In this document: in pieces, positions 1 through 64,000 of the stretch
How positions within the stretch are numbered: position 1 is the stretch's first letter
Layout: each line of letters begins with the position of its first letter
Assembly: GCF_000176155.1 (NCBI RefSeq)
Contig: NZ_ACZO01000008.1
Location: 62,001 to 126,000 of the forward strand
Reading direction: 5' to 3'
From: Vibrio metschnikovii CIP 69.14
GTDB lineage: Bacteria > Pseudomonadota > Gammaproteobacteria > Enterobacterales > Vibrionaceae
DNA length: 64,000 bases
Position numbers and translations under genes: made by a program
Notes under the pieces: model-generated
Told to the model about the DNA's origin: nothing
The model's input: only the letters and a program-made list of their open reading frames with translations
Database searches by the model: none

Positions 1-215
1 AGCGTTTTCAGACGAGCCAAGAGACTTAAGCCACTTTCATCAGGCATCGAGATATCCATAATCACGACATCTACTGGTTTTTTTGAAAGCGCTAAAAATG
101 CAGCTTGTGCATCACCGTATTCACCAACCACTTGAATATCATCTTCTACATTAAGCAATTGAGCAAAGCCAGAACGAACCACTGCATGGTCATCCACTAA
201 CGCAACCGTAATCAT
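1..215 (-). CDS. UhpA/NarL-family response regulator, partial (3' end beyond window)
   Basis: The ATG lies at 213-215 on the minus strand and the frame stays open to the window edge, so only about 71 N-terminal residues are visible. They form a receiver domain: [10 protein letters not shown] at the start carries the acidic pocket, and [14 protein letters not shown] carries the phospho-acceptor aspartate. The sequence closely resembles the complete UhpA-like regulator at 2027-2635, including a shared [10 protein letters not shown] segment, so the two are paralogues. It is divergent from uhpT, and the 285-bp gap between them would hold both promoters. The missing part would be expected to carry a LuxR-type helix-turn-helix. 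A role in sugar-phosphate sensing is inferred from similarity and position only. Confidence 0.85.
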
Positions 216-312
216 TACTGACCTCAACAGACCTCTTTTCCTGTGAGAGTTATCATTACAGTGATGCATGATAACTGCAAATAAAGTCGGTCAAGCTGTG
301 ATTTCGGTTAAC

Positions 313-328
313 TAAATACCCCTCTTAT
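313..328. repeat. 16-bp direct repeat, copy 1 (before the partial regulator)
   Basis: TAAATACCCCTCTTAT. It matches 462-477 with a single difference. The copies flank the uhpT promoter gap. Confidence 0.55.
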
Positions 329-461
329 CACTTCCTCACCAAGCGTGACCTTATTCACGCTTTGTACAACACCTTGCCGTTTCTAAGACTTTTTCTTAGT
401 TGATCTAAGACCCTCTCTCATGCTCAACCAGCCAACAAGCCATACACTTTGCGACAACGCT

Positions 462-477
462 TAAATACCCCTTTTAT
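462..477. repeat. 16-bp direct repeat, copy 2 (before uhpT)
   Basis: TAAATACCCCTTTTAT, 23 bp upstream of the uhpT start codon. Confidence 0.55.
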
Positions 478-500
478 TTATACGGCAAAGAGAACGTATT

Positions 501-1901
501 ATGTTGAAATTTCTAGAGCAGGTCAGAAAACCGACGTTAGATCTTCCACTCGAAGTCAGACGGAAAATGTGGTTTAAACCCTTTATCCAATCTTATTTGG
601 TGGTCTTTATTGGCTATATGGCAATGTATTTGGTGCGTAAAAACTTCAATATTGCCCAAAATGATTTGATTTCGACTTACGGTTTATCAATGACGGAGCT
701 GGGCTTAATTGGCCTTGGTTTCTCAATTACTTACGGCATCGGTAAAACGGTGGTGTCTTACTATGCCGATGGCAAAAATACCAAACAATTTCTGCCTTTT
801 ATGCTGATCCTCTCCGGTATCGCCATGCTGGGCTTCAGTTTCAGTATGGGCGGCGGTAGCGTCAGTCTATTTTTGATGATCGCCTTTTACTCTTTAAGCG
901 GCCTATTCCAAAGTACTGGGGGACCATCGAGTTATTCAACCATCACCAAATGGACCCCGCGTAATAAACGCGGCTCTTATTTAGGTTTGTGGAATATGTC
1001 ACACAACGTGGGAGGCGCTGGCGCAGCTGGGGTCGCTTTGTTTGGCGCTAACTACTTGTTTGATGGCCATGTGATCGGCATGTTCGTTTTCCCTTCGCTA
1101 CTGGCGATTGTCATCGGTTTTATTGGCCTACGCTACGGTAGTGATTCGCCAGAAGCCTATGGTTTAGGTAAAGTAGAAGAACTGTTTAATGAGGTCATCA
1201 GCGAAGAAGATACCGCCGCCGAAGAGAACCAGATGACGCAGCGACAAATCTTTGTTGAATATATACTAAAAAACAAAGTGATTTGGTTGCTCTGTTTTGC
1301 CAATATCTTTCTCTACGTGGTACGTATTGGTATCGACCAATGGTCCACGGTTTATGCCTTCCAAGAGCTAGGACTATCAAAAGAAGTCGCGATTTCCGGC
1401 TTTACCATGTTTGAAGTCGGTGCGCTGGTCGGAACCTTAATGTGGGGATACTTATCCGATTTAGCGAATGGTCGCCGAGCCTTAGTTGCCTGCGTATCGC
1501 TTGCGTTGATCATCATGACCTTAGAGTTTTATCAACACGCCACCAGCGAATTGATGTACCTTTCTTCACTCTTTGCCTTAGGCTTTTTAGTGTTTGGCCC
1601 TCAGTTGTTGATCGGTGTTGCTGCGGTCGGTTTCGTGCCGAAAAAAGCCATCTCGGTGGCCGATGGCGTCAAAGGCACCTTTGCTTATCTGATTGGTGAT
1701 AGCTTTGCGAAATTAGGCTTAGGTATGATCGCCGATGGCACGCCGATTTTTGGATTAACCGGCTGGAAGGGCACTTTTGCCGCGCTCGATACCTCAGCTT
1801 TCCTCTGCATTGGTCTACTGGCATTTGTCGCGATTGCCGAAGAGAAGAAAATCCGTAAAGAGAAAAAACGCTTATTATCTCTTTCTAGCTCACAAGCTTA
1901 A
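501..1901 (+). CDS. uhpT: Hexose-6-phosphate:phosphate antiporter UhpT
   Basis: A 466-residue membrane protein of the organophosphate:phosphate antiporter family (MFS), close to the 463 residues of E. coli UhpT. It imports glucose-6-phosphate and related hexose phosphates in exchange for inorganic phosphate across the inner membrane. About twelve hydrophobic segments are visible. The two arginines known to be essential in E. coli UhpT appear at the same numbers: Arg46 in YLVRKNF and Arg275 in YVVRIGID. The family stretch [19 protein letters not shown] is present. The start ATG follows an AAAGAGAA ribosome-binding stretch. It lies upstream of uhpABC on the same strand, whereas in E. coli uhpT follows uhpC. 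Expression would be driven by the neighbouring UhpA/UhpB/UhpC system. Confidence 0.93.
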
Positions 1902-1914
1902 TCTCCTCATCAAT

Positions 1915-1949
1915 CTCCCGATCACATCCATTCACGGTGTGATGGGGAG
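1915..1949 (+). terminator. Hairpin after uhpT (possible terminator, no T tract)
   Basis: CTCCC-G-ATCACA pairs with TGTGAT-G-GGGAG, giving an interrupted stem of about 11 bp directly downstream of the uhpT stop. No run of T follows. It may be a weak or Rho-assisted terminator, or an mRNA-stabilising hairpin that separates uhpT expression from uhpABC. Confidence 0.4.
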
Positions 1950-2026
1950 AAGCTCAATAACTACCGATTGCCAGCGCGTCTATTTAGCGTTAATTTACCC
2001 TCTTGGTTACAGACTGATTCAATTTT

Positions 2027-2635
2027 ATGCACAACGTGGTACTCGTCGATGATCATGTCATCGTCCGCTCAGGCTTTGCCCAGCTGCTCAATTTAGACCC
2101 AGATATTCAAGTTGTCGGCTCTTTTGGTTCCCTTGATGAAGCTCGGCGAGGCCTACCAAGCTGCCATGCCGATGTGGTGATATTGGATATTTCGATGGCC
2201 AATGAAAGTGGCTTTAGTTTATTGGCGGATCTGCCCTCTGGGTTGGCAGCGATTATGCTCAGTGTTCACGATTCTCCCGCCATGGTGGAAAAAGCGTTAG
2301 AGCTCGGTGCTAAAGGTTACCTGAGTAAACGCTGTAGCCCTGATGAATTAATCCAAGCGGTAAAGACCTGCGCGAGTGGAGGCTGTTATTTAACGGCTGA
2401 TATTGCCAGCCGTTTAGTAACACCGAAACATCCGATTTCACCGCTGGCATCACTGACCCCACGCGAGCGAGAAGTGTGTCAATTGCTCGCCGATGGTATC
2501 GACGTTAAAACGATCGCCCAACAATTAGGACTGAGCCCAAAAACTGTCCATGTCCATCGAGCGAACGGTATGGAAAAGCTCGGCGTGAGTAACACCGTTG
2601 CTTTGGCGAACCTCATTCATCACAACTTAACCTAA
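2027..2635 (+). CDS. uhpA: Transcriptional regulator UhpA (response regulator, LuxR/NarL HTH)
   Basis: A 202-residue two-component response regulator. The receiver domain covers about residues 1-120, with VDDH at 7-10 and the phospho-acceptor Asp54 in DVVILDIS. A LuxR-type helix-turn-helix follows from about residue 140 ([15 protein letters not shown], then [18 protein letters not shown]). In the Uhp system the membrane kinase UhpB phosphorylates UhpA when UhpC senses external glucose-6-phosphate, and UhpA then activates uhpT. The stop codon overlaps the ATG of uhpB by one base (TAATG), which indicates translational coupling. It is a paralogue of the partial regulator at the left edge of the window. 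Confidence 0.92.
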
Positions 2636-4134
2636 TGCGCTTACATCCTTTTACCGCCGTATGTAGCTTTTGCCTCATCGCTTGCACTTGGTTTTGCTTA
2701 TGGGTGATTGGTTTTTACTTTGTCAACGATCCTGAATTAGCGATCCTGTTTTTCCCTTTTGCTTTGCGATTAGGAATTGCGCTCCATTGTTCCCATCGCT
2801 ATTGGCCGATTCTGTATTTCACCGAGTGGGCGCTGACCATCAGTTTAGCGCTGCTCTTGGCACAACCGCAGTGGCTAACAATTTTGATTGCCAGTGGATT
2901 GAGTATCCCGATCACCGCTTTTGCTCAGCGCTATTATCATGGCGAACAATGGCGACGCTTAACGGTGATCTGTCTGACCATTGCGCTATGCGCCACCCTC
3001 AATACCGCTTCGGTAAGTTTCCATGTCCCTTCAATCTACCTCACTTGGTTAGTCAGTTTAACTGGTGGATTAATGCTTGTGCCAACCTGCTACTTACTCT
3101 GGAATTATCTGTTTCAAACACGTTGGTTACCACTTTCCGTACAACTGATCCGTCGAAAACCCAGCTTTAATGTCAAAGCGGTTTTGCTTTGTGGTCTCTT
3201 ATTTACCGTTAGTATTATTCTACAAACCAGCCTACCAGAAGAGCTACGCCGCTTTGCCCCTTTTTGTCTTGCTATCCCGATCATCGTGTTGGCTTTTCGC
3301 TACGGTTGGCAAGGCGCGTTATTAGCAACCCTACTCAATAGCGTTGCTTTAATCGCGACGCGAAATGATGTCTCTAACTTAGCCATCACTGATTTACTGC
3401 TGTCGATTTCCGCGCAAAGCCTGACTGGCATTTTCCTTGGCGTCGCCGTACAAAGGCTACAAGATCTCAATCGCCAACTGAGTAAAGAGTTATACCGCAA
3501 TCAGTCGCTCTCTCAACAATTGGTCAGAGCCGAAGAATCGGTCAGAAAAGAAGTCGCGCGTGAATTACACGATGAAATTGGCCAAAGCATCACCGCCATT
3601 CGTACTCAAGCGAGCATTATCAAACGCACCGAACAAGCCCAGATGCGTGAAGACAGTGCCAATACTATCGAGTCTTTATCGCTTAACGTTTATGACACCA
3701 CCAAACGACTGCTGAGTAAACTTAGGCCGCAATCATTGGATGATTTGCAGCTATTAGAAGCGATTGGGCAGCTCATTCGTGAAATGGAATTTGCTCACAA
3801 TGGCATTGAGGTTCGTTTAACTAGCCAAGGGCCAACGGAGCAACTGAGCGATACTTTGCAAGTCACCGTATTTCGACTCTGCCAAGAAGCGCTTAATAAT
3901 GCCCGCAAATACGCTCATGCGCGCCATATTGAGATTGACTTAACCATCGACAAACAGGTGTCTTTGACGATTAAAGATGATGGTGTCGGGATCAGTAAAA
4001 TCGACCCACTCAAGGGAATGGGAATTAAAGGCATGCAAGAGCGCGTACAAGCGCTCGGCGGACACTTTAAGCTACAATCGCAACCAATACTTCCTAGCGG
4101 AACCCATTTGCACATTCAATTGCCTAGGGTATGA
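2635..4134 (+). CDS. uhpB: Sensor histidine kinase UhpB
   Basis: A 499-residue inner-membrane histidine kinase, the same size as E. coli UhpB. The N-terminal half (about residues 1-280) holds eight or so hydrophobic segments. A HisKA_3-type dimerisation domain follows, with the phospho-acceptor in ARELHDEIGQS (His312). The ATP-binding domain shows EALNNARKYAHA (N box), DDGVGI (G1) and GMGIKGMQERVQ (G2). UhpB phosphorylates and dephosphorylates UhpA and works in complex with UhpC. The gene overlaps uhpA by one base and the uhpC ATG by four bases (ATGA), so the three regulators form one coupled operon. Confidence 0.93.
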   Translation: MRLHPFTAVCSFCLIACTWFCLWVIGFYFVNDPELAILFFPFALRLGIALHCSHRYWPILYFTEWALTISLALLLAQPQWLTILIASGLSIPITAFAQRYYHGEQWRRLTVICLTIALCATLNTASVSFHVPSIYLTWLVSLTGGLMLVPTCYLLWNYLFQTRWLPLSVQLIRRKPSFNVKAVLLCGLLFTVSIILQTSLPEELRRFAPFCLAIPIIVLAFRYGWQGALLATLLNSVALIATRNDVSNLAITDLLLSISAQSLTGIFLGVAVQRLQDLNRQLSKELYRNQSLSQQLVRAEESVRKEVARELHDEIGQSITAIRTQASIIKRTEQAQMREDSANTIESLSLNVYDTTKRLLSKLRPQSLDDLQLLEAIGQLIREMEFAHNGIEVRLTSQGPTEQLSDTLQVTVFRLCQEALNNARKYAHARHIEIDLTIDKQVSLTIKDDGVGISKIDPLKGMGIKGMQERVQALGGHFKLQSQPILPSGTHLHIQLPRV

Positions 4135-5462
4135 CATCGCTTATGTTTCGTTTTCTTTATCACTCAACCACGCCACCAGCGCTGACTAATCCGCATACCA
4201 TCAAAGCCACGTACGATCATTGGCGATTGCATATCATGATCGGCATGTATTTGGGCTACGCTGGCTTTTATTTTACTCGGCGCACACTCAATTACGCCGC
4301 GCCGAGTTTGCTGACTGATTTAGGATTGGATAAAGGCGATTTAGGACTGCTCGGGACACTTTTTTATATCACCTATGGCTGTTCAAAGTTTCTCTCTGGC
4401 ACCATCTCAGATCGGGCCAATCCTCGCTACTTTATGGGGCTGGGCTTAATCGCCACCGGATTGATTAACATCGCTTTTGGTTTTTCCAGTTCGCTCAGCG
4501 TCTTTATTTTGCTCTGGGTCTTGAACGCTTGGTTTCAGGGCTGGGGATGGCCAGCTTGCTCAAAGCTGTTAACCACCTGGTATTCACGATCTGAACGAGG
4601 CTGGTATTGGGCCATTTGGAATACGGCGCATAATGTTGGCGGCGCATTGATCCCTATTTTAGTCGGATTTTTAACCCTGCATTTTGGCTGGCGACACGGC
4701 TTTATTTGGCCGGGAGTGATTGGCGTGCTGATCGGCATCGTACTGTGCTGGCGACTTAGAGATAAACCCGTTTCATTAGGCTTGCCAAGCATCGGGCGCT
4801 GGCGTAAAGATACCCTTGAACTTGCGCAAGAAAATGAAGGCAAAGGACTGAGCTATCGAGAGATTTTAGCGCAATATGTCTTTAGTAATCCCTACATCTG
4901 GTTACTTGCTGCGAGTTACATCTTGGTGTATATCGTGCGCACCGCGATCAATGATTGGGGAAATTTGTATTTAACCGAGCAGCATCATTACAGCCTAATT
5001 AATGCCAATGCCGCGTTATCACTGTTTGAAGTGGGTGGGTTTGTTGGTTCTCTTGTCGCAGGCTGGGGGTCGGACAAGCTTTTTTCTGGCAATCGTGGAC
5101 CAATGAATCTATTGTTCGCCAGCGGTATTTTCCTTTCTGTGGCCGCATTATGGTTAATGCCAATGACCCATTTTATCTTTCAATCCGCCGCACTATTTTG
5201 TATTGGCTTTTTTGTATTTGGCCCGCAAATGTTGATTGGTATGGCCGCCGCAGAGTGTTCACATAAAGATTCAGCAGGCGCTGCAACCGGATTTGTCGGC
5301 TTATTTGCCTACATGGGCGCAGCTCTCGCCGGTTATCCATTAGCGATGATTTTAGAAACCTATCATTGGAACGGTTTTTTCATCGCCATTTCTCTTTGTG
5401 CCAGCGTAATTGGTTTATTGTTACTGCCCTTTTTATTAGCGCAGTTACCGAAGGCTGAGTGA
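4131..5462 (+). CDS. uhpC: Glucose-6-phosphate receptor/sensor protein UhpC
   Basis: A 443-residue MFS protein of the organophosphate antiporter family with about twelve membrane segments, homologous to UhpT (501-1901) and about the size of E. coli UhpC. It senses external glucose-6-phosphate and signals through UhpB. Arginines in the two transport-critical positions are kept (YFTRRTLNYA and YIVRTAINDW). The assignment as UhpC rather than a transporter rests on its place directly after uhpAB with a 4-bp overlap. An alternative ATG lies four codons in (4143). The gene converges on the outer-membrane gene at 5516, with a 53-bp gap that holds no clear terminator. Confidence 0.9.
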   Translation: MTSLMFRFLYHSTTPPALTNPHTIKATYDHWRLHIMIGMYLGYAGFYFTRRTLNYAAPSLLTDLGLDKGDLGLLGTLFYITYGCSKFLSGTISDRANPRYFMGLGLIATGLINIAFGFSSSLSVFILLWVLNAWFQGWGWPACSKLLTTWYSRSERGWYWAIWNTAHNVGGALIPILVGFLTLHFGWRHGFIWPGVIGVLIGIVLCWRLRDKPVSLGLPSIGRWRKDTLELAQENEGKGLSYREILAQYVFSNPYIWLLAASYILVYIVRTAINDWGNLYLTEQHHYSLINANAALSLFEVGGFVGSLVAGWGSDKLFSGNRGPMNLLFASGIFLSVAALWLMPMTHFIFQSAALFCIGFFVFGPQMLIGMAAAECSHKDSAGAATGFVGLFAYMGAALAGYPLAMILETYHWNGFFIAISLCASVIGLLLLPFLLAQLPKAE

Positions 5463-5515
5463 AACATTGAGATTAAATACAAACAGAAAATCGAAGTCCT
5501 GATCAATAAAGAAGA

Positions 5516-6589
5516 TTAAAATGGTATCACAATGCCGAGAGTAAGATTCAATATTGTTGCTTGTTGATAATCCAGTTGATCACTTTGAACACCAAAAGTA
5601 AACCATCGCCATTGACCTTCAACTCCAATGGCCTTGGTTTGCCAATTATAACTCAAACGGGAACGGAAATTGTCTCGCCATTGAGTTGACCATTCCAAGT
5701 CAGTTAACCAGAGTCTATCGACATAAACGTTTTTGATACTGTAAGCATGTTGTCCAGAAAGATAACCGAATCGAGTATGATACTTAACGGGGAGACGCTG
5801 AGTATAATCGCGAAATCCTTCAACCCCATTAACTAAAGGTTTAATAGAAACAAAACCATTTTCATCAGTCTCCGCCGTTGCCGTATTAGCGGTAGCAACC
5901 GTATAAGGCATATCACGCCAATAAATACTGCTGTAGAAATCTTGCGCTAGCAAGGAGAGGAATGCTCGCTCGTGGAACTGCCAATGAATGCCGATATCAC
6001 TGGTATAACCAAAGTAACTGGATGGCGCTTGTACCTTGCGTTTTAATAATACATCTTTACTGTAGGCATAATCTAACTCGAGTAGGCCATCATAATCATT
6101 CTTTCCCGTTTGCCCTACTTGCCCATGTAACCGGCCACTCATCATGTCTTGAGCTTGTAAATAACTTGCGGAAACATGCCAGATAAAAGACTGAGAGGGA
6201 TCCGATGTCCACGCCAGTTTAATGCCTTGGCTGATTAAATGCTCAACACGTAAGTCAACATCATAACGTTTACCCGCTTGCATATCTTGTCGATTGACCG
6301 ATTCGCCATACAGCAACATGGTATCGGGACTAAAGCGCAAGTACCACTCATAACGAGCGAGTAAAGAAAAAGAAAACTGCTGATAACGGACCCCCATTTC
6401 CGCTTGGTTTAAAGTAAACGCATGTTTGGCCGGTGTATAGGCCATTTTATCGCCCTTCACCAACGGATAAATACCATTCTCTTGTGAATAACCAAAAGCC
6501 TGAGCCTGGCTAAATAGCTGCCATTCGGTATTCGGTTCGGATACTGGAAACAGACTTAAGCTTGGCAATAACAAAAAAGCACTCGACAT
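5516..6589 (-). CDS. Putative outer-membrane beta-barrel protein, uncharacterised
   Basis: A 357-residue protein that I do not recognise as a named family. It begins with a short hydrophobic signal-like segment (SSAFLLLPSLSLFPVS) and is then rich in alternating aromatic/polar strands such as FSFSLLARYEWYLRF and AIGVEGQWRWFTFGV. It ends in GIVIPF, and a C-terminal phenylalanine is the usual outer-membrane barrel signature. It lies 59 bp downstream of a large lipoprotein gene on the same strand, with a strong hairpin between them, so the two are probably co-transcribed and may act together at the outer membrane. The function is unknown. The start is uncertain by a few codons because the signal peptide is short. 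Confidence 0.7.
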   Translation of the reverse strand: MSSAFLLLPSLSLFPVSEPNTEWQLFSQAQAFGYSQENGIYPLVKGDKMAYTPAKHAFTLNQAEMGVRYQQFSFSLLARYEWYLRFSPDTMLLYGESVNRQDMQAGKRYDVDLRVEHLISQGIKLAWTSDPSQSFIWHVSASYLQAQDMMSGRLHGQVGQTGKNDYDGLLELDYAYSKDVLLKRKVQAPSSYFGYTSDIGIHWQFHERAFLSLLAQDFYSSIYWRDMPYTVATANTATAETDENGFVSIKPLVNGVEGFRDYTQRLPVKYHTRFGYLSGQHAYSIKNVYVDRLWLTDLEWSTQWRDNFRSRLSYNWQTKAIGVEGQWRWFTFGVQSDQLDYQQATILNLTLGIVIPF

Positions 6590-6606
6590 AATGACATCTC
6601 AAACGT

Positions 6607-6632
6607 TCAAGAGCCCTGTATAGGGCTCTTGA
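6607..6632 (-). terminator. Intercistronic perfect hairpin
   Basis: TCAAGAGCCC and GGGCTCTTGA form a perfect 10-bp stem around a 6-base loop, located between the lipoprotein gene and the downstream barrel gene. There is no T tract on the minus strand. It is more likely a partial terminator or mRNA-processing/stability hairpin that lowers expression of the second gene than a full terminator. Confidence 0.5.
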
Positions 6633-6648
6633 GTATAGCAACACCTAA

Positions 6649-8889
6649 TTAGAATAATGATTCAAACTGGCCATTGATATAACGGACCACACTGACAGAA
6701 TTACGTGGTGCATCAATACTAGCCACTTGTTTATTGCCAACTCTGATCGTTCCTACCACTTGTCCCTTATCATCTTCACGTAAATGAGCAATTGCTTGAC
6801 CATTAGAGAGTTCAACGTTTAATGGCTCATCTTTCTCAGTATTGATTTGAGTTTTTAACGTCAATGATTGCTCGTTATAAACAATGGTGCCATTCAGATT
6901 CAACAAATCAAACGCTGGGCGAGAGGCTTGTAAGCTAACTTTCGCGAGTTGTGGGTTATCTGGATTAACTTTACTCTCTAAACTCACTAATAAAGAACCA
7001 CGCAGGAACTGCGTTGGCGTCTCTGGCTTAATGTCATCCAAGCTTGAACCCGGTAGCGCAAGATCACTTCCTTTGCTAACGTCATAGTTATAACCCTCAC
7101 CCCATTGCCATGCTTCACGCATACTGGTGAAATAAACCACACCGTTTGGATTATCGAGAGCAATACTTAAAGAAGCCTCTAATGTTTGATCTTGATAGTC
7201 TAAACGAACCCCTAAGTTAAAATCGAGGCTACGCGCGCTGAAGGTTTCTTCATCAAAGTTCTCCGACTGGCCTTGCTGTCCCGTCGATGTGTATGAAGAA
7301 GAATGCTTACCTTTTATTTCAGGTTGGTTAGCGGTAAATGCAATACTACCAGTTAATAACAAAGGATTTTCTTTATTATCCTTGGCTTGAAGGCTGATTT
7401 CATTCAACGCAAAATGCAATTTTTCAGCTTTAAGCATCCATGTTTCGCTAAAGTCATGATCGCCCTCTGAAGCTTCGTGCTCCCAACTCTCTTGCGAGAC
7501 AAACGACACCACCTCAGCTTTACCACTGGCAGCTTCCAGCTCAACCGAGCCCTGTTTTATCCACAGTTCAGAAATAGTCAGATTAATAGCAGCACTGTCA
7601 TTCATCGAACCGCCTTGTTCGGTTTCTTGCTCATCCAAAACAAGGCTGGCTGAACCAGAAACGACCAGCTTCACCGTCTCTGTATTAATCGTATAGGTAT
7701 CGCCTTGCTGAGTGATTTGCCAATCACCCGCCTCTTCAACCAATTGATCATCGATTTTATGGGCGATAGACATGAGCGCAGAAGTCAATGTTTCAAAAGT
7801 GGTTGTCACATCATCTTGTAATAAATCAGGGATCGGATCTAAGCTGTCGCCTAAACGAATAAACCCTTCTCGCAGTGCTCCCTCCTCTTGAGTGGCGTCG
7901 TACACAGTACGAACTTGCTGAACTAACGCTTTAGCTGTAGTAATCTCATCCGTTTCGGCAGGCGGGGTAATATTGGGTTTGGACGCTTTGGCTTCGTCAA
8001 TTTTTTGCACGACATCATCTAACTTAAGATCGACACTTTCATCTTTAGAAAGTTCAGTAACCACGGTATTAATGACTGAAGAAGCACCGTTTAGTAAAGC
8101 TTTACGCTCCTCTTCCCAAGTGTTGGTCTCATCATCATCTACTGAGTTAATCAGATTATCAGCCAGGGTAAATAAATTATCTAAATTCGGTTTTGTATCT
8201 GCAAATGCTGCAGACAGCGCGGCAACTTTGAGAGACTCAACATCACCAGCATCCGCGGCAGCTTGTATCGCCGCCGCGTCCGTTAAATCGACAGCACCTA
8301 ACGACATCACTTTTTGTGCATCAAGCCCAAATAATTGAGCCATCACACTGCGGCTACTATTAATCACGTCAAGGTTGACTTCTTCACTGCCACGTGAAGC
8401 ACGAATAGTGTGTTTAGCGATCGCATCAGTGATACTGGTCATGTGTGCGGTTATTGAATCAGCATCAGGGGCGAGAATCGAGATGAGTTTAAAATCATCA
8501 TCAACATTCATCCACTCACCGAGGGTTTTACCCTCATCAAGACAAGCCTGAAAGTCACACTTCATTTGCGTGATAATGTCAGGATCATCATGTGAGGTCA
8601 GCACAAACAGTAGCGCTCTATTTTGAGGTAAGCCACTGAAAGTATATTGTCCACGTTCATCGGTTTTAGTGCTACCTAGCACTTCTCCATTCGGACATTG
8701 CTGTTCAGTAACATTTGCTGCACTAGCCACACAAACTTTCACTAAACCATCGCGAACTAAACCTTTATTCACCACACCAGATACTTTTGATTGACTCTCA
8801 GGAGTCACTTTGGAACTGCTACTTCCACCACCACAGCCAACCAAGGCAATGGAAGTAAGAATAGCCGTTGCTAATAACGTTCTGTTCAT
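6649..8889 (-). CDS. Large secreted lipoprotein, uncharacterised
   Basis: A 746-residue predicted lipoprotein. The signal peptide ends in a lipobox, SIALVGC, with lipidated Cys19, followed by a GGGSSSS linker. Residues from about 38 (SGVVNKGLVRDGLVKVCV) to 110 resemble a carboxypeptidase-regulatory/transthyretin-like fold. The centre is acidic and helical. The C-terminal half reads as repeated beta strands (LDFNLGVRLDY, ASLSIALDN, KVSLQASRP), suggestive of a beta-helix or lipid-binding sheet. The last residue is Phe. It is first in a two-gene unit with the outer-membrane protein at 5516-6589. I cannot assign a function. Confidence 0.75.
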   Translation of the reverse strand: MNRTLLATAILTSIALVGCGGGSSSSKVTPESQSKVSGVVNKGLVRDGLVKVCVASAANVTEQQCPNGEVLGSTKTDERGQYTFSGLPQNRALLFVLTSHDDPDIITQMKCDFQACLDEGKTLGEWMNVDDDFKLISILAPDADSITAHMTSITDAIAKHTIRASRGSEEVNLDVINSSRSVMAQLFGLDAQKVMSLGAVDLTDAAAIQAAADAGDVESLKVAALSAAFADTKPNLDNLFTLADNLINSVDDDETNTWEEERKALLNGASSVINTVVTELSKDESVDLKLDDVVQKIDEAKASKPNITPPAETDEITTAKALVQQVRTVYDATQEEGALREGFIRLGDSLDPIPDLLQDDVTTTFETLTSALMSIAHKIDDQLVEEAGDWQITQQGDTYTINTETVKLVVSGSASLVLDEQETEQGGSMNDSAAINLTISELWIKQGSVELEAASGKAEVVSFVSQESWEHEASEGDHDFSETWMLKAEKLHFALNEISLQAKDNKENPLLLTGSIAFTANQPEIKGKHSSSYTSTGQQGQSENFDEETFSARSLDFNLGVRLDYQDQTLEASLSIALDNPNGVVYFTSMREAWQWGEGYNYDVSKGSDLALPGSSLDDIKPETPTQFLRGSLLVSLESKVNPDNPQLAKVSLQASRPAFDLLNLNGTIVYNEQSLTLKTQINTEKDEPLNVELSNGQAIAHLREDDKGQVVGTIRVGNKQVASIDAPRNSVSVVRYINGQFESLF

Positions 8890-9073
8890 TCCATGTATTC
8901 CTATATTATGAGGTTATCCATAGAACAGACCACCCGCCTGCTCAGTCACAAACCCTTACCATTAGTTACAGGTATGCTCAATGTTAAACTATAGTCCACG
9001 TGAATAAATCAGAGCAATTTAATTGTGAATTTAGTATGAAATGAAAGTTGAAACGAAACATAAAAGACCGAAG

Positions 9074-9107
9074 GATCTAGGTTCTATGTAAACGGAAATC
9101 TAGAACC
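9074..9107. repeat. CTAG-type inverted repeat (outermost copy on the rjg side)
   Basis: GGTTCTA (9080-9086) and TAGAACC (9101-9107) form a perfect inverted repeat with a 14-base spacer, preceded by GGATCTA. The motif matches the GGTTCTAGG units found at gene borders inside the polysaccharide region. Confidence 0.6.
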
Positions 9108-9196
9108 CATGATGAAGATCATTACATAAACTCAAAAAATCAGCGGCCAAGATCTGAATACCGTATACAACAGAATAGTAAACGAAATCTACGACA

Positions 9197-9210
9197 CCTA
9201 GGTCCCTAGG
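9197..9210. repeat. CCTAGG repeat copy near rjg
   Basis: CCTAGGTCCCTAGG, two AvrII-type palindromes joined by TC. Same family as the copies at 19.8, 20.0, 21.1, 22.4, 38.3, 39.5, 45.1, 50.4 and 52.1 kb. Confidence 0.65.
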
Positions 9211-9247
9211 CTCGAAATCTTGCGCACTCCACACTCCAATGTTATAT

Positions 9248-10579
9248 CTAAATTCTAACCTCTCCCCTATAACCGATAATTTCCAACGCTTTAGCAAAAC
9301 CTTGCTTAGCTGAGCGTTCACCGTGAATCAAATGTATTTCCTTTGGTGGTTGGTCGATACATTTAATAAACGCGAGTAATTCAGATTGATCCGCGTGGGC
9401 GGAGTACCCCGATATAACATGAATACTGGCTTTCACATCAATCTCTTCCCCATCAATACAAATCGATTTTTCGCCTTGGGCAATTGCTCGACCTAGGGTT
9501 CCCTCCGCTTGAAAGCCTGCAAAAATCACATCGGTACGCTCATCTCCAAGCAAGGCTTTTAAATATTCAACGATTCGTCCGCCTTGGCACATCCCCGATG
9601 CGGCAACCACAATCGCGGGCGCACCGGTTGAGGCGAGACGATTGACTAGCGCCTGATGAGTACGATAATCACTAATTTGTATGCACTGATCGAAAGCCAG
9701 CGGATGACGATGCATCTCTAAACGCTGCTTGGCCTCTTCTCCCCATAGTGTTTTGAAGCGGCGATACGATTGGGTGACTTGTTGAGCCATCGGTGAATCA
9801 AGAATAATCGGCAGATCGGCATCAATTTTGTGCTCAAAAATCAAGCGTTCAATATCAAACAATAGCTCTTGGGTACGGCCAACACTGAAGGCGGGAATCA
9901 AAATCGTGCCGCCATTTTCTAATGAGCGTTGGATGATTTCGCGTAACTTCTCAGCGCGACCAGCCACATCGTCATGATTACGGTTACCATACGTTGTCTC
10001 AATGACAAGATAATCGGCGCGCTGTGGTGATTGGGGATCAGGTAATAACGGAGTATTGCTTGGTCCTAAATCGCCTGAAAACACCACCACTTCACTGTTA
10101 GCTAAACGAAGCTCAACATAAGCGGAACCGAGAATATGTCCAGCCGGTTGAAAGCGAAGTTGCAGTGACGCCTGAGCCTGACCATAGTCCGAAATGGTTA
10201 CCCATTCACCATAACAAAGAGGACGTAACCATTGTTTTATGGCTTGCAAAACTTGCTGAATTTGCTCACGATTCAGGCCCAATTGCAATTTAAGCCCATC
10301 TTCTAACATTAATGGGATAAGCTCTGCACTGGCTGGCGTACAATAAATCGGCCCGGTAAAACCGGCAGCAAGCAACCACGGTATACGGCCAATATGATCA
10401 ATATGAGCATGAGTCACAATCAGTGCATCGATATGCTCCACCGGAAAATCCAACTCAATGTCTGTCGCATCTTTACCTTGAAACAGCCCACAATCGATCA
10501 GTACCGCTACACCATCGACGCGCAACTCGTGACAAGAACCGGTGACAGTATGTTTACCGCCATGATGAAGTATTTGCAT
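9248..10579 (-). CDS. rjg: MBL-fold/beta-CASP metallo-hydrolase (Rjg, RNA-processing exonuclease family)
   Basis: A 443-residue metallo-beta-lactamase of the beta-CASP group, related to RNase J/CPSF-73-like nucleases. The zinc motif THAHIDH supplies His57, His59, Asp61 and His62. GHILGSAY, FSGDLG and the C-terminal GYSAHADQ are the later metal motifs, and ETTYGNR begins the beta-CASP part. The frame opens upstream at a TTG (10612), but I chose the ATG at 10579: it follows AAAGGAT and starts the conserved MQILHHGGKHTVTGS. In vibrios this gene (rjg) marks one border of the O-antigen/capsule locus and hldD marks the other, which is also the layout here. Its substrate is not shown by the sequence. 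Confidence 0.88.
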   Translation of the reverse strand: MQILHHGGKHTVTGSCHELRVDGVAVLIDCGLFQGKDATDIELDFPVEHIDALIVTHAHIDHIGRIPWLLAAGFTGPIYCTPASAELIPLMLEDGLKLQLGLNREQIQQVLQAIKQWLRPLCYGEWVTISDYGQAQASLQLRFQPAGHILGSAYVELRLANSEVVVFSGDLGPSNTPLLPDPQSPQRADYLVIETTYGNRNHDDVAGRAEKLREIIQRSLENGGTILIPAFSVGRTQELLFDIERLIFEHKIDADLPIILDSPMAQQVTQSYRRFKTLWGEEAKQRLEMHRHPLAFDQCIQISDYRTHQALVNRLASTGAPAIVVAASGMCQGGRIVEYLKALLGDERTDVIFAGFQAEGTLGRAIAQGEKSICIDGEEIDVKASIHVISGYSAHADQSELLAFIKCIDQPPKEIHLIHGERSAKQGFAKALEIIGYRGEVRI

Positions 10580-10962
10580 ATCCTTTGCCTTATTCACAAA
10601 CCCAATAAGCAAACACTAGCATAATGAATAAAAAAACAAGATGGGGAGAAAAAGAAAATTCGAGGCAGTTGGCAGGAAAAGATAGTAACAGAGTGGGATT
10701 TTCTAAAAACTAATTTAGCCTTCATTATTTTTGATAATAAATAAAACTCAAATGTAAAGGCATAAAAACAAAAAGCAAACGATAACTCTCTCAAAAAATA
10801 AACATCGTTAAAAATAATTACAATTAATGTTTAATTAGTGATCATCCATATATATAAACTGATTAACCATTTTTAAATATTATAAGTCCAACACTAATCA
10901 CAATGATAATTTTAGTATCGTTTAAAATATTGATATAAATTGCAGCTTATAGATATGAGTTT
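10580..10962. other. AT-rich intergenic region between rjg and the nuclease-like gene
   Basis: A 383-bp divergent gap with very high A+T, especially 10700-10962. It must hold the promoters of rjg (leftward) and of the ExeM-like gene (rightward). Long A/T runs would suit curved DNA or H-NS-type binding. TTTAAAATATTGATATAAAT at 10921-10940 is a possible -10 area, but I could not define a full promoter. No gene is supported here. Confidence 0.4.
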
Positions 10963-13479
10963 ATGATGAATAAAGTAAATATAGTCGCACTTGCAATAAT
11001 GTGCGCATTACCAGCCCATAGCCAAATAATCATTTCAGAAACAACTGAAGGTTCAGGAAACAACAAAGCGATAGAACTCACTAATATTAGTCAAGAAAAT
11101 ATCAATCTTGAACAATACACGCTAAGAATTGCCCATAATGGTGCACAGGACTGGAGCAGTAGTACACTCAGTCTTCCTATTACCGTTATGCAGCCTTCAC
11201 AAACCTATGTAATTGCTCATTCTCAAGCAGATCCAGAATTATTAGCACTGGCCGATCTACAAGATACTCGCGTAACAACCTTTAATGGCGACGATATTGT
11301 TGGCTTATTTCATCAACAGCAACTGATTGATATTGTTGGAACACTCGGTATTCGTGAAGACTTTAATAAAGATACATCATTACGAAGAATTAACGTTCAA
11401 TCCTCGACCACCTTTAAACCTGAACATTGGCACAGTACAGGAATCATCAACGATTGGAGTCATATCGGCACTCCACCGAAACTGGATAATCAAGAGATAC
11501 CACCAACGATCCCACCAATCACCGCTATAGATACAACTATCATGGATCTACAAGGGGACGGTTGGGCCTCACCTTATACGGATCCAGCTAATGGTAAACT
11601 TGAATCTGATGAAGTTTTTCGAGTTAATGGCGTGATTACCCATATTCAAACTAATAGCGACCTTGGAAAGGATCTACCAATTGGATTTTTTATACAAGAT
11701 GAATTTGGTGACAATAACCCGCTGACTTCTGACGCTATTTTCGTTCAGGGCCTCGTACAAGGCTATTCGATTGGCGATAAAGTGACTGTTACAGGAAAAG
11801 TGATTGAGCAATTTGGTTCAACCCAGTTAGTCCCTACTGGTAATATCACAAAAATATCGTCCGGCCATAATATCGAACCGACAACCGTGACCAGATTACT
11901 ATCTGATCGCTATTACGCCGAAACCCTTGAGCGCCACGAAGGGATGTTGGTGCGCTTTACCGATGATTCAAATATGTACGTTTCACGTAGCTTTGCTTTC
12001 GATACCGGCCCTCAGCGCTATAATATGGTGCTAGCTTATCAACAACCTAACATTCATCCTCATCAAAATCATTTACCCGGCAGTAATGAAGCGATCCGTC
12101 AAGCCGATTGTAACCTAGACCAACGATTGGTTGTCGAAGCAACCCAAACAGGAAGCAAACATCAACCGATAGTTTGGTATCCCGATTTTGCAAAAAACAC
12201 TAACGGTATTGAGCAGAATTTGATCTCAATTGGCGATCGAGCCTCGAACATTGAGGGGATCATTGGTTACTCTCATTCTGATTATCGTTTATATGTCACT
12301 AAACAAGCCAATTCAGAGTCATTCACTCGACAGATAAATAGCTCTGATCCCGTCATTAATGAAGGTAATATAAAAATTGTCACCTTCAATACCGAAGGAT
12401 TGTTTATTTCCCACCTTCACGGTAATAACAATCCAGCGGTCGATAATCATAGTCAAACTGGATTTGTGACTGGTGGAGCTAAAGATCAAGCCGATCTTGA
12501 CTTACAAATTAAAAAATTAACGGCTGCCATTCACACTATGAATTCCGATCTAATTGCACTCTTACAAGTCGAAAATAACGGTTTTGAACAGGGCTCCGCT
12601 ATTGATTATTTACTAACGAAAATCAATAAAGGCCAAGAGAACAAACAGCATTATCAAGTCGCTAAATGGAACGCCAGCAATCAAGATCACTACGTAGGGA
12701 ATAATCCAACCGCAAGTTATATTCTTTATCGGCCCTCTGTTTTCAAGTTAAATGATCTTGAATTATTAACAATGCCAAGCGATGACAAGCAAAGCATCTC
12801 CATGAACGAGACTGTTATCGCAACATTAAACATTCACTCTAAAGAAAACCCCATAGAGCTAGTTGTGGCCGCTGTTGACCTAGTCAATCGCGATCAAAAC
12901 TGTCATGGTGACACGACTCAACAAACGACTCCTTGTGACCAATTACGCCAACAAGCCAGCCAAGCAATTATTGAAGCGATGAGTAAGAAAACTGACCACC
13001 AGTTAATTCTGGGTAGCCTACACGCTTATCCAAAAGAAAAAGCAGCTCTCGTTTTTAGCCCAACGGAGCTAAATTCATACGTCGATGCTGTTGCGATCCG
13101 AGATAGAAACTCTGAACGGTATTCTATTGAACGCAACGCTGAATCAGGTCGAGTGGACTATATTTTCATGTCAACTTCGCTGAGAGATAAATTCGTCGAT
13201 TCTGCACCTTGGTCAATTAACTCAGCTCAATCTGCACTGTTAAATTATCAATCTGGGATGACATTTGACGAAACCAATTGGTACCGCTCATCTTCCCACG
13301 ATCCGATCCTTTTGACGCTAAACCTAGCGCTTAGCTCAAACAATGATCTTGGTGATGATTCAGAGACAGGTACACAACCTGATGCTGCTGAAAATAGTAG
13401 CAGTGGGGGTGGCCTTGGTTTGTTCAGTTTTTTACTGTTATTGCCATTGTTACGCCGCATACGCAATCAACAAGCCTAA
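10963..13479 (+). CDS. ExeM/Xds-like extracellular nuclease homologue with GlyGly-CTERM, catalytic site apparently degenerate
   Basis: An 838-residue secreted protein built like the ExeM/Xds family: signal peptide (cleavage after about ALPAHS), a lamin-tail-like domain (about 22-120), an OB-fold domain (about 185-300), an endonuclease/exonuclease/phosphatase domain (about 465-785) and a C-terminal SSSGGGLGLFSF-hydrophobic-RRIR tail. That tail is the GlyGly-CTERM signal processed by rhombosortase. The nuclease core looks eroded. The family motif NHFKSKG reads AAVDLVN, GD(L/F)NAY reads GSLHAY, LDHAL reads VDYIF and SSDHDP reads SSSHDP, so the catalytic His, Asp/Asn pair and one Asp are missing, while FN, the Glu of VENNG and the last His remain. 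It may be a non-catalytic DNA-binding or scaffold protein. An endonuclease I gene follows 43 bp later. Confidence 0.8.
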   Translation: MMNKVNIVALAIMCALPAHSQIIISETTEGSGNNKAIELTNISQENINLEQYTLRIAHNGAQDWSSSTLSLPITVMQPSQTYVIAHSQADPELLALADLQDTRVTTFNGDDIVGLFHQQQLIDIVGTLGIREDFNKDTSLRRINVQSSTTFKPEHWHSTGIINDWSHIGTPPKLDNQEIPPTIPPITAIDTTIMDLQGDGWASPYTDPANGKLESDEVFRVNGVITHIQTNSDLGKDLPIGFFIQDEFGDNNPLTSDAIFVQGLVQGYSIGDKVTVTGKVIEQFGSTQLVPTGNITKISSGHNIEPTTVTRLLSDRYYAETLERHEGMLVRFTDDSNMYVSRSFAFDTGPQRYNMVLAYQQPNIHPHQNHLPGSNEAIRQADCNLDQRLVVEATQTGSKHQPIVWYPDFAKNTNGIEQNLISIGDRASNIEGIIGYSHSDYRLYVTKQANSESFTRQINSSDPVINEGNIKIVTFNTEGLFISHLHGNNNPAVDNHSQTGFVTGGAKDQADLDLQIKKLTAAIHTMNSDLIALLQVENNGFEQGSAIDYLLTKINKGQENKQHYQVAKWNASNQDHYVGNNPTASYILYRPSVFKLNDLELLTMPSDDKQSISMNETVIATLNIHSKENPIELVVAAVDLVNRDQNCHGDTTQQTTPCDQLRQQASQAIIEAMSKKTDHQLILGSLHAYPKEKAALVFSPTELNSYVDAVAIRDRNSERYSIERNAESGRVDYIFMSTSLRDKFVDSAPWSINSAQSALLNYQSGMTFDETNWYRSSSHDPILLTLNLALSSNNDLGDDSETGTQPDAAENSSSGGGLGLFSFLLLLPLLRRIRNQQA

Positions 13480-13522
13480 TGCCGTTTAAACTCCATCAGA
13501 ATCAGAATAAGAGATACAAATA

Positions 13523-14425
13523 ATGAAAAAGCTATTGTGCATCGCCTTAATGGTTAGCTTTAATGCCAGTGCCAAGTATATTGAAGCTCATCACCCTCAT
13601 GTGATGCAGCCATTTTCTTCGACTTGCATCATCAATGCTACACCGACGCCTCCTGAAAATTCGGATATTTTTAATCCTAATGGCTACTATAATGCGGCCT
13701 TGGAAAAAACGGGCGATGAATTAAAGCACGCCTTGAATACAATCGTCTCCACCGGTCATATTCGTCTGCAATATACGGATAATAGTAATCTTCAAACACC
13801 AGATGTTTGGCGAGCATTAATGATCACCGATGAAGACCCATATAACTCAGACAACGTGATTTTACTGTATACCGGACGATCACAATCAAAAGAGCAACGC
13901 ACAGGACAAGGCTCGTTGGGACAAGATAATTGGAACCGGGAACATGTCTGGCCAAGGTCAAAAGGAGGATGGAGTCGTAGTTCATACGCTGACACCGATA
14001 TTCATCATCTTCGCCCCGCAGATGAGGGAATGAACAATGAACGAGGTAATTTTGAATTTTATGAAGGTGGCGTCGCGACGAGTGAATCACCAGATGTCGG
14101 TAATAAAAAAGATACCAGTAAACAAACCTTTGAGCCACGTGATGAGGTGAAAGGTGATATTGCACGGATGATGTTTTATATGGCTACGCGTTATCAAGGT
14201 AACGATAATGATGGCCTAAAGTTAGACCTCCTCCCTGGATACAGTACACCTACAACTAAACTTGGTGATTTATGCACGCTACTCAGATGGCACCAGCAAG
14301 ATCCGGTTGATGAATTTGAACGTAACCGTCACGAGAAAATTTATGACATACAAAATAACCGTAACCCGTTTATCGACAACCCAAGCTGGGTCGATGAGAT
14401 ATTCTATCATTCAGACTGTCGTTAG
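13523..14425 (+). CDS. Secreted endonuclease I family nuclease
   Basis: A 300-residue protein with a short Sec signal peptide (MKKLLCIALMVSFNASA). The endonuclease I core (EndA/Dns/Vvn family, beta-beta-alpha-metal fold) is intact: WNREHVWPRS carries the catalytic histidine, DIHHLRPAD the metal-site region and NNERGNFEF the conserved Asn. DEVKGDIARMMFYMATRY is the usual downstream helix. The cysteines near both ends could form disulphides, as in Vvn. It should be a periplasmic or secreted non-specific DNase/RNase. It lies 43 bp after the ExeM-like gene on the same strand, so the pair forms a small nuclease operon. At 300 residues it is longer than the classical Dns/EndA of about 230 residues. 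Confidence 0.9.
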   Translation: MKKLLCIALMVSFNASAKYIEAHHPHVMQPFSSTCIINATPTPPENSDIFNPNGYYNAALEKTGDELKHALNTIVSTGHIRLQYTDNSNLQTPDVWRALMITDEDPYNSDNVILLYTGRSQSKEQRTGQGSLGQDNWNREHVWPRSKGGWSRSSYADTDIHHLRPADEGMNNERGNFEFYEGGVATSESPDVGNKKDTSKQTFEPRDEVKGDIARMMFYMATRYQGNDNDGLKLDLLPGYSTPTTKLGDLCTLLRWHQQDPVDEFERNRHEKIYDIQNNRNPFIDNPSWVDEIFYHSDCR

Positions 14426-14473
14426 AAATTTTCCAGCGGTTATTTGGTCTGATCTGAACATAACTTAAAACTT

Positions 14474-14521
14474 GGTTATGGAGTACAGAGACAACAACAT
14501 AAGTCCCTGTATTCCATAATC
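14474..14521. terminator. Long hairpin between convergent genes (candidate bidirectional terminator)
   Basis: A nearly continuous stem of about 19 bp (starting GGTTATGGAGTACAG and closing with CTGTATTCCATAATC) encloses a 10-base loop. It has one internal A-C mismatch and two G-T pairs. It lies between the convergent endonuclease I and GntR genes, which suits a bidirectional terminator, although neither side has a strong T tract. Confidence 0.5.
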
Positions 14522-14641
14522 GATAATCAGAACTAAAAAGCACGATGATATCCCCTTCCTAGGATCTTAGTTTAAAACCTACTCCGTTAGGCTGTGGACA
14601 TCAAACAGCAAGCTGCACATTATGATTAATGCTATCAATGA

Positions 14642-15340
14642 CTAACGTTTTAAATAATGTTTGTAAGAGTAAGTCTTCGGCTTACTGACGATCTCAGTGT
14701 ATTCAAACAGCTGACCGTCCGTTAATTTTCCTACTGAAATTAACTTCAATAATGGTGTTTGTTCACTAACCGTTAAACATTGAGCCATATGTTCATTGGG
14801 TAAAATGGCTTCAAAATCTTGAATCGCACCATCAATCTTCAACCCTAAGATCTGTTCTAGATAGTAGTACTTAGAGCCTCTCAAATGATTCAGGCTAAGA
14901 TCTGGAAATAAGCGCACTGGCATATAAGAATCTTCGTAAATCGACAACACCTCATTAATGTACATAAAGCGTCGAATAAAAAAGACTTTTTCATTGCGAT
15001 CGATCATTAAAGCCTGAGCGACATGATCGGGTGGCGTTATCAAGGAAAACTGATCAACTTCATAACTCAGTTTTCCTCCCGACTCAGCAAGGTATTCTCG
15101 ATTACTACGCAGATTAGACATAGAACCTGTCATACTTTGACCAATTACCGTTGTTCCAGCCCCTTGGCGTTTTTCGACCATCGCCATTTTCACTAATTCA
15201 TCTATGGCCTTACGCACGGTAATTCGGCTAACAGCGTACTCTTCAACCAATTTGCTTTCGGTCGGTAAATTATCACCAATTTGAAACTCACCTGAATCAA
15301 TACGCTGCTTTAGCGCCAACATGACTTTTTTATATAACAT
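14642..15340 (-). CDS. GntR/HutC-family transcriptional regulator (UTRA domain)
   Basis: A 232-residue regulator. The N-terminal winged helix (LKQRIDSGEFQIGDNLPTES, then SRITVRKAIDEL) is typical GntR. Residues from about 85 onward form a UTRA ligand-binding domain (FFIRRFMYINEVLSIYEDSYMP, then LKLISVGKLTDGQLFEYTE). I chose the ATG at 15340 because GGAGAG lies at the right distance before it; the frame also opens at 15367. HutC-type regulators bind small effectors, often sugar phosphates. It is divergent from a PTS transporter and a 6-phospho-alpha-glucosidase, so it probably represses them until the phosphorylated alpha-glucoside accumulates. Confidence 0.88.
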   Translation of the reverse strand: MLYKKVMLALKQRIDSGEFQIGDNLPTESKLVEEYAVSRITVRKAIDELVKMAMVEKRQGAGTTVIGQSMTGSMSNLRSNREYLAESGGKLSYEVDQFSLITPPDHVAQALMIDRNEKVFFIRRFMYINEVLSIYEDSYMPVRLFPDLSLNHLRGSKYYYLEQILGLKIDGAIQDFEAILPNEHMAQCLTVSEQTPLLKLISVGKLTDGQLFEYTEIVSKPKTYSYKHYLKR

Positions 15341-15641
15341 TATCTCTCTCCAGCGAGAAAGCATCATGCACCAAAAAGTAACAAATTAAATACCTATCAA
15401 CTCGTAGATTTTACTTTTAGCTCGAACTCATGCACAGCAACTACGAATACATTATATATTTATATCTAAATCACAACTTGTAATGATCACTTTGTTTTTT
15501 TATTACCAGGATAACAATAAATACATCCTATATTTGTACTATATATATCATATCGGTACATTAACTCTGTCTTAAGGCAATTTACCATTATCTCCCAAGA
15601 AGTTTGGGACACATTAATCGATACACTAGAAGGATTTTCCA
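15341..15641. promoter_or_regulatory. Divergent promoter region of the alpha-glucoside genes
   Basis: A 301-bp AT-rich gap between the GntR regulator and the PTS gene. It holds a 26-bp imperfect palindrome at 15535-15560 (arms TGTACTATATATA and TGTACCGATATGA when read from each end, 10 of 13 matching), which is a candidate operator for the HutC-type regulator. The PTS gene is preceded by AAGGATTTTCC as ribosome-binding site. Confidence 0.45.
15535..15560. promoter_or_regulatory. Candidate GntR-type operator palindrome
   Basis: A TGTAC...GTACA palindrome 26 bp long, centred about 95 bp before the PTS start. GntR/HutC dimers bind inverted repeats of about this length in divergent promoters. 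The assignment is inference from symmetry and position. Confidence 0.4.
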
Positions 15642-17258
15642 ATGTTAAGTGCAATACAACGCTTAGGTGGGGCAATGTTTACCCCCGTACTGCTCTTTCC
15701 TTTTGTTGGGATTATGGTTGGCCTGACGATCGTACTCAAAAACCCAATTTTTGTCGGTGATTTAGCGAATCCCGACGGCCTGTATTATCAGATACTCTTT
15801 ATCATTGAAGAAGGAGCTTGGACACTTTTCCGCAATATGCCACTACTATTTGCGGTTGGTCTGCCGATTGGCTTGGCAAAAACGGCTCATGCTCGGGCTG
15901 TACTCGTGGTCATGGTCTCCTACTTAACCTTTAACTATTTTGTTCATGCGATGGGCTTACAGTGGGGGGCATTCTTCGATGTCGATTTTTCACAATCGAT
16001 TGGTGGGGTATCAGGACTGACTGATATTGCTGGAATAAAAACCTTAGATACCGGTATCTTTGGAGCCATTATTATCTCCGCCATTGTCACGGGATTACAT
16101 AATCGTTTTTTTGATAAACCCCTCCCAGCGTATTTAGGTATTTTCCAAGGCACCGCTTTTGTCGCAATCATTGCTTTTTGCGCTATGTTACCCGCGGCTT
16201 GGTTAACCCTTTATATCTGGCCTAGTATTCAACACAGCATCTTAGATTTACAAGGTTTTCTTGTAAATTCAGGGGCATTTGGAGTTTGGCTATATACTTT
16301 CCTAGAACGAATTTTAATTCCGACTGGCCTACATCACTTTATTTATGCGCCTTTTGTCTTCGGTAATATCGCCACCCCTAATGGAATTTATGTCGACTGG
16401 TTTGCTGGCTTAGAAACCTTTAATCAATCTAGCCAAGCGATTAAAGACCTTTTCCCTGCTGGCGGTTTCGCCTTACATGGTAACTCTAAAGTCTTCGGTT
16501 GCAGCGGAATCGCCCTTGCCATGTACCATACCGCTAAACCAGAAAATCGTAAAAAAGTAGCCGCGTTACTGATCCCTGCCACCTTAACCGCGGTGTTTGT
16601 TGGCATTACCGAGCCCTTAGAATTCACCTTCTTATTTATCGCTCCTTGGCTATTCGCTGTTCATGCGTTATTGGCTGGAACCATGGCGATGGTGATGTAT
16701 ATGTTCGGTGTCGTTGGCAATATGGGAGGCGGACTGATCGAAATCGTCACTGGCAATTGGATTCCACTGCTTGGCAGCCATACTTATATGATGGTGACCC
16801 AAACCGCTATCGGACTGAGCTTTACCGTTATTTATTACTTAACTTTCAAATACTTAATCATTAAATTTAATGTACTGTTACCTGGCAGAGATGGCGCTGA
16901 ACTCAAACTGCGCACCAAACAAGACTTCAACCAAAAACACGGTATTGTCGACAACGGCTCTTCATCAGCCACACCACTACAAGTCCAAGCCATGCAAACC
17001 ATTGAAGGGCTTGGAGGCATAGACAATATCACTGACTTAAGTAATTGCGCGACTCGCCTGCGTGTGACAGTCAAAGATCCACAACAAGTTGCTAACGCCA
17101 CCTATTTTATGGAAAACGGTGCTGTGAACCTAGTCAAAAACGGCTGCGCCATTCAAGTGATTATTGGCTTACACGTTCCGCAACTCAGGGAGGCTTGTGA
17201 ACGAATTATGCAGCAAAGACAAGAAATCACAGATTCAGTCGTCATTGCCGCAAGTTAG
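15642..17258 (+). CDS. PTS alpha-glucoside-type EIICB transporter
   Basis: A 538-residue PTS permease of the glucose/maltose/alpha-glucoside group (AglA, GlvCB and MalX relatives). The EIIC domain covers about residues 1-420 with roughly ten hydrophobic segments and the conserved GITEPLEFTFLF motif. An EIIB domain follows from about 450, and its phosphorylation site is the cysteine in LSNCATRLRVTV. No EIIA domain is fused, so phosphate would come from a EIIA-Glc-type protein encoded elsewhere. It would import and 6-phosphorylate a disaccharide such as maltose or another alpha-glucoside. The downstream gene encodes the matching hydrolase, 124 bp away, and is frameshifted. The start ATG has a good AAGGA site. 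Confidence 0.9.
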   Translation: MLSAIQRLGGAMFTPVLLFPFVGIMVGLTIVLKNPIFVGDLANPDGLYYQILFIIEEGAWTLFRNMPLLFAVGLPIGLAKTAHARAVLVVMVSYLTFNYFVHAMGLQWGAFFDVDFSQSIGGVSGLTDIAGIKTLDTGIFGAIIISAIVTGLHNRFFDKPLPAYLGIFQGTAFVAIIAFCAMLPAAWLTLYIWPSIQHSILDLQGFLVNSGAFGVWLYTFLERILIPTGLHHFIYAPFVFGNIATPNGIYVDWFAGLETFNQSSQAIKDLFPAGGFALHGNSKVFGCSGIALAMYHTAKPENRKKVAALLIPATLTAVFVGITEPLEFTFLFIAPWLFAVHALLAGTMAMVMYMFGVVGNMGGGLIEIVTGNWIPLLGSHTYMMVTQTAIGLSFTVIYYLTFKYLIIKFNVLLPGRDGAELKLRTKQDFNQKHGIVDNGSSSATPLQVQAMQTIEGLGGIDNITDLSNCATRLRVTVKDPQQVANATYFMENGAVNLVKNGCAIQVIIGLHVPQLREACERIMQQRQEITDSVVIAAS

Positions 17259-17319
17259 CTCAAAAGAGCAACAGTGAATACACCCATATACGACATAACC
17301 AATGAATAACATGATTTAA

Positions 17320-18721
<1,402 letters not shown>

Positions 18722-18815
18722 TCCGTGGTAGGTAATGATTGCTCCTCACTTTCGTGAGGGGCAAATTAAGTGAAATTCATTAAGTGATTGATTAAACGCT
18801 CCCACTCACGTTCTT

Positions 18816-18866
18816 CATCCCCGCGCAGGCGGGGATCCATTCCGCCGAAAACGCCAAGTGACGAGC
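18816..18866. repeat. REP-like repeat, copy 1
   Basis: The core CATCCCCGCG-N-AGGCGGGGATCC is a palindrome (CCCCGC/GCGGGG) followed by ATTCCGCC and ACGCCAAGTG. It matches copies at 19881 and 22463. It lies downstream of galU, between that gene and the pseudogene. Confidence 0.7.
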
Positions 18867-18878
18867 GCAGGTGCGAGA

Positions 18879-19709
18879 CTAACCCTTAGCGCCATATAAA
18901 TTTTCATAACAGTAATTGGTCGCTTCAATGTAGCCCTCAACACTGCCGCAATCAAAACGCTGGCCCTTAAACTTATAGGCCAATACACAACCGGATTTGG
19001 CTTGCTTTAACAGCGCATCAGTAATTTGAATCTCGCCACCTTTACCCGGCTCAGTTTGCTCGATCAGCTCAAAAATATCCGGCGTTAAAATATAGCGGCC
19101 AATAATCGCTAGGTTACTTGGCGCCGTGCCTGGCTCAGGTTTCTCAACCATGGTATCAACTCGATAAATATCATCTTTGATCATTTCACCAGCAATCACG
19201 CCATACTTATGAGTTTCATCTTCAGGCACTTCTTGCACGGCAATGATTGAACAACGAAACTGGTTATATAAAGCCACCATTTGCGCTAATACCCCTTGCT
19301 CAGGATTAACACATAAATCATCCGCTAACACCACCGCAAAAGGATTATCACCAATCAAAGGCTGGCCGGTTAAAATTGCATGACCTAAACCTTTCATTTC
19401 ACGTTGGCGGATATAAGTAAAGTTGGCCGCATCAATCAGTGAGCGAATACCGGTTAAGAGATTCTCTTTGTTAGTGCCACTGATCTGATGTTCTAATTCA
19501 TAGTTTTTATCAAAGTGATCCATTAAGACATTTTTTCCACGCCCAGTGACCACACACATATCGGTCATCCCCGCCTGAATGGCCTCATCAACGCCGTATT
19601 CAATTAAGGGCTTGTTGACAACCGGCATCATTTCTTTAGGCATTGATTTGGTGGCAGGTAAAAAGCGGGTGCCGTAGCCAGCGGCAGGAAATAAGCATTT
19701 TTTAATCAT
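18879..19709 (-). CDS. galU: UTP-glucose-1-phosphate uridylyltransferase GalU
   Basis: A 276-residue nucleotidyltransferase. The N-terminal signature AAGYGTRFLPATKSMPKEM binds nucleotide and phosphate. VEKPEPG and GRYILTP are the usual downstream motifs, and KGGEIQITDAL is diagnostic for GalU. It makes UDP-glucose from UTP and glucose-1-phosphate. UDP-glucose feeds the ugd gene two places upstream and general LPS/capsule synthesis. It is the last gene of the long minus-strand polysaccharide run, and the intergenic spaces on both sides contain repeats. Confidence 0.95.
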   Translation of the reverse strand: MIKKCLFPAAGYGTRFLPATKSMPKEMMPVVNKPLIEYGVDEAIQAGMTDMCVVTGRGKNVLMDHFDKNYELEHQISGTNKENLLTGIRSLIDAANFTYIRQREMKGLGHAILTGQPLIGDNPFAVVLADDLCVNPEQGVLAQMVALYNQFRCSIIAVQEVPEDETHKYGVIAGEMIKDDIYRVDTMVEKPEPGTAPSNLAIIGRYILTPDIFELIEQTEPGKGGEIQITDALLKQAKSGCVLAYKFKGQRFDCGSVEGYIEATNYCYENLYGAKG

Positions 19710-19723
19710 AATAATAACTTACT

Positions 19724-19763
19724 GGGTAATGGGTAATGGTTAATGGTTAATGGTTAATGGTTA
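19724..19763. repeat. Tandem TTAATGG repeat
   Basis: Five tandem copies of a 7-bp unit (GGGTAAT, then TGGTTAA repeated) upstream of galU. The same TTAATGGT/GAATGGT theme recurs inside rfbB (38984-39033) and inside the fdtB gene (34964-34982). Confidence 0.75.
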
Positions 19764-19782
19764 TAGGATCCTAGGTCCTAGG
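19764..19782. repeat. CCTAGG-rich repeat between galU and the epimerase gene
   Basis: TAGGATCCTAGGTCCTAGG, directly after the TTAATGG tandem array. It is followed by AAAACAACACTCTCA, which is also found before the third REP-like copy (22439-22455), so the repeats travel as compound blocks. Confidence 0.7.
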
Positions 19783-19880
19783 AAAACAACACTCTCAGGT
19801 TTGGCATACATACTCACGTTTGGCATCCGCATTCATCAACGTCATCGGAGCTCAAATACAGCATCTGCACTTACGTTCGT

Positions 19881-19937
19881 CATCCCCGCGTAGGCGGGGA
19901 TCCATTCTGCCACATACGCCAAGTGGTTGGGTGAGCG
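19881..19937. repeat. REP-like repeat, copy 2
   Basis: The core CATCCCCGCGTAGGCGGGG is followed by ATCCATTCTGCCACATACG and CCAAGTGGTTGGGTGAGCG. It is nearly identical to copy 3 at 22463, and its left half to copy 1 at 18816. Confidence 0.75.
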
Positions 19938-20002
19938 ATTTACTTACCGCCAACGCTGTCGGGTTTAATTCCCTCTTGAGGGGGAGTTTGGATCTGGCTT
20001 TT

Positions 20003-20080
20003 GCTTTCCCTAGGACCGGCTTTTCCCTAGGACCTAGGTCCTGCTCTTCCCTGGACCTGCTTTTCCTAGAACCTAGGACC
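20003..20080. repeat. CCTAGG-rich repeat block abutting the epimerase stop codon
   Basis: A 78-bp block with four to five copies of a CTTTTCCCTAGGACC-like unit. It ends in CCTAGGACC immediately before the epimerase stop codon (20081-20083). The same units occur at 21113, 45084 and 50393. Confidence 0.75.
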
Positions 20081-21085
20081 TCATAGTTTATAAAACTCGC
20101 GATACCAATTAATAAACTCCGCCACACCTTCTTTGACACCAACCCGTGGGCGATAACCTGTGGCCGTAAATAAATCTTCGGTATCTGCGTAAGTTTGATA
20201 AACATCCCCTGGTTGCATACCACGGAAGTTTTTCTTGGCTTCAATGCCAAGTTGATCTTCAATCGCTTTAACAAATTCCATCAAATTAATTGGCGAACCA
20301 TGACCAATGTTATAAATCGCGTAAGGGGCTGAGCTGGTCGCTGGCGTGCCAGATTCTACCGTCCAAGCCGCATTACGAGTTGGTAGCACATCTGCAATGC
20401 GTACTACGCCCTCAACAATATCGTCAACATGGGTAAAATCACGCCACATATCACCATGGTTATTAATATCTATGGTTTCGCCCGCTAAAATCTTCTTGGT
20501 AAAGATAAATGGAGCCATATCAGGACGCCCCCAAGAACCATAGACAGTAAAAAAGCGCAACCCCGTGGTCGGAATATCGTAAAGGTGCGAATAACTGTGC
20601 GCCATTAGCTCATTAGATTTTTTAGTGGCTGCATATAACGAGACTGGGTGATCGACCGAGTCAGAAGTCGCGAAAGGGACTTTAGCATTTAAGCCATACA
20701 CAGAGCTGGACGAAGCGTAGACTAGATGGCCCACTTTATTTTGTCGGCAACCTTCAAGAATATTCAGATGACCGACCAAGTTTGAATCGGCGTAAGCATG
20801 AGGGTTTTCAAGTGAATAACGTACCCCGGCTTGCGCGGCAAGGTGAATCACGCGCTCAAACTTCTCTTGTTCGAAAAGCTGCGCCATGGCAGCACGATCA
20901 GCGATATCGAGTTGAATAAAACGAAATAGCGGGTGGTCAATCCGTGCCAGTCTGGCGTGTTTTAGATTAACATCGTAATAGTCGTTGATATTATCAATGC
21001 CAACCACATGATGGCCTTGGTCGGTCAATTTTTTAACGGTGGCGCTACCAATAAAGCCAGCAGCACCAGTAACTAGATATTTCAT
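20081..21085 (-). CDS. NAD-dependent epimerase, probable UDP-glucuronate 4-epimerase
   Basis: A 334-residue extended short-chain dehydrogenase. TGAAGFIG (6-13) binds NAD, SSSSVYG is the substrate motif, and Tyr151 and Lys155 in YAATKKSNE are catalytic. The N-terminal IDNINDYYDVNLKHARL and the RFFTVYGSWGRPDMA segment are typical of the CapI/Gla group of UDP-glucuronate 4-epimerases, which make UDP-galacturonate. It sits between galU and ugd, so the three genes can convert glucose-1-phosphate to UDP-GlcA and UDP-GalA for the polysaccharide. UDP-glucose 4-epimerase activity is a less likely alternative. Repeat blocks occupy the spaces on both sides. Confidence 0.85.
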   Translation of the reverse strand: MKYLVTGAAGFIGSATVKKLTDQGHHVVGIDNINDYYDVNLKHARLARIDHPLFRFIQLDIADRAAMAQLFEQEKFERVIHLAAQAGVRYSLENPHAYADSNLVGHLNILEGCRQNKVGHLVYASSSSVYGLNAKVPFATSDSVDHPVSLYAATKKSNELMAHSYSHLYDIPTTGLRFFTVYGSWGRPDMAPFIFTKKILAGETIDINNHGDMWRDFTHVDDIVEGVVRIADVLPTRNAAWTVESGTPATSSAPYAIYNIGHGSPINLMEFVKAIEDQLGIEAKKNFRGMQPGDVYQTYADTEDLFTATGYRPRVGVKEGVAEFINWYREFYKL

Positions 21086-21112
21086 GTTTAAGTCTCGAAA
21101 ATAATGGGGGAG

Positions 21113-21171
21113 TTAGGTTTTAGGTCCTAGGTTCTTGGATTTTGCTTTTCCCCTAGGACCTGCTCTTCCCT
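21113..21171. repeat. CCTAGG-rich repeat block abutting the ugd stop codon
   Basis: TTAGGTTTTAGGTCCTAGG, then a GATTTTGCTTTTCCCCTAGG unit and ACCTGCTCTTCCC. The repeat runs into the ugd stop codon (21170-21172), as another copy does at the epimerase stop codon. Confidence 0.75.
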
Positions 21172-22336
21172 AATCACTACCAAACAAATCACGGGTGTAG
21201 ACCTTATCGACCACATCCGCTAACTCTTCCACCATACGGTTAGAGACAATCACATCCGCGGTTTGTTTAAACTCGTTTAAATCTTTAATTACTCGTGAAT
21301 GGAAAAACTCCGGCTCATCGAGTACCGGCTCGTAAACCACCACTTCAATACCCTTAGCCTTAATCCGTTTCATAATGCCTTGAATGCTCGATGCACGGAA
21401 GTTATCTGAGCCCGCTTTCATGATCAAACGGTAAATACCCACCACTTTTGGCTGGCGCTTGATAATTGAATCAGCCACAAAATCTTTACGGGTACGGTTC
21501 GCCTCGACAATCGCACCAATGATGTTATTTGGCACACTGCTGTAGTTAGCGAGTAACTGCTTGGTATCTTTCGGTAAACAATAACCACCATAACCAAAAG
21601 AAGGGTTATTATAGTGACTACCAATACGAGGGTCTAAACCGACACCTTCAATGATCTGACGCGCATCTAAACCATTGGCCTCAGCATAAGAATCTAATTC
21701 ATTAAAGTAAGCCACACGCATGGCTAAATAAGTATTCGAGAACAGCTTCACCGCTTCTGCTTCGGTAGAATCGGTAAACAGTACAGCAACGTCTTTCTTT
21801 TCAGCCCCTTCCAGCAACAAATTGGCGAATACTTGTGCCCTTTCGCTGCGCTCACCGACAATAATTCGTGATGGGTGCAGGTTATCGTACAGCGCTTTGC
21901 CTTCACGTAAAAACTCAGGGGAGAAGAGGATATTATCGCAATTGAGCTCTTGTTTAATCCGTGCGGTATAGCCCACAGGGACGGTCGATTTTATCACCAT
22001 CACCGCATCAGGGTTAATCGCCATCACATCGCGGATCACCGCCTCAACTGAACTGGTATTAAAATAGTTAGTTTGCGGGTCGTAATCGGTGGGGGTGGCG
22101 ATAATCACGAACTCGGCATCTTGATAGGCTTGCTGCTTATCTAAGGTGGCCACAAAATTAAGCGGCTTATGAGCAAGAAAGTGTTCAATTTCTGCATCGA
22201 CAATTGGCGATTGCTTATGATTTAACATGGTGACTTTATGTTCAACGATATCAACCGCCACCACTTGATGATGCTGGGCTAATAACATCGCATTGGAAAG
22301 GCCAACATAGCCAGTACCTGCTACTGCAATTTTCAT
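21170..22336 (-). CDS. ugd: UDP-glucose 6-dehydrogenase (copy 1)
   Basis: A 388-residue enzyme that oxidises UDP-glucose to UDP-glucuronate with two NAD+. GTGYVGLS (7-14) is the NAD site and Cys253 in [12 protein letters not shown] is the catalytic thiol. STVPVGYT and [13 protein letters not shown] are further signatures. It is highly similar to the second ugd at 53157-54323 and the same length, but on the opposite strand. Here it belongs to the galU-epimerase group at the end of the polysaccharide operon. Its product is probably used directly and as substrate for the 4-epimerase next to it. Confidence 0.94.
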
Positions 22337-22374
22337 TGTTTGTTCCTGATTTGAATATTTGAGATTCTGATTTG

Positions 22375-22443
22375 AGGTTCTAGGTGCTTAATGCGTAATG
22401 ATGACAAAGGTTATGGGGCTGGATACTCTAGGTCTTAGGAAAA
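22375..22443. repeat. Mixed CTAGG/TTAATG repeat block
   Basis: GAGGTTCTAGGTGCTTAATG, then GCGTAATGATG, and later CTCTAGGTCTTAGG, followed by AAAAACACCACTCTCA. It combines the CTAGG and TTAATG families and precedes a REP-like copy, the same order as at 19724-19937. Confidence 0.6.
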
Positions 22444-22462
22444 ACACCACTCTCACCATCGT

Positions 22463-22518
22463 CATCCCCGCGAAGGCGGGGATCCATTCTGCCACATGCG
22501 CCAATTGGTGAGGTGAGC
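22463..22518. repeat. REP-like repeat, copy 3
   Basis: The core CATCCCCGCGAAGGCGGGG is followed by ATCCATTCTGCCACATGCG and CCAATTGGTGAGGTGAGCG. It lies between ugd and the WbpM-like gene. Confidence 0.75.
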
Positions 22519-22552
22519 GCCTAAGTTCTAACTGTCTAGATACAGACTCAGT

Positions 22553-24517
22553 TTAAGCCGTCTGGGTCGTTTTTAACTCTACAATATTAGACTGAGCCTG
22601 CTCTTTTTTTTGTTTTTCATTCCACACCAAATCACCGATACCATCAGTAGGGTCAAAACCTGTAGGTGCATCTAATAGAATTTGGCGAATTGCTTCATGA
22701 TCAAAGTGATGACAAGCTTTATCAAGATTATCGAGGATAATCGCAAACTCATTTAATGGTAAGAAACGCTCATTCGCTGTCATGATCCGCTCATGTTCAG
22801 TGCCCTCAACGTTATCGCCGATCAAGAGTTCTTCATAGAGCTTCTCGCCTGGGCGTAAACCGGTGAATTTAATTTCAATATCACCATTCGGGTTTTCAAC
22901 ACTTTTCACTTCTAATCCCGATAAACGAATCAAGTTTTTCGCTAAATCGACAATTTTAACTGGCTCACCCATGTCCAGAACAAACACATCTCCACCTTTA
23001 CCCATGGCGCCAGCTTGAATCACCAACTGTGCTGCTTCAGGAATCGTCATAAAGTAGCGAATAATATCTGGATGAGTCACAGTGATCGGCTTACCTTCAG
23101 CTATTTGACGTTTAAATAAAGGGATAACCGAGCCTGAAGAGCCCAATACATTACCAAAGCGAACCATACAAAAACGCGTGCCACGGGCTTTTTGCGCTTC
23201 TTGCTGGGCTAAAGCTTGCAATCCTAATTCTGCCATACGTTTAGTGGTGCCCATGACATTCGTTGGCCGCACCGCTTTATCGGTTGAGATAAGGACAAAA
23301 GATTCAACTTTGGCTTCAATCGCGGCTCTGGCGCAATAATAAGTGCCAAACACATTATTACGTACCCCTTCAACCACATTGTACTCAACTAAAGGAACGT
23401 GCTTATAAGCCGCAGCATGATAAACCGTTTGTACATTAAAAGCCTTCATCACTGTAGATAAGCGGTTAATACGTTGCACAGAGTCCAGCAGTGGGATGAT
23501 CTCCACCGCCAGCTGTTCAGCTTCAACAAACAGTGATAACTCTTTATCGATTTGATACAAAGCAAATTCTGACAGTTCAAATAAGATCAAGGTGTTAGGC
23601 TTTTGCATCACAATTTGACGACAAAGCTCAGAACCTATCGAGCCGCCAGCGCCAGTGACCATCACCACTTTGCCTTGAATATTTGACTGCATTAAATCCA
23701 CATCGGGAGCAACCGGATCGCGACCTAATAAGTCTTCTATCGCGACATCTTTTAATTCATCAACAGTAGCGTGCCCCTCAACAATATCGGCAAAATCAGG
23801 TACGGTGAGCACTTCTACTGGTAAATGCAGTAACTCATCAAGGATCTGCTTTCTTTCTGCACGAGAAGTACGAGGAATAGCCAATAAAATTTTATCTACC
23901 TGATATTTATCAACTAATCTTTCAGCCATCTGTGCCGGATAAACGGTTACCCCTTGAATAATGGTATTGGCCAGGGTCAGATCATTATCTAAAAATGCTT
24001 TAATTTGGTAATGAGGGGAATTACGCAGTGCAATGGCGAGTTGCCGCCCGGTGCTACCAGCCCCATAAATCAGCACTTGAGCGCGATCATTATTACGGCA
24101 CTGGGTTTGTACTATCATTGAACGCACTAACATGCGCGCGCCACCACAAAGCAACACGAGAAAAGTTAAATAAATAACTGGCACGGTGCGAGGTATGGCA
24201 GCGTTAAAATAATAAGCAAAGGATGTTAATGCTAATGAAGACAGCAAGGCACCAGCGAAAATCACCACCAGCGCATGGAAGGTTAAAAAGCGCAGCACCG
24301 CGCGATAAAGCCCTAAACGAGTAAAGACTACTAAGGTGACAACCACAGTACCAAGTAAAGTCAATGTGGTTAAAGATGAAGGGGGTATAACTACCTCACC
24401 TAATCTCGCCCATAGCGCAGCAAAAAAAGACACGGTGATTAACAAGGTGTCAATTGCTAAGCTAATTAAACGTTTATAAGCTCTGGGTAAGGACCAAAGG
24501 TAAGCCAACTTGTCCAT
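22553..24517 (-). CDS. WbpM/FlmA-like UDP-GlcNAc 4,6-dehydratase (membrane-anchored)
   Basis: A 654-residue nucleoside-diphosphate-sugar dehydratase. Four hydrophobic segments occupy about residues 15-135. A CoA-binding-like domain (YGAGSTGRQL, 151-160) follows, and then the catalytic SDR domain with TGAGGSIG at 288-295. The active site has the WbpM-type methionine in place of tyrosine (TNVMGTTKRMAE). Such enzymes turn UDP-GlcNAc into UDP-4-keto-6-deoxy-GlcNAc, the precursor of UDP-QuiNAc or UDP-FucNAc. The reductase at 25094-26053 would complete that step. It is read after the priming transferase gene, with a 25-bp gap. The gene is widely conserved at the end of vibrio and pseudomonad O-antigen clusters. 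Confidence 0.92.
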   Translation of the reverse strand: MDKLAYLWSLPRAYKRLISLAIDTLLITVSFFAALWARLGEVVIPPSSLTTLTLLGTVVVTLVVFTRLGLYRAVLRFLTFHALVVIFAGALLSSLALTSFAYYFNAAIPRTVPVIYLTFLVLLCGGARMLVRSMIVQTQCRNNDRAQVLIYGAGSTGRQLAIALRNSPHYQIKAFLDNDLTLANTIIQGVTVYPAQMAERLVDKYQVDKILLAIPRTSRAERKQILDELLHLPVEVLTVPDFADIVEGHATVDELKDVAIEDLLGRDPVAPDVDLMQSNIQGKVVMVTGAGGSIGSELCRQIVMQKPNTLILFELSEFALYQIDKELSLFVEAEQLAVEIIPLLDSVQRINRLSTVMKAFNVQTVYHAAAYKHVPLVEYNVVEGVRNNVFGTYYCARAAIEAKVESFVLISTDKAVRPTNVMGTTKRMAELGLQALAQQEAQKARGTRFCMVRFGNVLGSSGSVIPLFKRQIAEGKPITVTHPDIIRYFMTIPEAAQLVIQAGAMGKGGDVFVLDMGEPVKIVDLAKNLIRLSGLEVKSVENPNGDIEIKFTGLRPGEKLYEELLIGDNVEGTEHERIMTANERFLPLNEFAIILDNLDKACHHFDHEAIRQILLDAPTGFDPTDGIGDLVWNEKQKKEQAQSNIVELKTTQTA

Positions 24518-24542
24518 AAATACTGATCACTTTTATCGTAGA

Positions 24543-25097
24543 TTAAGATTTTTTAACAGCGTCACCCGAACCGCTACCTGTTACTGTCATGATTATATAC
24601 TTAAAGTAGTTTGTTATAGTTAAAGTATCAATCATTTCACGGTCTGTTTGTGCCAGTAGCGCTGGGGTGGACATATCGATATTTTGTACTTGTGCTAAGC
24701 CAGTAATACCAGGGAGTACATCATATACCCCAAGGGCATCACGCTCTTTAATTAATTCTTGTTGGTTAAAGAGATTGGGGCGCGGGCCCACTAAGCTCAT
24801 TTCACCTTTCAGCACATTAATCAATTGTGGTAGCTCATCGATCTTGGTTTTGCGCAAAAACGCACCTAATTTAGTGATTGAAGCATTACTTGCTAAGTGC
24901 GAGGCCACTGACTGAGTATCCACTGACATAGTGCGGAATTTCACCAGTTTGAATGGTTTTTTGTTTCGCCCGACACGCTCTTGCACGAAAATCGGCGAAC
25001 CCGTATCGAACAAACCGATGAGAGTGACGACAAGTAAAACTGGCCATAAAAATAGCAAGCCAAAGAAAGCTGCTAAGAAATCTATTAGACGAATCAT
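24543..25097 (-). CDS. Priming sugar-phosphate transferase (short PHPT, undecaprenyl-phosphate)
   Basis: A 184-residue bacterial sugar transferase (PF02397 type) lacking the extra N-terminal membrane domain of WbaP/WcaJ. It has one reentrant membrane helix (about 3-27), then [20 protein letters not shown], the catalytic Asp-Glu in TKIDELPQ, and MSLVGPRP. It moves a sugar-1-phosphate from UDP-sugar to undecaprenyl phosphate, which starts each repeat unit. Because it lies between the WbpV-like reductase and the WbpM-like dehydratase, the likely substrate is UDP-QuiNAc or UDP-FucNAc (inference). Its start overlaps the end of the reductase gene by 4 bp (ATGA). Confidence 0.92.
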
Positions 25098-26053
25098 GAT
25101 TTACCACTATTTTGCTTAGAATTTAAAAAGGCTAATGCAGTTTTCTTAAAACCTTCTTGTAAGGTTTGAGGAGGAGTCCAGCCAAGCGTCTCTTTTGTGT
25201 GTGAAATATCAACTTGCAATGAGCCAACCAATCTATCAACAATATCTGATTTATTAAATAGCTTTCCTGCTAGATTATAGCACCAAATAGGGACAGGCAG
25301 CTGCCAACTTGGTTTGCCTAAAGCAATGGCCATTTCACGCACCATTTCACTAGTCGACACATCATAATCATCCGAAACTAAGAAAACCTGATTTGCTGCT
25401 TTCGGGTGATCGATACAGGTTATGATTAAATCGACTAAGTTATCAACGGAAACTAGGCTTCGTTTATTATTCGTGATACAGCCAAATGGTAATGGAATAC
25501 CTTTTGCCACCAATCCCATTAGTGAAGCAAAGTTGGCTTTTACACCTGGGCCATAAACAAGTGTCGGACGGATTATTACTATCTCCATGCCTGTTTGTTT
25601 ACCTAGCTCTAAAAGCTGCTCTTCCGCTTCGGCCTTAGACTGACCATAAGGATCTTCTGGACTACGCGTATCAAACGCCGTAAAAGACTGACGACCAGAC
25701 GTGGATTCACCGTTTACTTTGATGGAGCTTAAAAAGATGAAACGTTTCACACCCGTTTTTGCGGCTTGGCGAGCTAGGTTTAACGTACCTTCCGTGTTGA
25801 CGGCTCGAAATTCAGATAAGGGATCAGAGGAGTCATCATTCATAATGTGGACGCGAGCGGCGCAGTGTATTAATACTTCAACCCTATTCAACTTACTTGC
25901 TAAATCTAAAGCATCAGACTTAGATAGATCAAAATCATTAAAATGAGGATAATTCGTAAGAGAGTTTCGCCCTAACAACAAACAATCTGTTGTATTTAAC
26001 ATCTCTAATAAATGCAGCCCTACAAAACCTGTATAACCAGTTATTGCAATCAT
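25094..26053 (-). CDS. WbpV/WbpK-like NAD-dependent 4-reductase/epimerase
   Basis: A 319-residue short-chain dehydrogenase. TGYTGFVG (5-12) binds the cofactor, SSIKVNG (109-115) is the Ser motif, and Tyr136 and Lys140 in PYGQSKAEAE are catalytic. The overall pattern (NDDSSDPL, TRSPEDPYG, RPTLVYGPG) is that of the WbpV/WbpK/WreQ group, which reduce UDP-4-keto-6-deoxy-GlcNAc to UDP-QuiNAc or UDP-FucNAc. The WbpM-like enzyme in the same operon would supply the substrate. Which stereoisomer is made cannot be told from sequence alone. It overlaps the genes on both sides by 4 bp, so translation is coupled. Confidence 0.85.
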   Translation of the reverse strand: MIAITGYTGFVGLHLLEMLNTTDCLLLGRNSLTNYPHFNDFDLSKSDALDLASKLNRVEVLIHCAARVHIMNDDSSDPLSEFRAVNTEGTLNLARQAAKTGVKRFIFLSSIKVNGESTSGRQSFTAFDTRSPEDPYGQSKAEAEEQLLELGKQTGMEIVIIRPTLVYGPGVKANFASLMGLVAKGIPLPFGCITNNKRSLVSVDNLVDLIITCIDHPKAANQVFLVSDDYDVSTSEMVREMAIALGKPSWQLPVPIWCYNLAGKLFNKSDIVDRLVGSLQVDISHTKETLGWTPPQTLQEGFKKTALAFLNSKQNSGKS

Positions 26054-27189
26054 TTTTCCACACGACTTAATAAGTTATTATAAATTTCTAAATGCTTATT
26101 AACTACACTGTTTACATCAAATTCTTTTTCAGCAAAAACTCTAGCTTTAGCACCCATTGAAATTCTTAATTCAGGTTGCTCTATAAGTTTAAGTATTGCT
26201 GCTGCAAGGGCTTTAGCATCACGTATCGGCACAGTAAGTCCTGTTTCATTTTCAATGACTGCATCTCTACAGCCAGGGTTATCGGTTGTTACAATAGCTC
26301 TGCCACAGGCAGCAGCCTCTATGAGCACTTTGGGTACTCCTTCACCATAGAATGAAGGTAAACAAACAATATTAGATTGCGAAAATACATTAGGTATATT
26401 ATCACTATGACCCAGGTAATTTATCGTACCTTCACTTATCCACTTGTCAACTTCAGTTTGTTTAATTGAATTTGGATTTTCTAAGTCAGGTGTACCAACA
26501 AGTAAAAACTCAGCGCTGGGGTGCTGATTTTTTACAATTTTAGCAGCATCTACATATTGATACACACCTTTCTCTTTTAATAGGCGGCAAGCCATAACTA
26601 TTTTAATCGTGTCATCTGTACTTTCTGGGAGGTAATTATAGACAGAAAGATCCGCGCCCGAGCCTTTAATCAAAGTTTTATCGACTAATTTTAATTTAGC
26701 AACTTTTGTTAAAATAGCCTCGTCATATGTATTCTGAAAAATAACTGTTTTATATTTTTGCGACAAAGAAATCTTATAAAATACAGTCGCAATTAGTTTT
26801 GTAACTTTAGCTCGTAGAGTATTAGCGGTAAAGACGTAGCCAAGCCCCGATATAGCAGCAACGAAAGGAATATCTTTGTATATATTTTTAAGCGCTAAAC
26901 CTGTATATAAAATAGGTTTAATTGTTACTGCATGGATAACAGATGGCTGTTGCTGAATAACTAAATTACGTATTGCTTTAATTGTTCTCAGCTCATTACC
27001 AATACTTCCACCACTCCGAGTAAATGGCAGATCAACAACATTAAACCCCATATCAATAAGCTCTTGTTTATGCTCTGTGAAATAACAAGCTAAAGTAACT
27101 TTATACCCCTGTTTTAGAGCTTTTTGCGCAATGGGCAAACGATGAGAAACAAAAAACCAATCAACATTTACAATAAAAAGTAATTTCAA
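26050..27189 (-). CDS. Glycosyltransferase, GT4 family
   Basis: A 379-residue retaining glycosyltransferase with two Rossmann domains. The N-terminal part reads NVDWFFVSHRLPIAQKALKQ. The C-terminal donor site has FYGEGVPKVLIEAAACGRAI, whose glutamates are typical of GT4. The family includes PglA-like enzymes that add the second sugar onto an undecaprenyl-diphosphate-linked 6-deoxyhexosamine. Being adjacent to the reductase and priming transferase, it probably adds the second residue. A+T content is higher than in the downstream genes. Upstream it faces an ISAs1 relic, so it is the first surviving gene after the insertion region. Confidence 0.88.
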   Translation of the reverse strand: MKLLFIVNVDWFFVSHRLPIAQKALKQGYKVTLACYFTEHKQELIDMGFNVVDLPFTRSGGSIGNELRTIKAIRNLVIQQQPSVIHAVTIKPILYTGLALKNIYKDIPFVAAISGLGYVFTANTLRAKVTKLIATVFYKISLSQKYKTVIFQNTYDEAILTKVAKLKLVDKTLIKGSGADLSVYNYLPESTDDTIKIVMACRLLKEKGVYQYVDAAKIVKNQHPSAEFLLVGTPDLENPNSIKQTEVDKWISEGTINYLGHSDNIPNVFSQSNIVCLPSFYGEGVPKVLIEAAACGRAIVTTDNPGCRDAVIENETGLTVPIRDAKALAAAILKLIEQPELRISMGAKARVFAEKEFDVNSVVNKHLEIYNNLLSRVEK

Positions 27190-27351
27190 ACTACAAACCC
27201 CTAGGAAATATCACCCTTAATTTTGATAAAAACTTATTAAAAATAAAACTAGAATTTTATTTTTTAGATATGCAGCCATAGTGACAAGAAAACTTCCATT
27301 GAGCCAATGATTATTACAAGTATTAATTGAACCAAACCTGGTGGTAACATC
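27190..27351. other. AT-rich spacer upstream of the GT4 gene
   Basis: A non-coding stretch between the GT4 start and the ISAs1 relic. It has long A/T runs and no recognisable gene. It may be the scar of a deleted gene or supply a promoter for the downstream part of the operon, now separated from the upstream part by insertion sequences. Confidence 0.35.
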
Positions 27352-27440
27352 CACGGCAATCGCAAGAGCACCCTCGTCATACAAGGACTCCAAGTACCTT
27401 ACTTAAGTATTTCACATCCATCGCGCACTTCATCCGCTTG
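27352..27440 (-). mobile_element. ISAs1-family relic (3' end of a transposase gene plus terminal repeat)
   Basis: Starting at CACGGCAATCGC, an ISAs1-type end like the left end of the element at 40782, the minus strand encodes RMKCAMDVKYLSKVLGVLV-stop. This is nearly the C-terminus of that element's transposase. Similarity fades after about 27440, so only some 90 bp survive. It lies just 64 bp from the intact ISAs1 element at 27504 but resembles the other element more, so it is a separate older insertion. Confidence 0.8.
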
Positions 27441-27503
27441 CATACAGAGCGATTAAAAAGCAACCAAAATAATCGTCCAGCTGATCTTTAATCGGTTGCG
27501 AAT

Positions 27504-28826
27504 TAGGGAAAAATCATGAACATTCCCGTAAATAAAGGCTTCCCAACACCTTCAAAAGGTACTCTGGATCCATCGCGCACATCGCTCTTTTGTGTTTAAT
27601 ACTCGATTTTAGCGTCGTTTCACTTTTTAGCATGTTTAAGCACATTTGTCTGATCCTGGCGAAATTTTCTGCTCGTTCTTCCGCTCGTTTACGGCAAGCA
27701 TCTTCACCAAATTCTGTATCCAACATCCAATGCATCGACTCAACTAACCAGTGCGAGCGTGAAGCATTTAACAATTCTTTAGCACTGAGCGCTTTCGAAC
27801 TAATATAATATCGAACCGTTACATCTGACTCTTGAGCCGCTGCTGATTCTTGACGAATAGATACCACAATTCCCATCGTTTTGAGCCCTGGCCAATCAAA
27901 TTCAAGATCGCCCAAAACACTTAAATCTTCATTCACTAAGGCCAATCGTGTTTCTTGTCGGCCTCGCGATTTTTCTTGAGTACTGTAAGAATCACCGTCA
28001 TGTTTTTGCAGCATGCTCATATTAAAATAATTGTTAAAAGCTTGCTCAAGTCGGCCTTGGTTTCCTTTCACCGCCAACAAATAATCTGCGTTCTTTTCAA
28101 GGATTTTTTGCGCGATTTTCTTTTGGCAACCCATCGCATCAATCGTCACTAAACAACCAGATATATCCAGTAGTTGCAGCAATTCAGGAATAGCGGTTAT
28201 CTCATTGGATTTCTCGTATACTTTATGTTGTCCGAGGCACACGCCATTCTCTGTAGCAAAGGCATTAACCATATGAATCGCACCAAGACCACGGGAATCA
28301 TCATAAGAGCCTCGAACGGTTTTACCGTCTATCGCTATCACTTCACCGTCAGTGAGTTCACAGCATGATTTCATCCATTCGATAAAACACTTTTGTAAGC
28401 GTGTCGCATTAATCATGCCCATCACTCTAGCTATGGTAATGGCAGAGGGAACACCATGACTAAAATCACCAAAGCGTTTGAGAAAATCTAACCACCTTGT
28501 GCCGTAAAGATGAATGGCTTTCCAATCATCCTGACCGGAAAGTACTGCACAGATTGTTAACAAAATGATATCCGTTAACTTGTGTTCGACTTTGCCTTGT
28601 TGGCGGTAATCTGGGATGACATCGAAATGCATAAATGGGTGCTGGTTACTCATTATTTGACCTCCAATTTGTCTATGGAGGTATTAGAAAACATTGAAAA
28701 TGATCGTCAAATTGATCATCGGTTAATTGTTTATTGTGTGATAACGTTATCCATCGGAACAAGAAAACTGTGAGCTATCTAGACCAAAAACCCTTTAAAC
28801 ATGGGCATGTTCATTATTTTTCCCTA
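27504..28826 (-). mobile_element. ISAs1-family insertion sequence (copy 1)
   Basis: The ends are TAGGGAAAAATCATGAACAT (27504 onward) and, reversed from 28826, TAGGGAAAAATAATGAACAT. They are inverted repeats of about 24 bp with two mismatches. The 10 bases outside each end are GGTTGCGAAT and GGTTTCAAAT, which match at eight positions, so any target duplication has decayed or the match is chance. The element is 1323 bp and carries one transposase gene. Its right end supplies the last codons of the Wzy candidate. Confidence 0.85.
27514..28653 (-). CDS. ISAs1-family (H-repeat) transposase
   Basis: A 379-residue DDE transposase, full length for ISAs1. It starts PFMHFDVIPDYRQQGKVEHKL, the usual DUF4338-like N-terminus of the family. 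Catalytic aspartates lie in IAIDGKTVRGS and VTIDAMGCQKKIA, and the glutamate region is near SMHWMLDTEFGEDACR. No stop or frameshift is seen, so it may be active. It is related to, but clearly different from, the transposase at 40807-41937, with many substitutions throughout. The ATG follows GGAGGT. Confidence 0.92.
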   Translation of the reverse strand: MSNQHPFMHFDVIPDYRQQGKVEHKLTDIILLTICAVLSGQDDWKAIHLYGTRWLDFLKRFGDFSHGVPSAITIARVMGMINATRLQKCFIEWMKSCCELTDGEVIAIDGKTVRGSYDDSRGLGAIHMVNAFATENGVCLGQHKVYEKSNEITAIPELLQLLDISGCLVTIDAMGCQKKIAQKILEKNADYLLAVKGNQGRLEQAFNNYFNMSMLQKHDGDSYSTQEKSRGRQETRLALVNEDLSVLGDLEFDWPGLKTMGIVVSIRQESAAAQESDVTVRYYISSKALSAKELLNASRSHWLVESMHWMLDTEFGEDACRKRAEERAENFARIRQMCLNMLKSETTLKSSIKHKRAMCAMDPEYLLKVLGSLYLRECS

Positions 28827-29872
28827 GGTTTCAAATAAGCTAAACAATATAAAACCACAAGAATATATGGCATGAAATCTTGGCGATATCGAATAGCACT
28901 ACCATAATTCATAACGCCAAACGGATACGCCGAAAATAGCAATAAAACGAAGGAATAAAACGTAAGAGAAAATACAGATAGTCTAACTTTTTCCATTTTA
29001 AATATTTTAATATTTATACGAAGAAAAAGAAATATCAACAAGAAAATTAAAGCTAAAGATTCAATAAAAACAATCATCACAGAAATGTTTCTTCTTGCTT
29101 CTTGAAAGGTAGGTCCTAAAACTGTCAATAACATCCCTTCCGGCGCTTTCATGTACCAATCAGAATATGAATTCCAAAATGGTTCTCGACTAGCTCCAGC
29201 CTCAAGATCAAAACCGCGTACAACTCGAAGTACAGTATCGCCTATTAAATCACTAAAATAAATCATGGCTAGAATTATAAAAGACCAGCCGAAAATAGAG
29301 GTTAGGAAAAATGACCACTTTCCAAAATTTAATCTACCATAAAATAATGCAGAAATATAACCAACAAACACCCCAGGAAAAAATTGTGGTTTAAATACCA
29401 GTAAAATATAGAAAGAAAAAACAATCCAAGTTTTAGGTATACGACAGCGATTAAAATAAACCCTAATTACTTGAGATCCAATTAACAGGATAGCTCCTGA
29501 AGCAAATACTTCTTTTGACGGGACGCTAGTCCATAAAATAAATGAAGGGAAGTTGAGTATAATTAAAAAAAAACTTAACTGCTGAACATTATCAAAAAGA
29601 CCATCTAATGCTTTATATATAAAAATAAAATTAATTAAAGCAAACCCTCCTGCAGCTAATGGTCCAAGAAGCAAACTTAGCACACCTCCTAAGAAGTCCA
29701 AGAAAAAAGATGAGTCATATAGAACACGAAATGAAAAAGAAATCCCTGCATTCAAATAACGATAAGAGTCACCAAGTTTGATGAAGTTGCCAAGTCCATA
29801 AAAAACAATGAGAGAAAAAATAAATTTTAGCAAAAAAAATAAAAACCAGACTTTAGAAACTCTCATATTCAA
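28814..29872 (-). CDS. Multi-spanning membrane protein, candidate O-antigen/capsule polymerase Wzy
   Basis: A 352-residue protein with about nine hydrophobic helices and a periplasmic loop around FDLEAGASREPFWNSYSDWY. The C-terminal GSAIRYRQDFMPYILVVLY is common in Wzy-like polymerases and related membrane proteins. No other gene in the cluster could be the polymerase, which supports Wzy. The last residues, PREK-stop, are encoded by the ISAs1 end (up to 28826), so the original C-terminus is lost or replaced. Very AT-rich. It overlaps the preceding GT2 gene by 20 bp. Wzy proteins share little sequence, so this call rests on topology and context. Confidence 0.65.
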   Translation of the reverse strand: MNMRVSKVWFLFFLLKFIFSLIVFYGLGNFIKLGDSYRYLNAGISFSFRVLYDSSFFLDFLGGVLSLLLGPLAAGGFALINFIFIYKALDGLFDNVQQLSFFLIILNFPSFILWTSVPSKEVFASGAILLIGSQVIRVYFNRCRIPKTWIVFSFYILLVFKPQFFPGVFVGYISALFYGRLNFGKWSFFLTSIFGWSFIILAMIYFSDLIGDTVLRVVRGFDLEAGASREPFWNSYSDWYMKAPEGMLLTVLGPTFQEARRNISVMIVFIESLALIFLLIFLFLRINIKIFKMEKVRLSVFSLTFYSFVLLLFSAYPFGVMNYGSAIRYRQDFMPYILVVLYCLAYLKPREK

Positions 29873-30803
29873 AATCTTTAGCCTTATTAGATGATAGCAT
29901 AGATAGAGGTATATAAAATAAAACCCAAGCTAATCTAATCATTGAGTGAATAATCCCTTTAAGACCAACAATCATAAAAATAAAACCTAAAAAAATTAAG
30001 GAATATTTACTACAAAAAATAGTGGTTGCAATCAAAAAAACAACAAGCAGTAGGATACCTAATTGATTTTTTATCAAAGGGATTGTGCAACCTCCCAACA
30101 ATGATTTCCAAAAGTAACGAGAGAAATAATAACCTGTGCCATAAAATGATAGGTAACTTTTTATTGAATTAACTGCTGTTGACCTATTTCTGTTGTAGTG
30201 TGTGATAAAGGGTATATTTATTCCATATATATTCTTAGCTTTTGCATTAATTCTTACTAATAAATCCTGCTCTTCCCACATTTTCATATAGGGGTCAAAG
30301 CCACCACACGCCAGTAGTGCACTCTTCTTAATAAACAACGCACCACCAATATGTGATAATTTACTAATCCCTCTTTGAGAGTAGTAATTAGACGATTGTT
30401 CAATGTATCCGGCTTCGTTATCAAAAAATAACATTTCTCTTCTAAAACCGATCACCCCCGCAAAATCATCTTTTTCTAGCAGTTGGCTAGTATATAGCCT
30501 ATTCAAAAAAGAACTATCGACTTCCATATCCCCATCCAAGAATAATAAATAGTCAAATTTACTCTGTAGCTCACCAACTTTTCTTGCAGCAGCTGCTGAC
30601 TTCACTCCTTTCAACATAAAACAACGTATATCAGGATAGTTTCGCAGAACATCAAATGTGCTATCAACTGAGCCACTATCAACATAGATCAACTCAAATT
30701 CAGTAATATCACGCGAGTTTTTCATTAAAGAATAGATCGAACAAAAACATCTATCGAGATTTTTTGATTCATTTAGACCTATAACTACAATTGAAATTTC
30801 CAT
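29853..30803 (-). CDS. Glycosyltransferase, GT2 family (with C-terminal membrane segments)
   Basis: A 316-residue GT-A fold inverting glycosyltransferase. SIVVIGLNESKNLDRCFCSI starts the nucleotide-binding domain, ELIYVDSGSVDSTFDVL is the first Asp motif, and LLFLDGDMEVDSSFL carries the DxD-like metal site. MWEEQDLLVRIN is an ED-type catalytic region. Two hydrophobic segments near residues 250-300 would anchor it to the inner membrane. It probably adds one sugar of the repeat unit on the cytoplasmic face. AT-rich like its neighbours, and it lies in the block flanked by ISAs1 ends. Confidence 0.85.
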   Translation of the reverse strand: MEISIVVIGLNESKNLDRCFCSIYSLMKNSRDITEFELIYVDSGSVDSTFDVLRNYPDIRCFMLKGVKSAAAARKVGELQSKFDYLLFLDGDMEVDSSFLNRLYTSQLLEKDDFAGVIGFRREMLFFDNEAGYIEQSSNYYSQRGISKLSHIGGALFIKKSALLACGGFDPYMKMWEEQDLLVRINAKAKNIYGINIPFITHYNRNRSTAVNSIKSYLSFYGTGYYFSRYFWKSLLGGCTIPLIKNQLGILLLVVFLIATTIFCSKYSLIFLGFIFMIVGLKGIIHSMIRLAWVLFYIPLSMLSSNKAKDFEYESF

Positions 30804-30809
30804 ATAAAT

Positions 30810-31925
30810 CTACTCAAAAATTCCTTTTAGATAAGCACATGTCCTAGAGTATTCACTTGGATATATAGAAAATGATCCATTCCTCTGTTGTAATCCACTC
30901 AGAATATTATCTACTCTGGTAGTTGAAATATTTTCATTCGTCAATCTAACTGATGAATCCATACCTATTAAGTCATTAAAGTCTCGACACTTTTCGTGAT
31001 ACTCAACAAGACAAAAAGATACTCCTGATAAATATGCTATAATTCCACCATGTAAACGAGTAGTGAGAAATAATTGACTTCGAGCTATAATACTAACTGT
31101 TTCTATTGGACTATGGTGATACATCAAACGGCTAGAAATACCATTGGACTCTAAATGTTCGGAACACTCTAAGGACAACATTTTATCTCCAATGAAGTTA
31201 TTAGAATTTAAAACCAATATATCTACACAATATATATCATTCTGTTTGCAAAATTTCAACACACCTTCCAGTAGAGCTCTATTTCTCTTCCTTTCCACTT
31301 CGACATCACCTGAAATATAGGTTTCATAATTACATAAAGAGATCGTCAATTTAGAACTAGAGTCGTCAGATCGAGCATTCTTTAACTTTCTAATAAGCGG
31401 ATACAGTAATCCTGCCATATCATTTACAAGGTTACTTCTAGAACTAATACCCAAACTTTTCAATTCATCCATTGATTTTATATCTCTAGCTCCCAAAAAC
31501 TGCAATTCATCAATAAACTTCCGAAAAAATAACCTGTCTCTTTGACTATTAAATGGACCAACAGAAACACCTATAGCATACATCTTCACTACATTAAACT
31601 TAGCCAAATAATACTGTAGCTTCCTCATTCTAAGAGAAGTATTAGAAGATAATACGGACCCTCCAGCCAATATCAATTTATCATAAACAATAGCTGCGTA
31701 TACCATCGAAAAAAGTCTAAATACTTGCCCAAAAAAACCTGAAGACTGATATACCTTTGACAAAAAACTCGGAATAATAAAGTCAGCTTCAACACCTTCT
31801 ATCCTTGGAGATAATATAGAAACCTTAACATTAGACTTATCTTTTATTGTTTCTAAACAAGCCAAAGGAAATAAATCATCTCCAAAATTTGAAAACCCAT
31901 AATAACCGGTAAAAACAATTTTCAT
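30810..31925 (-). CDS. Polysaccharide pyruvyl transferase family protein
   Basis: A 371-residue member of the PF04230 family. GYYGFSNFGDDLFPLACLE is the typical N-terminal G-x-x-N-x-GD motif. LILAGGSVLSSNTS and SQLFLTTRLHGGIIAYLSGV (with the conserved R-L-H) are the other hallmarks. Members transfer pyruvate from phosphoenolpyruvate onto a sugar to form an acidic ketal (CsaB/WcaK type). A few members are sugar-phosphate transferases. In this cluster it suggests a pyruvylated residue, adding negative charge. It is separated from its neighbours by only 1 and 6 bp. Confidence 0.87.
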   Translation of the reverse strand: MKIVFTGYYGFSNFGDDLFPLACLETIKDKSNVKVSILSPRIEGVEADFIIPSFLSKVYQSSGFFGQVFRLFSMVYAAIVYDKLILAGGSVLSSNTSLRMRKLQYYLAKFNVVKMYAIGVSVGPFNSQRDRLFFRKFIDELQFLGARDIKSMDELKSLGISSRSNLVNDMAGLLYPLIRKLKNARSDDSSSKLTISLCNYETYISGDVEVERKRNRALLEGVLKFCKQNDIYCVDILVLNSNNFIGDKMLSLECSEHLESNGISSRLMYHHSPIETVSIIARSQLFLTTRLHGGIIAYLSGVSFCLVEYHEKCRDFNDLIGMDSSVRLTNENISTTRVDNILSGLQQRNGSFSIYPSEYSRTCAYLKGIFE

Positions 31926-31926
31926 A

Positions 31927-32526
31927 TTATAGCCTTTTTATGAAAACAGCAGGATTCCCTGCATATACACATTTTTTTGGAATAGATTTTGTAACAATAC
32001 TGCCAGCACCAATAACTGAATTATCACCAATTTCTACTCCTTTTAGAATAGTAACATTATCAGCTATAAAAACATTATTTCCGATTGTTACATCAGCCCC
32101 CATAGCATGACCTTTACTTCTATCTTCAAAGTTTAATGAATGGAAGTCACTAGAAAAAACCTTAAATGAACCACCAATCAAGCAGTTCTCTCCGATGAAA
32201 ATCCGTTCCACTCTAGAGATCAAAGAGAAATTATTATTAAACTTAACATTATCACTAATAATAATAGAGCTACCTTCCTCTCTACAGTCAATATATCCGA
32301 CTGTATTTAAATAATTTGGTGATTGACCAACTCCAAACGTCACGTTCTTACCAATAGTAACTTTTCCCTTTCCTCGCATTAATACTGGTTGACCAAAAGA
32401 AATAACTCTCTGACTATTGAAAAGTACCATATATATTAATCGTCTAAAGAACTGGCAAAGCTCAATAATAACGAATGATTTCAGCCTAAATAATCTTTCT
32501 ACACTTATCAAAGAAGATTCCCCCAA
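31927..32526 (-). CDS. Hexapeptide-repeat acetyltransferase (sugar O-acetyltransferase)
   Basis: A 199-residue left-handed beta-helix acyltransferase. Repeats of [I/V]-G-x-x-[V/S] are visible (KVTIGKNVTFGVG, ADVTIGNNVFIADNVTIL, GVEIGDNSVIGAGSIVTKSI), followed by YAGNPAVFIKRL, the usual C-terminus of the CatB/LacA/WbbJ-type group. An N-terminal hydrophobic stretch (FVIIELCQFFRRLIYMVLF) may contact the membrane. It likely acetylates a hydroxyl or amino group on a repeat-unit sugar. The start overlaps the end of the preceding GT2 gene by about 40 bp, so a later start (for example the Met at residue 33) is possible. Confidence 0.8.
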   Translation of the reverse strand: MGESSLISVERLFRLKSFVIIELCQFFRRLIYMVLFNSQRVISFGQPVLMRGKGKVTIGKNVTFGVGQSPNYLNTVGYIDCREEGSSIIISDNVKFNNNFSLISRVERIFIGENCLIGGSFKVFSSDFHSLNFEDRSKGHAMGADVTIGNNVFIADNVTILKGVEIGDNSVIGAGSIVTKSIPKKCVYAGNPAVFIKRL

Positions 32527-33307
32527 ATTGTTTTATATCCCAAAAAAAATGAAAAATAACAATTCTAACTCTAGCAATAAAACTAATTCCTTCACCTTTT
32601 AGAGCTTCCTTTCTACATTTCTTAAAATATTCTCTTCTAGAAAGATAACTAGATAAAGAAGAAAAACCATTTGTTATATTTGTTTCATGTCTTCTATAAT
32701 AGGAATATAGATTAGGCACAAAGTGTAGGCTACCAAGGCGAGCAATTTTCATGTAAATCAACCATTCACCAAATAGTTTATAGCTATCATCCCAGCCTCC
32801 AGCCTCTAAAAATGAGGCTCTTTTAAAGCTAAGTCCACAACTTTGAAATATATTCCGTTTACACATCTCAATTTTATAATTTTCAGTGACCTTTCTAATT
32901 CTATCCTCGTCAACAAAGATACCAATAGGACGATTATCACTATCAATCATTATCGAAGCATTATGAGTTATAGATATATTTGATTCTTTTTTGTATATAC
33001 CATCAATTATTTTTAGATGATTACGATCTAGAATATCATCTTGACCCAAGCATATTACAATATCACCTGATGCAATTTTCACTCCTATATTTACACTATC
33101 AGAAAGTCCATTATTAGATTTTTTTTCAAGAATAGTTACTCGTTCAAATAGTACAAATGACTTTGCTAGAACGACAGTATTATCCGTTGAACAGTCATCT
33201 ACGATAATTACTTCATAATCTTCAAAGGATTGGTTCAAAATCGAATTTAGAGTTTCCTCTATATATTTTTCGCCATTATAAGTAGGCACTATAACTGAAA
33301 ATCTCAT
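32486..33307 (-). CDS. Glycosyltransferase, GT2 family
   Basis: A 273-residue GT-A enzyme. SVIVPTYNGEKYIEETLNSI, VIIVDDCSTDNTV and IVICLGQDDILDRNHL (the last with the metal-binding Asp pair) are classical GT2 motifs. GGWDDSYKLFGEWLIYMKIA is the acceptor-site region. It should add one sugar to the lipid-linked repeat unit. This is the first gene of the AT-rich block after wzx and is preceded by a 137-bp gap that contains an ISAs1 end relic. Confidence 0.88.
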   Translation of the reverse strand: MRFSVIVPTYNGEKYIEETLNSILNQSFEDYEVIIVDDCSTDNTVVLAKSFVLFERVTILEKKSNNGLSDSVNIGVKIASGDIVICLGQDDILDRNHLKIIDGIYKKESNISITHNASIMIDSDNRPIGIFVDEDRIRKVTENYKIEMCKRNIFQSCGLSFKRASFLEAGGWDDSYKLFGEWLIYMKIARLGSLHFVPNLYSYYRRHETNITNGFSSLSSYLSRREYFKKCRKEALKGEGISFIARVRIVIFHFFWDIKQFGGIFFDKCRKII

Positions 33308-33382
33308 AATCTTCTTATATTAAATTCACAACCAACACATGTGTGCTAGGTTAAAAAACACTCTAGTGGCTTTCCATATTAC

Positions 33383-33426
33383 ACGCAAAAATCATGAACA
33401 TTATCATAAATAAAAGGCTTCCCAAA
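33383..33426 (-). mobile_element. ISAs1-family terminal relic at the upstream edge of the AT-rich block
   Basis: AAAAATCATGAACATT, then ATCATAAATAAAAGGCTTCC, closely matches the outer end of the ISAs1 element at 27504-27543 (AAAAATCATGAACATTCCCG, then TAAATAAAGGCTTCC). Only about 40 bp remain. It lies in the gap between wzx and the first gene of the AT-rich block, so homologous IS ends now bracket that block. Confidence 0.7.
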
Positions 33427-33444
33427 GTAAGGAAAAATAGTTTT

Positions 33445-34695
33445 TTAGCTTGAGAATCTTTTAACATTCAAAAACATAAATATGAAAAGAAATGTATAAT
33501 TTATTAGATAAGCAAATACTACTCCACTTCCTTCTAATATTGGTACAAGTAAGAATGTCAATGAAACAAAACCTAATGAAAAAAACACCTGAGAAAAGAT
33601 AAACCACTTTGTTGCCCCACGAGATATCATGGGATAGGCATACAAAAAACTCGCAATTTTCATCACATCACCGCACAGCTGTATGGCAAAAAGGTCACGT
33701 GCGGGTTTAAATTCTTCGGTAAATAGTAACCAAATAGCGACATCACGCAGTAAATAAACCCCTAGCGCCAATACCATTACAATCGGCAAGATCACTCGTG
33801 CTGTTTTGTGGATTTCGCTGACAATGGCATCAACACCTTTTAATGAAGCAAGTCTCGGTAGGTAATAAGTACTCAACGCCATGGTGATTACCCCAAGATA
33901 AACTTCAGATATTTTCCAGACAGCTTGCCAATGACCAGTAGAATCCCAGCCAACTTGTGAGATCAAAATATTACGCACTAAAATCAAAGAAATAGGTACA
34001 GTCAGTGCGCTGGTTAATGCCATAAGCATATAACCTAATATAGCCTTACGTGCTGCTTTGTCTTTTCCTCCCCACCAGTAAGTGACTTTCATCCAAGGTT
34101 GACGTAAATTAGCAACTAACATCACCAATCCAATCAACGCAGATTGCATTGAAGCCGCAAGTAATGCTCCTTCAATGTTCGCCGCAATAATTAAGCTAAC
34201 CATTACCGTGGAAGAGATTAAGGTGGAAAGCATCCCTAATCCCACATAACGGCGATATTGTTGCTGACCATTAATGACCGAGTTACACAATGTTCCTAAA
34301 GCGGAGAAGGGTAAAACACTGACCGTGACAATCACAATCCAAGCGAGTGCAGGATCGTGCAATAGCCAGCTGGCAATTTGGGTTGAAAACAATAAGCCAA
34401 TCGGTAGTGCAAAACAGGTAACAATGGCAACCCAATAAAGGGATGCTTGCCACCAAGGGGCACAAGCGGCAAATCCCTGCTTATGATGCTCAGCAGTAAA
34501 ACGCACCACGCCAGCACCAGTTGGCGCATTAATGACACCATTTAAACTGCTGACCATGCTTTGCACTTGGCCAAGCATCGCCATTCCCGTTGGCCCAGTA
34601 TACACGGCAACAACTTTTGCAATCACAAACCCCATTGCCATACGTAACAAGGTCAACAGCCCCGTCATGGCTGAGACTTTTAATAAACGTTTCAC
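33445..34695 (-). CDS. wzx: O-antigen/capsule flippase Wzx
   Basis: A 416-residue inner-membrane protein of the MOP/PST superfamily with about twelve helices. It carries the [20 protein letters not shown] and [14 protein letters not shown] segments that characterise WzxE-type O-antigen translocases. It would flip the undecaprenyl-diphosphate-linked repeat unit to the periplasm for polymerisation. Base composition is nearer the rest of the chromosome than the AT-rich block that follows, apart from its last 100 bp. The start overlaps the end of the aminotransferase gene by 4 bp, linking it to the dTDP-sugar genes. Confidence 0.92.
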
Positions 34696-35834
34696 GCTTT
34701 AAAGCCGTTCATCACAGTAATAACCTGTTGCACTTGCTCATCACTCATGGTTGGGTCAAGGGGCAAAGAAATCACTTGTTGATGGATCATTTCCGTTAAT
34801 GGTTTCGATTGCGAGTTCCACTGTGCATACGCCTGCTGCTGATGCGGTGGGATCGGATAATGGATTAAGGTTTGTATCTCGTGCTTTGTTAACCACTCCT
34901 GTAGCGCTTCACGTTGCTGACAACGCACTACGAACAAATGCCAAACATGGGATTGATAATGCTGAATGGTTAATGGTGAATACTGCAAGGCAAATGCATC
35001 GGCATCAATCGGTAATACAATATACGGATTATTAATACCCTCACAATACATAGCAGCGATTTGTTGTCTACGTGCCGTATCACTGTCTAAATGCGCCAAC
35101 TTGACCCGTAACATCGCGGCTTGAATTTCATCTAGGCGGCTATTAACACCTTGGTAAAGGTTTTCATACTTTTTATGTGAACCATAGTTACGCAGCGCTT
35201 TTAAAGTATCGGCTAACTGATCATCATTGGTGGTAATCGCTCCCGCATCGCCTAGTGCACCGAGATTTTTTCCTGGGTAAAAACTAAACCCCGCCGCATG
35301 CCCCCAATTACCGGCACGCTGGCCATTAATTTCTGCGCCATGCGCTTGCGCACAATCTTCTAGCACTAATAAATCATGCTCTTGAGCAATTTGCATAATC
35401 TCAGCCATCGGCGAGATTAAACCATACAGATGCACCGGAAGAATCGCTTTAGTCTTGGGTGTGATCGCCGCTTGAATACCTTCTTGGCTCAAGTTATAGG
35501 TATTGATATCCGGTTCAACCAGTACTGGCGTTAAGCGATTTTCAGTAATGGCTAAAACACTGGCAATGTAAGTATTCGCTGGGACAATCACTTCATCCCC
35601 CTCTTGCAACTTACCTAACTCTTTCCACGCGCGTAGCACTAAGATTAACGCATCAAGACCATTCGCTACGCCAATTGCGTGTTTAGTGCCACAATAGGCG
35701 GCAAATTCGGCTTCAAACTGCTGTAATTCTTGACCTTGAATATACCAGCCAGAGTCAATCACCCGTGCACAAGCTTGTTTGAGTTGTTGTTGGTACTGTT
35801 GATTGATTGATTTTAAATCTAAAAAATTAATCAT
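34692..35834 (-). CDS. fdtB: DegT/DnrJ/EryC1/StrS aminotransferase (FdtB/QdtB-like)
   Basis: A 380-residue PLP-dependent sugar aminotransferase. The PLP lysine is in [24 protein letters not shown] holds the cofactor Asp, and [16 protein letters not shown] is the substrate part. It matches enzymes that aminate C3 of dTDP-3-keto-6-deoxyhexose (FdtB/QdtB), consistent with fdtA nearby. The ATG at 35834 overlaps the MaoC stop (ATGATTAA) and begins [14 protein letters not shown]; an upstream in-frame start at 35867 is less likely. Residues about 277-295 ([14 protein letters not shown]) look like an insertion relative to the family and coincide with a TTAATGGT-type repeat in the DNA. Confidence 0.87.
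34964..34982. repeat. TTAATGGT-type repeat inside the fdtB coding sequence
   Basis: GAATGGTTAATGGTGAATA lies in the coding sequence and corresponds to the residues SPLTIQH. It matches one arm of the palindrome inside rfbB (38984-39033) and the tandem array at 19724. Confidence 0.65.
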
Positions 35835-36246
35835 TTTTATTCTCTGGAATATATATTTCGGCTTCACCAGTAATTACTTTGTGCCGACCTACTTTACAAA
35901 AGGTATTAAAAAATACTCGTCTTTTCTCTTTATCAATTCGCTCGATGACAACCGTAGCTGTAACAGTATCATCAATATAAACTGGTTTTCTAAATTTTAA
36001 CGTCTGTGAAACATAAACACAGCCTTCTCCTGGTAGTTTTGTACCAAAAAGAGCGGAAAAAAAGCTAGAGCTGATCATGCCATGCGCTATTCTCTTCTTA
36101 AATCGTGACTTTTCAGCATATTCTTTATCCATATGGACAGGATTTCTATCTCCCGATATACCAGCAAATGACTTAATATCTGAATCAGAAATCGTTTGTG
36201 AGTAAGAAGCACTCATTCCCACTTGTAAATCTTGGATATCATACAT
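35827..36246 (-). CDS. MaoC-like (R)-specific enoyl-CoA hydratase family protein
   Basis: A 139-residue hot-dog-fold protein. The hydratase motif reads [21 protein letters not shown], giving the Asp and His of the (R)-hydratase dyad, and [20 protein letters not shown] follows as usual. Single-domain MaoC/PhaJ enzymes hydrate crotonyl-CoA-type thioesters to (R)-3-hydroxyacyl-CoA. Here it lies between an N-acyltransferase and a sugar aminotransferase, with overlaps of 8 bp on both sides. It therefore probably makes a hydroxyacyl donor, for example 3-hydroxybutyryl-CoA, for the amino sugar. That role is inferred from context. Another possibility is a diverged thioesterase or dehydratase function. 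Confidence 0.83.
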
Positions 36247-36988
36247 TTTCAGACTGCTCCATACTCCACTGACTAATTATGTTTTCTGGATAACCTCGAT
36301 GGAAATGTTTACGCCAAGGATAGGCTGGCTGTCTCGACCCATCTTTTAATTTAATTTTCGACGTTGGACCAATTTTTTTTGCAGGGGAGCCAGTGTAAAG
36401 CATATCTTGTTCTGTACGACCACCAATGCAAGAATGCGCACCTATAAAAACACCTTCAGCAATCTTAGTTCCAGGTAAAACTACAGACATAGTAGCTATC
36501 ACTGCAAAATCACTAACTGTAACACCCTGCATAACATTACTAGGTGGATGAGGATCATTGGTAAGCACGACATACGGGAATAACCATACAAAATTACCAA
36601 TTTGGCTATGCTGACCAATATGAACATTGCTATGTGTTCTTACATAATCACCAATTTTACAGTGGCCTTGTATATCACTCAGTGTACCCAATTGAAAATT
36701 TTCTCCGGCAATCGTATTTTCACGCACAGTAACGCTGTGGCCTGTAACTAAATTATTACCAAATGTTGAACCTTCATAAAAAGTACTACGAGAACGAATA
36801 TGTGAGTTCTCGCCAATTGTCAAAATATGGCCGCCAGAAAGATGATTAGAAACACCTAATTCGCAATATGATTCAATAATAGTATTATCTGCAATAACAA
36901 CATTATCATATACAATTGAATAAGCTCCAATTGATACATTTTTACCTATCTTCGCTTTCTCTGAAATAATCGCTGTAGGATGAATCAT
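36239..36988 (-). CDS. Hexapeptide-repeat N-acyltransferase (FdtC/QdtC-like)
   Basis: A 249-residue left-handed beta-helix acyltransferase. Repeats run from residue 2 (HPTAIISEKAKIGKNVSIGA) to about 200, with the family-typical catalytic loop HSQIGNFVWLFPYVVLTNDP and the ending YTGSPAKKIGP. A C-terminal tail (about 200-249, YPWRKHFHRGYPENI) extends beyond the helix. Enzymes of this group acylate the 3-amino group of dTDP-Fuc3N or dTDP-Qui3N. The neighbouring fdtA/fdtB genes make that substrate and the overlapping MaoC gene suggests a donor other than acetyl-CoA. It overlaps fdtA by 4 bp and the MaoC gene by 8 bp. Confidence 0.85.
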   Translation of the reverse strand: MIHPTAIISEKAKIGKNVSIGAYSIVYDNVVIADNTIIESYCELGVSNHLSGGHILTIGENSHIRSRSTFYEGSTFGNNLVTGHSVTVRENTIAGENFQLGTLSDIQGHCKIGDYVRTHSNVHIGQHSQIGNFVWLFPYVVLTNDPHPPSNVMQGVTVSDFAVIATMSVVLPGTKIAEGVFIGAHSCIGGRTEQDMLYTGSPAKKIGPTSKIKLKDGSRQPAYPWRKHFHRGYPENIISQWSMEQSENV

Positions 36989-37386
36989 ATTTTTTTATTC
37001 CTTAAAAAATCGTTATAATCACGAATATAATCACTTTCATCATAATGCTCGCTGGCTAACACCATTAGCACACAATCTTGACTAAAATTGCTCATTTCAT
37101 GCCATTGCATCACATCAATCAATAAACCTTTGACTGGAGAATCTAAAGCGACAATTTGTTTCTCTGTTCCATTGTCCATCAAGATATCACAAGAGCCTTT
37201 AACGCAAACTGCACATTGTACGATTGCTTTATGAGCATGAAAACCACGTGGTATATTGGACTGCATACCAAATAAATAATAAACTCGCTTGATCTCAAAC
37301 GGTATATTCTTCATCCCTTCTAACACGACGAGGTTTCCTCGCTCATCCCCTAAGCAAGGGAACTCAATCCATTTAATTAAACTCAT
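36985..37386 (-). CDS. fdtA: dTDP-4-keto-6-deoxyglucose 3,4-ketoisomerase (FdtA/QdtA, WxcM-like cupin)
   Basis: A 133-residue cupin of the FdtA/WxcM-like family. [14 protein letters not shown] carries the paired catalytic histidines, and [11 protein letters not shown] and VYYLFGM are typical N-terminal strands. The ATG at 37386 overlaps the rfbA stop (ATGA); the longer open frame from 37479 lies inside rfbA and is rejected. It moves the keto group of dTDP-4-keto-6-deoxyglucose from C4 to C3 so that the aminotransferase can act. FdtA gives the galacto and QdtA the gluco product; I cannot tell which applies. rfbC and rfbD are absent, which fits this branch rather than rhamnose. Confidence 0.88.
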
Positions 37387-38264
37387 GCCTGACCTTCTAA
37401 AAGTGATGAAAGATACTGCCCATACCCATTCTTGGCCATCAACTCTGCACGCGCTGCCACTTCTTGAGTAGACAACCACTGTTGGCTATAAGCAATTTCT
37501 TCAAGACAAGCGACTTTATAGCCTTGGCGCTTTTCAATGGTTTCCACAAACTGCGCCGCTTCTAATAAACTTTCATGGGTGCCGGTATCAAGCCAAGCAT
37601 AGCCACGACCGAGTAGTTCAACATTGAGTTGATTACGCTTTAAGTACATCTCATTCAGGCAGGTGATTTCTAGCTCACCACGGGCTGATGGCTGAACTTC
37701 TTTGGCCAGTTTTACTACCTGATTATCGTAAAAATACAGCCCAGTGACGGCAAAGTTGCTTTTCGGTTGGCTTGGTTTTTCTTCAATGGAAATCGCGCGT
37801 TTATTATCATCAAACTCGACCACGCCAAAGCGTTCAGGGTCTTTAACTTGATAGCCAAACACGGTTGCCCCTTGGCCGTTATTGGCATTAGCAACCGCTT
37901 GTTGCAACTTAGGCCGAAAACCTTGTCCCCAAAATATATTATCACCCAACACTAAACAGACTGAGGAATCGCCAATAAATTCTTCACCAATTATAAAGGC
38001 TTGGGCAAGGCCGTCTGGTGATTCCTGCACTGCATATTCAAGGGTAATACCAAACTGGCTACCATCACCCAATAAACGTTGAAAACTGGCTTGATCTTCT
38101 GGGGTGGTGATGATCAAAATCTCACGAATACCGGCTAGCATTAATACTGACAACGGATAGTAGATCATCGGCTTGTCGTAAACCGGTAGCAGCTGCTTGG
38201 AGACTCCCATGGTGATGGGATAAAGGCGCGTGCCGGAGCCGCCGGCCAAAATAATACCTTTCAT
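37383..38264 (-). CDS. rfbA: Glucose-1-phosphate thymidylyltransferase RfbA/RmlA
   Basis: A 293-residue nucleotidyltransferase. [20 protein letters not shown] is the nucleotide site, [10 protein letters not shown] the metal/sugar site, and [20 protein letters not shown] and [15 protein letters not shown] are RmlA hallmarks. It makes dTDP-glucose, the precursor of the 3-amino-3,6-dideoxyhexose. It follows rfbB in the operon, with an 82-bp gap that holds a tandem CCTAGGT repeat, and overlaps fdtA by 4 bp. Confidence 0.95.
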
Positions 38265-38270
38265 AAAAAA

Positions 38271-38302
38271 TAGGTCCTAGGTCCTAGGTCCTAGGTCCTA
38301 GG
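38271..38302. repeat. Tandem CCTAGGT array between rfbB and rfbA
   Basis: Four to five perfect head-to-tail copies of the 7-bp unit TAGGTCC, then CTAGGGAAAAGCTAGGG. This is the cleanest member of the CTAGG repeat family in the window. Confidence 0.85.
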
Positions 38303-38346
38303 GAAAAGCTAGGGCATAGAACCAGAGATTTGAAAAAACTTGAAAG

Positions 38347-39489
38347 CTAATTTACGCCTAATCGTTCACGTTGGTAGCTACCATCTTGCACATTTTGGCA
38401 CCATTGTTGATTATCTAAATACCATTGCACGGTTTTTAGCAGTCCGGTTTCAAACGTTTCAAGTGGCGTCCAACCAAGTTCATTTTGCATTTTACTTGCA
38501 TCAATCGCATAGCGTCGATCGTGACCAGGACGGTCTTGTACGTAAGTAATTTGCTCGGCATATGGTCTAGCCTTGGGCACTAAGGTATCTAGAATTGAAC
38601 AGATTGCTTGCACGACTTCTAAATTTTGCTTTTCGTTATGCCCACCGATGTTGTAGGTTTCCCCCACTTTGCCTTCTGTTACCACTTTGTAAAGTGCACG
38701 AGCATGATCTTCAACAAACAACCAATCACGAATTTGATCCCCTTTGCCATAAATTGGAAGGTCTTTGCCCTCTAGCGCGTTCAGAATCACCAAGGGGATC
38801 AGTTTTTCAGGGAAATGATACGGACCATAATTATTTGAGCAGTTAGTAACTATGGTGGGTAAACCATAAGTACGTAGCCACGCGCGAACTAAATGATCGG
38901 AGGAAGCTTTAGAGGCTGAATACGGGCTTGATGGAGCATAAGCGGTGGTTTCAGTAAACAGCGGCAGATGTGGCAATGAATTATTAATGCTTAATGTTGA
39001 ATTGTCTTGAGTTAATTCACCATTCACCATTAAACATTCATCATTATTCTCAACTTCATCTGGATGTGGCAGGTCACCATACACTTCATCGGTTGAAATA
39101 TGATGGAAGCGAAACGCGGCTTTATGCTCTTCGTCTAAGCGATTCCAATAACTACGGGTGGCTTCTAATAGCGTATAAGTACCGACAATATTAGTTTCAA
39201 TAAAAGCGGCAGGGCCATCGATAGAACGGTCTACATGAGACTCAGCAGCCAAGTGCATGACTGCATCCGGTTGATGCTGAGCAAAGACGCGATCCAATTC
39301 AGCGCGGTTACAAATGTCCACTTGCTCAAAGGCATAGCGTTCACTGTCTGCGATCAAGGCTAACGATTCTAGATTGCCTGCGTAGGTCAACTTATCAAGG
39401 TTAACCACGCTATCTTGGGTATTTTGAATAATATGGCGAATAACTGCGGAGCCAATAAAGCCCGCGCCACCGGTGACAAGAATTTTCAT
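38347..39489 (-). CDS. rfbB: dTDP-glucose 4,6-dehydratase RfbB/RmlB with an in-frame insertion
   Basis: A 380-residue dehydratase, longer than the usual 350-361. [15 protein letters not shown] binds [20 protein letters not shown] and [15 protein letters not shown] (catalytic Tyr and Lys) are intact. It makes dTDP-4-keto-6-deoxyglucose. Where E. coli RmlB reads NNTEELPLFTE, this protein has about 23 extra residues (about 152-174, [19 protein letters not shown] then SLPH). The extra 69 bp (38968-39036) contain a 50-bp palindrome of TTAATGGTGAATGGTGAATT type and keep the frame open. The insertion lies in a surface loop before the active-site helix, so the enzyme may still work. Confidence 0.93.
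38984..39033. repeat. Palindromic TTAATG element inserted inside rfbB
   Basis: The arms are 20 bp: TTAATGCTTAATGTTGAATT at 38984-39003 and the inverted AATTCACCATTCACCATTAA at 39014-39033. They match at 17 of 20 positions around a 10-base loop. The element corresponds to the extra residues in RfbB. It resembles the repeats at 19724 and 34964. Confidence 0.8.
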
Positions 39490-39491
39490 TA

Positions 39492-40502
39492 TTATTTCCT
39501 GAAAAAGGTTCTAGGTTCTAGGTCCTCAGTATCTTCTTTCCTAAACGCAAATCTGACCAAAACAATCGCTACGCCAAGCATGCCGCCGAGTAGCGTGCCT
39601 AACACACAAATCAGTGCGCGTTTCGGGCCATCTTTTAGCTCTGGCACGACTGCTGGGTCAATCAGCTTAAATACAAACTCATCTTGCGCTTCCGCCAACA
39701 TCAGGCTTTTGGTTTGTTCTTCAATTAGGGAGTAAAAAGTCGCTTGCATGGCGGCAATGGAGGTGCGTTGCAGCTGCTCTTGCAAATAAGCGAGGTTTCT
39801 AGTCGCCTCAGTAATGGTGCGCTGACGCATCACTTGGTTAATATCATCCACCAATAAACTGACCCACTGCTGGGCAATATAAGGGGACAAGTGAGTAATA
39901 CTGATTGTATATAAGCCGTTATCGCGACTGGAATTGACGCTAAACATCTCTTTAAAGTCTTGAATCGCCTCTTGAGCGGTGGGCTCAGCGCCACGCAAGC
40001 CTTGCGGTTCACGCAACCAAGTTTGGGTTTGCGAGTCGTAAATCTCTTGATTAATCACTAACTGGTTATTATCTGCATCCCATTCTTTGGTTGCCATTAA
40101 CGGCACCCAGAGATTATGCTTATCAATAAAGTATTCTAAAAACTGACGAGATTGCATAATTTGTGCCGCCAGATCGGTTTGAGTAATTTTACCACTACCC
40201 AAATTAACGCCTCCTAACGCCGCTAAGCCACCCAGTTGACCTGCCATCCGCGAGAGACCGCCTCCTTCTCCGCTGTCTGCCGGAGCCAATAAAGCATCGG
40301 CTTTATAAGTATTAGGTTGACTAAGGGCGTATAACACCGCACCGACGGCAAAGATGAAGGTGGTGGCGATGATGATCCATTTGCCTTTCCAGAGGGCGAT
40401 GAAGAGTTCGCGTAAGTCGATTTCGTCATCGTGCCGCGGCAGCGGCGCGAATTGCGCATCTGGTTGGTATGGTGGGTTGTTTTGGGTCATTTGTGTGTTC
40501 AT
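39492..40502 (-). CDS. wzz: Polysaccharide chain-length regulator Wzz
   Basis: A 336-residue inner-membrane protein with the Wzz/PCP-1 layout. The first membrane helix (about residues 37-58, [19 protein letters not shown]) is preceded by [17 protein letters not shown] large periplasmic domain with coiled-coil character ([20 protein letters not shown]) follows, and a second helix near 298-318 ([20 protein letters not shown]) ends it. It sets the modal length of Wzy-made polymer. The final residues LEPRTFFRK-stop are encoded by a GGTTCTAGGTTCTAGG repeat, so the natural C-terminus has been replaced or extended by the repeat. No Wzc kinase domain is attached. Confidence 0.92.
39505..39529. repeat. 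GGTTCTAGG repeat overlapping the wzz stop region
   Basis: AAGGTTCTAGGTTCTAGGTC then CTCAG. It encodes the last residues of Wzz in the minus direction. Same family as copies at 9074, 45084 and 50393. Confidence 0.7.
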
Positions 40503-40533
40503 AGGTTCTTCAGGTTTAGGGTCTGGTGAAGAA

Positions 40534-40590
40534 AGAGCGGGCTTCGCCCTGCTAGAGCGTCGCTGCGCGACTGCGAGAAGCTAGATTCTA
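40534..40590. repeat. 57-bp direct repeat, copy A (downstream of the four-helix-bundle gene)
   Basis: It begins AGAGCGGGCTTCGCCCTGC and ends GAGAAGCTAGATTCTA. It matches copy B (42377-42433) at 56 of 57 positions, in the same orientation. It contains small hairpins (GGGC-TTC-GCCC and GTCGC-TGC-GCGAC). The two copies enclose the interrupted four-helix-bundle gene. Confidence 0.9.
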
Positions 40591-40771
40591 TAAAAACGTA
40601 AAAGCAGTTCTCGTTTTTAGCTCTTCTCATTCTTACATCTTTCTTTGCTTTTGTTTAATCATTGCGCCCAAAATTTTGGCTAATTCTTTTGCTTCTTGAA
40701 CCATACCTAATGCCGGTTCTTTATCTAAGTAGCCAATCTCGATACCGATATAAAGTTGAGTAACTAACTCA

Positions 40772-40781
40772 CCAAGTGAGC
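40772..40781. repeat. 10-bp target-site duplication of ISAs1 copy 2 (left)
   Basis: CCAAGTGAGC, identical to 42111-42120. It is directly outside the CACGGAAATCGC end of the element. Confidence 0.92.
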
Positions 40782-42110
40782 CACGGAAATCGCATGAATA
40801 CCCCCGTCATTCAAGGGCTCCAAGTACCTTACCTAAGTACTCCACATCCATCGCGCACTTCATTCGTTTGCGTTGAATGCCTCCCTTAAAGCTCGTTTCT
40901 TGCTTTAAAAGGTTCAAACATACTTGCCTGATCCTTGAAAAAGCCTCTGCGCGATCATCGACTCGAATGCGACATGCATCTTCTCTAAAAGTAACATCAA
41001 GTTGCCAGTGCATCGACTCAATTCCCCAGTGAGAACGCGTTGCATCATGTAACTCTTTCGCACTGAGTTTTTTCGAGCTGATGTAGAAGCGGACAGACAT
41101 ATCTTGCTCTGTCGCACGCTCTTCTGTTTTACGCATGTTGACCATGATGCCGACACTTTTCAGGTTTGGCCATTCAAGCTCTAAATCACCTAAAAATGAC
41201 AACTCATGCGTGACTAATGCACAGCGTGTTTCCTCGCGGCCATGCCCTTTTTCTTGGCTCGCATAACTGTCGCCCTCTGCAAACTCCTGCAACATCGAAG
41301 GGCGATAAAACTCACCTATTGCTTTCTCTAACGAGCCTTGGTTTCCCTTTACAGCAAGTAAGTAATCGGCATTTTTATCGATTATCTTTTGCGCGATTTT
41401 TCTTTGACAACCCATAGCATCAATCGTCACCAAACAACCAGAAATATTTAGCAATTCCAACAACTTAGGTATTTCTGTGATTTCATTGGTTTTTGCATTC
41501 ACCTTAGATTGACCAAGACAAAGCCCTTGTGCGGTTGCAAATGCATTGACCATATGAATTGCAGAGCGTTCTTCAGATTTGTTATAAGAGCCGCGAACGG
41601 TTTTACCATCGATTGCAACCACTTCGCCATCTGTGATTTGATGACAATCTTTCATCCAACTAATGAACGCTTTTTGCATCGCTGACGGGCTCACCATCCC
41701 CATAACGCGAGCGATGGTATCTGACGACGGAATACCATTCTCAAAATCACCCAATGATTTAAGAAAATCGGTTCGGCTTTCACCAAAATCACAGATACCT
41801 TCCCAGGTATCAAAGCCGGAGAGCACACCACAGATCGTCAACAAAATAATGTCTGACAATTTGTGTTCTACCTTAGCGGCTTGACGGTAATCTTTTATCA
41901 CTTCGAAATGCATAAATGGGTTCGTTATTGTCGTCATAATTTGGCTCCGTTTAAGTACAGAACCATTAAAAAACACTCAAAATGATCTACAAATTGATCC
42001 TTAATGAGTTTCCAATATTGTGATGGATGCTAAAGAAATACCTTGTAAATTAGAAGGCACTAATTTGACGAAAACCCTTTAAAAATAGGCATATTCATGC
42101 GATTTCCCTG
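40782..42110 (-). mobile_element. ISAs1-family insertion sequence (copy 2)
   Basis: A 1329-bp element. The ends are CACGGAAATCGCATGAATAC at 40782 and, reversed from 42110, CAGGGAAATCGCATGAATAT. They are bordered by a perfect 10-bp duplication (CCAAGTGAGC). It splits the four-helix-bundle gene. The intact duplication and open transposase frame point to a fairly recent insertion. Confidence 0.95.
40807..41937 (-). CDS. ISAs1-family (H-repeat) transposase
   Basis: A 376-residue DDE transposase. FMHFEVIKDYRQAAKVEHKL starts the family N-terminus, and VAIDGKTVRGSYNK and VTIDAMGCQRKIAQKI hold the catalytic aspartates. SMHWQLDVTFREDACR is the conserved C-terminal region. The ATG at 41937 follows GGAG at good spacing; the frame opens earlier at 41976, but that part is outside the family homology. 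The gene is intact. It is a different element from that at 27504, with clearly diverged sequence. Confidence 0.93.
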   Translation of the reverse strand: MTTITNPFMHFEVIKDYRQAAKVEHKLSDIILLTICGVLSGFDTWEGICDFGESRTDFLKSLGDFENGIPSSDTIARVMGMVSPSAMQKAFISWMKDCHQITDGEVVAIDGKTVRGSYNKSEERSAIHMVNAFATAQGLCLGQSKVNAKTNEITEIPKLLELLNISGCLVTIDAMGCQRKIAQKIIDKNADYLLAVKGNQGSLEKAIGEFYRPSMLQEFAEGDSYASQEKGHGREETRCALVTHELSFLGDLELEWPNLKSVGIMVNMRKTEERATEQDMSVRFYISSKKLSAKELHDATRSHWGIESMHWQLDVTFREDACRIRVDDRAEAFSRIRQVCLNLLKQETSFKGGIQRKRMKCAMDVEYLGKVLGALE

Positions 42111-42120
42111 CCAAGTGAGC
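42111..42120. repeat. 10-bp target-site duplication of ISAs1 copy 2 (right)
   Basis: CCAAGTGAGC, identical to 40772-40781. Confidence 0.92.
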
Positions 42121-42344
42121 TTTTGGCATAGTACAAAAAACGAATTTGATCTTTTAGGGTTTCGCGCTCTTCACCCTCTGCAATATTAGAAGGAACTGAA
42201 AGTCCAGAACGAGTGATTTGGTCTTTAAATCCCCAATTACTGACTGACTCTGTCATTTGATATATTTGACATGAGAGTCGTGATGCTCTTTTCCAAACAT
42301 CCAGTTGTTCAAAGCGCATGGGTGATCCTTATCAGATATAGAGC

Positions 42345-42486
42345 CCTGCTAGAGCGTTGCTCTCGTGTCTAGACTAAGAGCGGACTTCGCCCTGCTAGAG
42401 CGTCGCTGCGCGACTGCGAGAAGCTAGATTCTAGCAGGCCGTTAGGCCGCTCTAGTAAGTTGCGTTAGCAACGCTCTCGTGTCTAT
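42345..42486. repeat. Hairpin-rich repeat region including 57-bp direct repeat copy B (42377-42433)
   Basis: Copy B begins AGAGCGGACTTCGCCCTGC and ends GAGAAGCTAGATTCTA (42377-42433). On either side are related pieces: CTAGAGCGTTGCTCTCGTGT (from 42349) and GTTGCGTTAGCAACGCTCTC then GTGTCTA up to the stop codon of the SLBB gene. All share CTAGA/GCTCTCGTGTC words and short stems. The block fills the space between the SLBB export gene and the four-helix-bundle gene. Confidence 0.85.
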
Positions 42487-45056
42487 TACTTCAACGCATT
42501 GACCGCTACACCGGTTTGATACAAGATTTGCGTCGCAGCGGTCCAGACGTTAAGTGCATCGCGGTAATCGGTATCCACTGGGACAACAATCGTATCACCT
42601 GGGTTTAACGTTTCATTGCGGCGACCGAACCAGAAACTGGTGTTGGGGGTAAAGACCGAGCCGTCAGCACGGACCACGAAAATACGCCCTTCATCCGCTT
42701 GCTTCTTAATACCACCGGCGCGGTTGATGTAATCTTTCACGGTTAAACTTGGGTCGAGTAAGTAGGTGATCCCCACTTGTACTTCACCCATGATCGAAAT
42801 GGTATTACGGAATTTAGGCACGTATAAAAAGTCACCATCTTCGAGCATAAAGTTGGCACTTGGCTGACCAGCAATCACTTCATCGAGTTGTACTACCATA
42901 CGCCCTAGGGCGCGACTCTTGGTCGCTTCTTCAATAAAGGCTAAGGTTTTATCTGGATTAGATATTACACTTGAAACACGACTATCGGCATTAAAACTTT
43001 TTTTGGCGACTTCGCGGCGCATATCTGCAGCGTATTGAGTAAGCAGTTTTTGCTCTTGCAAACGCAATGCTTCGCGGGTAAATACTGCACCTTGTGGGTG
43101 AGCAAATTCGGTCAAACCACCCGCACGTTCAATCACTTGCGCTAAGGTATCCCCAGGCAGTACGGTATAATTCCCCGGGAAGCGAACTTCACCTTGTAGC
43201 GTGATGGTATTTTGCTGGCGGACATCTGGTCGTTCAAATACGCTTAGCCTATCTCGTGGCTTAACGACCACTTGATAATCCCCATTAAGCACGGCGGTTA
43301 AGTTAACTTGCTCAATATTGGCTCGGTTATCCGCTTGGTTAATCGCTGCGCGGGTTAGCTCAGCACGGGCACTGTAAGCATTGGCGGTTAAACCACCAGC
43401 AGCAGTAAGTAAGCAGTTTAAATCATGCTGTTGAGTTATCGGGTAACGACCTGGGTAACGCAGTTCACCCACGAGCTCAACAATTGGTGCTGGCTCGCCG
43501 TAACGTGCTTGTTGTTGTAAGCGAAACAGTACAGGGGTTAATAGCGCACGACGTGAATTGGTGGCTTGGTTACTATCTATAACTAACTGGGCACTGATCT
43601 CTTGTTTATCTTGACGAGCTTGACGCTGAGCTTGATCTAAAGATTGAATGGTTTCTTCTGTGGTGCCGTTATCGCGATCAACACCATTACGGCTAAAAAT
43701 AATCAGTTGATCGCCATTATTAAGCGAGAGATTATTTTTTCCTGCAGGATTGAGTAACGCATCCGCTAGGCTAAATTGTAAAACTTTAATGTCACGTTGA
43801 TGATTAATTTCTCTAACCACCAGCGCATAATCTAAATCAGCCGTTGGATTAAAAGCGCTGTCTTGAGATTGAAAGACGTCGCTAATAGTCATGCCATCAC
43901 GCCACTCGAGCAATCCTGGATGACTCACATCCCCTATCACTTGTATTACATTAGTTAAAGGATTAGTGCGGGTGGCAACCGTAAGAATATCACCGCGACG
44001 AGCAGGTTGATTGAGTACACGGATATCGGTCAAATTGAGGTCAATCAGTTCGACACTTTCTCCTGACAATAAACGTTTAACTTGACTACGCTCAGCAAAG
44101 GCATTGATACGCAATCCGCCTGCCATGGCGATTAAATCTTGATAGGTTTCTCCCGACTTGATCTCATATATAGCAGGACGTTGCACTTGTCCTTCAATGG
44201 TTACCACATCGGCTACCGGAGCAATCCAAACCACATCACCCGGCAGTAGGCGGACATCACTGCTGGTATCGCCTTTCAGTAACAGATCGTACATATCTAA
44301 AATTTGCACGACTTGACCATCACGTTTAAGCTGAACGTTACGTAATGCACCACTGTTGTTAAAACCACCACTGTGATAAATCGCTTGTGATAGGGTAGTT
44401 AAAGCACTCACGGTATAAGCACCCGGTTTATGTGCTTCACCCATTACAAAAATCTGCATACTACGTAATTGGCCTAAAGTGATATCGCTACGCACACCGA
44501 TCATTTGCTCTTGAACGCGTTGCGTAATGCTAGCTCTCACATCACTAAAAGCTAACCCTGCCACAGAGATAGGGCCTAAAGTAGGAAAATTGATCACCCC
44601 TTCCCGGTTAACCAACAACCGATGCGTAACATTCACTTTACCAAACAGTTGCACGACAATTTCATCTCCAGGGCCGACAGGATAATCACTGGGTACAGGG
44701 GAGTCATTCGTCGGAGCAAAGGTAGAAGGCGAAGAGGCAAATAAACCCAAGCCAAAGCGCTTTAAACCATTCGCTTTGCCATTATTTTCTTTGTTTTTAT
44801 TCAGCTCATCATCTTCTGAGTCTCTTGGTTCTTGCGTTGCAGCCTCTTCTAGCTGACTAGGCGACTCGCTATTTGTCGCTTGTGCTTGTGCCTGCGATAA
44901 ATCAACACCAAATTGATCCGCTAGCGCTTGTTGCTGACTGGCTGGAAGATTTTGAAACATGTTGATCTGTGCTGGCGTTGGACCTTGAGCAATAGCTTGG
45001 CTAGCTAATAAACAAAGTAATAGCGGCGCAAAAAGGGTAAAGCGTCCTTTAAACAT
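42486..45056 (-). CDS. Large SLBB-domain polysaccharide export protein (OtnA/WbfF, Wza-like)
   Basis: An 856-residue exported protein with a Sec signal peptide (FTLFAPLLLCLLASQAIAQ, no lipobox). After an acidic low-complexity stretch (about 60-105) comes the poly-export domain (VGPGDEIVVQLFGKVNVTHR). At least five SLBB-type repeats follow, each with G-x-V-x-x-P-G/A-x-Y (for example VMGEAHKPGAYTV, LVGELRYPGRYPI, LQGEVRFPGNYTV). It is over twice the size of E. coli Wza and matches the OtnA/WbfF type of vibrio O/K loci. It should form the periplasm-to-outer-membrane export channel. It lacks a lipidated Cys, and no Wzc/Wzb pair is encoded in the window. Confidence 0.88.
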   Translation of the reverse strand: MFKGRFTLFAPLLLCLLASQAIAQGPTPAQINMFQNLPASQQQALADQFGVDLSQAQAQATNSESPSQLEEAATQEPRDSEDDELNKNKENNGKANGLKRFGLGLFASSPSTFAPTNDSPVPSDYPVGPGDEIVVQLFGKVNVTHRLLVNREGVINFPTLGPISVAGLAFSDVRASITQRVQEQMIGVRSDITLGQLRSMQIFVMGEAHKPGAYTVSALTTLSQAIYHSGGFNNSGALRNVQLKRDGQVVQILDMYDLLLKGDTSSDVRLLPGDVVWIAPVADVVTIEGQVQRPAIYEIKSGETYQDLIAMAGGLRINAFAERSQVKRLLSGESVELIDLNLTDIRVLNQPARRGDILTVATRTNPLTNVIQVIGDVSHPGLLEWRDGMTISDVFQSQDSAFNPTADLDYALVVREINHQRDIKVLQFSLADALLNPAGKNNLSLNNGDQLIIFSRNGVDRDNGTTEETIQSLDQAQRQARQDKQEISAQLVIDSNQATNSRRALLTPVLFRLQQQARYGEPAPIVELVGELRYPGRYPITQQHDLNCLLTAAGGLTANAYSARAELTRAAINQADNRANIEQVNLTAVLNGDYQVVVKPRDRLSVFERPDVRQQNTITLQGEVRFPGNYTVLPGDTLAQVIERAGGLTEFAHPQGAVFTREALRLQEQKLLTQYAADMRREVAKKSFNADSRVSSVISNPDKTLAFIEEATKSRALGRMVVQLDEVIAGQPSANFMLEDGDFLYVPKFRNTISIMGEVQVGITYLLDPSLTVKDYINRAGGIKKQADEGRIFVVRADGSVFTPNTSFWFGRRNETLNPGDTIVVPVDTDYRDALNVWTAATQILYQTGVAVNALK

Positions 45057-45083
45057 GGTAGTTTCCGATGGTTGGGTTTTTAA

Positions 45084-45225
45084 GTTCCTAGGTTCTAGGA
45101 TCCTAGGTTCTAGGGTTTTTTGGTTCTTTAGGTTCTGGGGTTTTAGGTTTTGGTTTTCCCTAGGACCTGCTCTTTCCTAGGCCCTGGTTTTTCCTAGGAC
45201 CTTGCTTTCGCTTTTACCTAGAATC
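45084..45225. repeat. Longest CCTAGG-rich repeat block, between the barrel and SLBB genes
   Basis: A 142-bp block made of GGTTCTAGGATCCTAGG words, a central GGTTCTTTAGGTTCTGGGG variant, and three CTTTCCTAGGCCC or TTTTCCCTAGGACC units. It fills nearly the whole space between the outer-membrane protein gene and the SLBB gene. Confidence 0.8.
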
Positions 45226-45232
45226 TTTTCAA

Positions 45233-45769
45233 TCAAAATTTAAATTGAATACCCAGCTGAAGTGCGCTTAAACGAACATCATCACCATGCAAATAGTTAA
45301 TCCACTCACTGGTGATGGCACTGGTTGAGCTCAACGCATAGTGAACCCCCAAACCAAAACTTATGCTGTCGTCATAATGTGATTGATTGCGATAATCAGC
45401 ACTCACATAGCTGTAACCGCCAAGGGCATAAACTGAAGTACGAGGAGTTACGGGGATATTGGCTTTGATAAAGGCACTTGAGAGGCTATCAATGGCTAAA
45501 CCTGCATCACGCTTAACACTCGCAGCGTGGCGGACTTCAATAGCAAGATAATCATTGAAAAAATAACCAATTTGCGCTTGTGCTAAAAGGGGAGAAGCTT
45601 CTTGCCAAGTTTGGCTACGAAACTCACTACTACTATAGAGGCCGTTAAAACCGAAGTAAGTATCAGCATGAGCAGATGCGCCAGCAAAACAGGTTGCAAG
45701 TGCTAAAAGAGGGGGAATGCATCGGCCTGACGTTAGGGCGCTAATGCCTGAAATATAGGTGTTTGCCAT
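45233..45769 (-). CDS. Small outer-membrane beta-barrel protein of the polysaccharide operon
   Basis: A 178-residue protein with a signal peptide (cleavage after about AGASAHA). About eight amphipathic strands follow (TYFGFNGLYSS, AQIGYFFNDYLAIEVRHAA, TSVYALGGYSYVSAD) and the C-terminus is LQLGIQFKF. It fits the OmpA-like/opacity-type eight-strand barrel. It is the first gene of the long minus-strand operon, downstream of an ops element, and similar small barrels accompany vibrio O/K export genes. Its role may be surface retention or assembly of the polymer, but this is inference. Confidence 0.78.
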   Translation of the reverse strand: MANTYISGISALTSGRCIPPLLALATCFAGASAHADTYFGFNGLYSSSEFRSQTWQEASPLLAQAQIGYFFNDYLAIEVRHAASVKRDAGLAIDSLSSAFIKANIPVTPRTSVYALGGYSYVSADYRNQSHYDDSISFGLGVHYALSSTSAITSEWINYLHGDDVRLSALQLGIQFKF

Positions 45770-46276
45770 GATATTTAAATAACTCTTATTGGTAAATGAA
45801 CCGTGTGGTTCTATACTTTATTATTGCTTGGCTTTGATTGCCAAGTCTGAGTTAGCAACAAAAGATGACTGAACATCACATTGCTTCATTTTTAGGCATG
45901 CTACCGCCCTACGCTGTCACACGCATTCCGGGCAATCATTGTAATTAGTTTGAAAACCTTGTTGCCAAACTTAAACAGAAAATGAAAGCCAGATTTACTG
46001 CTGCTAATTAAAGCATTGGGTTGGAACAATTAATTCAGCGCAGGATTACATCACAAACTGGCGTTGATAAGCAAACACTTCCCAACCAACAAAACGTGAC
46101 AACCATCACACTAAAAGCAATCATCAAGCTCATGAATGGTTATTTAATCAACTAAATTATCATTAACAGGTATTGTGTTTACAAATGCTTTTTTTTGTAC
46201 TTACAATGGGCGCGGAATGCCTGTCATTTCATAACATCGATGTTATTTTAACCCTTAAAAATCCATGGAGAAACTT
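45770..46276. promoter_or_regulatory. Divergent control region of the two polysaccharide operons
   Basis: A 507-bp AT-rich gap with no gene. It must hold the promoters of the minus-strand biosynthesis operon and of the plus-strand YjbEFGH-like operon. An ops element lies at 45897-45908 on the minus strand. Facing plus, GTGTTTACAAATGC, then TTTTTTTGTACTTACAATGG (about 46173-46208), is a likely promoter area. Confident -35/-10 boxes could not be fixed. Confidence 0.55.
45897..45908 (-). promoter_or_regulatory. ops/JUMPStart element (RfaH recruitment site)
   Basis: The minus strand reads GGCGGTAGCATG, preceded by CAGCGTAG, which matches the ops core of JUMPStart (GGCGGTAGCGTG) except for one base. 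It lies 128 bp upstream of the first gene of the minus-strand polysaccharide operon and points into it. RfaH loaded at ops suppresses termination in long LPS/capsule operons. Confidence 0.75.
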
Positions 46277-46552
46277 ATGAAAAAAACAGCAATGGTTTTG
46301 CTGGCAACATTCGCAATGGCACAAGGTGCAATTGCAGCTGAAACAGTAGGTACTGCGGGTAGCACAACTGGTACTACAGCAACGGCTGGCGCAGGTTCTG
46401 CAGGCGCTGCAGGCGCTGGCGCAGCGGCTGGCGGCGTGGCAGCAAGCACCGCAGCAGCAGTAATGGCAGCAGCAGTAGCGGTAGCAGCGGTAGCCGCTAG
46501 TGACAATGGTACACCTGGCACAAACGCTTCAAACGCTAGTGTGCAAAAGTAA
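46277..46552 (+). CDS. Small exported Ala/Gly/Thr-rich protein (YjbE/GfcA-like)
   Basis: A 91-residue protein. The signal peptide MKKTAMVLLATFAMAQGAIA ends before ETVGTAG. The rest is almost only Ala, Gly, Thr and Val (AGAGSAGAAGAGAAAGG and AAVMAAAVAVAAVAA), with a polar tail SDNGTPGTNASNASVQK. I chose the ATG at 46277, which follows GGAGAAACTT, over the ATG at 46265. YjbE/GfcA proteins head the yjbEFGH and gfcABCDE operons for exopolysaccharide or group 4 capsule secretion. The three following genes match YjbF, YjbG and YjbH. A terminator follows, so this gene may be made in excess of the rest. Confidence 0.82.
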   Translation: MKKTAMVLLATFAMAQGAIAAETVGTAGSTTGTTATAGAGSAGAAGAGAAAGGVAASTAAAVMAAAVAVAAVAASDNGTPGTNASNASVQK

Positions 46553-46578
46553 AAATAATGACTGATCGCACCTAATAC

Positions 46579-46612
46579 AGAAAGCCGCTCTATTGCGGTT
46601 TTCTTTTTCTAA
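46579..46612 (+). terminator. Rho-independent terminator after the YjbE/GfcA-like gene
   Basis: AAAGCCGC, loop TCTATT, GCGGTTTT, then CTTTTTCT. A 7-bp stem with one G-T pair and a T tract, about 25 bp after the stop codon. Confidence 0.8.
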
Positions 46613-46728
46613 CGGTATCTATTTTAATAGGTTATGTATACACGATTTCATCATCCCGTTGATAGCATTGATTAACTCACCACATTACCGTTATTCTTTG
46701 TCGACTTGCCTGTATTAAGGATTGTGAT

Positions 46729-47403
46729 ATGCGCTTAGCCCATCACGGCTTGCTTATTGTTACGCTTGCGCTTAGCGGTTGTGCGCCGCAAACGCAACAT
46801 ATTTCAGAAACACTCTCAGTGGCACTGTTTGGGGTCAGTGATGAACGCGCTACCGTGGATTACGCCCAAACGCTGCCTTATGCGTCTTTATTTGCTAGCT
46901 TAGATAACGCGCCTCATGCTCTGTTAGTGTTAGCTTGGGATGAACCCGGTCAACATGATGCACTGGCTTTAAAATGGATTTCCGCTCAGCAAGAGCTCAT
47001 TGTTACTGAAGCGGGACGCATTACCAAAACGGTTAATTTGGTGGTCGGCAACCTTCAACATCTCTATGCCAGCGAACCCGATCCACTGAGTCTGAATCTG
47101 TTGCTCGATAGCACACCGAAAACTTGGCGTTATCAATTAAGTTGGCAAGATACTCAGCGTCATCAGCAACCCGCGGTTTCGACATTTATTATTCATCCGC
47201 AACAAGAAAAAGCCTTGCCTAATGGCACTCAATCACTGATTTGGGTCGAGGAGCAAGTTTCATTGCCACTGATCAAGCAACGCTATACCAATCACTATTG
47301 GCTAAATCCAACGAGCGGCAAAGTGATTGCCAGTGAACAGCGTTTGGGACCAAACGGGTCTCAACTGGCCTTATCCATTGCTAAACCTTTTGCAGGAGAA
47401 TAA
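46729..47403 (+). CDS. YjbF/GfcB-family lipoprotein
   Basis: A 224-residue predicted outer-membrane lipoprotein. The signal ends in the lipobox LALSGC (Cys18). The mature part fits the YjbF/GfcB group: SLFASLDNAPHALLVLAWD near the start, KWISAQQELIVTEAGRITK in the middle, and HYWLNPTSGKVIASEQRLGP towards the end. It acts with the downstream GfcC/YjbG and YjbH proteins in polymer export. In O139-type vibrio loci the same position is held by WbfD. It is separated by 3 bp from the next gene. Confidence 0.85.
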   Translation: MRLAHHGLLIVTLALSGCAPQTQHISETLSVALFGVSDERATVDYAQTLPYASLFASLDNAPHALLVLAWDEPGQHDALALKWISAQQELIVTEAGRITKTVNLVVGNLQHLYASEPDPLSLNLLLDSTPKTWRYQLSWQDTQRHQQPAVSTFIIHPQQEKALPNGTQSLIWVEEQVSLPLIKQRYTNHYWLNPTSGKVIASEQRLGPNGSQLALSIAKPFAGE

Positions 47404-47406
47404 ACC

Positions 47407-48231
47407 ATGCGCTTTGCGTTATTGTTCATGCCATTCTGGCTTCTGGTTAGTCAATCTAGTTTGGCAAGCACACCGGTTTCTCATCCTATTGCAAGCTCTC
47501 GTAGCAATGATTCAACCTTTAGCGCACAAGTGGCGATTTCAACCGCTCCACCGATGCTTAATTTGGTTGCCGAAGGCCCAGTACGTTTAGAGGCGATGAT
47601 GATGGAGGCACTGCACGCCCAACAACCTACCTTAAGTACCTTACAGGTCGATTGGCAGCGCGCCGCTTTGTTTATGCTCAATGCTCCTTTTGCTCATCAA
47701 GCGCAAGTATTAAAACAATTGGCCCTGCAACAAGACAATATCTCTGCGGATCAAGCCCGAGCTTGGGAGCAGTTACGTAACCAATTGCGACGCAGTGAAT
47801 TTGCTCAGCGTGAGTTTATCCCTCTTGATCCGGATGTGATTCGTGTTGTTGATCGGCACAACCCGTTATTGAAGGGCCATTTTGCCCTTCATTTACCGCT
47901 GCTCAGCGACCAAACGAATGTTTCGGTATGGGGCGCAGTTAACGAGCCAACCCGCTTTGAGTGGCAAGCCAATTTCAGTGCCAAAGATTATGCCCAGCAA
48001 GCACAGTGGATAAATCCTAGATTAAGTGCCGTGATGGTGATTCAGCCGAACGGCGACGTGCAATCTCACCCGGTTGGCTATTGGCAATCGCAGCCTCTAC
48101 CCGTTCAGCCCGGTGCCATTATCTACGTACCTTTTACGCGCAGCCTGCTCGCTTCTCTGTCACGCTCTGAGTTAGATCAAACCAATCAGCAAGTGGTTGA
48201 ATTGCTTCGCCACCTTTTGCCCACTGAGTAA
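47407..48231 (+). CDS. GfcC/YjbG-family capsule biosynthesis protein
   Basis: A 274-residue periplasmic protein with signal peptide MRFALLFMPFWLLVSQSSLA. The body has the GfcC layout: a beta-grasp/SLBB-like part (PMLNLVAEGPVRLEAMM), a helical insert (RRSEFAQREFIPLDPDVIRV) and a second SLBB-like part (SVWGAVNEPTRFEWQ, then QPLPVQPGAIIYVPF). GfcC is needed for group 4 capsule assembly in E. coli. It lies 3 bp after the YjbF-like lipoprotein gene and 2 bp before the YjbH-like gene, a tight translational unit. Confidence 0.86.
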   Translation: MRFALLFMPFWLLVSQSSLASTPVSHPIASSRSNDSTFSAQVAISTAPPMLNLVAEGPVRLEAMMMEALHAQQPTLSTLQVDWQRAALFMLNAPFAHQAQVLKQLALQQDNISADQARAWEQLRNQLRRSEFAQREFIPLDPDVIRVVDRHNPLLKGHFALHLPLLSDQTNVSVWGAVNEPTRFEWQANFSAKDYAQQAQWINPRLSAVMVIQPNGDVQSHPVGYWQSQPLPVQPGAIIYVPFTRSLLASLSRSELDQTNQQVVELLRHLLPTE

Positions 48232-48233
48232 CC

Positions 48234-50390
48234 ATGATGATGTTAACTAACGGTTTCTTTAAATATTTAAGCTACACTGGTGTCTTATTGTTGGCCCTCC
48301 CCGCCACCGCACATACGTACACACAATCGAATTTTGGTGGTACTGGATTAATGCAAATGCCCAGCGCACGCATGCAGCCGGAAGGGGAATTTAGCGTCGG
48401 TTTTAATCATAACGATGCCTATGATTTCTATACCGTTTCTGTCCAGCTTTTTCCATGGTTAGAAACCACCGCTCGTTACGCCCAAGCACACGATCTATTG
48501 TATAGCAACGATCCTTCTTTTAGCGGTAATACCAAATACACCGACAAGTCGTTTGATATCAAAATGCGTTTATTGGAAGAGAGCTACTGGCTACCTCAAA
48601 TTTCCGTTGGCTTTCAAGACTTTGCAGGCACAGGGCTATTTGATGGGGAATACCTAGCAGCCAGTAAACGCTGGGGACCTCTTGATGTTACCCTCGGCAT
48701 TGGCTGGGGATATGTCGGTAACCGAGCTAATCTACGCGGCGATAAATCGTTATCTGCTGACTGTGGTCGAGACACCAACTATAAAGCGAATGGGGGCAGT
48801 TTTGATGTAGAACGCATGTTTACCGGCTGCATGGCTCTGTTTGGTGGCATTGAATATCAGACTCCTTATCAGCCGTTGACCTTAAAAATCGAATACGATG
48901 GTAATGATTATCGCAGTGATTTTCCGGTTGAAAGGGGCAAAACCTTAATGACCCAATCAACGCCATGGAATTTTGGGCTTAATTATGCGGTGACCGATTG
49001 GGCCAGTGTACGCCTTAGTTATGAACGAGGTAATACGGTTAATCTAGGAGTTAGGCTGCACAGCAATTTCTCTTATATTAAACCATTGTGGCTTGATGAA
49101 CCCAAACCCGCTTATCAACCCAATGAACCTCGCACCCAGCTCAGCAACGAAGAATGGCAAGCCTTGACCGAAGAAGTAGCTCAAGTCGCGGGTTATCAAT
49201 CGGTTCGACTCTACCAAAGTGATGACGCAGTGACAGTGACAGGCGAACAAAAACGCTATCGAGATCGCCAAGAAGCCCATGAACGAGTCGCACGCGTTGT
49301 GCTTAATAGTGGCATTGATACCGATGAAGTGCGGATCATTGAAACGCGTAATCAACAGCCATTAACTGAAGTCGTTATTAACCGCGAACAAGCCCATCAA
49401 GTGCTGAACCAAGCCTATATTGGTAGCCATATTGGTGATGCAACCACATTACAAGAGCCGTCGCCGATTGTCGGTGAACAACACACGCATCAAGATAAAG
49501 CGTGGGATTTTGGGTTAGCTCCATTACTACAACAATCGTTTGGCGGGGCAGAAAGTTTCTATCTTTTTTCGATTGGTGTACGTGCGGATGCCAGTTGGCG
49601 CTTAAATGATCACTGGCTACTGTCTGGCAGCTTATACGGCAATATTTACGATAACTACGATAAATTTAACTACATCGTGCCACCCGATGGTACCGATTTA
49701 AAACGCGTTCGTACACTCGGTCGAGAGTATTTAGAAGATACGATACGAGTTAACCATGCTCAGTTAACTTACTTTGATCACTTAGGTCACGGTGTCTATA
49801 ACCAGTTCTATGGCGGTTATTTAGAAAACATGTTTGCCGGTGTCGGAACCGAATGGCTTTATCGACCACTTAATGACAACTGGGCATTTGGGGTTGATAT
49901 TAACTACGTCGCGCAGCGTGAAGCGGGATCAGTCTTTGGGATTTATCATGACGAAGTTCAACGGGATCACCAAGATACTTATCGAGTGCAAACCGGTACT
50001 GCCACTGGCCATGCCACGTTATATTGGCAGCCGCAATTTTGGTCATTACTGGATAACAGCTTATTAAAAGTCAGTGCTGGACGTTATTTGGCGGAAGATA
50101 TTGGCGTGACTGTCGAGTTTTCTAAGCAGTTTGCCAGTGGCGTGATTGTCGGCGCTTTCGCGGCGAAAACCGACCTCTCTGCTGATGAATTTGGCGAAGG
50201 AAGCTTTACTAAAGGCTTTTATATCTCAGTCCCACTAGAGATGATGACGGCGAAACATAATACCAACCGCGCGGCGATCAGTTGGATGCCGATTCAACGT
50301 GATGGTGGGCAAATGCTCGGTCGTCAACATAGTTTATTTGGTATGACGGACGCAAGAAGCCCATGGTATGAAAAACCAGTGAGTCGATAG
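48234..50390 (+). CDS. YjbH/GfcD-family outer-membrane exopolysaccharide protein (WbfB type)
   Basis: A 718-residue protein with signal peptide (YLSYTGVLLLALPATA), followed by the YjbH signature NFGGTGLMQMPSARMQPEGE. Two barrel-like regions are visible (about 30-280 and 420-700), joined by a more polar part around 300-400. The family is predicted to form two outer-membrane barrels. It takes part in secretion of exopolysaccharide together with YjbE-G. The C-terminal region ends in KPVSR rather than an aromatic. It is followed by a CTAGG-rich repeat that can fold as a terminator. It starts 2 bp after the GfcC-like gene. Confidence 0.88.
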   Translation: MMMLTNGFFKYLSYTGVLLLALPATAHTYTQSNFGGTGLMQMPSARMQPEGEFSVGFNHNDAYDFYTVSVQLFPWLETTARYAQAHDLLYSNDPSFSGNTKYTDKSFDIKMRLLEESYWLPQISVGFQDFAGTGLFDGEYLAASKRWGPLDVTLGIGWGYVGNRANLRGDKSLSADCGRDTNYKANGGSFDVERMFTGCMALFGGIEYQTPYQPLTLKIEYDGNDYRSDFPVERGKTLMTQSTPWNFGLNYAVTDWASVRLSYERGNTVNLGVRLHSNFSYIKPLWLDEPKPAYQPNEPRTQLSNEEWQALTEEVAQVAGYQSVRLYQSDDAVTVTGEQKRYRDRQEAHERVARVVLNSGIDTDEVRIIETRNQQPLTEVVINREQAHQVLNQAYIGSHIGDATTLQEPSPIVGEQHTHQDKAWDFGLAPLLQQSFGGAESFYLFSIGVRADASWRLNDHWLLSGSLYGNIYDNYDKFNYIVPPDGTDLKRVRTLGREYLEDTIRVNHAQLTYFDHLGHGVYNQFYGGYLENMFAGVGTEWLYRPLNDNWAFGVDINYVAQREAGSVFGIYHDEVQRDHQDTYRVQTGTATGHATLYWQPQFWSLLDNSLLKVSAGRYLAEDIGVTVEFSKQFASGVIVGAFAAKTDLSADEFGEGSFTKGFYISVPLEMMTAKHNTNRAAISWMPIQRDGGQMLGRQHSLFGMTDARSPWYEKPVSR

Positions 50391-50392
50391 AA

Positions 50393-50462
50393 GGTTCTAG
50401 GTTCTAGATTTTGTTCTTCCTAGGGCCTGCTTTGCCTATGTCCTAGGCCCTAAGATCTTTTT
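50393..50462 (+). terminator. CTAGG-rich repeat forming a possible terminator after the YjbH gene
   Basis: GGTTCTAGGTTCTAGATTTTG starts the repeat, minus its last base matching other copies. TAGGGCCT (50421-50428) pairs with AGGCCCTA (50445-50452), and a T tract (ATCTTTTT) follows. So this copy of the repeat family could terminate the YjbEFGH-like operon. Confidence 0.6.
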
Positions 50463-50537
50463 ATGGTCCGATTTTTGCTTTGTTTTTATCAATGAGATTC
50501 GGCAACGTCAATAGGCGACATTCAGAGACTTCATACT

Positions 50538-52070
50538 ATGCAAAAACAAATTATAACCAGCGCTATCGCCCTTACCCTATTCGGCTGCGGCGGTGGAGAA
50601 AGCGGCAACTCTGGCAACCCGGCGCCGCCGGTAAAAAACTATACGATTAATTTTTTAGGGACTGGTTTACAAGCTACTGTTGGTAACTGCCAAGTTTTTG
50701 GGTATGGTCCTAAAAAAGAAAATGGATCACGCGATAAAATTATCGCCTATCGCACCCAGCCAATAAATACTCCTACAAGGCAATATGAAGTATTTATTCA
50801 TAATGCGGATGGCAGTGTACGGCAGCATTTTAGGGGAAGTGGTCTCAATACCAATCAACTCCAATTTGCACAACGTGAAATCCCTAATGATGGTTATTTG
50901 AGTTTTGTCATCTTTGAAAACTTCGGAACTAATGTAACGACTTTTGCAAAATCTTTATTACCTGACGCATTTTCTGTCTATACCGAGGGGAATATAACCT
51001 CGTGTTTAACGCCTAATAGCGCAAATCCACGGGAATTTGAAGTAAAAGGGCGGATTCAAAGGGTGTCTGGTGAACCACTGTCCGGTTTTAATACCGCCTA
51101 TCAAAACTTAGACGATATTACAAAGTTTTATCTACTAAATAATCCAGATATCGAACCAATAACGTTTCTCTCACAAGATCGTCCTTTGCTAGCAATAAAT
51201 TATGAAACCGACAGTGAAAGCAAAGCAATTAAATCCCTCCTTGGATTTAAATTTACCCCTTTTACGCAAACGGGTACTTCAGGAAATCCAATAAAACTTG
51301 ATCTATTAGTTCACCGAAATGCTCCATGGGAGTCACCTACGGATATTAATGTTGAAAATGCATTTCTATTTGTGAATGGGAAAAAACAACTACCCAGTGC
51401 CAATTATGCTTATTTATGGCAGCCATTTATTCAAAACGGTGAAGTAATTCATGATAAGTTTAGTTATACCGATAGCATTGGTGATAATAATTACTATCTC
51501 TATTTACAGGGTCAGCAAAACGTCAATGGTCACCCATACTACTGGGGTATACAGCATGTAGCCCAAGGTACAACAAACGCAGGTGCAAGCCTAAGTGCTG
51601 ACCAAGTTCTGGATCCTCTTCCACAAGCTGAAACGCCAATACTAGAGGCTTGTACTTTGAATGAGTCGCGTCAATGTTTAATCGTTAATACTGGTGAGTT
51701 ATCAGCTAACGATGGTATCCAACGAACAGTATTAGATGCAAAACTACGTGCAAGCTCATCCGTAAGCCTAAGACAAGTATTCTATACTCCGATTCAAGCT
51801 ACGCTACCTATATTATCGTTTAACAAACCAAACCTCGATCAAGGGTTGGCAGAAAATACCGCAACGACTTCAGTATCGTTGTTGATCAGCAACTCTGTAG
51901 AAGTACGTGAAGCATTTTTATATCAGCATCAGAATTTACAAGGCGGAAGCGAAAATCTTTTTGACCCCAAAGTAGATATCATCCCACTCCTAAAAAATAT
52001 CGCTGCCCAGCAAGATCAACAAGACTTGCTGAAGCGCCAACCTTATACGTGGGTATGGTTAGAAGAATAA
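50538..52070 (+). CDS. Predicted lipoprotein, uncharacterised
   Basis: A 510-residue protein whose signal peptide ends in the lipobox LTLFGC (Cys17), followed by a GGGESGNSGNPAPP linker. I recognise no domain. The sequence is rich in Asn, Gln, Tyr and beta strands (YTINFLGTGLQATVGNC, YYLYLQGQQNVNGHPYYWGI) with few cysteines. It lies between the YjbH-like gene and hldD, separated from both by CTAGG repeats, and its base composition is slightly AT-richer than theirs. It could be a surface protein linked to the polysaccharide or a strain-specific insert. The function is unknown. Confidence 0.7.
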   Translation: MQKQIITSAIALTLFGCGGGESGNSGNPAPPVKNYTINFLGTGLQATVGNCQVFGYGPKKENGSRDKIIAYRTQPINTPTRQYEVFIHNADGSVRQHFRGSGLNTNQLQFAQREIPNDGYLSFVIFENFGTNVTTFAKSLLPDAFSVYTEGNITSCLTPNSANPREFEVKGRIQRVSGEPLSGFNTAYQNLDDITKFYLLNNPDIEPITFLSQDRPLLAINYETDSESKAIKSLLGFKFTPFTQTGTSGNPIKLDLLVHRNAPWESPTDINVENAFLFVNGKKQLPSANYAYLWQPFIQNGEVIHDKFSYTDSIGDNNYYLYLQGQQNVNGHPYYWGIQHVAQGTTNAGASLSADQVLDPLPQAETPILEACTLNESRQCLIVNTGELSANDGIQRTVLDAKLRASSSVSLRQVFYTPIQATLPILSFNKPNLDQGLAENTATTSVSLLISNSVEVREAFLYQHQNLQGGSENLFDPKVDIIPLLKNIAAQQDQQDLLKRQPYTWVWLEE

Positions 52071-52076
52071 AGGAAA

Positions 52077-52124
52077 TAGGGATCTAGGATCTAGGGCCTA
52101 TGAACCTAGGTCCTAGATTCCTAA
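52077..52124. repeat. CTAGG-rich repeat, outermost copy on the hldD side
   Basis: TAGGGATCTAGGATCTAGGG, then CCTATGAACCTAGGTCCTAG and ATTCCTAA. It is the last member of the family before the conserved hldD gene. I found none in 52.2-64 kb. Confidence 0.75.
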
Positions 52125-52191
52125 ACCTTCCCCACCTCCCCCTTTCCTGCTACTATTTTGTGAGACTTTTTAGCATAAGGTAGAACAGGTT

Positions 52192-53133
52192 ATGATCATC
52201 GTCACTGGCGGTGCTGGCATGATTGGCAGCAATATTATCAAGGCCCTGAATGAACGCGGCATTAGCGATATTTTAGTGGTAGACCATTTAAAAAATGGCC
52301 GTAAGTTCAAAAATTTAGTCGACTTAAACATTGCCGACTATATGGATCGTGATGATTTTCTGACCCAGATTATGGCCGGGGATGATTTTGGCCCAATTGA
52401 TGCCGTATTTCATGAAGGCGCGTGCTCTGCGACGACCGAGTGGGATGGCAAATATGTGATGCTCAATAACTATGAATACTCTAAAGAGCTACTGCATTAC
52501 TGCCTCGACCGTGAAATCCCATTCCTTTATGCTTCCTCGGCGGCAACCTATGGCGATACCGATACCTTTATTGAAGAGCCACAATATGAAGGTGCATTAA
52601 ACGTTTACGGTTATTCCAAGCAGCAATTTGATAACTATGTCCGCCGCCTATGGCAAGACGCTGCCGAGCATAAAGAGAAGCTATCGCAAATTACTGGCTT
52701 TCGTTACTTTAACGTCTACGGCCCACGTGAGCAGCACAAAGGTTCAATGGCCTCGGTCGCTTTTCACTTAAATAATCAAATGAACGCTGGGGAAAATCCA
52801 AAGCTGTTTGCGGGTAGCGAACACTTTAAACGCGATTTTGTTTATGTTGGCGATGTCGCAGCGGTCAACTTATGGTTTATGGACAGTGGCGTATCGGGCA
52901 TTTTTAACTGCGGTACCGGTAATGCAGAATCGTTTAATGAAGTCGCCAATGCCGTCATTAAGCATCATGGAAAAGGCCAAGTAGAAACCATTCCCTTCCC
53001 TGAGCATCTAAAAGGTGCTTACCAAGAATATACGCAAGCGGATTTAACCAAATTACGCGCCACGGGTTGTGACGTGACGTTCAAAACCGTTGCTGAAGGC
53101 GTCGCTGAGTATATGGCGATCATCAACCATTAA
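52192..53133 (+). CDS. hldD: ADP-L-glycero-D-manno-heptose 6-epimerase HldD (GmhD/RfaD)
   Basis: A 313-residue short-chain dehydrogenase. [15 protein letters not shown] binds [18 protein letters not shown] is an HldD signature, and Tyr and Lys of [12 protein letters not shown] are catalytic. It makes the heptose donor for the LPS inner core. In vibrios this gene (gmhD) marks one border of the O/K antigen locus, the other being rjg. It is followed 23 bp later by a second ugd and then by core-LPS genes. The start ATG follows AAGGTAGAACAGGTT. Confidence 0.96.
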
Positions 53134-53156
53134 TTTTATTGAGAGAGGATGATACT

Positions 53157-54323
53157 GTGAAAATAGCCGTTGCAGGAACAGGCTACGTGGGCTTATCAAA
53201 CGCCATGTTGCTCGCTCAGCACAATCAGGTGGTTGCTGTCGATATTATTGAAGAAAAAGTCGCGATGCTCAACCAGAAGCAATCGCCCATTGTTGACCAC
53301 GACATTGAGGATTTTCTGCGTAACAAAAATCTTAATTTTGTTGCGACTCTTGATAAAGTCCAAGCTTATCAAGACGCTGATTTTGTGATTATTGCCACGC
53401 CAACAGATTATGACCCAACGACAAACTATTTCAATACCGCCTCTGTTGAAGCGGTTATTCGTGATGTGATGGCAATCAATCCTAATGCGGTGATGGTCAT
53501 CAAATCTACCGTTCCGGTTGGTTATACAGAACAGGCTAAACAGCAGTTCCAGTGTGAGAATATTCTCTTTTCACCTGAATTTTTGCGTGAAGGAAAAGCC
53601 TTATACGATAATTTGTATCCTTCTCGTATTATTGTCGGTGAACAGAGTGAGCGGGCGCAAGTGTTTGCCAATCTATTATTGGCGGGAGCGATCAAAGATC
53701 AGGTTCCCGTACTGTTGACCAACTCAACCGAAGCCGAAGCGGTAAAATTGTTCTCTAATACCTATCTTGCTATGCGTGTGGCTTATTTTAATGAACTCGA
53801 TACTTACGCTGAAGTGCATGGCTTAGATAGCCGACAAATTATTGAAGGTGTAGGGTTGGATCCGCGAATTGGTAACCACTACAACAACCCTTCATTTGGC
53901 TATGGCGGCTATTGTCTCCCCAAAGATACCAAACAACTGCTAGCAAACTATCAAGCGGTACCGAATAATATTATTGGCGCGATTGTCGATGCGAACCGTA
54001 CTCGTAAAGATTTTATTGCCGATTCAATACTAAAACGTAATCCCAAGGTGGTTGGTATCTATCGGCTGATCATGAAAACGGGATCGGATAATTTCCGCGC
54101 TTCAAGTATTCAAGGGATCATGAAACGCTTAAAAGCCAAAGGAATTGAAGTGATTGTCTATGAGCCGGTACTCAAAGAGAGTCACTTCTTCCATTCACAA
54201 GTGATCAACGATTTAAATGCGTTTAAGCAAGCGGCTGATGTGATTGTCTCTAACCGTATGACCGATGATCTCAAAGATTGTGCTAGTAAAGTGTATACCC
54301 GTGATTTGTTTGGTAGTGATTAG
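53157..54323 (+). CDS. ugd: UDP-glucose 6-dehydrogenase (copy 2)
   Basis: A 388-residue enzyme making UDP-glucuronate. It has the same motifs as copy 1: [21 protein letters not shown] and the catalytic Cys in [13 protein letters not shown] chose the GTG at 53157, preceded by GAGAGAGG at 8 bp, because it gives exactly the same length and N-terminus ([10 protein letters not shown]) as copy 1; the frame opens upstream at a TTG (53139). It is on the opposite strand to copy 1 and 31 kb away. Being next to hldD, it may be the housekeeping copy used for core or lipid A sugars, with copy 1 belonging to the polysaccharide cluster (inference). Confidence 0.93.
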
Positions 54324-54378
54324 TCTTTAATACGATTTAACCTTACTCCTACTCTTGCATAGTCGTGGTGCAACAATT

Positions 54379-54405
54379 GCGCCGCGACCATCACGGCGCC
54401 TTTTA
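54379..54405 (+). terminator. Rho-independent terminator after ugd copy 2
   Basis: GCGCCG, 9-base loop, CGGCGC, then CTTTTAT. It ends the hldD-ugd unit ahead of lpxM. Confidence 0.65.
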
Positions 54406-54529
54406 TATCGTAACGTTATACAGAGCATTGCCTATCATTTTGTCAGATTGTTTCTGTTCCGTACTGTAGGGAGCTGCTATACTTTTCTGATAATTCAAAC
54501 AATATTCTCGCTTTTATACTGGGTAGTTT

Positions 54530-55495
54530 ATGTCTTTACCACGCAATGACTTTGATCAATACGCCTATAATCCAAGGTTTCAATGGCGTTTTTTTCACCC
54601 TCGTTACTGGGGAACGTGGCTAGCGATTATCATCGCTTGTCTGATCAGCTTTCTACCTACTGGCTTTAAACGTGCTATAGCAAGTGGACTTGCTCGTTTA
54701 GCCGTTAACGTAAAAAGTAAAGCCAATAACCGCGCCAGAGTGAATTTGGCGATGTGCTTTCCAGATAAAACTGAGTCTGAACGAGAAGCTATTCTGAGCA
54801 AAATGTACGTCACTTCAACGATGTTTTTGATGAGTTTTGCTTCGACAACACTCAGAAGTAAACAGTGGCTAGAAAAACAAACGACCGTGCGTGGTTTGGA
54901 GCATGTTGAACAGGTACTAGCAAAGGGTGAGAACGTAATTCTTCTCGTCCCACACACTTGGTCAATTGATATTCCGGCCATTTTGCTTGCTTCACGTGGA
55001 TTACCGGTTTCAGCGATGGCAAAAAGCCAGAGTAATCTACTTTCCGATTGGTTGATGCACAAACAGCGTGTGCAATACGGTGGGCGAGTTTACGATCGTA
55101 GTGTCGGTATTAAGCCATTTATAAAATCGGTTCGTAAAGACGGTTATTTAGGCTACTACTTACCCGATGAAGATTTAGGTCGTGAGCACAGTGTGTTTGT
55201 CGATTTTTTTGCCACTCAAAAAGCGACCATTGCTGGATTGGGCCGCATATCAAGCCTTAGTAAAGCGAAAATTGTTCCTCTGTTCGCGATGTTTAACACC
55301 GACACAGGGGGTTATGAACTGGATTTTTATCCCCCTTTGCCTTTTCCAACAGGTGATGAACAACAAGACGCACGAATGATGAATGAGTGTATTGAAGCAT
55401 ATGTCACCGAGCGTCCAGAGCAATATATGTGGATTTTACGTCTGTTAAAAACGCGCCCTGATTCAGAGGTTAATCCTTATAATGCAAATCGATAA
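54530..55495 (+). CDS. lpxM: Lipid A secondary acyltransferase (LpxM/MsbB, possibly LpxN)
   Basis: A 321-residue lysophospholipid-type acyltransferase. One N-terminal membrane helix (WGTWLAIIIACLISFLPTG) is followed by NNRARVNLAMCFPD, the catalytic H-x4-D motif in HTWSIDIPA, and DEDLGREHSVFVDFFATQKA. These fit LpxM (MsbB), which adds the last secondary acyl chain to Kdo2-lipid A at the inner membrane. In V. cholerae a member of this family (LpxN) adds 3-hydroxylaurate instead, which cannot be excluded here. It is preceded by a terminator and stands alone between ugd and waaL. Confidence 0.88.
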   Translation: MSLPRNDFDQYAYNPRFQWRFFHPRYWGTWLAIIIACLISFLPTGFKRAIASGLARLAVNVKSKANNRARVNLAMCFPDKTESEREAILSKMYVTSTMFLMSFASTTLRSKQWLEKQTTVRGLEHVEQVLAKGENVILLVPHTWSIDIPAILLASRGLPVSAMAKSQSNLLSDWLMHKQRVQYGGRVYDRSVGIKPFIKSVRKDGYLGYYLPDEDLGREHSVFVDFFATQKATIAGLGRISSLSKAKIVPLFAMFNTDTGGYELDFYPPLPFPTGDEQQDARMMNECIEAYVTERPEQYMWILRLLKTRPDSEVNPYNANR

Positions 55496-55504
55496 ATACA
55501 CATC

Positions 55505-55554
55505 TGTTGCTATGATGGACAATGGCCATCCTGCATTACAGATATGCAGCAACA
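55505..55554 (+). other. Branched hairpin structure in the waaL leader
   Basis: Outer arms TGTTGC and GCAACA enclose two hairpins: GATGG with CCATC and CTGCAT with ATGCAG (7-base loop). A short A/T-rich stretch follows before the waaL start at 55616. It could be the lpxM terminator or a structured leader of waaL. Confidence 0.4.
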
Positions 55555-55615
55555 AAAATCACTCATACACTATCGTTGAAAGTGAAAAAAGTATAACTTA
55601 TATAAGTGAACGCTG

Positions 55616-56887
55616 ATGATAAAACCATATAATACGCGCTATAATAATCTAATTTCTTTAGTCCTATGCAGCTTCCCAGTATTTTGTTTAGCGCTCGGTA
55701 AAGGCTACAATTATCCAGCTATTTTGCTTCTGATTACTTCACTGCTAACGTGCTCTTATTGGGTAAAAAAAGCCACCTTTACTCGTCCTGTTATCATTAT
55801 TAGTATTACATTTATTGCTTACTTTGCTTCTTATCTTCTATCTTGGTTTGTTTATGATGGAAAGCTATCAGATTTAGATCAGGCGAGTCGATTTATTCTT
55901 GTTCTACCCATTTTATTTATGCTAATTCACTTTCGAATTCGATCTCAATGGTTTTTTTATTCATTATGCATCGGGGCGATAATCGCTGGAATTATCTCTA
56001 TCATTCATGTTTACCATATGGACTTCTCACGGGCATTTACTGGGCAAAATAGCCATTGGTGGCTGAGAGGTTATATGCCGATTCAATCTGGCAATATGGC
56101 AATGACGTTAGGTTTTCTTGCCCTAGCAATCAGTTTTTATGCTTTAAAAACACGTCAATTCACTTTGCTCATCGTCAGTTTACTAGGTAGTTTTGGTGGG
56201 GTGCTGGCGAGTTTTCTATCAGGAAGTAGAGGAGCATGGATTGCGGTACCTTTTGTCTTACTTTATTTACTCTGGGCCAATAAGTCATTGTTGAATAAAA
56301 AGATAATTGTGATCATCTCAGTAATCACTATTGGCATTGCCTTAACTATTTCATCGATTGACCGTGTACAAGACCGTGTCGCCACGGCAGTGCATGAGAT
56401 TCAACAGTATGAGCAAGATAATCGATACTCGTCATTAGGCATACGATTCGAGCTGTGGAAAAACGCCCTACTGACGTTTAAAACTTCTCCGCTCATTGGC
56501 GTTGGTGAAGTAGAACGTTACACGCTGCAAAAAATACATGGCGATCAGGGTCTTATTGACTACAAAGTTGCTCACAACTTTTTTTCTCATGCACATAACC
56601 AATATTTAGAAGACCTGTCGATTCGTGGTTTAGTTGGTTTGACCGCTCTATTAGCCCTATTTCTGATACCATTAAAATTAAGTGCTTCTCGTTACGTCAA
56701 CCCGCGAAATCCTAAGCATCAATTAGTTTCCCAATTAGTGATTGTGCATATTCTGTTATTTATTTTTTATCAGCTGACTCAAGCAATGTTTAGCCACAAC
56801 TCTGGAACCATTTTTTTCTCGGTTATGACGGTTGCACTATTAAGTTTAGTTTACACTATAGAACCATTAGAAAATGAGCAAATTTAA
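55616..56887 (+). CDS. waaL: O-antigen ligase WaaL
   Basis: A 423-residue inner-membrane protein with about twelve helices and a large periplasmic loop near residues 260-330. FLSGSRGAWIAVPFVLLYL is the conserved pre-loop segment and FFSHAHNQYLEDLSIRGLVG carries the His needed by the WaaL/Wzy_C superfamily. It joins undecaprenyl-linked polymer to the lipid A core, so the cluster product can become O antigen. Its end overlaps the open frame before waaF, and the waaF ATG used here lies 38 bp later. Confidence 0.9.
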   Translation: MIKPYNTRYNNLISLVLCSFPVFCLALGKGYNYPAILLLITSLLTCSYWVKKATFTRPVIIISITFIAYFASYLLSWFVYDGKLSDLDQASRFILVLPILFMLIHFRIRSQWFFYSLCIGAIIAGIISIIHVYHMDFSRAFTGQNSHWWLRGYMPIQSGNMAMTLGFLALAISFYALKTRQFTLLIVSLLGSFGGVLASFLSGSRGAWIAVPFVLLYLLWANKSLLNKKIIVIISVITIGIALTISSIDRVQDRVATAVHEIQQYEQDNRYSSLGIRFELWKNALLTFKTSPLIGVGEVERYTLQKIHGDQGLIDYKVAHNFFSHAHNQYLEDLSIRGLVGLTALLALFLIPLKLSASRYVNPRNPKHQLVSQLVIVHILLFIFYQLTQAMFSHNSGTIFFSVMTVALLSLVYTIEPLENEQI

Positions 56888-56924
56888 AGCAATGTCTCAT
56901 CGTGCATTTAATAACAGAAACAAC

Positions 56925-57971
56925 ATGAAAATTCTAATCATTGGCCCATCTTGGGTGGGCGATATGGTGATGTCACAGTCTTTATACATTACCCTTAAAC
57001 AGCAGCACCCAGACGCTTTGATTGATGTTATGGCTCCCGCATGGTGTAAACCGATTTTAGAACGGATGCCTGAAGTCCATCGCGCATTAGAACTGCCTTT
57101 TGGGCATGGTGAATTTCAATTTTTTGCTCGTCGAGCCCTTGGCTTATCTTTGCGTGGTCAATACGATCATGCCTACGTTCTGCCTAATTCCGCTAAATCA
57201 GCTCTGATCACTTGGTTTGCACGTATCCCTGAACGTACAGGCTGGAAGGGAGAGATGCGCTATGGTCTTTTAAACGATATTCGGAGCAACAAAAGACAAT
57301 TCCAATATATGACTGAGCGCTATGTGGCACTGGCTTACGATAAATCAACCATGACTGGCTCTGATGCTTTAGGGGGTTTAGATAAGCTGCCAAAGCCTAA
57401 ATTAACCATTACACCAGAGCAACAGCAAACTACCGCTAGGAAGTTTTCTTTATCGCTAGGTGATACGGTTGGCCTTTGCCCTGGCGCCGAATTTGGTCCA
57501 GCCAAACAGTGGCCAACCACTCATTACGCCCAAGTTGCCACCTATTTGCTGCAGCAAGGTAAGCAGGTATGGTTATTTGGTTCAGCAAAAGACAGCTTGA
57601 CGACCCAAGCGATTATTGAACAGGTTCCCGAAATGCTTAGGGCTAACTTGGTTGATTTGGCTGGAAAGACTAGCTTAATTGAAGCCGTTGATCTGCTCGC
57701 TTGCTGCCAAACCGTCATCAGCAATGATTCTGGCTTAATGCATGTTGCGGGAGCGGCGGGTTGCCAAGTTATCGGTGTTTATGGTTCAACTTCCCCACAC
57801 TACACGCCACCATTAGCTGAGAAAAGTGCTATTGTTCATACAGACATAGAGTGTCGTCCTTGCTTTAAACGTGAATGCCCTTACGGTCATTTAAAGTGCT
57901 TAACTGAGTTAGCCCCACAACAAGTGATCATGGCCTTGCAGACTTTTGAGTCGTCAAGTGTGGAGCTATAA
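56925..57971 (+). CDS. waaF: ADP-heptose:LPS heptosyltransferase II WaaF
   Basis: A 348-residue GT9 enzyme. It starts MKILIIGPSWVGDMVMSQSL, almost the same as E. coli WaaF, so I chose the ATG at 56925 although the frame opens at 56874 inside waaL. PGAEFGPAKQWPTTHYAQVA and NDSGLMHVAGAAGCQVIGVY form the donor site. It adds the second heptose to the LPS inner core on the cytoplasmic face of the membrane. waaA follows immediately. Confidence 0.94.
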   Translation: MKILIIGPSWVGDMVMSQSLYITLKQQHPDALIDVMAPAWCKPILERMPEVHRALELPFGHGEFQFFARRALGLSLRGQYDHAYVLPNSAKSALITWFARIPERTGWKGEMRYGLLNDIRSNKRQFQYMTERYVALAYDKSTMTGSDALGGLDKLPKPKLTITPEQQQTTARKFSLSLGDTVGLCPGAEFGPAKQWPTTHYAQVATYLLQQGKQVWLFGSAKDSLTTQAIIEQVPEMLRANLVDLAGKTSLIEAVDLLACCQTVISNDSGLMHVAGAAGCQVIGVYGSTSPHYTPPLAEKSAIVHTDIECRPCFKRECPYGHLKCLTELAPQQVIMALQTFESSSVEL

Positions 57972-57972
57972 C

Positions 57973-59232
57973 GTGTTGATTCGTTGGCTATACAGTGCAC
58001 TGTTATTACTCGCAGCGCCTTTTATGCTTCGTTCATTGTATAAAAGTAAGCTAGGTAAACCACCTTTTGGTTCTCGTTGGCCAGAACATTTTGGGCGTAC
58101 TCCAAAGCTCAATGATGCTGGAAATCCAATTTGGATTCATGCTGTATCCGTCGGTGAATCGATAGCCGCCACACCGATCATTCATGCGATAAAGCAACGT
58201 AATCCACAGCAATCGATCATTGTTACCACGACCACCAGTACTGGTGCACAACAAATTGCCAAATTAGGCAATCTGGTTGAACATCGCTATATGCCGTTGG
58301 ATTTTTCCTACTGTGTACGTCGATTTTTAAACGTGGTCCAACCAAGCCAGCTACTGATCATCGAAACGGAATTATGGCCGAATACGCTGCGCTGTGTTGC
58401 TCAACGCTCAATTCCGATCACCATAATTAATGCTCGTCTTTCTGAACGATCTTGTCGGCGATATCAACGGTTTCAAGTGGTTTTTGATCAACTAGCCTCT
58501 CATATCACGAGGCTGTTATGCCAGTATCCAAGTGACGCAGAACGCTTTTTACGGTTAGGCGTTGCAAAAGAAAAAGTCATGGTCACGGGTTCAATAAAGT
58601 TTGATCTAAATATCAATCATGAGGTAATCCAAGCAGGTGAGCAGCTTCGTCAACAGTTGGGTCCACATCGCCCAATATGGATCGCCGCAAGTACCCACAA
58701 AGGTGAAGATGAGCTCTGTTTAGACGCTCATCGACAAGTATTGCGCTCTTACCCAGACGCTTTGCTGATCCTTGTACCACGCCACCCAGAACGTTTTGAT
58801 TCTGTCGCGGAGCTTTGTTTATCACAAGGTTTTACGCTTAGTCGACGAACGCAGCACACCAAGACGTGCACTCAGGTTTATCTCGGAGATACCATGGGTG
58901 AGATGTTGACCTTGATTGGTAGCGCCGATATTTGCTTTATGGCTGGCAGCTTATTGGGTAATAAAGTCGGTGGGCACAACCCACTAGAGCCAGCAGCGTT
59001 AGCAAAGCCGATCCTTAATGGTCCCAGTTATTATAATTTCAGTGAGGTGACAGAGGCTTTATTAGCGGCGAATGCGCTACACCTTTGCGCTTCCCCTCAA
59101 GAGATCGCACACACCCTGATTGAGCTATTCAGTCATCCTGACGTTGCACGAGAGAAGGGACAGCAAGCAGAGCAGGTCGTAAGTAATAATCGAGGGGCAC
59201 TAGAAAGAACTCTTACGGCCATTTTCTCGTGA
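57973..59232 (+). CDS. waaA: Kdo transferase WaaA (KdtA)
   Basis: A 419-residue GT30 enzyme that transfers Kdo to lipid IVA. An N-terminal membrane anchor (LIRWLYSALLLLAAPFMLRS) is followed by WIHAVSVGESIAATPII, ETELWPNTLRCVA and IWIAASTHKGEDE, and NPLEPAALAKPIL near the C-terminus. I chose the GTG at 57973, one base after the waaF stop, because E. coli KdtA also begins directly with the membrane anchor; the frame opens at 57946 inside waaF. Part of the waaL-waaF-waaA core operon. Confidence 0.92.
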   Translation: MLIRWLYSALLLLAAPFMLRSLYKSKLGKPPFGSRWPEHFGRTPKLNDAGNPIWIHAVSVGESIAATPIIHAIKQRNPQQSIIVTTTTSTGAQQIAKLGNLVEHRYMPLDFSYCVRRFLNVVQPSQLLIIETELWPNTLRCVAQRSIPITIINARLSERSCRRYQRFQVVFDQLASHITRLLCQYPSDAERFLRLGVAKEKVMVTGSIKFDLNINHEVIQAGEQLRQQLGPHRPIWIAASTHKGEDELCLDAHRQVLRSYPDALLILVPRHPERFDSVAELCLSQGFTLSRRTQHTKTCTQVYLGDTMGEMLTLIGSADICFMAGSLLGNKVGGHNPLEPAALAKPILNGPSYYNFSEVTEALLAANALHLCASPQEIAHTLIELFSHPDVAREKGQQAEQVVSNNRGALERTLTAIFS

Positions 59233-59285
59233 ACGGCCATCGTATAATCTATACTAGACCAGAAACCTAGCAGAACGTATCTAAA

Positions 59286-59981
59286 ATGAAAGTCTTTGAT
59301 TACTTAATGGCGATTCCTAAAAGTTTGTATTTTAACCTGCGTTATTTTGGCTGGCGAGGATTCACATTTCCAGTACTTGTTTCTCATCGTACTGTGCTCA
59401 AAAAAATGTCTGGTCAAGTGATCTTGCCTGAAAAAACACAAGTTGCTGGAATTAGAATTGGATTTGGCGATGTACCGATTTTTGATAAACAAAGAAGTCG
59501 GGCAATTTTCTACAATCAAGGTACCATTTGTTTTAAAGGTCGAGCAAAAATTGGTCACGGTGGTAAAATTGTTGTCAAAAAAAATGCATGTTTAACTTTA
59601 GGTAATCGCTTTAACATGTCAGCAGAAAGTACTGTCTATTGTTGCCATAAAATAACATTCGGCGACTATAATCTACTTTCTTGGCAAGTACAGTTAATTG
59701 ATGATGACTTGCACCATATCTACGCTGAAAATGCGGTTGGTACTATCATTAATCCTCCCGCTGAAATCAAGACGGAAGATTCCGTTTGGTTTTGTTCTCG
59801 GGTGAATGTTATTAAAGGAGTCACGATTGCATCCAATTGTGTTATTGCTGCCGGTAGTAATGTTGTGACCAGCCTCAATGACAGTTTTTGCATTTATGGC
59901 GGCAATCCAGCAAAAAAAATCAAACAAGGAATAAACTGGGATAGCGCAGAAAGAGATTACATAACCAAAGCTAATACGTGA
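59286..59981 (+). CDS. Hexapeptide-repeat acyltransferase in the core-LPS operon
   Basis: A 231-residue left-handed beta-helix protein. Hexapeptide turns appear in KGRAKIGHGGKIVVKKNACL, then SVWFCSRVNVIKGVTIASNC and VIAAGSNVVTSL, ending IYGGNPAKKIKQG. It is similar to CatB/WbbJ-type sugar O-acetyltransferases. Being directly after waaA (53 bp), it may acetylate a core sugar or serve the O antigen. The target is not shown by the sequence. Confidence 0.8.
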   Translation: MKVFDYLMAIPKSLYFNLRYFGWRGFTFPVLVSHRTVLKKMSGQVILPEKTQVAGIRIGFGDVPIFDKQRSRAIFYNQGTICFKGRAKIGHGGKIVVKKNACLTLGNRFNMSAESTVYCCHKITFGDYNLLSWQVQLIDDDLHHIYAENAVGTIINPPAEIKTEDSVWFCSRVNVIKGVTIASNCVIAAGSNVVTSLNDSFCIYGGNPAKKIKQGINWDSAERDYITKANT

Positions 59982-60090
59982 TGATTTTATTCCCCCTCCC
60001 CCTCAACCACTTGTTTATAGACAAACGATGTGCCTTGATAGTTGGCGAGCAATAGTTATCTTCCTCATCTGATCGTTATCAATGCCGATA

Positions 60091-60804
60091 TTAACGTTTT
60101 TCTTCAACATAGCCCGCTAATAGTGACTGCCATTGCTGCGTTTGCCAGTGAATACCAAATCGCTGCTGTTCTTTATGAAAAGAGCGCAGCAAACGCTGTA
60201 AATTAGCTTCTTTCCAATTTTCACCGGGTTGCTGATAGCATTTATCAAAATCGATAATCCATACCTTGTCTTGATCATCGATTAAAATATTGTGAATATT
60301 GAGGTCGGTATGATTGACTTGGGCGCGATGTAACTTGGCAATCTGTTGACCTATTAAAAAATAATGTCGCTCATCGAGCGGGTTTTCCTGCAAAATCGCC
60401 ACCAGATCACGGGCATTGGTAATTTTTTCACTCAATAAATCGGCTTGATAAACCAGTCCGCGCTTAACCGCTCGCGCAGCTATCGGACGAGGTACATTCA
60501 CTCCTTGTTGACGTAAATGTACCAACAGATGAAATTCGGCATAGCTGCGCGTTTTATGCCATCCTTGAAACCAATATTGATCGCTAACTACCTTGCCAAA
60601 TAATCCACCTCGACGGTAATGACGCAACGCCGCCTCTATATGCTGCATAGCAACAAACCACGTCGTTCCCCGCCCCTTAGCACTGCCAATGATTTTTTGT
60701 TCAGATTGCCAATAGTCGGTATCAAAAAGATGGTGAAGAGGCTCACTGACCCATTGGTCGTCATACCAAATCATTTGCTGCTTGAGCGAGCATTGTTTAA
60801 TCAT
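60091..60804 (-). CDS. kdkA: 3-deoxy-D-manno-octulosonic acid kinase KdkA
   Basis: A 237-residue kinase-like protein. GSAKGRGTTWFV is the nucleotide loop, HRAQVNHTDLNIHNILID is the catalytic loop (His-x-Asp) and VWIIDFDKCYQQPG is the metal-binding Asp motif. It phosphorylates the single Kdo of LPS at O-4 in Vibrio and Haemophilus, where a phosphate replaces the second Kdo. Its presence supports a one-Kdo core. It is read after dgkA on the minus strand with a 22-bp gap. Confidence 0.92.
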   Translation of the reverse strand: MIKQCSLKQQMIWYDDQWVSEPLHHLFDTDYWQSEQKIIGSAKGRGTTWFVAMQHIEAALRHYRRGGLFGKVVSDQYWFQGWHKTRSYAEFHLLVHLRQQGVNVPRPIAARAVKRGLVYQADLLSEKITNARDLVAILQENPLDERHYFLIGQQIAKLHRAQVNHTDLNIHNILIDDQDKVWIIDFDKCYQQPGENWKEANLQRLLRSFHKEQQRFGIHWQTQQWQSLLAGYVEEKR

Positions 60805-60826
60805 TACGACTGATCCTTAACGCCTG

Positions 60827-61213
60827 TTATAGATAATGAACATAAAGTAATACACTCCAGATAAGCCCTGCGAGTAATAATGTCACCATTACCGCCGCAG
60901 AGCCGATATCTTTCGCACGTCCACTCAACTCATGACGCTCAGAACCGACCCTATCCACCACAGCTTCTATCGCTGAGTTAAGTAATTCGACGATCAATAC
61001 CAGCACGACGCTGGAGAACATGACTAATCGTTCCAACACAGGCAAATCGAGCAAGCACAGAATCGCTCCAGCAATCACCAACAGTAGCAACTCTTGGCGA
61101 ATAGCCGCTTCATGTTGAAAAGCTGCTTTTAACCCTTGCCATGAATAACCGGTCGCGTTGATGACGCGGCGTAATCCTGTTGCGCCAGGTTTTCCGCTAA
61201 AGGGAGGTTGCAT
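60827..61213 (-). CDS. dgkA: Diacylglycerol kinase DgkA
   Basis: A 128-residue three-helix membrane kinase. FQHEAAIRQELLLLVIAGAI and VLVLIVELLNSAIEAVVDRV (with the catalytic Glu and Asn-x-x-Ile-Glu) are signature segments, and LSGRAKDIGSAAVMVTLLLA follows. It phosphorylates diacylglycerol to phosphatidic acid, recycling lipid released by envelope-modifying transferases. It lies on the minus strand just upstream of kdkA and is divergent from the GT9 gene at 61314. Confidence 0.94.
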   Translation of the reverse strand: MQPPFSGKPGATGLRRVINATGYSWQGLKAAFQHEAAIRQELLLLVIAGAILCLLDLPVLERLVMFSSVVLVLIVELLNSAIEAVVDRVGSERHELSGRAKDIGSAAVMVTLLLAGLIWSVLLYVHYL

Positions 61214-61313
61214 GATGAATATCTCTCATTTTATGGTGAATTCAAAAAGGCTTATTTTACATTTATCGGCAGACTCTGCATAATTTAGGCTCATTAATGA
61301 GTGAGCTTTTTCC

Positions 61314-62369
61314 ATGTCCCTGTTTTCTTCACCACCTCAGTCTGTCTGTTTTTTACGCCTTTCGGCGATAGGTGATGTCTGTCATGCCGTCGCCGCCGTT
61401 CAAGCTCTGCAAAAACACTGGCCAGACACCAAAGTGACTTGGATCATTGGCAAAGTTGAAGCCCAGTTATTGCAAGGCTTAAACAATGTCGAGCTGATCA
61501 TCTTCGATAAAAAAGCGGGCTTCGCCGGCATGAAAGCGGTTTGGCGACAGTTAAAAGGTCGACGATTTGACGCCCTTATCCATATGCAGCTTGCGCTGCG
61601 AGCCAGCTCACTGACGTTAGGGATTCACGCTCAATACAAAGTCGGCTTTCATCGCCAACGAGCGAAAGAAGGTCAGTGGTTATTTACGAACCGTAAAATT
61701 GCTGATCATCAATCTACTCACGTCTTAGACAGTTTTTTAGCCTTTGTTGAGTATCTCGGTGTACCTCGCACAGCCCCAACGTGGTCAATGCCGATTGGCG
61801 AGCCAGAACGAGCTTTTGCTCGTCAACAATTACACGATAAGCCAAGTGTGGTGATTTGTCCTGCTGCCAGTAAAGATGAACGAAATTGGTTAACCGAGCG
61901 TTATGCCCAATTTGCCGATTATGTCACCAATCAAGGTTATCAAGTGGTGCTATGCGGGTCGCCTGCACCACGAGAAGTTCAATTAGCAGCAACAATCTCA
62001 GAATTAATGACTCAGCCGGTCATCAATTTGGTAGGCAAAACCAGCTTAAAACAATTAACTGCTGTACTGGGTGAAGCTAAGTTAGTACTTGCTCCTGATT
62101 CAGGGCCGGCTCATATTGCAACAACCCAAGGCACGCCTGTGTTAGGCTTGTATGCGCACAGTAACCCCAAACGCACAGGTCCTTATTTTAATATTGGGGA
62201 TGTCGTCAGCGTCTATGAGGATAACGTGATCAAACAACAGGCAAAATCTCTCAGTGAGCTGGCTTGGAGCACGCGGGCCAAAGGCACGGATTTGATGCAA
62301 CAGATCACGGTATCCGTAGTGATTGAAAGATTTGAACATATGATGAAAGGTGTAGTACTTAATGACTAA
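61314..62369 (+). CDS. Glycosyltransferase family 9 protein (heptosyltransferase-like)
   Basis: A 351-residue GT9 enzyme. FLRLSAIGDVCHAVAAVQAL is the family N-terminus, ICPAASKDERNWLTERYAQF the nucleotide region, and APDSGPAHIATTQGTPVLGLYAHSNPKRTGPY the donor site. It is related to heptosyltransferases I/III (WaaC/WaaQ) and probably acts in the LPS core, though which heptose it adds is uncertain. It overlaps the following GT2 gene by 8 bp. Confidence 0.86.
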   Translation: MSLFSSPPQSVCFLRLSAIGDVCHAVAAVQALQKHWPDTKVTWIIGKVEAQLLQGLNNVELIIFDKKAGFAGMKAVWRQLKGRRFDALIHMQLALRASSLTLGIHAQYKVGFHRQRAKEGQWLFTNRKIADHQSTHVLDSFLAFVEYLGVPRTAPTWSMPIGEPERAFARQQLHDKPSVVICPAASKDERNWLTERYAQFADYVTNQGYQVVLCGSPAPREVQLAATISELMTQPVINLVGKTSLKQLTAVLGEAKLVLAPDSGPAHIATTQGTPVLGLYAHSNPKRTGPYFNIGDVVSVYEDNVIKQQAKSLSELAWSTRAKGTDLMQQITVSVVIERFEHMMKGVVLND

Positions 62370-63153
62370 ATCCACTCCGACGTTGGCTGTCGCCTTAATC
62401 GTCAAAAATGAAGCAAAACATTTACAAGCTTGCCTCGAGACAGTCGCTGATTGGGTTGATGAGATTGTTATTCTTGATTCTGGTAGTGAGGACGCAACAG
62501 AATCGATTGCTCGTCGCTTTACTGACAAGTTCTTTGTGAACAAAGACTGGCAAGGCTTCGGATCTCAGCGCCGTTTAGCCCAATCCTACATAACTGCAGA
62601 TTATGTACTATGGCTAGATGCCGATGAGCGAGTCACTCCAGAATTGAAAGCGAGTATTTTACAAGCCGTAAAACATGATAAACCCAACACTGTGTATCAG
62701 ATCGATCGCTTAACTACGGCCTTTGGTAAACAAATTCATTATTCTGGCTGGTCACCTGATTGGGTTACTCGCCTTTATCGGACTTGTGAAACACAATATA
62801 ACACGGCTTTAGTGCACGAAAGCGTTGAAATTCCCTCTCATCTAACACTCAAGTCTCTATCTGGTTATTTACAGCACTACACTTTTGAGTATCTACCACA
62901 ATACACAGCAAAAACTCAGCATTATATGAAAGCGTGGGTTGATCAACGAGAAGGTAAAAAATCCGCAACCTTAACTGGCGCGGTATTACATGGCTTTTTC
63001 CGTTTTTTTAAAATGTATATTCTTAAACGTGGCTTTTTAGATGGTCGCCATGGACTATTACTGGCGATTTTAAGTGCTAACACCACATTTACTCGTTATG
63101 CAGACCTTTGGTTGCGTGATTATGTCCGCCAGCAAAAAAGAGAGCGCTCATGA
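62362..63153 (+). CDS. GT2 glycosyltransferase, WaaE/KdtX-like core transferase
   Basis: A 263-residue GT-A enzyme. VALIVKNEAKHLQACLETV, IVILDSGSEDATESIA and DYVLWLDADERVTPEL show the binding Asp residues, and WLDADERV is typical of the WaaE group. QIHYSGWSPDWVTRLYR is another group feature. WaaE-like enzymes add a beta-1,4-glucose to the first heptose of the core. It overlaps the GT9 gene by 8 bp and the next GT4 gene by 4 bp (ATGA), so the three are translationally coupled. Confidence 0.87.
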   Translation: MTKSTPTLAVALIVKNEAKHLQACLETVADWVDEIVILDSGSEDATESIARRFTDKFFVNKDWQGFGSQRRLAQSYITADYVLWLDADERVTPELKASILQAVKHDKPNTVYQIDRLTTAFGKQIHYSGWSPDWVTRLYRTCETQYNTALVHESVEIPSHLTLKSLSGYLQHYTFEYLPQYTAKTQHYMKAWVDQREGKKSATLTGAVLHGFFRFFKMYILKRGFLDGRHGLLLAILSANTTFTRYADLWLRDYVRQQKRERS

Positions 63154-64000
63154 AAATTTGTCATGTTAATCTCGCCTCTGGTTATCATGGTGGTGAGAAT
63201 CAAACACTACTACTGATTCAACAGCAGATTAAGTTAGGTTACCAACTTACCGTTGTTGCTAACCCCAAAAGTCTTTTTTACTCACGAGTAAAAGAACTAC
63301 CTTGTCGATTAATTGCTTGTAAACACTTTTTAACTCAGCACGGAAAAGCTATTACACAAGATTCAGATTTAATTCATGTACACGAAGGACGAGCGATTTA
63401 TTGGGCTTGGTTACAATATCAGTTGTATAAAATACCCTATATCATCACTCGTCGAATTGATAATCCTCTCAGTGAACGATGGTTTGCAGCTCAAGCTTAC
63501 TGCTCGGCTAGCGCATTAGTCGGGTTAAGTCAGGAAATTTGTCGACAAATTTTATTACGCTACCCGCTGAAAAAGGTGGTCACCATCCCAAGCTCACCAG
63601 TTCGTTATCCCATTAATCAGCAACAAGTCTCTCGGATTCGTGAACAATTTTCTCATCCATTCTTAGTTATTCATGCGGCGAATATGCTTCATCACAAAGG
63701 TTTTGATGTTACGCTTGCAGCCGCTCGCCTATTAATGGACTCAGAATCGGACATTCATTTCGCTTTGTTGGGAGATGGAAAAGAGCGTCCAGCATTAGAA
63801 CAGCAAGCCAAAGGTTTAACAAATGTCCATTTCATGGGTAAGCAGAACAATATGGGTGATTGGTTTGCTGCTGCTGATATGCTTATCCATCCCTCTTACA
63901 GTGAAGGGTTAGGCTCTGTGATTTTAGAGGCAATGGGTAGTGGGTTACCTGTCGTGGGTAGTCGAGCCGGAGGGATCCCAGACATCATTGAAGACCGTGT
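63150..64000 (+). CDS. GT4 glycosyltransferase, partial (runs off the window)
   Basis: The open frame begins with ATG at 63150 (overlapping the previous stop) and stays open to the edge, giving about 283 residues. The N-terminus KICHVNLASGYHGGENQTLL is typical of GT4 core transferases with a G-G-E motif. The donor site SYSEGLGSVILEAMGSGLPV, then GSRAGGIPDII, is present. It probably adds a further core sugar. Only the last part is missing. Confidence 0.88.
   Translation, partial: MKICHVNLASGYHGGENQTLLLIQQQIKLGYQLTVVANPKSLFYSRVKELPCRLIACKHFLTQHGKAITQDSDLIHVHEGRAIYWAWLQYQLYKIPYIITRRIDNPLSERWFAAQAYCSASALVGLSQEICRQILLRYPLKKVVTIPSSPVRYPINQQQVSRIREQFSHPFLVIHAANMLHHKGFDVTLAAARLLMDSESDIHFALLGDGKERPALEQQAKGLTNVHFMGKQNNMGDWFAAADMLIHPSYSEGLGSVILEAMGSGLPVVGSRAGGIPDIIEDR

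Follow-up and report, generated by a model that had tools for sequence, protein, structure and literature searches.

Palindromic repeat DNA in frame within a loop of RmlB in Vibrio metschnikovii, and other repeats in two loops of the same enzyme in further bacteria

Among the closest described systems, the Rickettsia palindromic elements (RPEs) are palindromic DNA that lies in frame within open reading frames (ORFs) and gives a tolerated peptide, and they form families present in many genes of one genome (PMC3733652, in the parts cited here). The same parts of that paper describe GTAG/CGTC REPs within ORFs, as well as a case in which recB of two Xanthomonas species is occupied at nearly the same site by REPs that differ (Di Nocera et al. 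2013), and its main text makes no mention of dehydratase, rfbB, rmlB, O-antigen, Marinobacter or polysaccharide. Repeats with a 7-bp unit are also known within genes. The heptamer GGGAATC of Xanthomonas and Nostoc is mostly intergenic, with some copies intragenic and inverted pairs noted (PMC4692102), TAACTGA of Beggiatoaceae is mostly intergenic with some copies within ORFs (PMC4679880), and Geobacter metallireducens has four or five tandem heptanucleotides, one family between and within genes, which are interpreted there as regulatory (PMC2700814, each paper in the parts cited here). Those parts of PMC4692102 and PMC4679880 do not describe repeats that recur in the loops of one enzyme, and RmlB is not mentioned in the cited parts of any of these four papers.

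The locus that we consider here is rfbB (rmlB) in a 64,000-nucleotide stretch of Vibrio metschnikovii CIP 69.14, called the window below. As in the RPEs, a palindrome lies in frame within a protein-coding gene; unlike the RPEs, which have many copies across genes and spacers of one genome, the window element is low-copy, and the loops of one enzyme host many families across genera. It lies within an ORF as some GTAG/CGTC REPs do, but no GTAG or CGTC is present at its stem end, as read from the sequence. Its tandem 7-bp period is that of the heptameric repeats, although its units differ from GGGAATC, from TAACTGA and from those of Geobacter metallireducens. Intragenic REPs are thus already known, whereas we did not find the recurrent, multi-family use of one enzyme's loops in print, and the open-licence literature yielded nothing on recurrent repeat insertions in RmlB. 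The features at rfbB are as follows (window positions).

38347-39489, minus strand: rfbB/rmlB, dTDP-glucose 4,6-dehydratase, intact ORF of 380 aa (NCBIfam NF007490)
38968-39036, minus strand: loop A insert, in frame, palindromic 7-bp-repeat DNA, encoding residues 152-174
38976-39041, no strand: imperfect palindrome at its full ungapped extension, the core arms lying inside 38984-39033
39015-39046, no strand: one palindrome arm as a period-7 run (period-7 scan)

The window rfbB scores 740 bits against NF007490, above the family cut-off of 649. A single residue of Salmonella RmlB (PDB accession code: 1g1a) stands opposite residues 150-173 of the window protein, which confirms the roughly 23 extra residues counted in the preliminary description, made from the sequence alone. 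The palindrome that it placed in the extra 69 bp is also there: the core of 50 bp lies at 38984-39033, with 17 of the 20 arm positions paired, and among the 50 window ORFs with 150 aa or more it has the highest inverted-repeat score (13, with 11 for the next and a median of 7). As single-stranded DNA the 69-base insert folds at -10.9 kcal/mol (z -2.86), and 1 of 200 shuffles folds as well. A known structured RNA is ruled out as its identity, since an Rfam search of 38800-39200 gave one match only, at 19.3 bits against a gathering score of 48.

Where does the insert lie in the protein? Loop A sits between the TDE motif (T133, D134, E135) and the YxxxK motif (Y190, K194), all of them invariant in an alignment of 35 rows that includes the window; loop B, which we shall need below, precedes the YVxDRPGH motif. 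In the AlphaFold2 model (35 sequences, mean pLDDT 85.5), residues 149-171 fall below 50 on a confident core, the character of a disordered loop, so that the structure model proposed in the preliminary description comes out in favour of its reading. Residues 84-90 and 374-380 are also of low confidence. The window RmlB with its insert is predicted to be active, and the insert would be neutral.

Related repeats lie at few other places in the window.

19718-19771, no strand: intergenic TTAATGG array between ORFs 18879-19709 and 20081-21085
38267-38309, no strand: intergenic CCTAGGT 7-bp array at the rfbB-rfbA junction (period-7 scan)
34692-35867, minus strand: DegT/DnrJ-type sugar aminotransferase gene with a second 7-bp-repeat stretch (QdtB among the best PDB matches)
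34956-34981, no strand: the 7-bp-repeat stretch in the aminotransferase gene, 26 nt, residues 296-304 (SPLTIQHYQ)

Period-7 runs of at least 17 matches in 21 occur at three window places (19718-19771, 38267-38309 and 39015-39046) and in none of ten first-order Markov simulations. The array at 19718-19771, to which the preliminary description had assigned a palindrome of the same type (at 19724), has the 7-bp unit in common with rfbB (TTAATGG/TGAATGG) but not the palindrome. The stretch at 34956-34981, a second one in frame that the preliminary description does not contain, matches the rfbB insert at 92% identity (genome search, E 5e-4) and runs on the opposite strand relative to the gene's sense; compared with PDB 5u1z and 7n63, the loop that holds it has 13-15 more residues. 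A genome-wide search for TTAATGGTKAATGG with at most one mismatch gives 12 matches versus 3 for the reversed control: the array accounts for three, rfbB and the aminotransferase gene (34956-34981) account for one each, and the other seven have a single mismatch. Because these seven have no further repeat units around them they are taken for chance, and the twelve matches are rejected as a dispersed family. The window element is not dispersed in its own genome, and its convincing relatives are limited to an aminotransferase gene and an intergenic array, both at this locus. The proposed genome-wide search thus ends at a few places, and the likeness to RPEs drawn from the sequence stands for a tolerated in-frame palindrome and falls for a dispersed family in this genome, for which reason the phrase "invades coding sequences" finds no demonstration here.

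Some further repeats were observed in passing. Upstream of rfbB, the wzz-like gene ends in AGGTTCT-type 7-bp repeats (39492-39530), which encode its C-terminal tail. A TCATCCCCGCGTAGGCGGGGATCC palindrome at 19880-19903 resembles the loop B type of Vibrio G066 (listed below) and sits, two short overlapping ORFs aside, between ORFs 18879-19709 and 20081-21085.

We turn to the relatives of the gene. RmlB at E <= 1e-150 is present in 127 of 196 Vibrio genomes (140 matches, the complete list), and, by net length plus the loops retrieved, a loop A insert of window size is found in only 2 of the 127, the window (1140 nt) and G131 (1125 nt). Both share the repeat DNA, so the contrary case, in which all close RmlB homologues would carry the insert without the repeat DNA, does not hold. 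A long loop A is found in the window, in G131 and on E. coli plasmids, and L003-L030 have a shorter one; among close relatives the alignment has the insert in the window and G131 and lacks it in L008. The open frame and this presence and absence among close relatives support the idea of a palindromic repeat in frame, tolerated as a peptide insert. Outside the loops, identity to the window rfbB is 86.3% for L008 (no insert), 84.1% for G131 (insert) and 82.0% for the E. coli plasmid gene (insert), and these genes form one clade with that of the window (SH-aLRT 97). The insert-free L008 is closer to the window than the insert-bearing G131, so the presence of the insert does not follow gene similarity. 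Over three gene pairs, the insert has 1, 0 and 1 silent changes in 19 codons; for the remainder of the gene the counts are 108/357, 104/356 and 135/356 (Fisher test, one-sided: P 0.011, 0.0017 and 0.0019, the three pairs being non-independent). From these comparisons, the insert that genes of this clade share seems more recent than the genes themselves.

A rfbB with a nearly identical insert is found in 4 of 5,426 E. coli genomes, on plasmids in all four, and in 2 plasmid-collection records. At the 3' end and the rfbB-rfbA junction, 60/60, 59/59 and 31/32 compared bases are identical between the E. coli plasmid gene and the window; the plasmid junction carries a CCTAGGA array, and that of plasmid pLAU-OXA3 has an array similar to the window's. 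The distribution of the insert in the window clade suggests recent recombinational and lateral spread. An ISAs1-family transposase gene is also annotated near rfbB on the E. coli plasmid (L175, 5531-6670), and a 65% identical relative lies near rfbB in the window (40807-41976).

The next question is whether other bacteria have repeat DNA in the loops of RmlB. Beyond what the preliminary description saw, they do: taken together, loops A and B hold repeat DNA, either palindromic or made of 7-bp repeats, of at least eight types, the bacteria concerned being Vibrio, Aeromonadaceae and Marinobacter among others, and the types in all loops being assigned by eye.

Loop A, Oceanisphaera pacifica L044: palindrome of 7-bp repeats
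Loop A, Marinobacter MAG L116: CCCTCTCCC/GGGAGAGGG
Loop A, MAG L052: GTAG-REP-like stem
Loop A, G754, G538, G630 and G594: repeat-bearing
Loop B, L044: 7-bp repeats
Loop B, MAG L052: ATCCTGCG/CGCAGGAT
Loop B, Enterobacter plasmid pK432-TEM: CCCTCGCCCC type
Loop B, Vibrio G066: ATTCCCGC/GCGGGAAT
Loop B, G530: GTAG type
Loop B, G511: GTGAGGA units

By eye, GTAG stands beside the stems in G594, G530, G538 and loop A of L052, and CTAG takes its place in G630. One genome, G999, has two rfbB copies that are identical at 908 of 948 compared bases outside the loops (95.8%) and bear different repeats in both loops: copy one has a TTAACCA-type 7-bp repeat and a CCCTTCTCCC-type palindrome, and copy two has AATCCCG-type repeats in both. 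Both loops are filled, with a different repeat type in each, in L052, L268, L269 and L270. Related bacteria thus carry quite unlike repeats in loop A or in loop B, which gives both loops the appearance of recurrent landing sites for such DNA.

How common such loops are was surveyed with one genome per species and by net length, which hides short inserts; one of the parsed sets of loops comprises 70 hits among 80 loci. Among the matches listed, 18 of 150 in the order survey exceed the model by at least 30 nt (14 of the 18 with repeat-like loops), as do 11 of 150 in the phylum survey (7 of the 11 repeat-like). The richest family found, f262, contributes 34 to the order survey's 150 listed matches, 12 of these with repeat-like loops, the loops having been retrieved for 17 of the 34; it includes Oceanisphaera and, by tree position beside A. 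lusitana, probably also Aeromonas. Some long loops have no recognised repeat (L003, L048, L180, L181, L183-L185 and L204 among them), so ordinary length drift also occurs. G387 and G248, flagged by length, were set aside: their loop A is ordinary and loop B is common to both. Loop B peptides like NPHSRSGGNLGGF (L182, L185, L214, L217) are candidate decayed remains of an old ATTCCCGC palindrome insertion, which may be common to a wide RmlB clade.

Do the inserts have copies in their own genomes? Own-genome repeat matches were obtained for eight inserts in seven genomes, and five other tested inserts had no convincing match. Besides the insert itself, L052 has 25 matches for loop A (E <= 0.05) and 7 for loop B (E <= 0.03), and L116 has 12 at 11 places (E <= 0.03); the loop A insert of L044 has six outside rfbB (E <= 0.017) and a further one within the gene's own loop B; and 100-kb samples of G630, G530 and G594 hold 4, 6 and 1, with 0 in the reversed controls. 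The window insert has its match in the low-copy sense only. A second copy was not found in G754 (200 kb), G066 (100 kb) or the Enterobacter plasmid (75.7 kb), G538 gave a 14-nt match only (100-kb sample), and G511 a 15-nt match only, of a kind that one of five shuffled G511 controls also gave. In f262, copies were searched for one of the 12 repeat-bearing genes (the Oceanisphaera C37 gene, which is L044). By crude ORF calls, the other copies are intergenic in 4 of 5 examined (of 25) for L052 loop A, 5 of 5 (of 7) for L052 loop B, 9 of 10 places for L116, 5 of 6 for G530, 4 of 6 for L044 and 1 of 4 for G630, where one lies in a wzz-like ORF end and two in ORFs of about 100 aa; the single other copy of G594 falls close to the end of an ORF of 180 aa. 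In G630, the loop A repeat of rfbB recurs as a perfect copy of 29 nt some 60 bp upstream of the gene (G630:C1, about 1293429-1293457), in the wzz-like ORF end (PVGRIEQSEIRHP).

The association of long loops with palindromes was counted in 155 genes, a set that is enriched for long loops because these were chosen for length. The best inverted repeat of the gene falls within loop A in 10 of 20 long-A genes versus 4 of 135 others (P 9e-8, the rows being related); for loop B, in its variable part, the counts are 5 of 18 among long-B genes and 5 of 130 among the others. On a tree of 154 RmlB rows (one of the 155 genes being outside it), built from sequences without the loops, a single label for inserts of any type (25 rows) takes 18 changes, at least nine of them forced by strongly supported branches, and it is more clustered than shuffled labels (mean 23.5 changes; 0 of 500 as low). 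As a control, a single-sequence rmlA query of 398 genomes gave, among the 150 matches listed, none that exceeds the query by at least 24 nt, the largest excess being 18 nt (G522); this controls for the operon and not for a protein with equally tolerant loops.

The inverted-repeat score by itself fails as a detector of such inserts: rfbB ranks first in the window and in none of seven other samples of 100 kb, where the genes outscoring it number 35 of 76 in G630, 7 of 76 in G530, 1 of 74 in G594, 21 of 73 in G754, 26 of 73 in G538, 10 of 73 in G066 and 5 of 70 in G511. In G594 and G538 the best inverted repeat of rfbB lies outside the insert. Another gene has different GTAG-type repeats at one loop in two Marinobacter genomes.

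G630 L231:10292-11773, minus strand: beta-CASP metallo-hydrolase gene
G530 L236:12011-13564, minus strand: beta-CASP metallo-hydrolase gene

Judged by these two genes, RmlB is not unique in such repeat-bearing loops.

We consider it quite probable that the window insert is a repeat-DNA copy that landed in frame in a disordered, dispensable surface loop of RmlB and was later spread by recombination and lateral transfer. The contrary possibility that nothing moved in, the 7-bp units having grown by slippage from a chance seed in the loop and the palindrome having arisen by template switching, is in our judgement unlikely. Arms made of 7-bp units are an easy product of slippage, the aminotransferase stretch is a one-armed 7-bp run, and the element has few copies in this genome; the 7-bp unit of the insert, however, also occurs in an intergenic array about 19 kb away, there is the 26-nt match at 92% about 4 kb away, and the GTAG, CCCTCTCC and other non-heptad inserts elsewhere match repeats of their own genomes. 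We find it decidedly improbable that the insert has been selected for a function, either as a hairpin in the rfb mRNA or DNA (attenuation, stability, a recombination point for the exchange of surface-sugar genes) or through its peptide. Such a role would fit the recurrence of different hairpins at the same two RmlB sites, the 7-bp arrays at a gene junction of the rfb locus and the finding of rfb genes on plasmids, but the insert sequences and their peptides are unrelated to one another, most of the listed RmlB have no long loop, and the ratio of nonsynonymous to silent changes, 6:2 in the insert versus 114:347 in the rest (P 0.004, pooled over the three non-independent pairs), is the opposite of peptide constraint.

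Variation in the length of loops A and B across the family, and the long loops without a repeat, would suit ordinary length drift with a coincidental palindrome. As a whole account we reject it as very improbable, for it is contradicted by the strength of the palindrome, by period-7 runs that are absent from the simulations, by the own-genome copies and by the shared insert DNA. An artefact of assembly or annotation is barely conceivable: the genome is a draft of 11 contigs, which is all that speaks for it, and a near-identical insert recurs in a second species as well as on complete plasmids of E. coli, while the window ORF is intact.

Under the landing of a repeat copy, a palindrome with 7-bp-repeat arms would have come to lie in frame in the RmlB surface loop, where it would have survived because loop A is disordered and dispensable. 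Repeat families that are otherwise mostly intergenic would occupy one or both loops in many gammaproteobacteria. Insertion would occur widely, copies elsewhere in the protein being presumably removed by selection, which would leave those in frame in dispensable loops; recombination would then move the filled loop. In the window lineage the insert would have spread with short rfbB tracts, by recombination and lateral transfer, also to E. coli plasmids, the direction of transfer that we infer. For the GTAG-type REPs, insertion aided by a putative RAYT transposase would be plausible (discussed in PMC3733652, in the parts cited here), and for palindromes of 7-bp repeats template switching or slippage would be the likely route. 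Whether loops A and B are in addition true hot spots, at which repeat DNA is inserted or exchanged beyond what tolerance explains, we regard as doubtful. The excess would come about because rml genes constantly change hosts and palindromes act as recombination or insertion points, so that each lineage would rewrite the loops with its own repeats.

The RmlB loops offer a natural series in which unrelated repeat DNA is inserted at two fixed sites of one well-studied enzyme. Controls are built in, as insert-free relatives and as two differently filled copies within one genome (G999). The entry of palindromes into genes, their neutrality and the birth of new peptide segments become testable on one assayable protein, and the insert would mark surface-sugar genes that pass between E. 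coli plasmids and vibrios or relatives of these.
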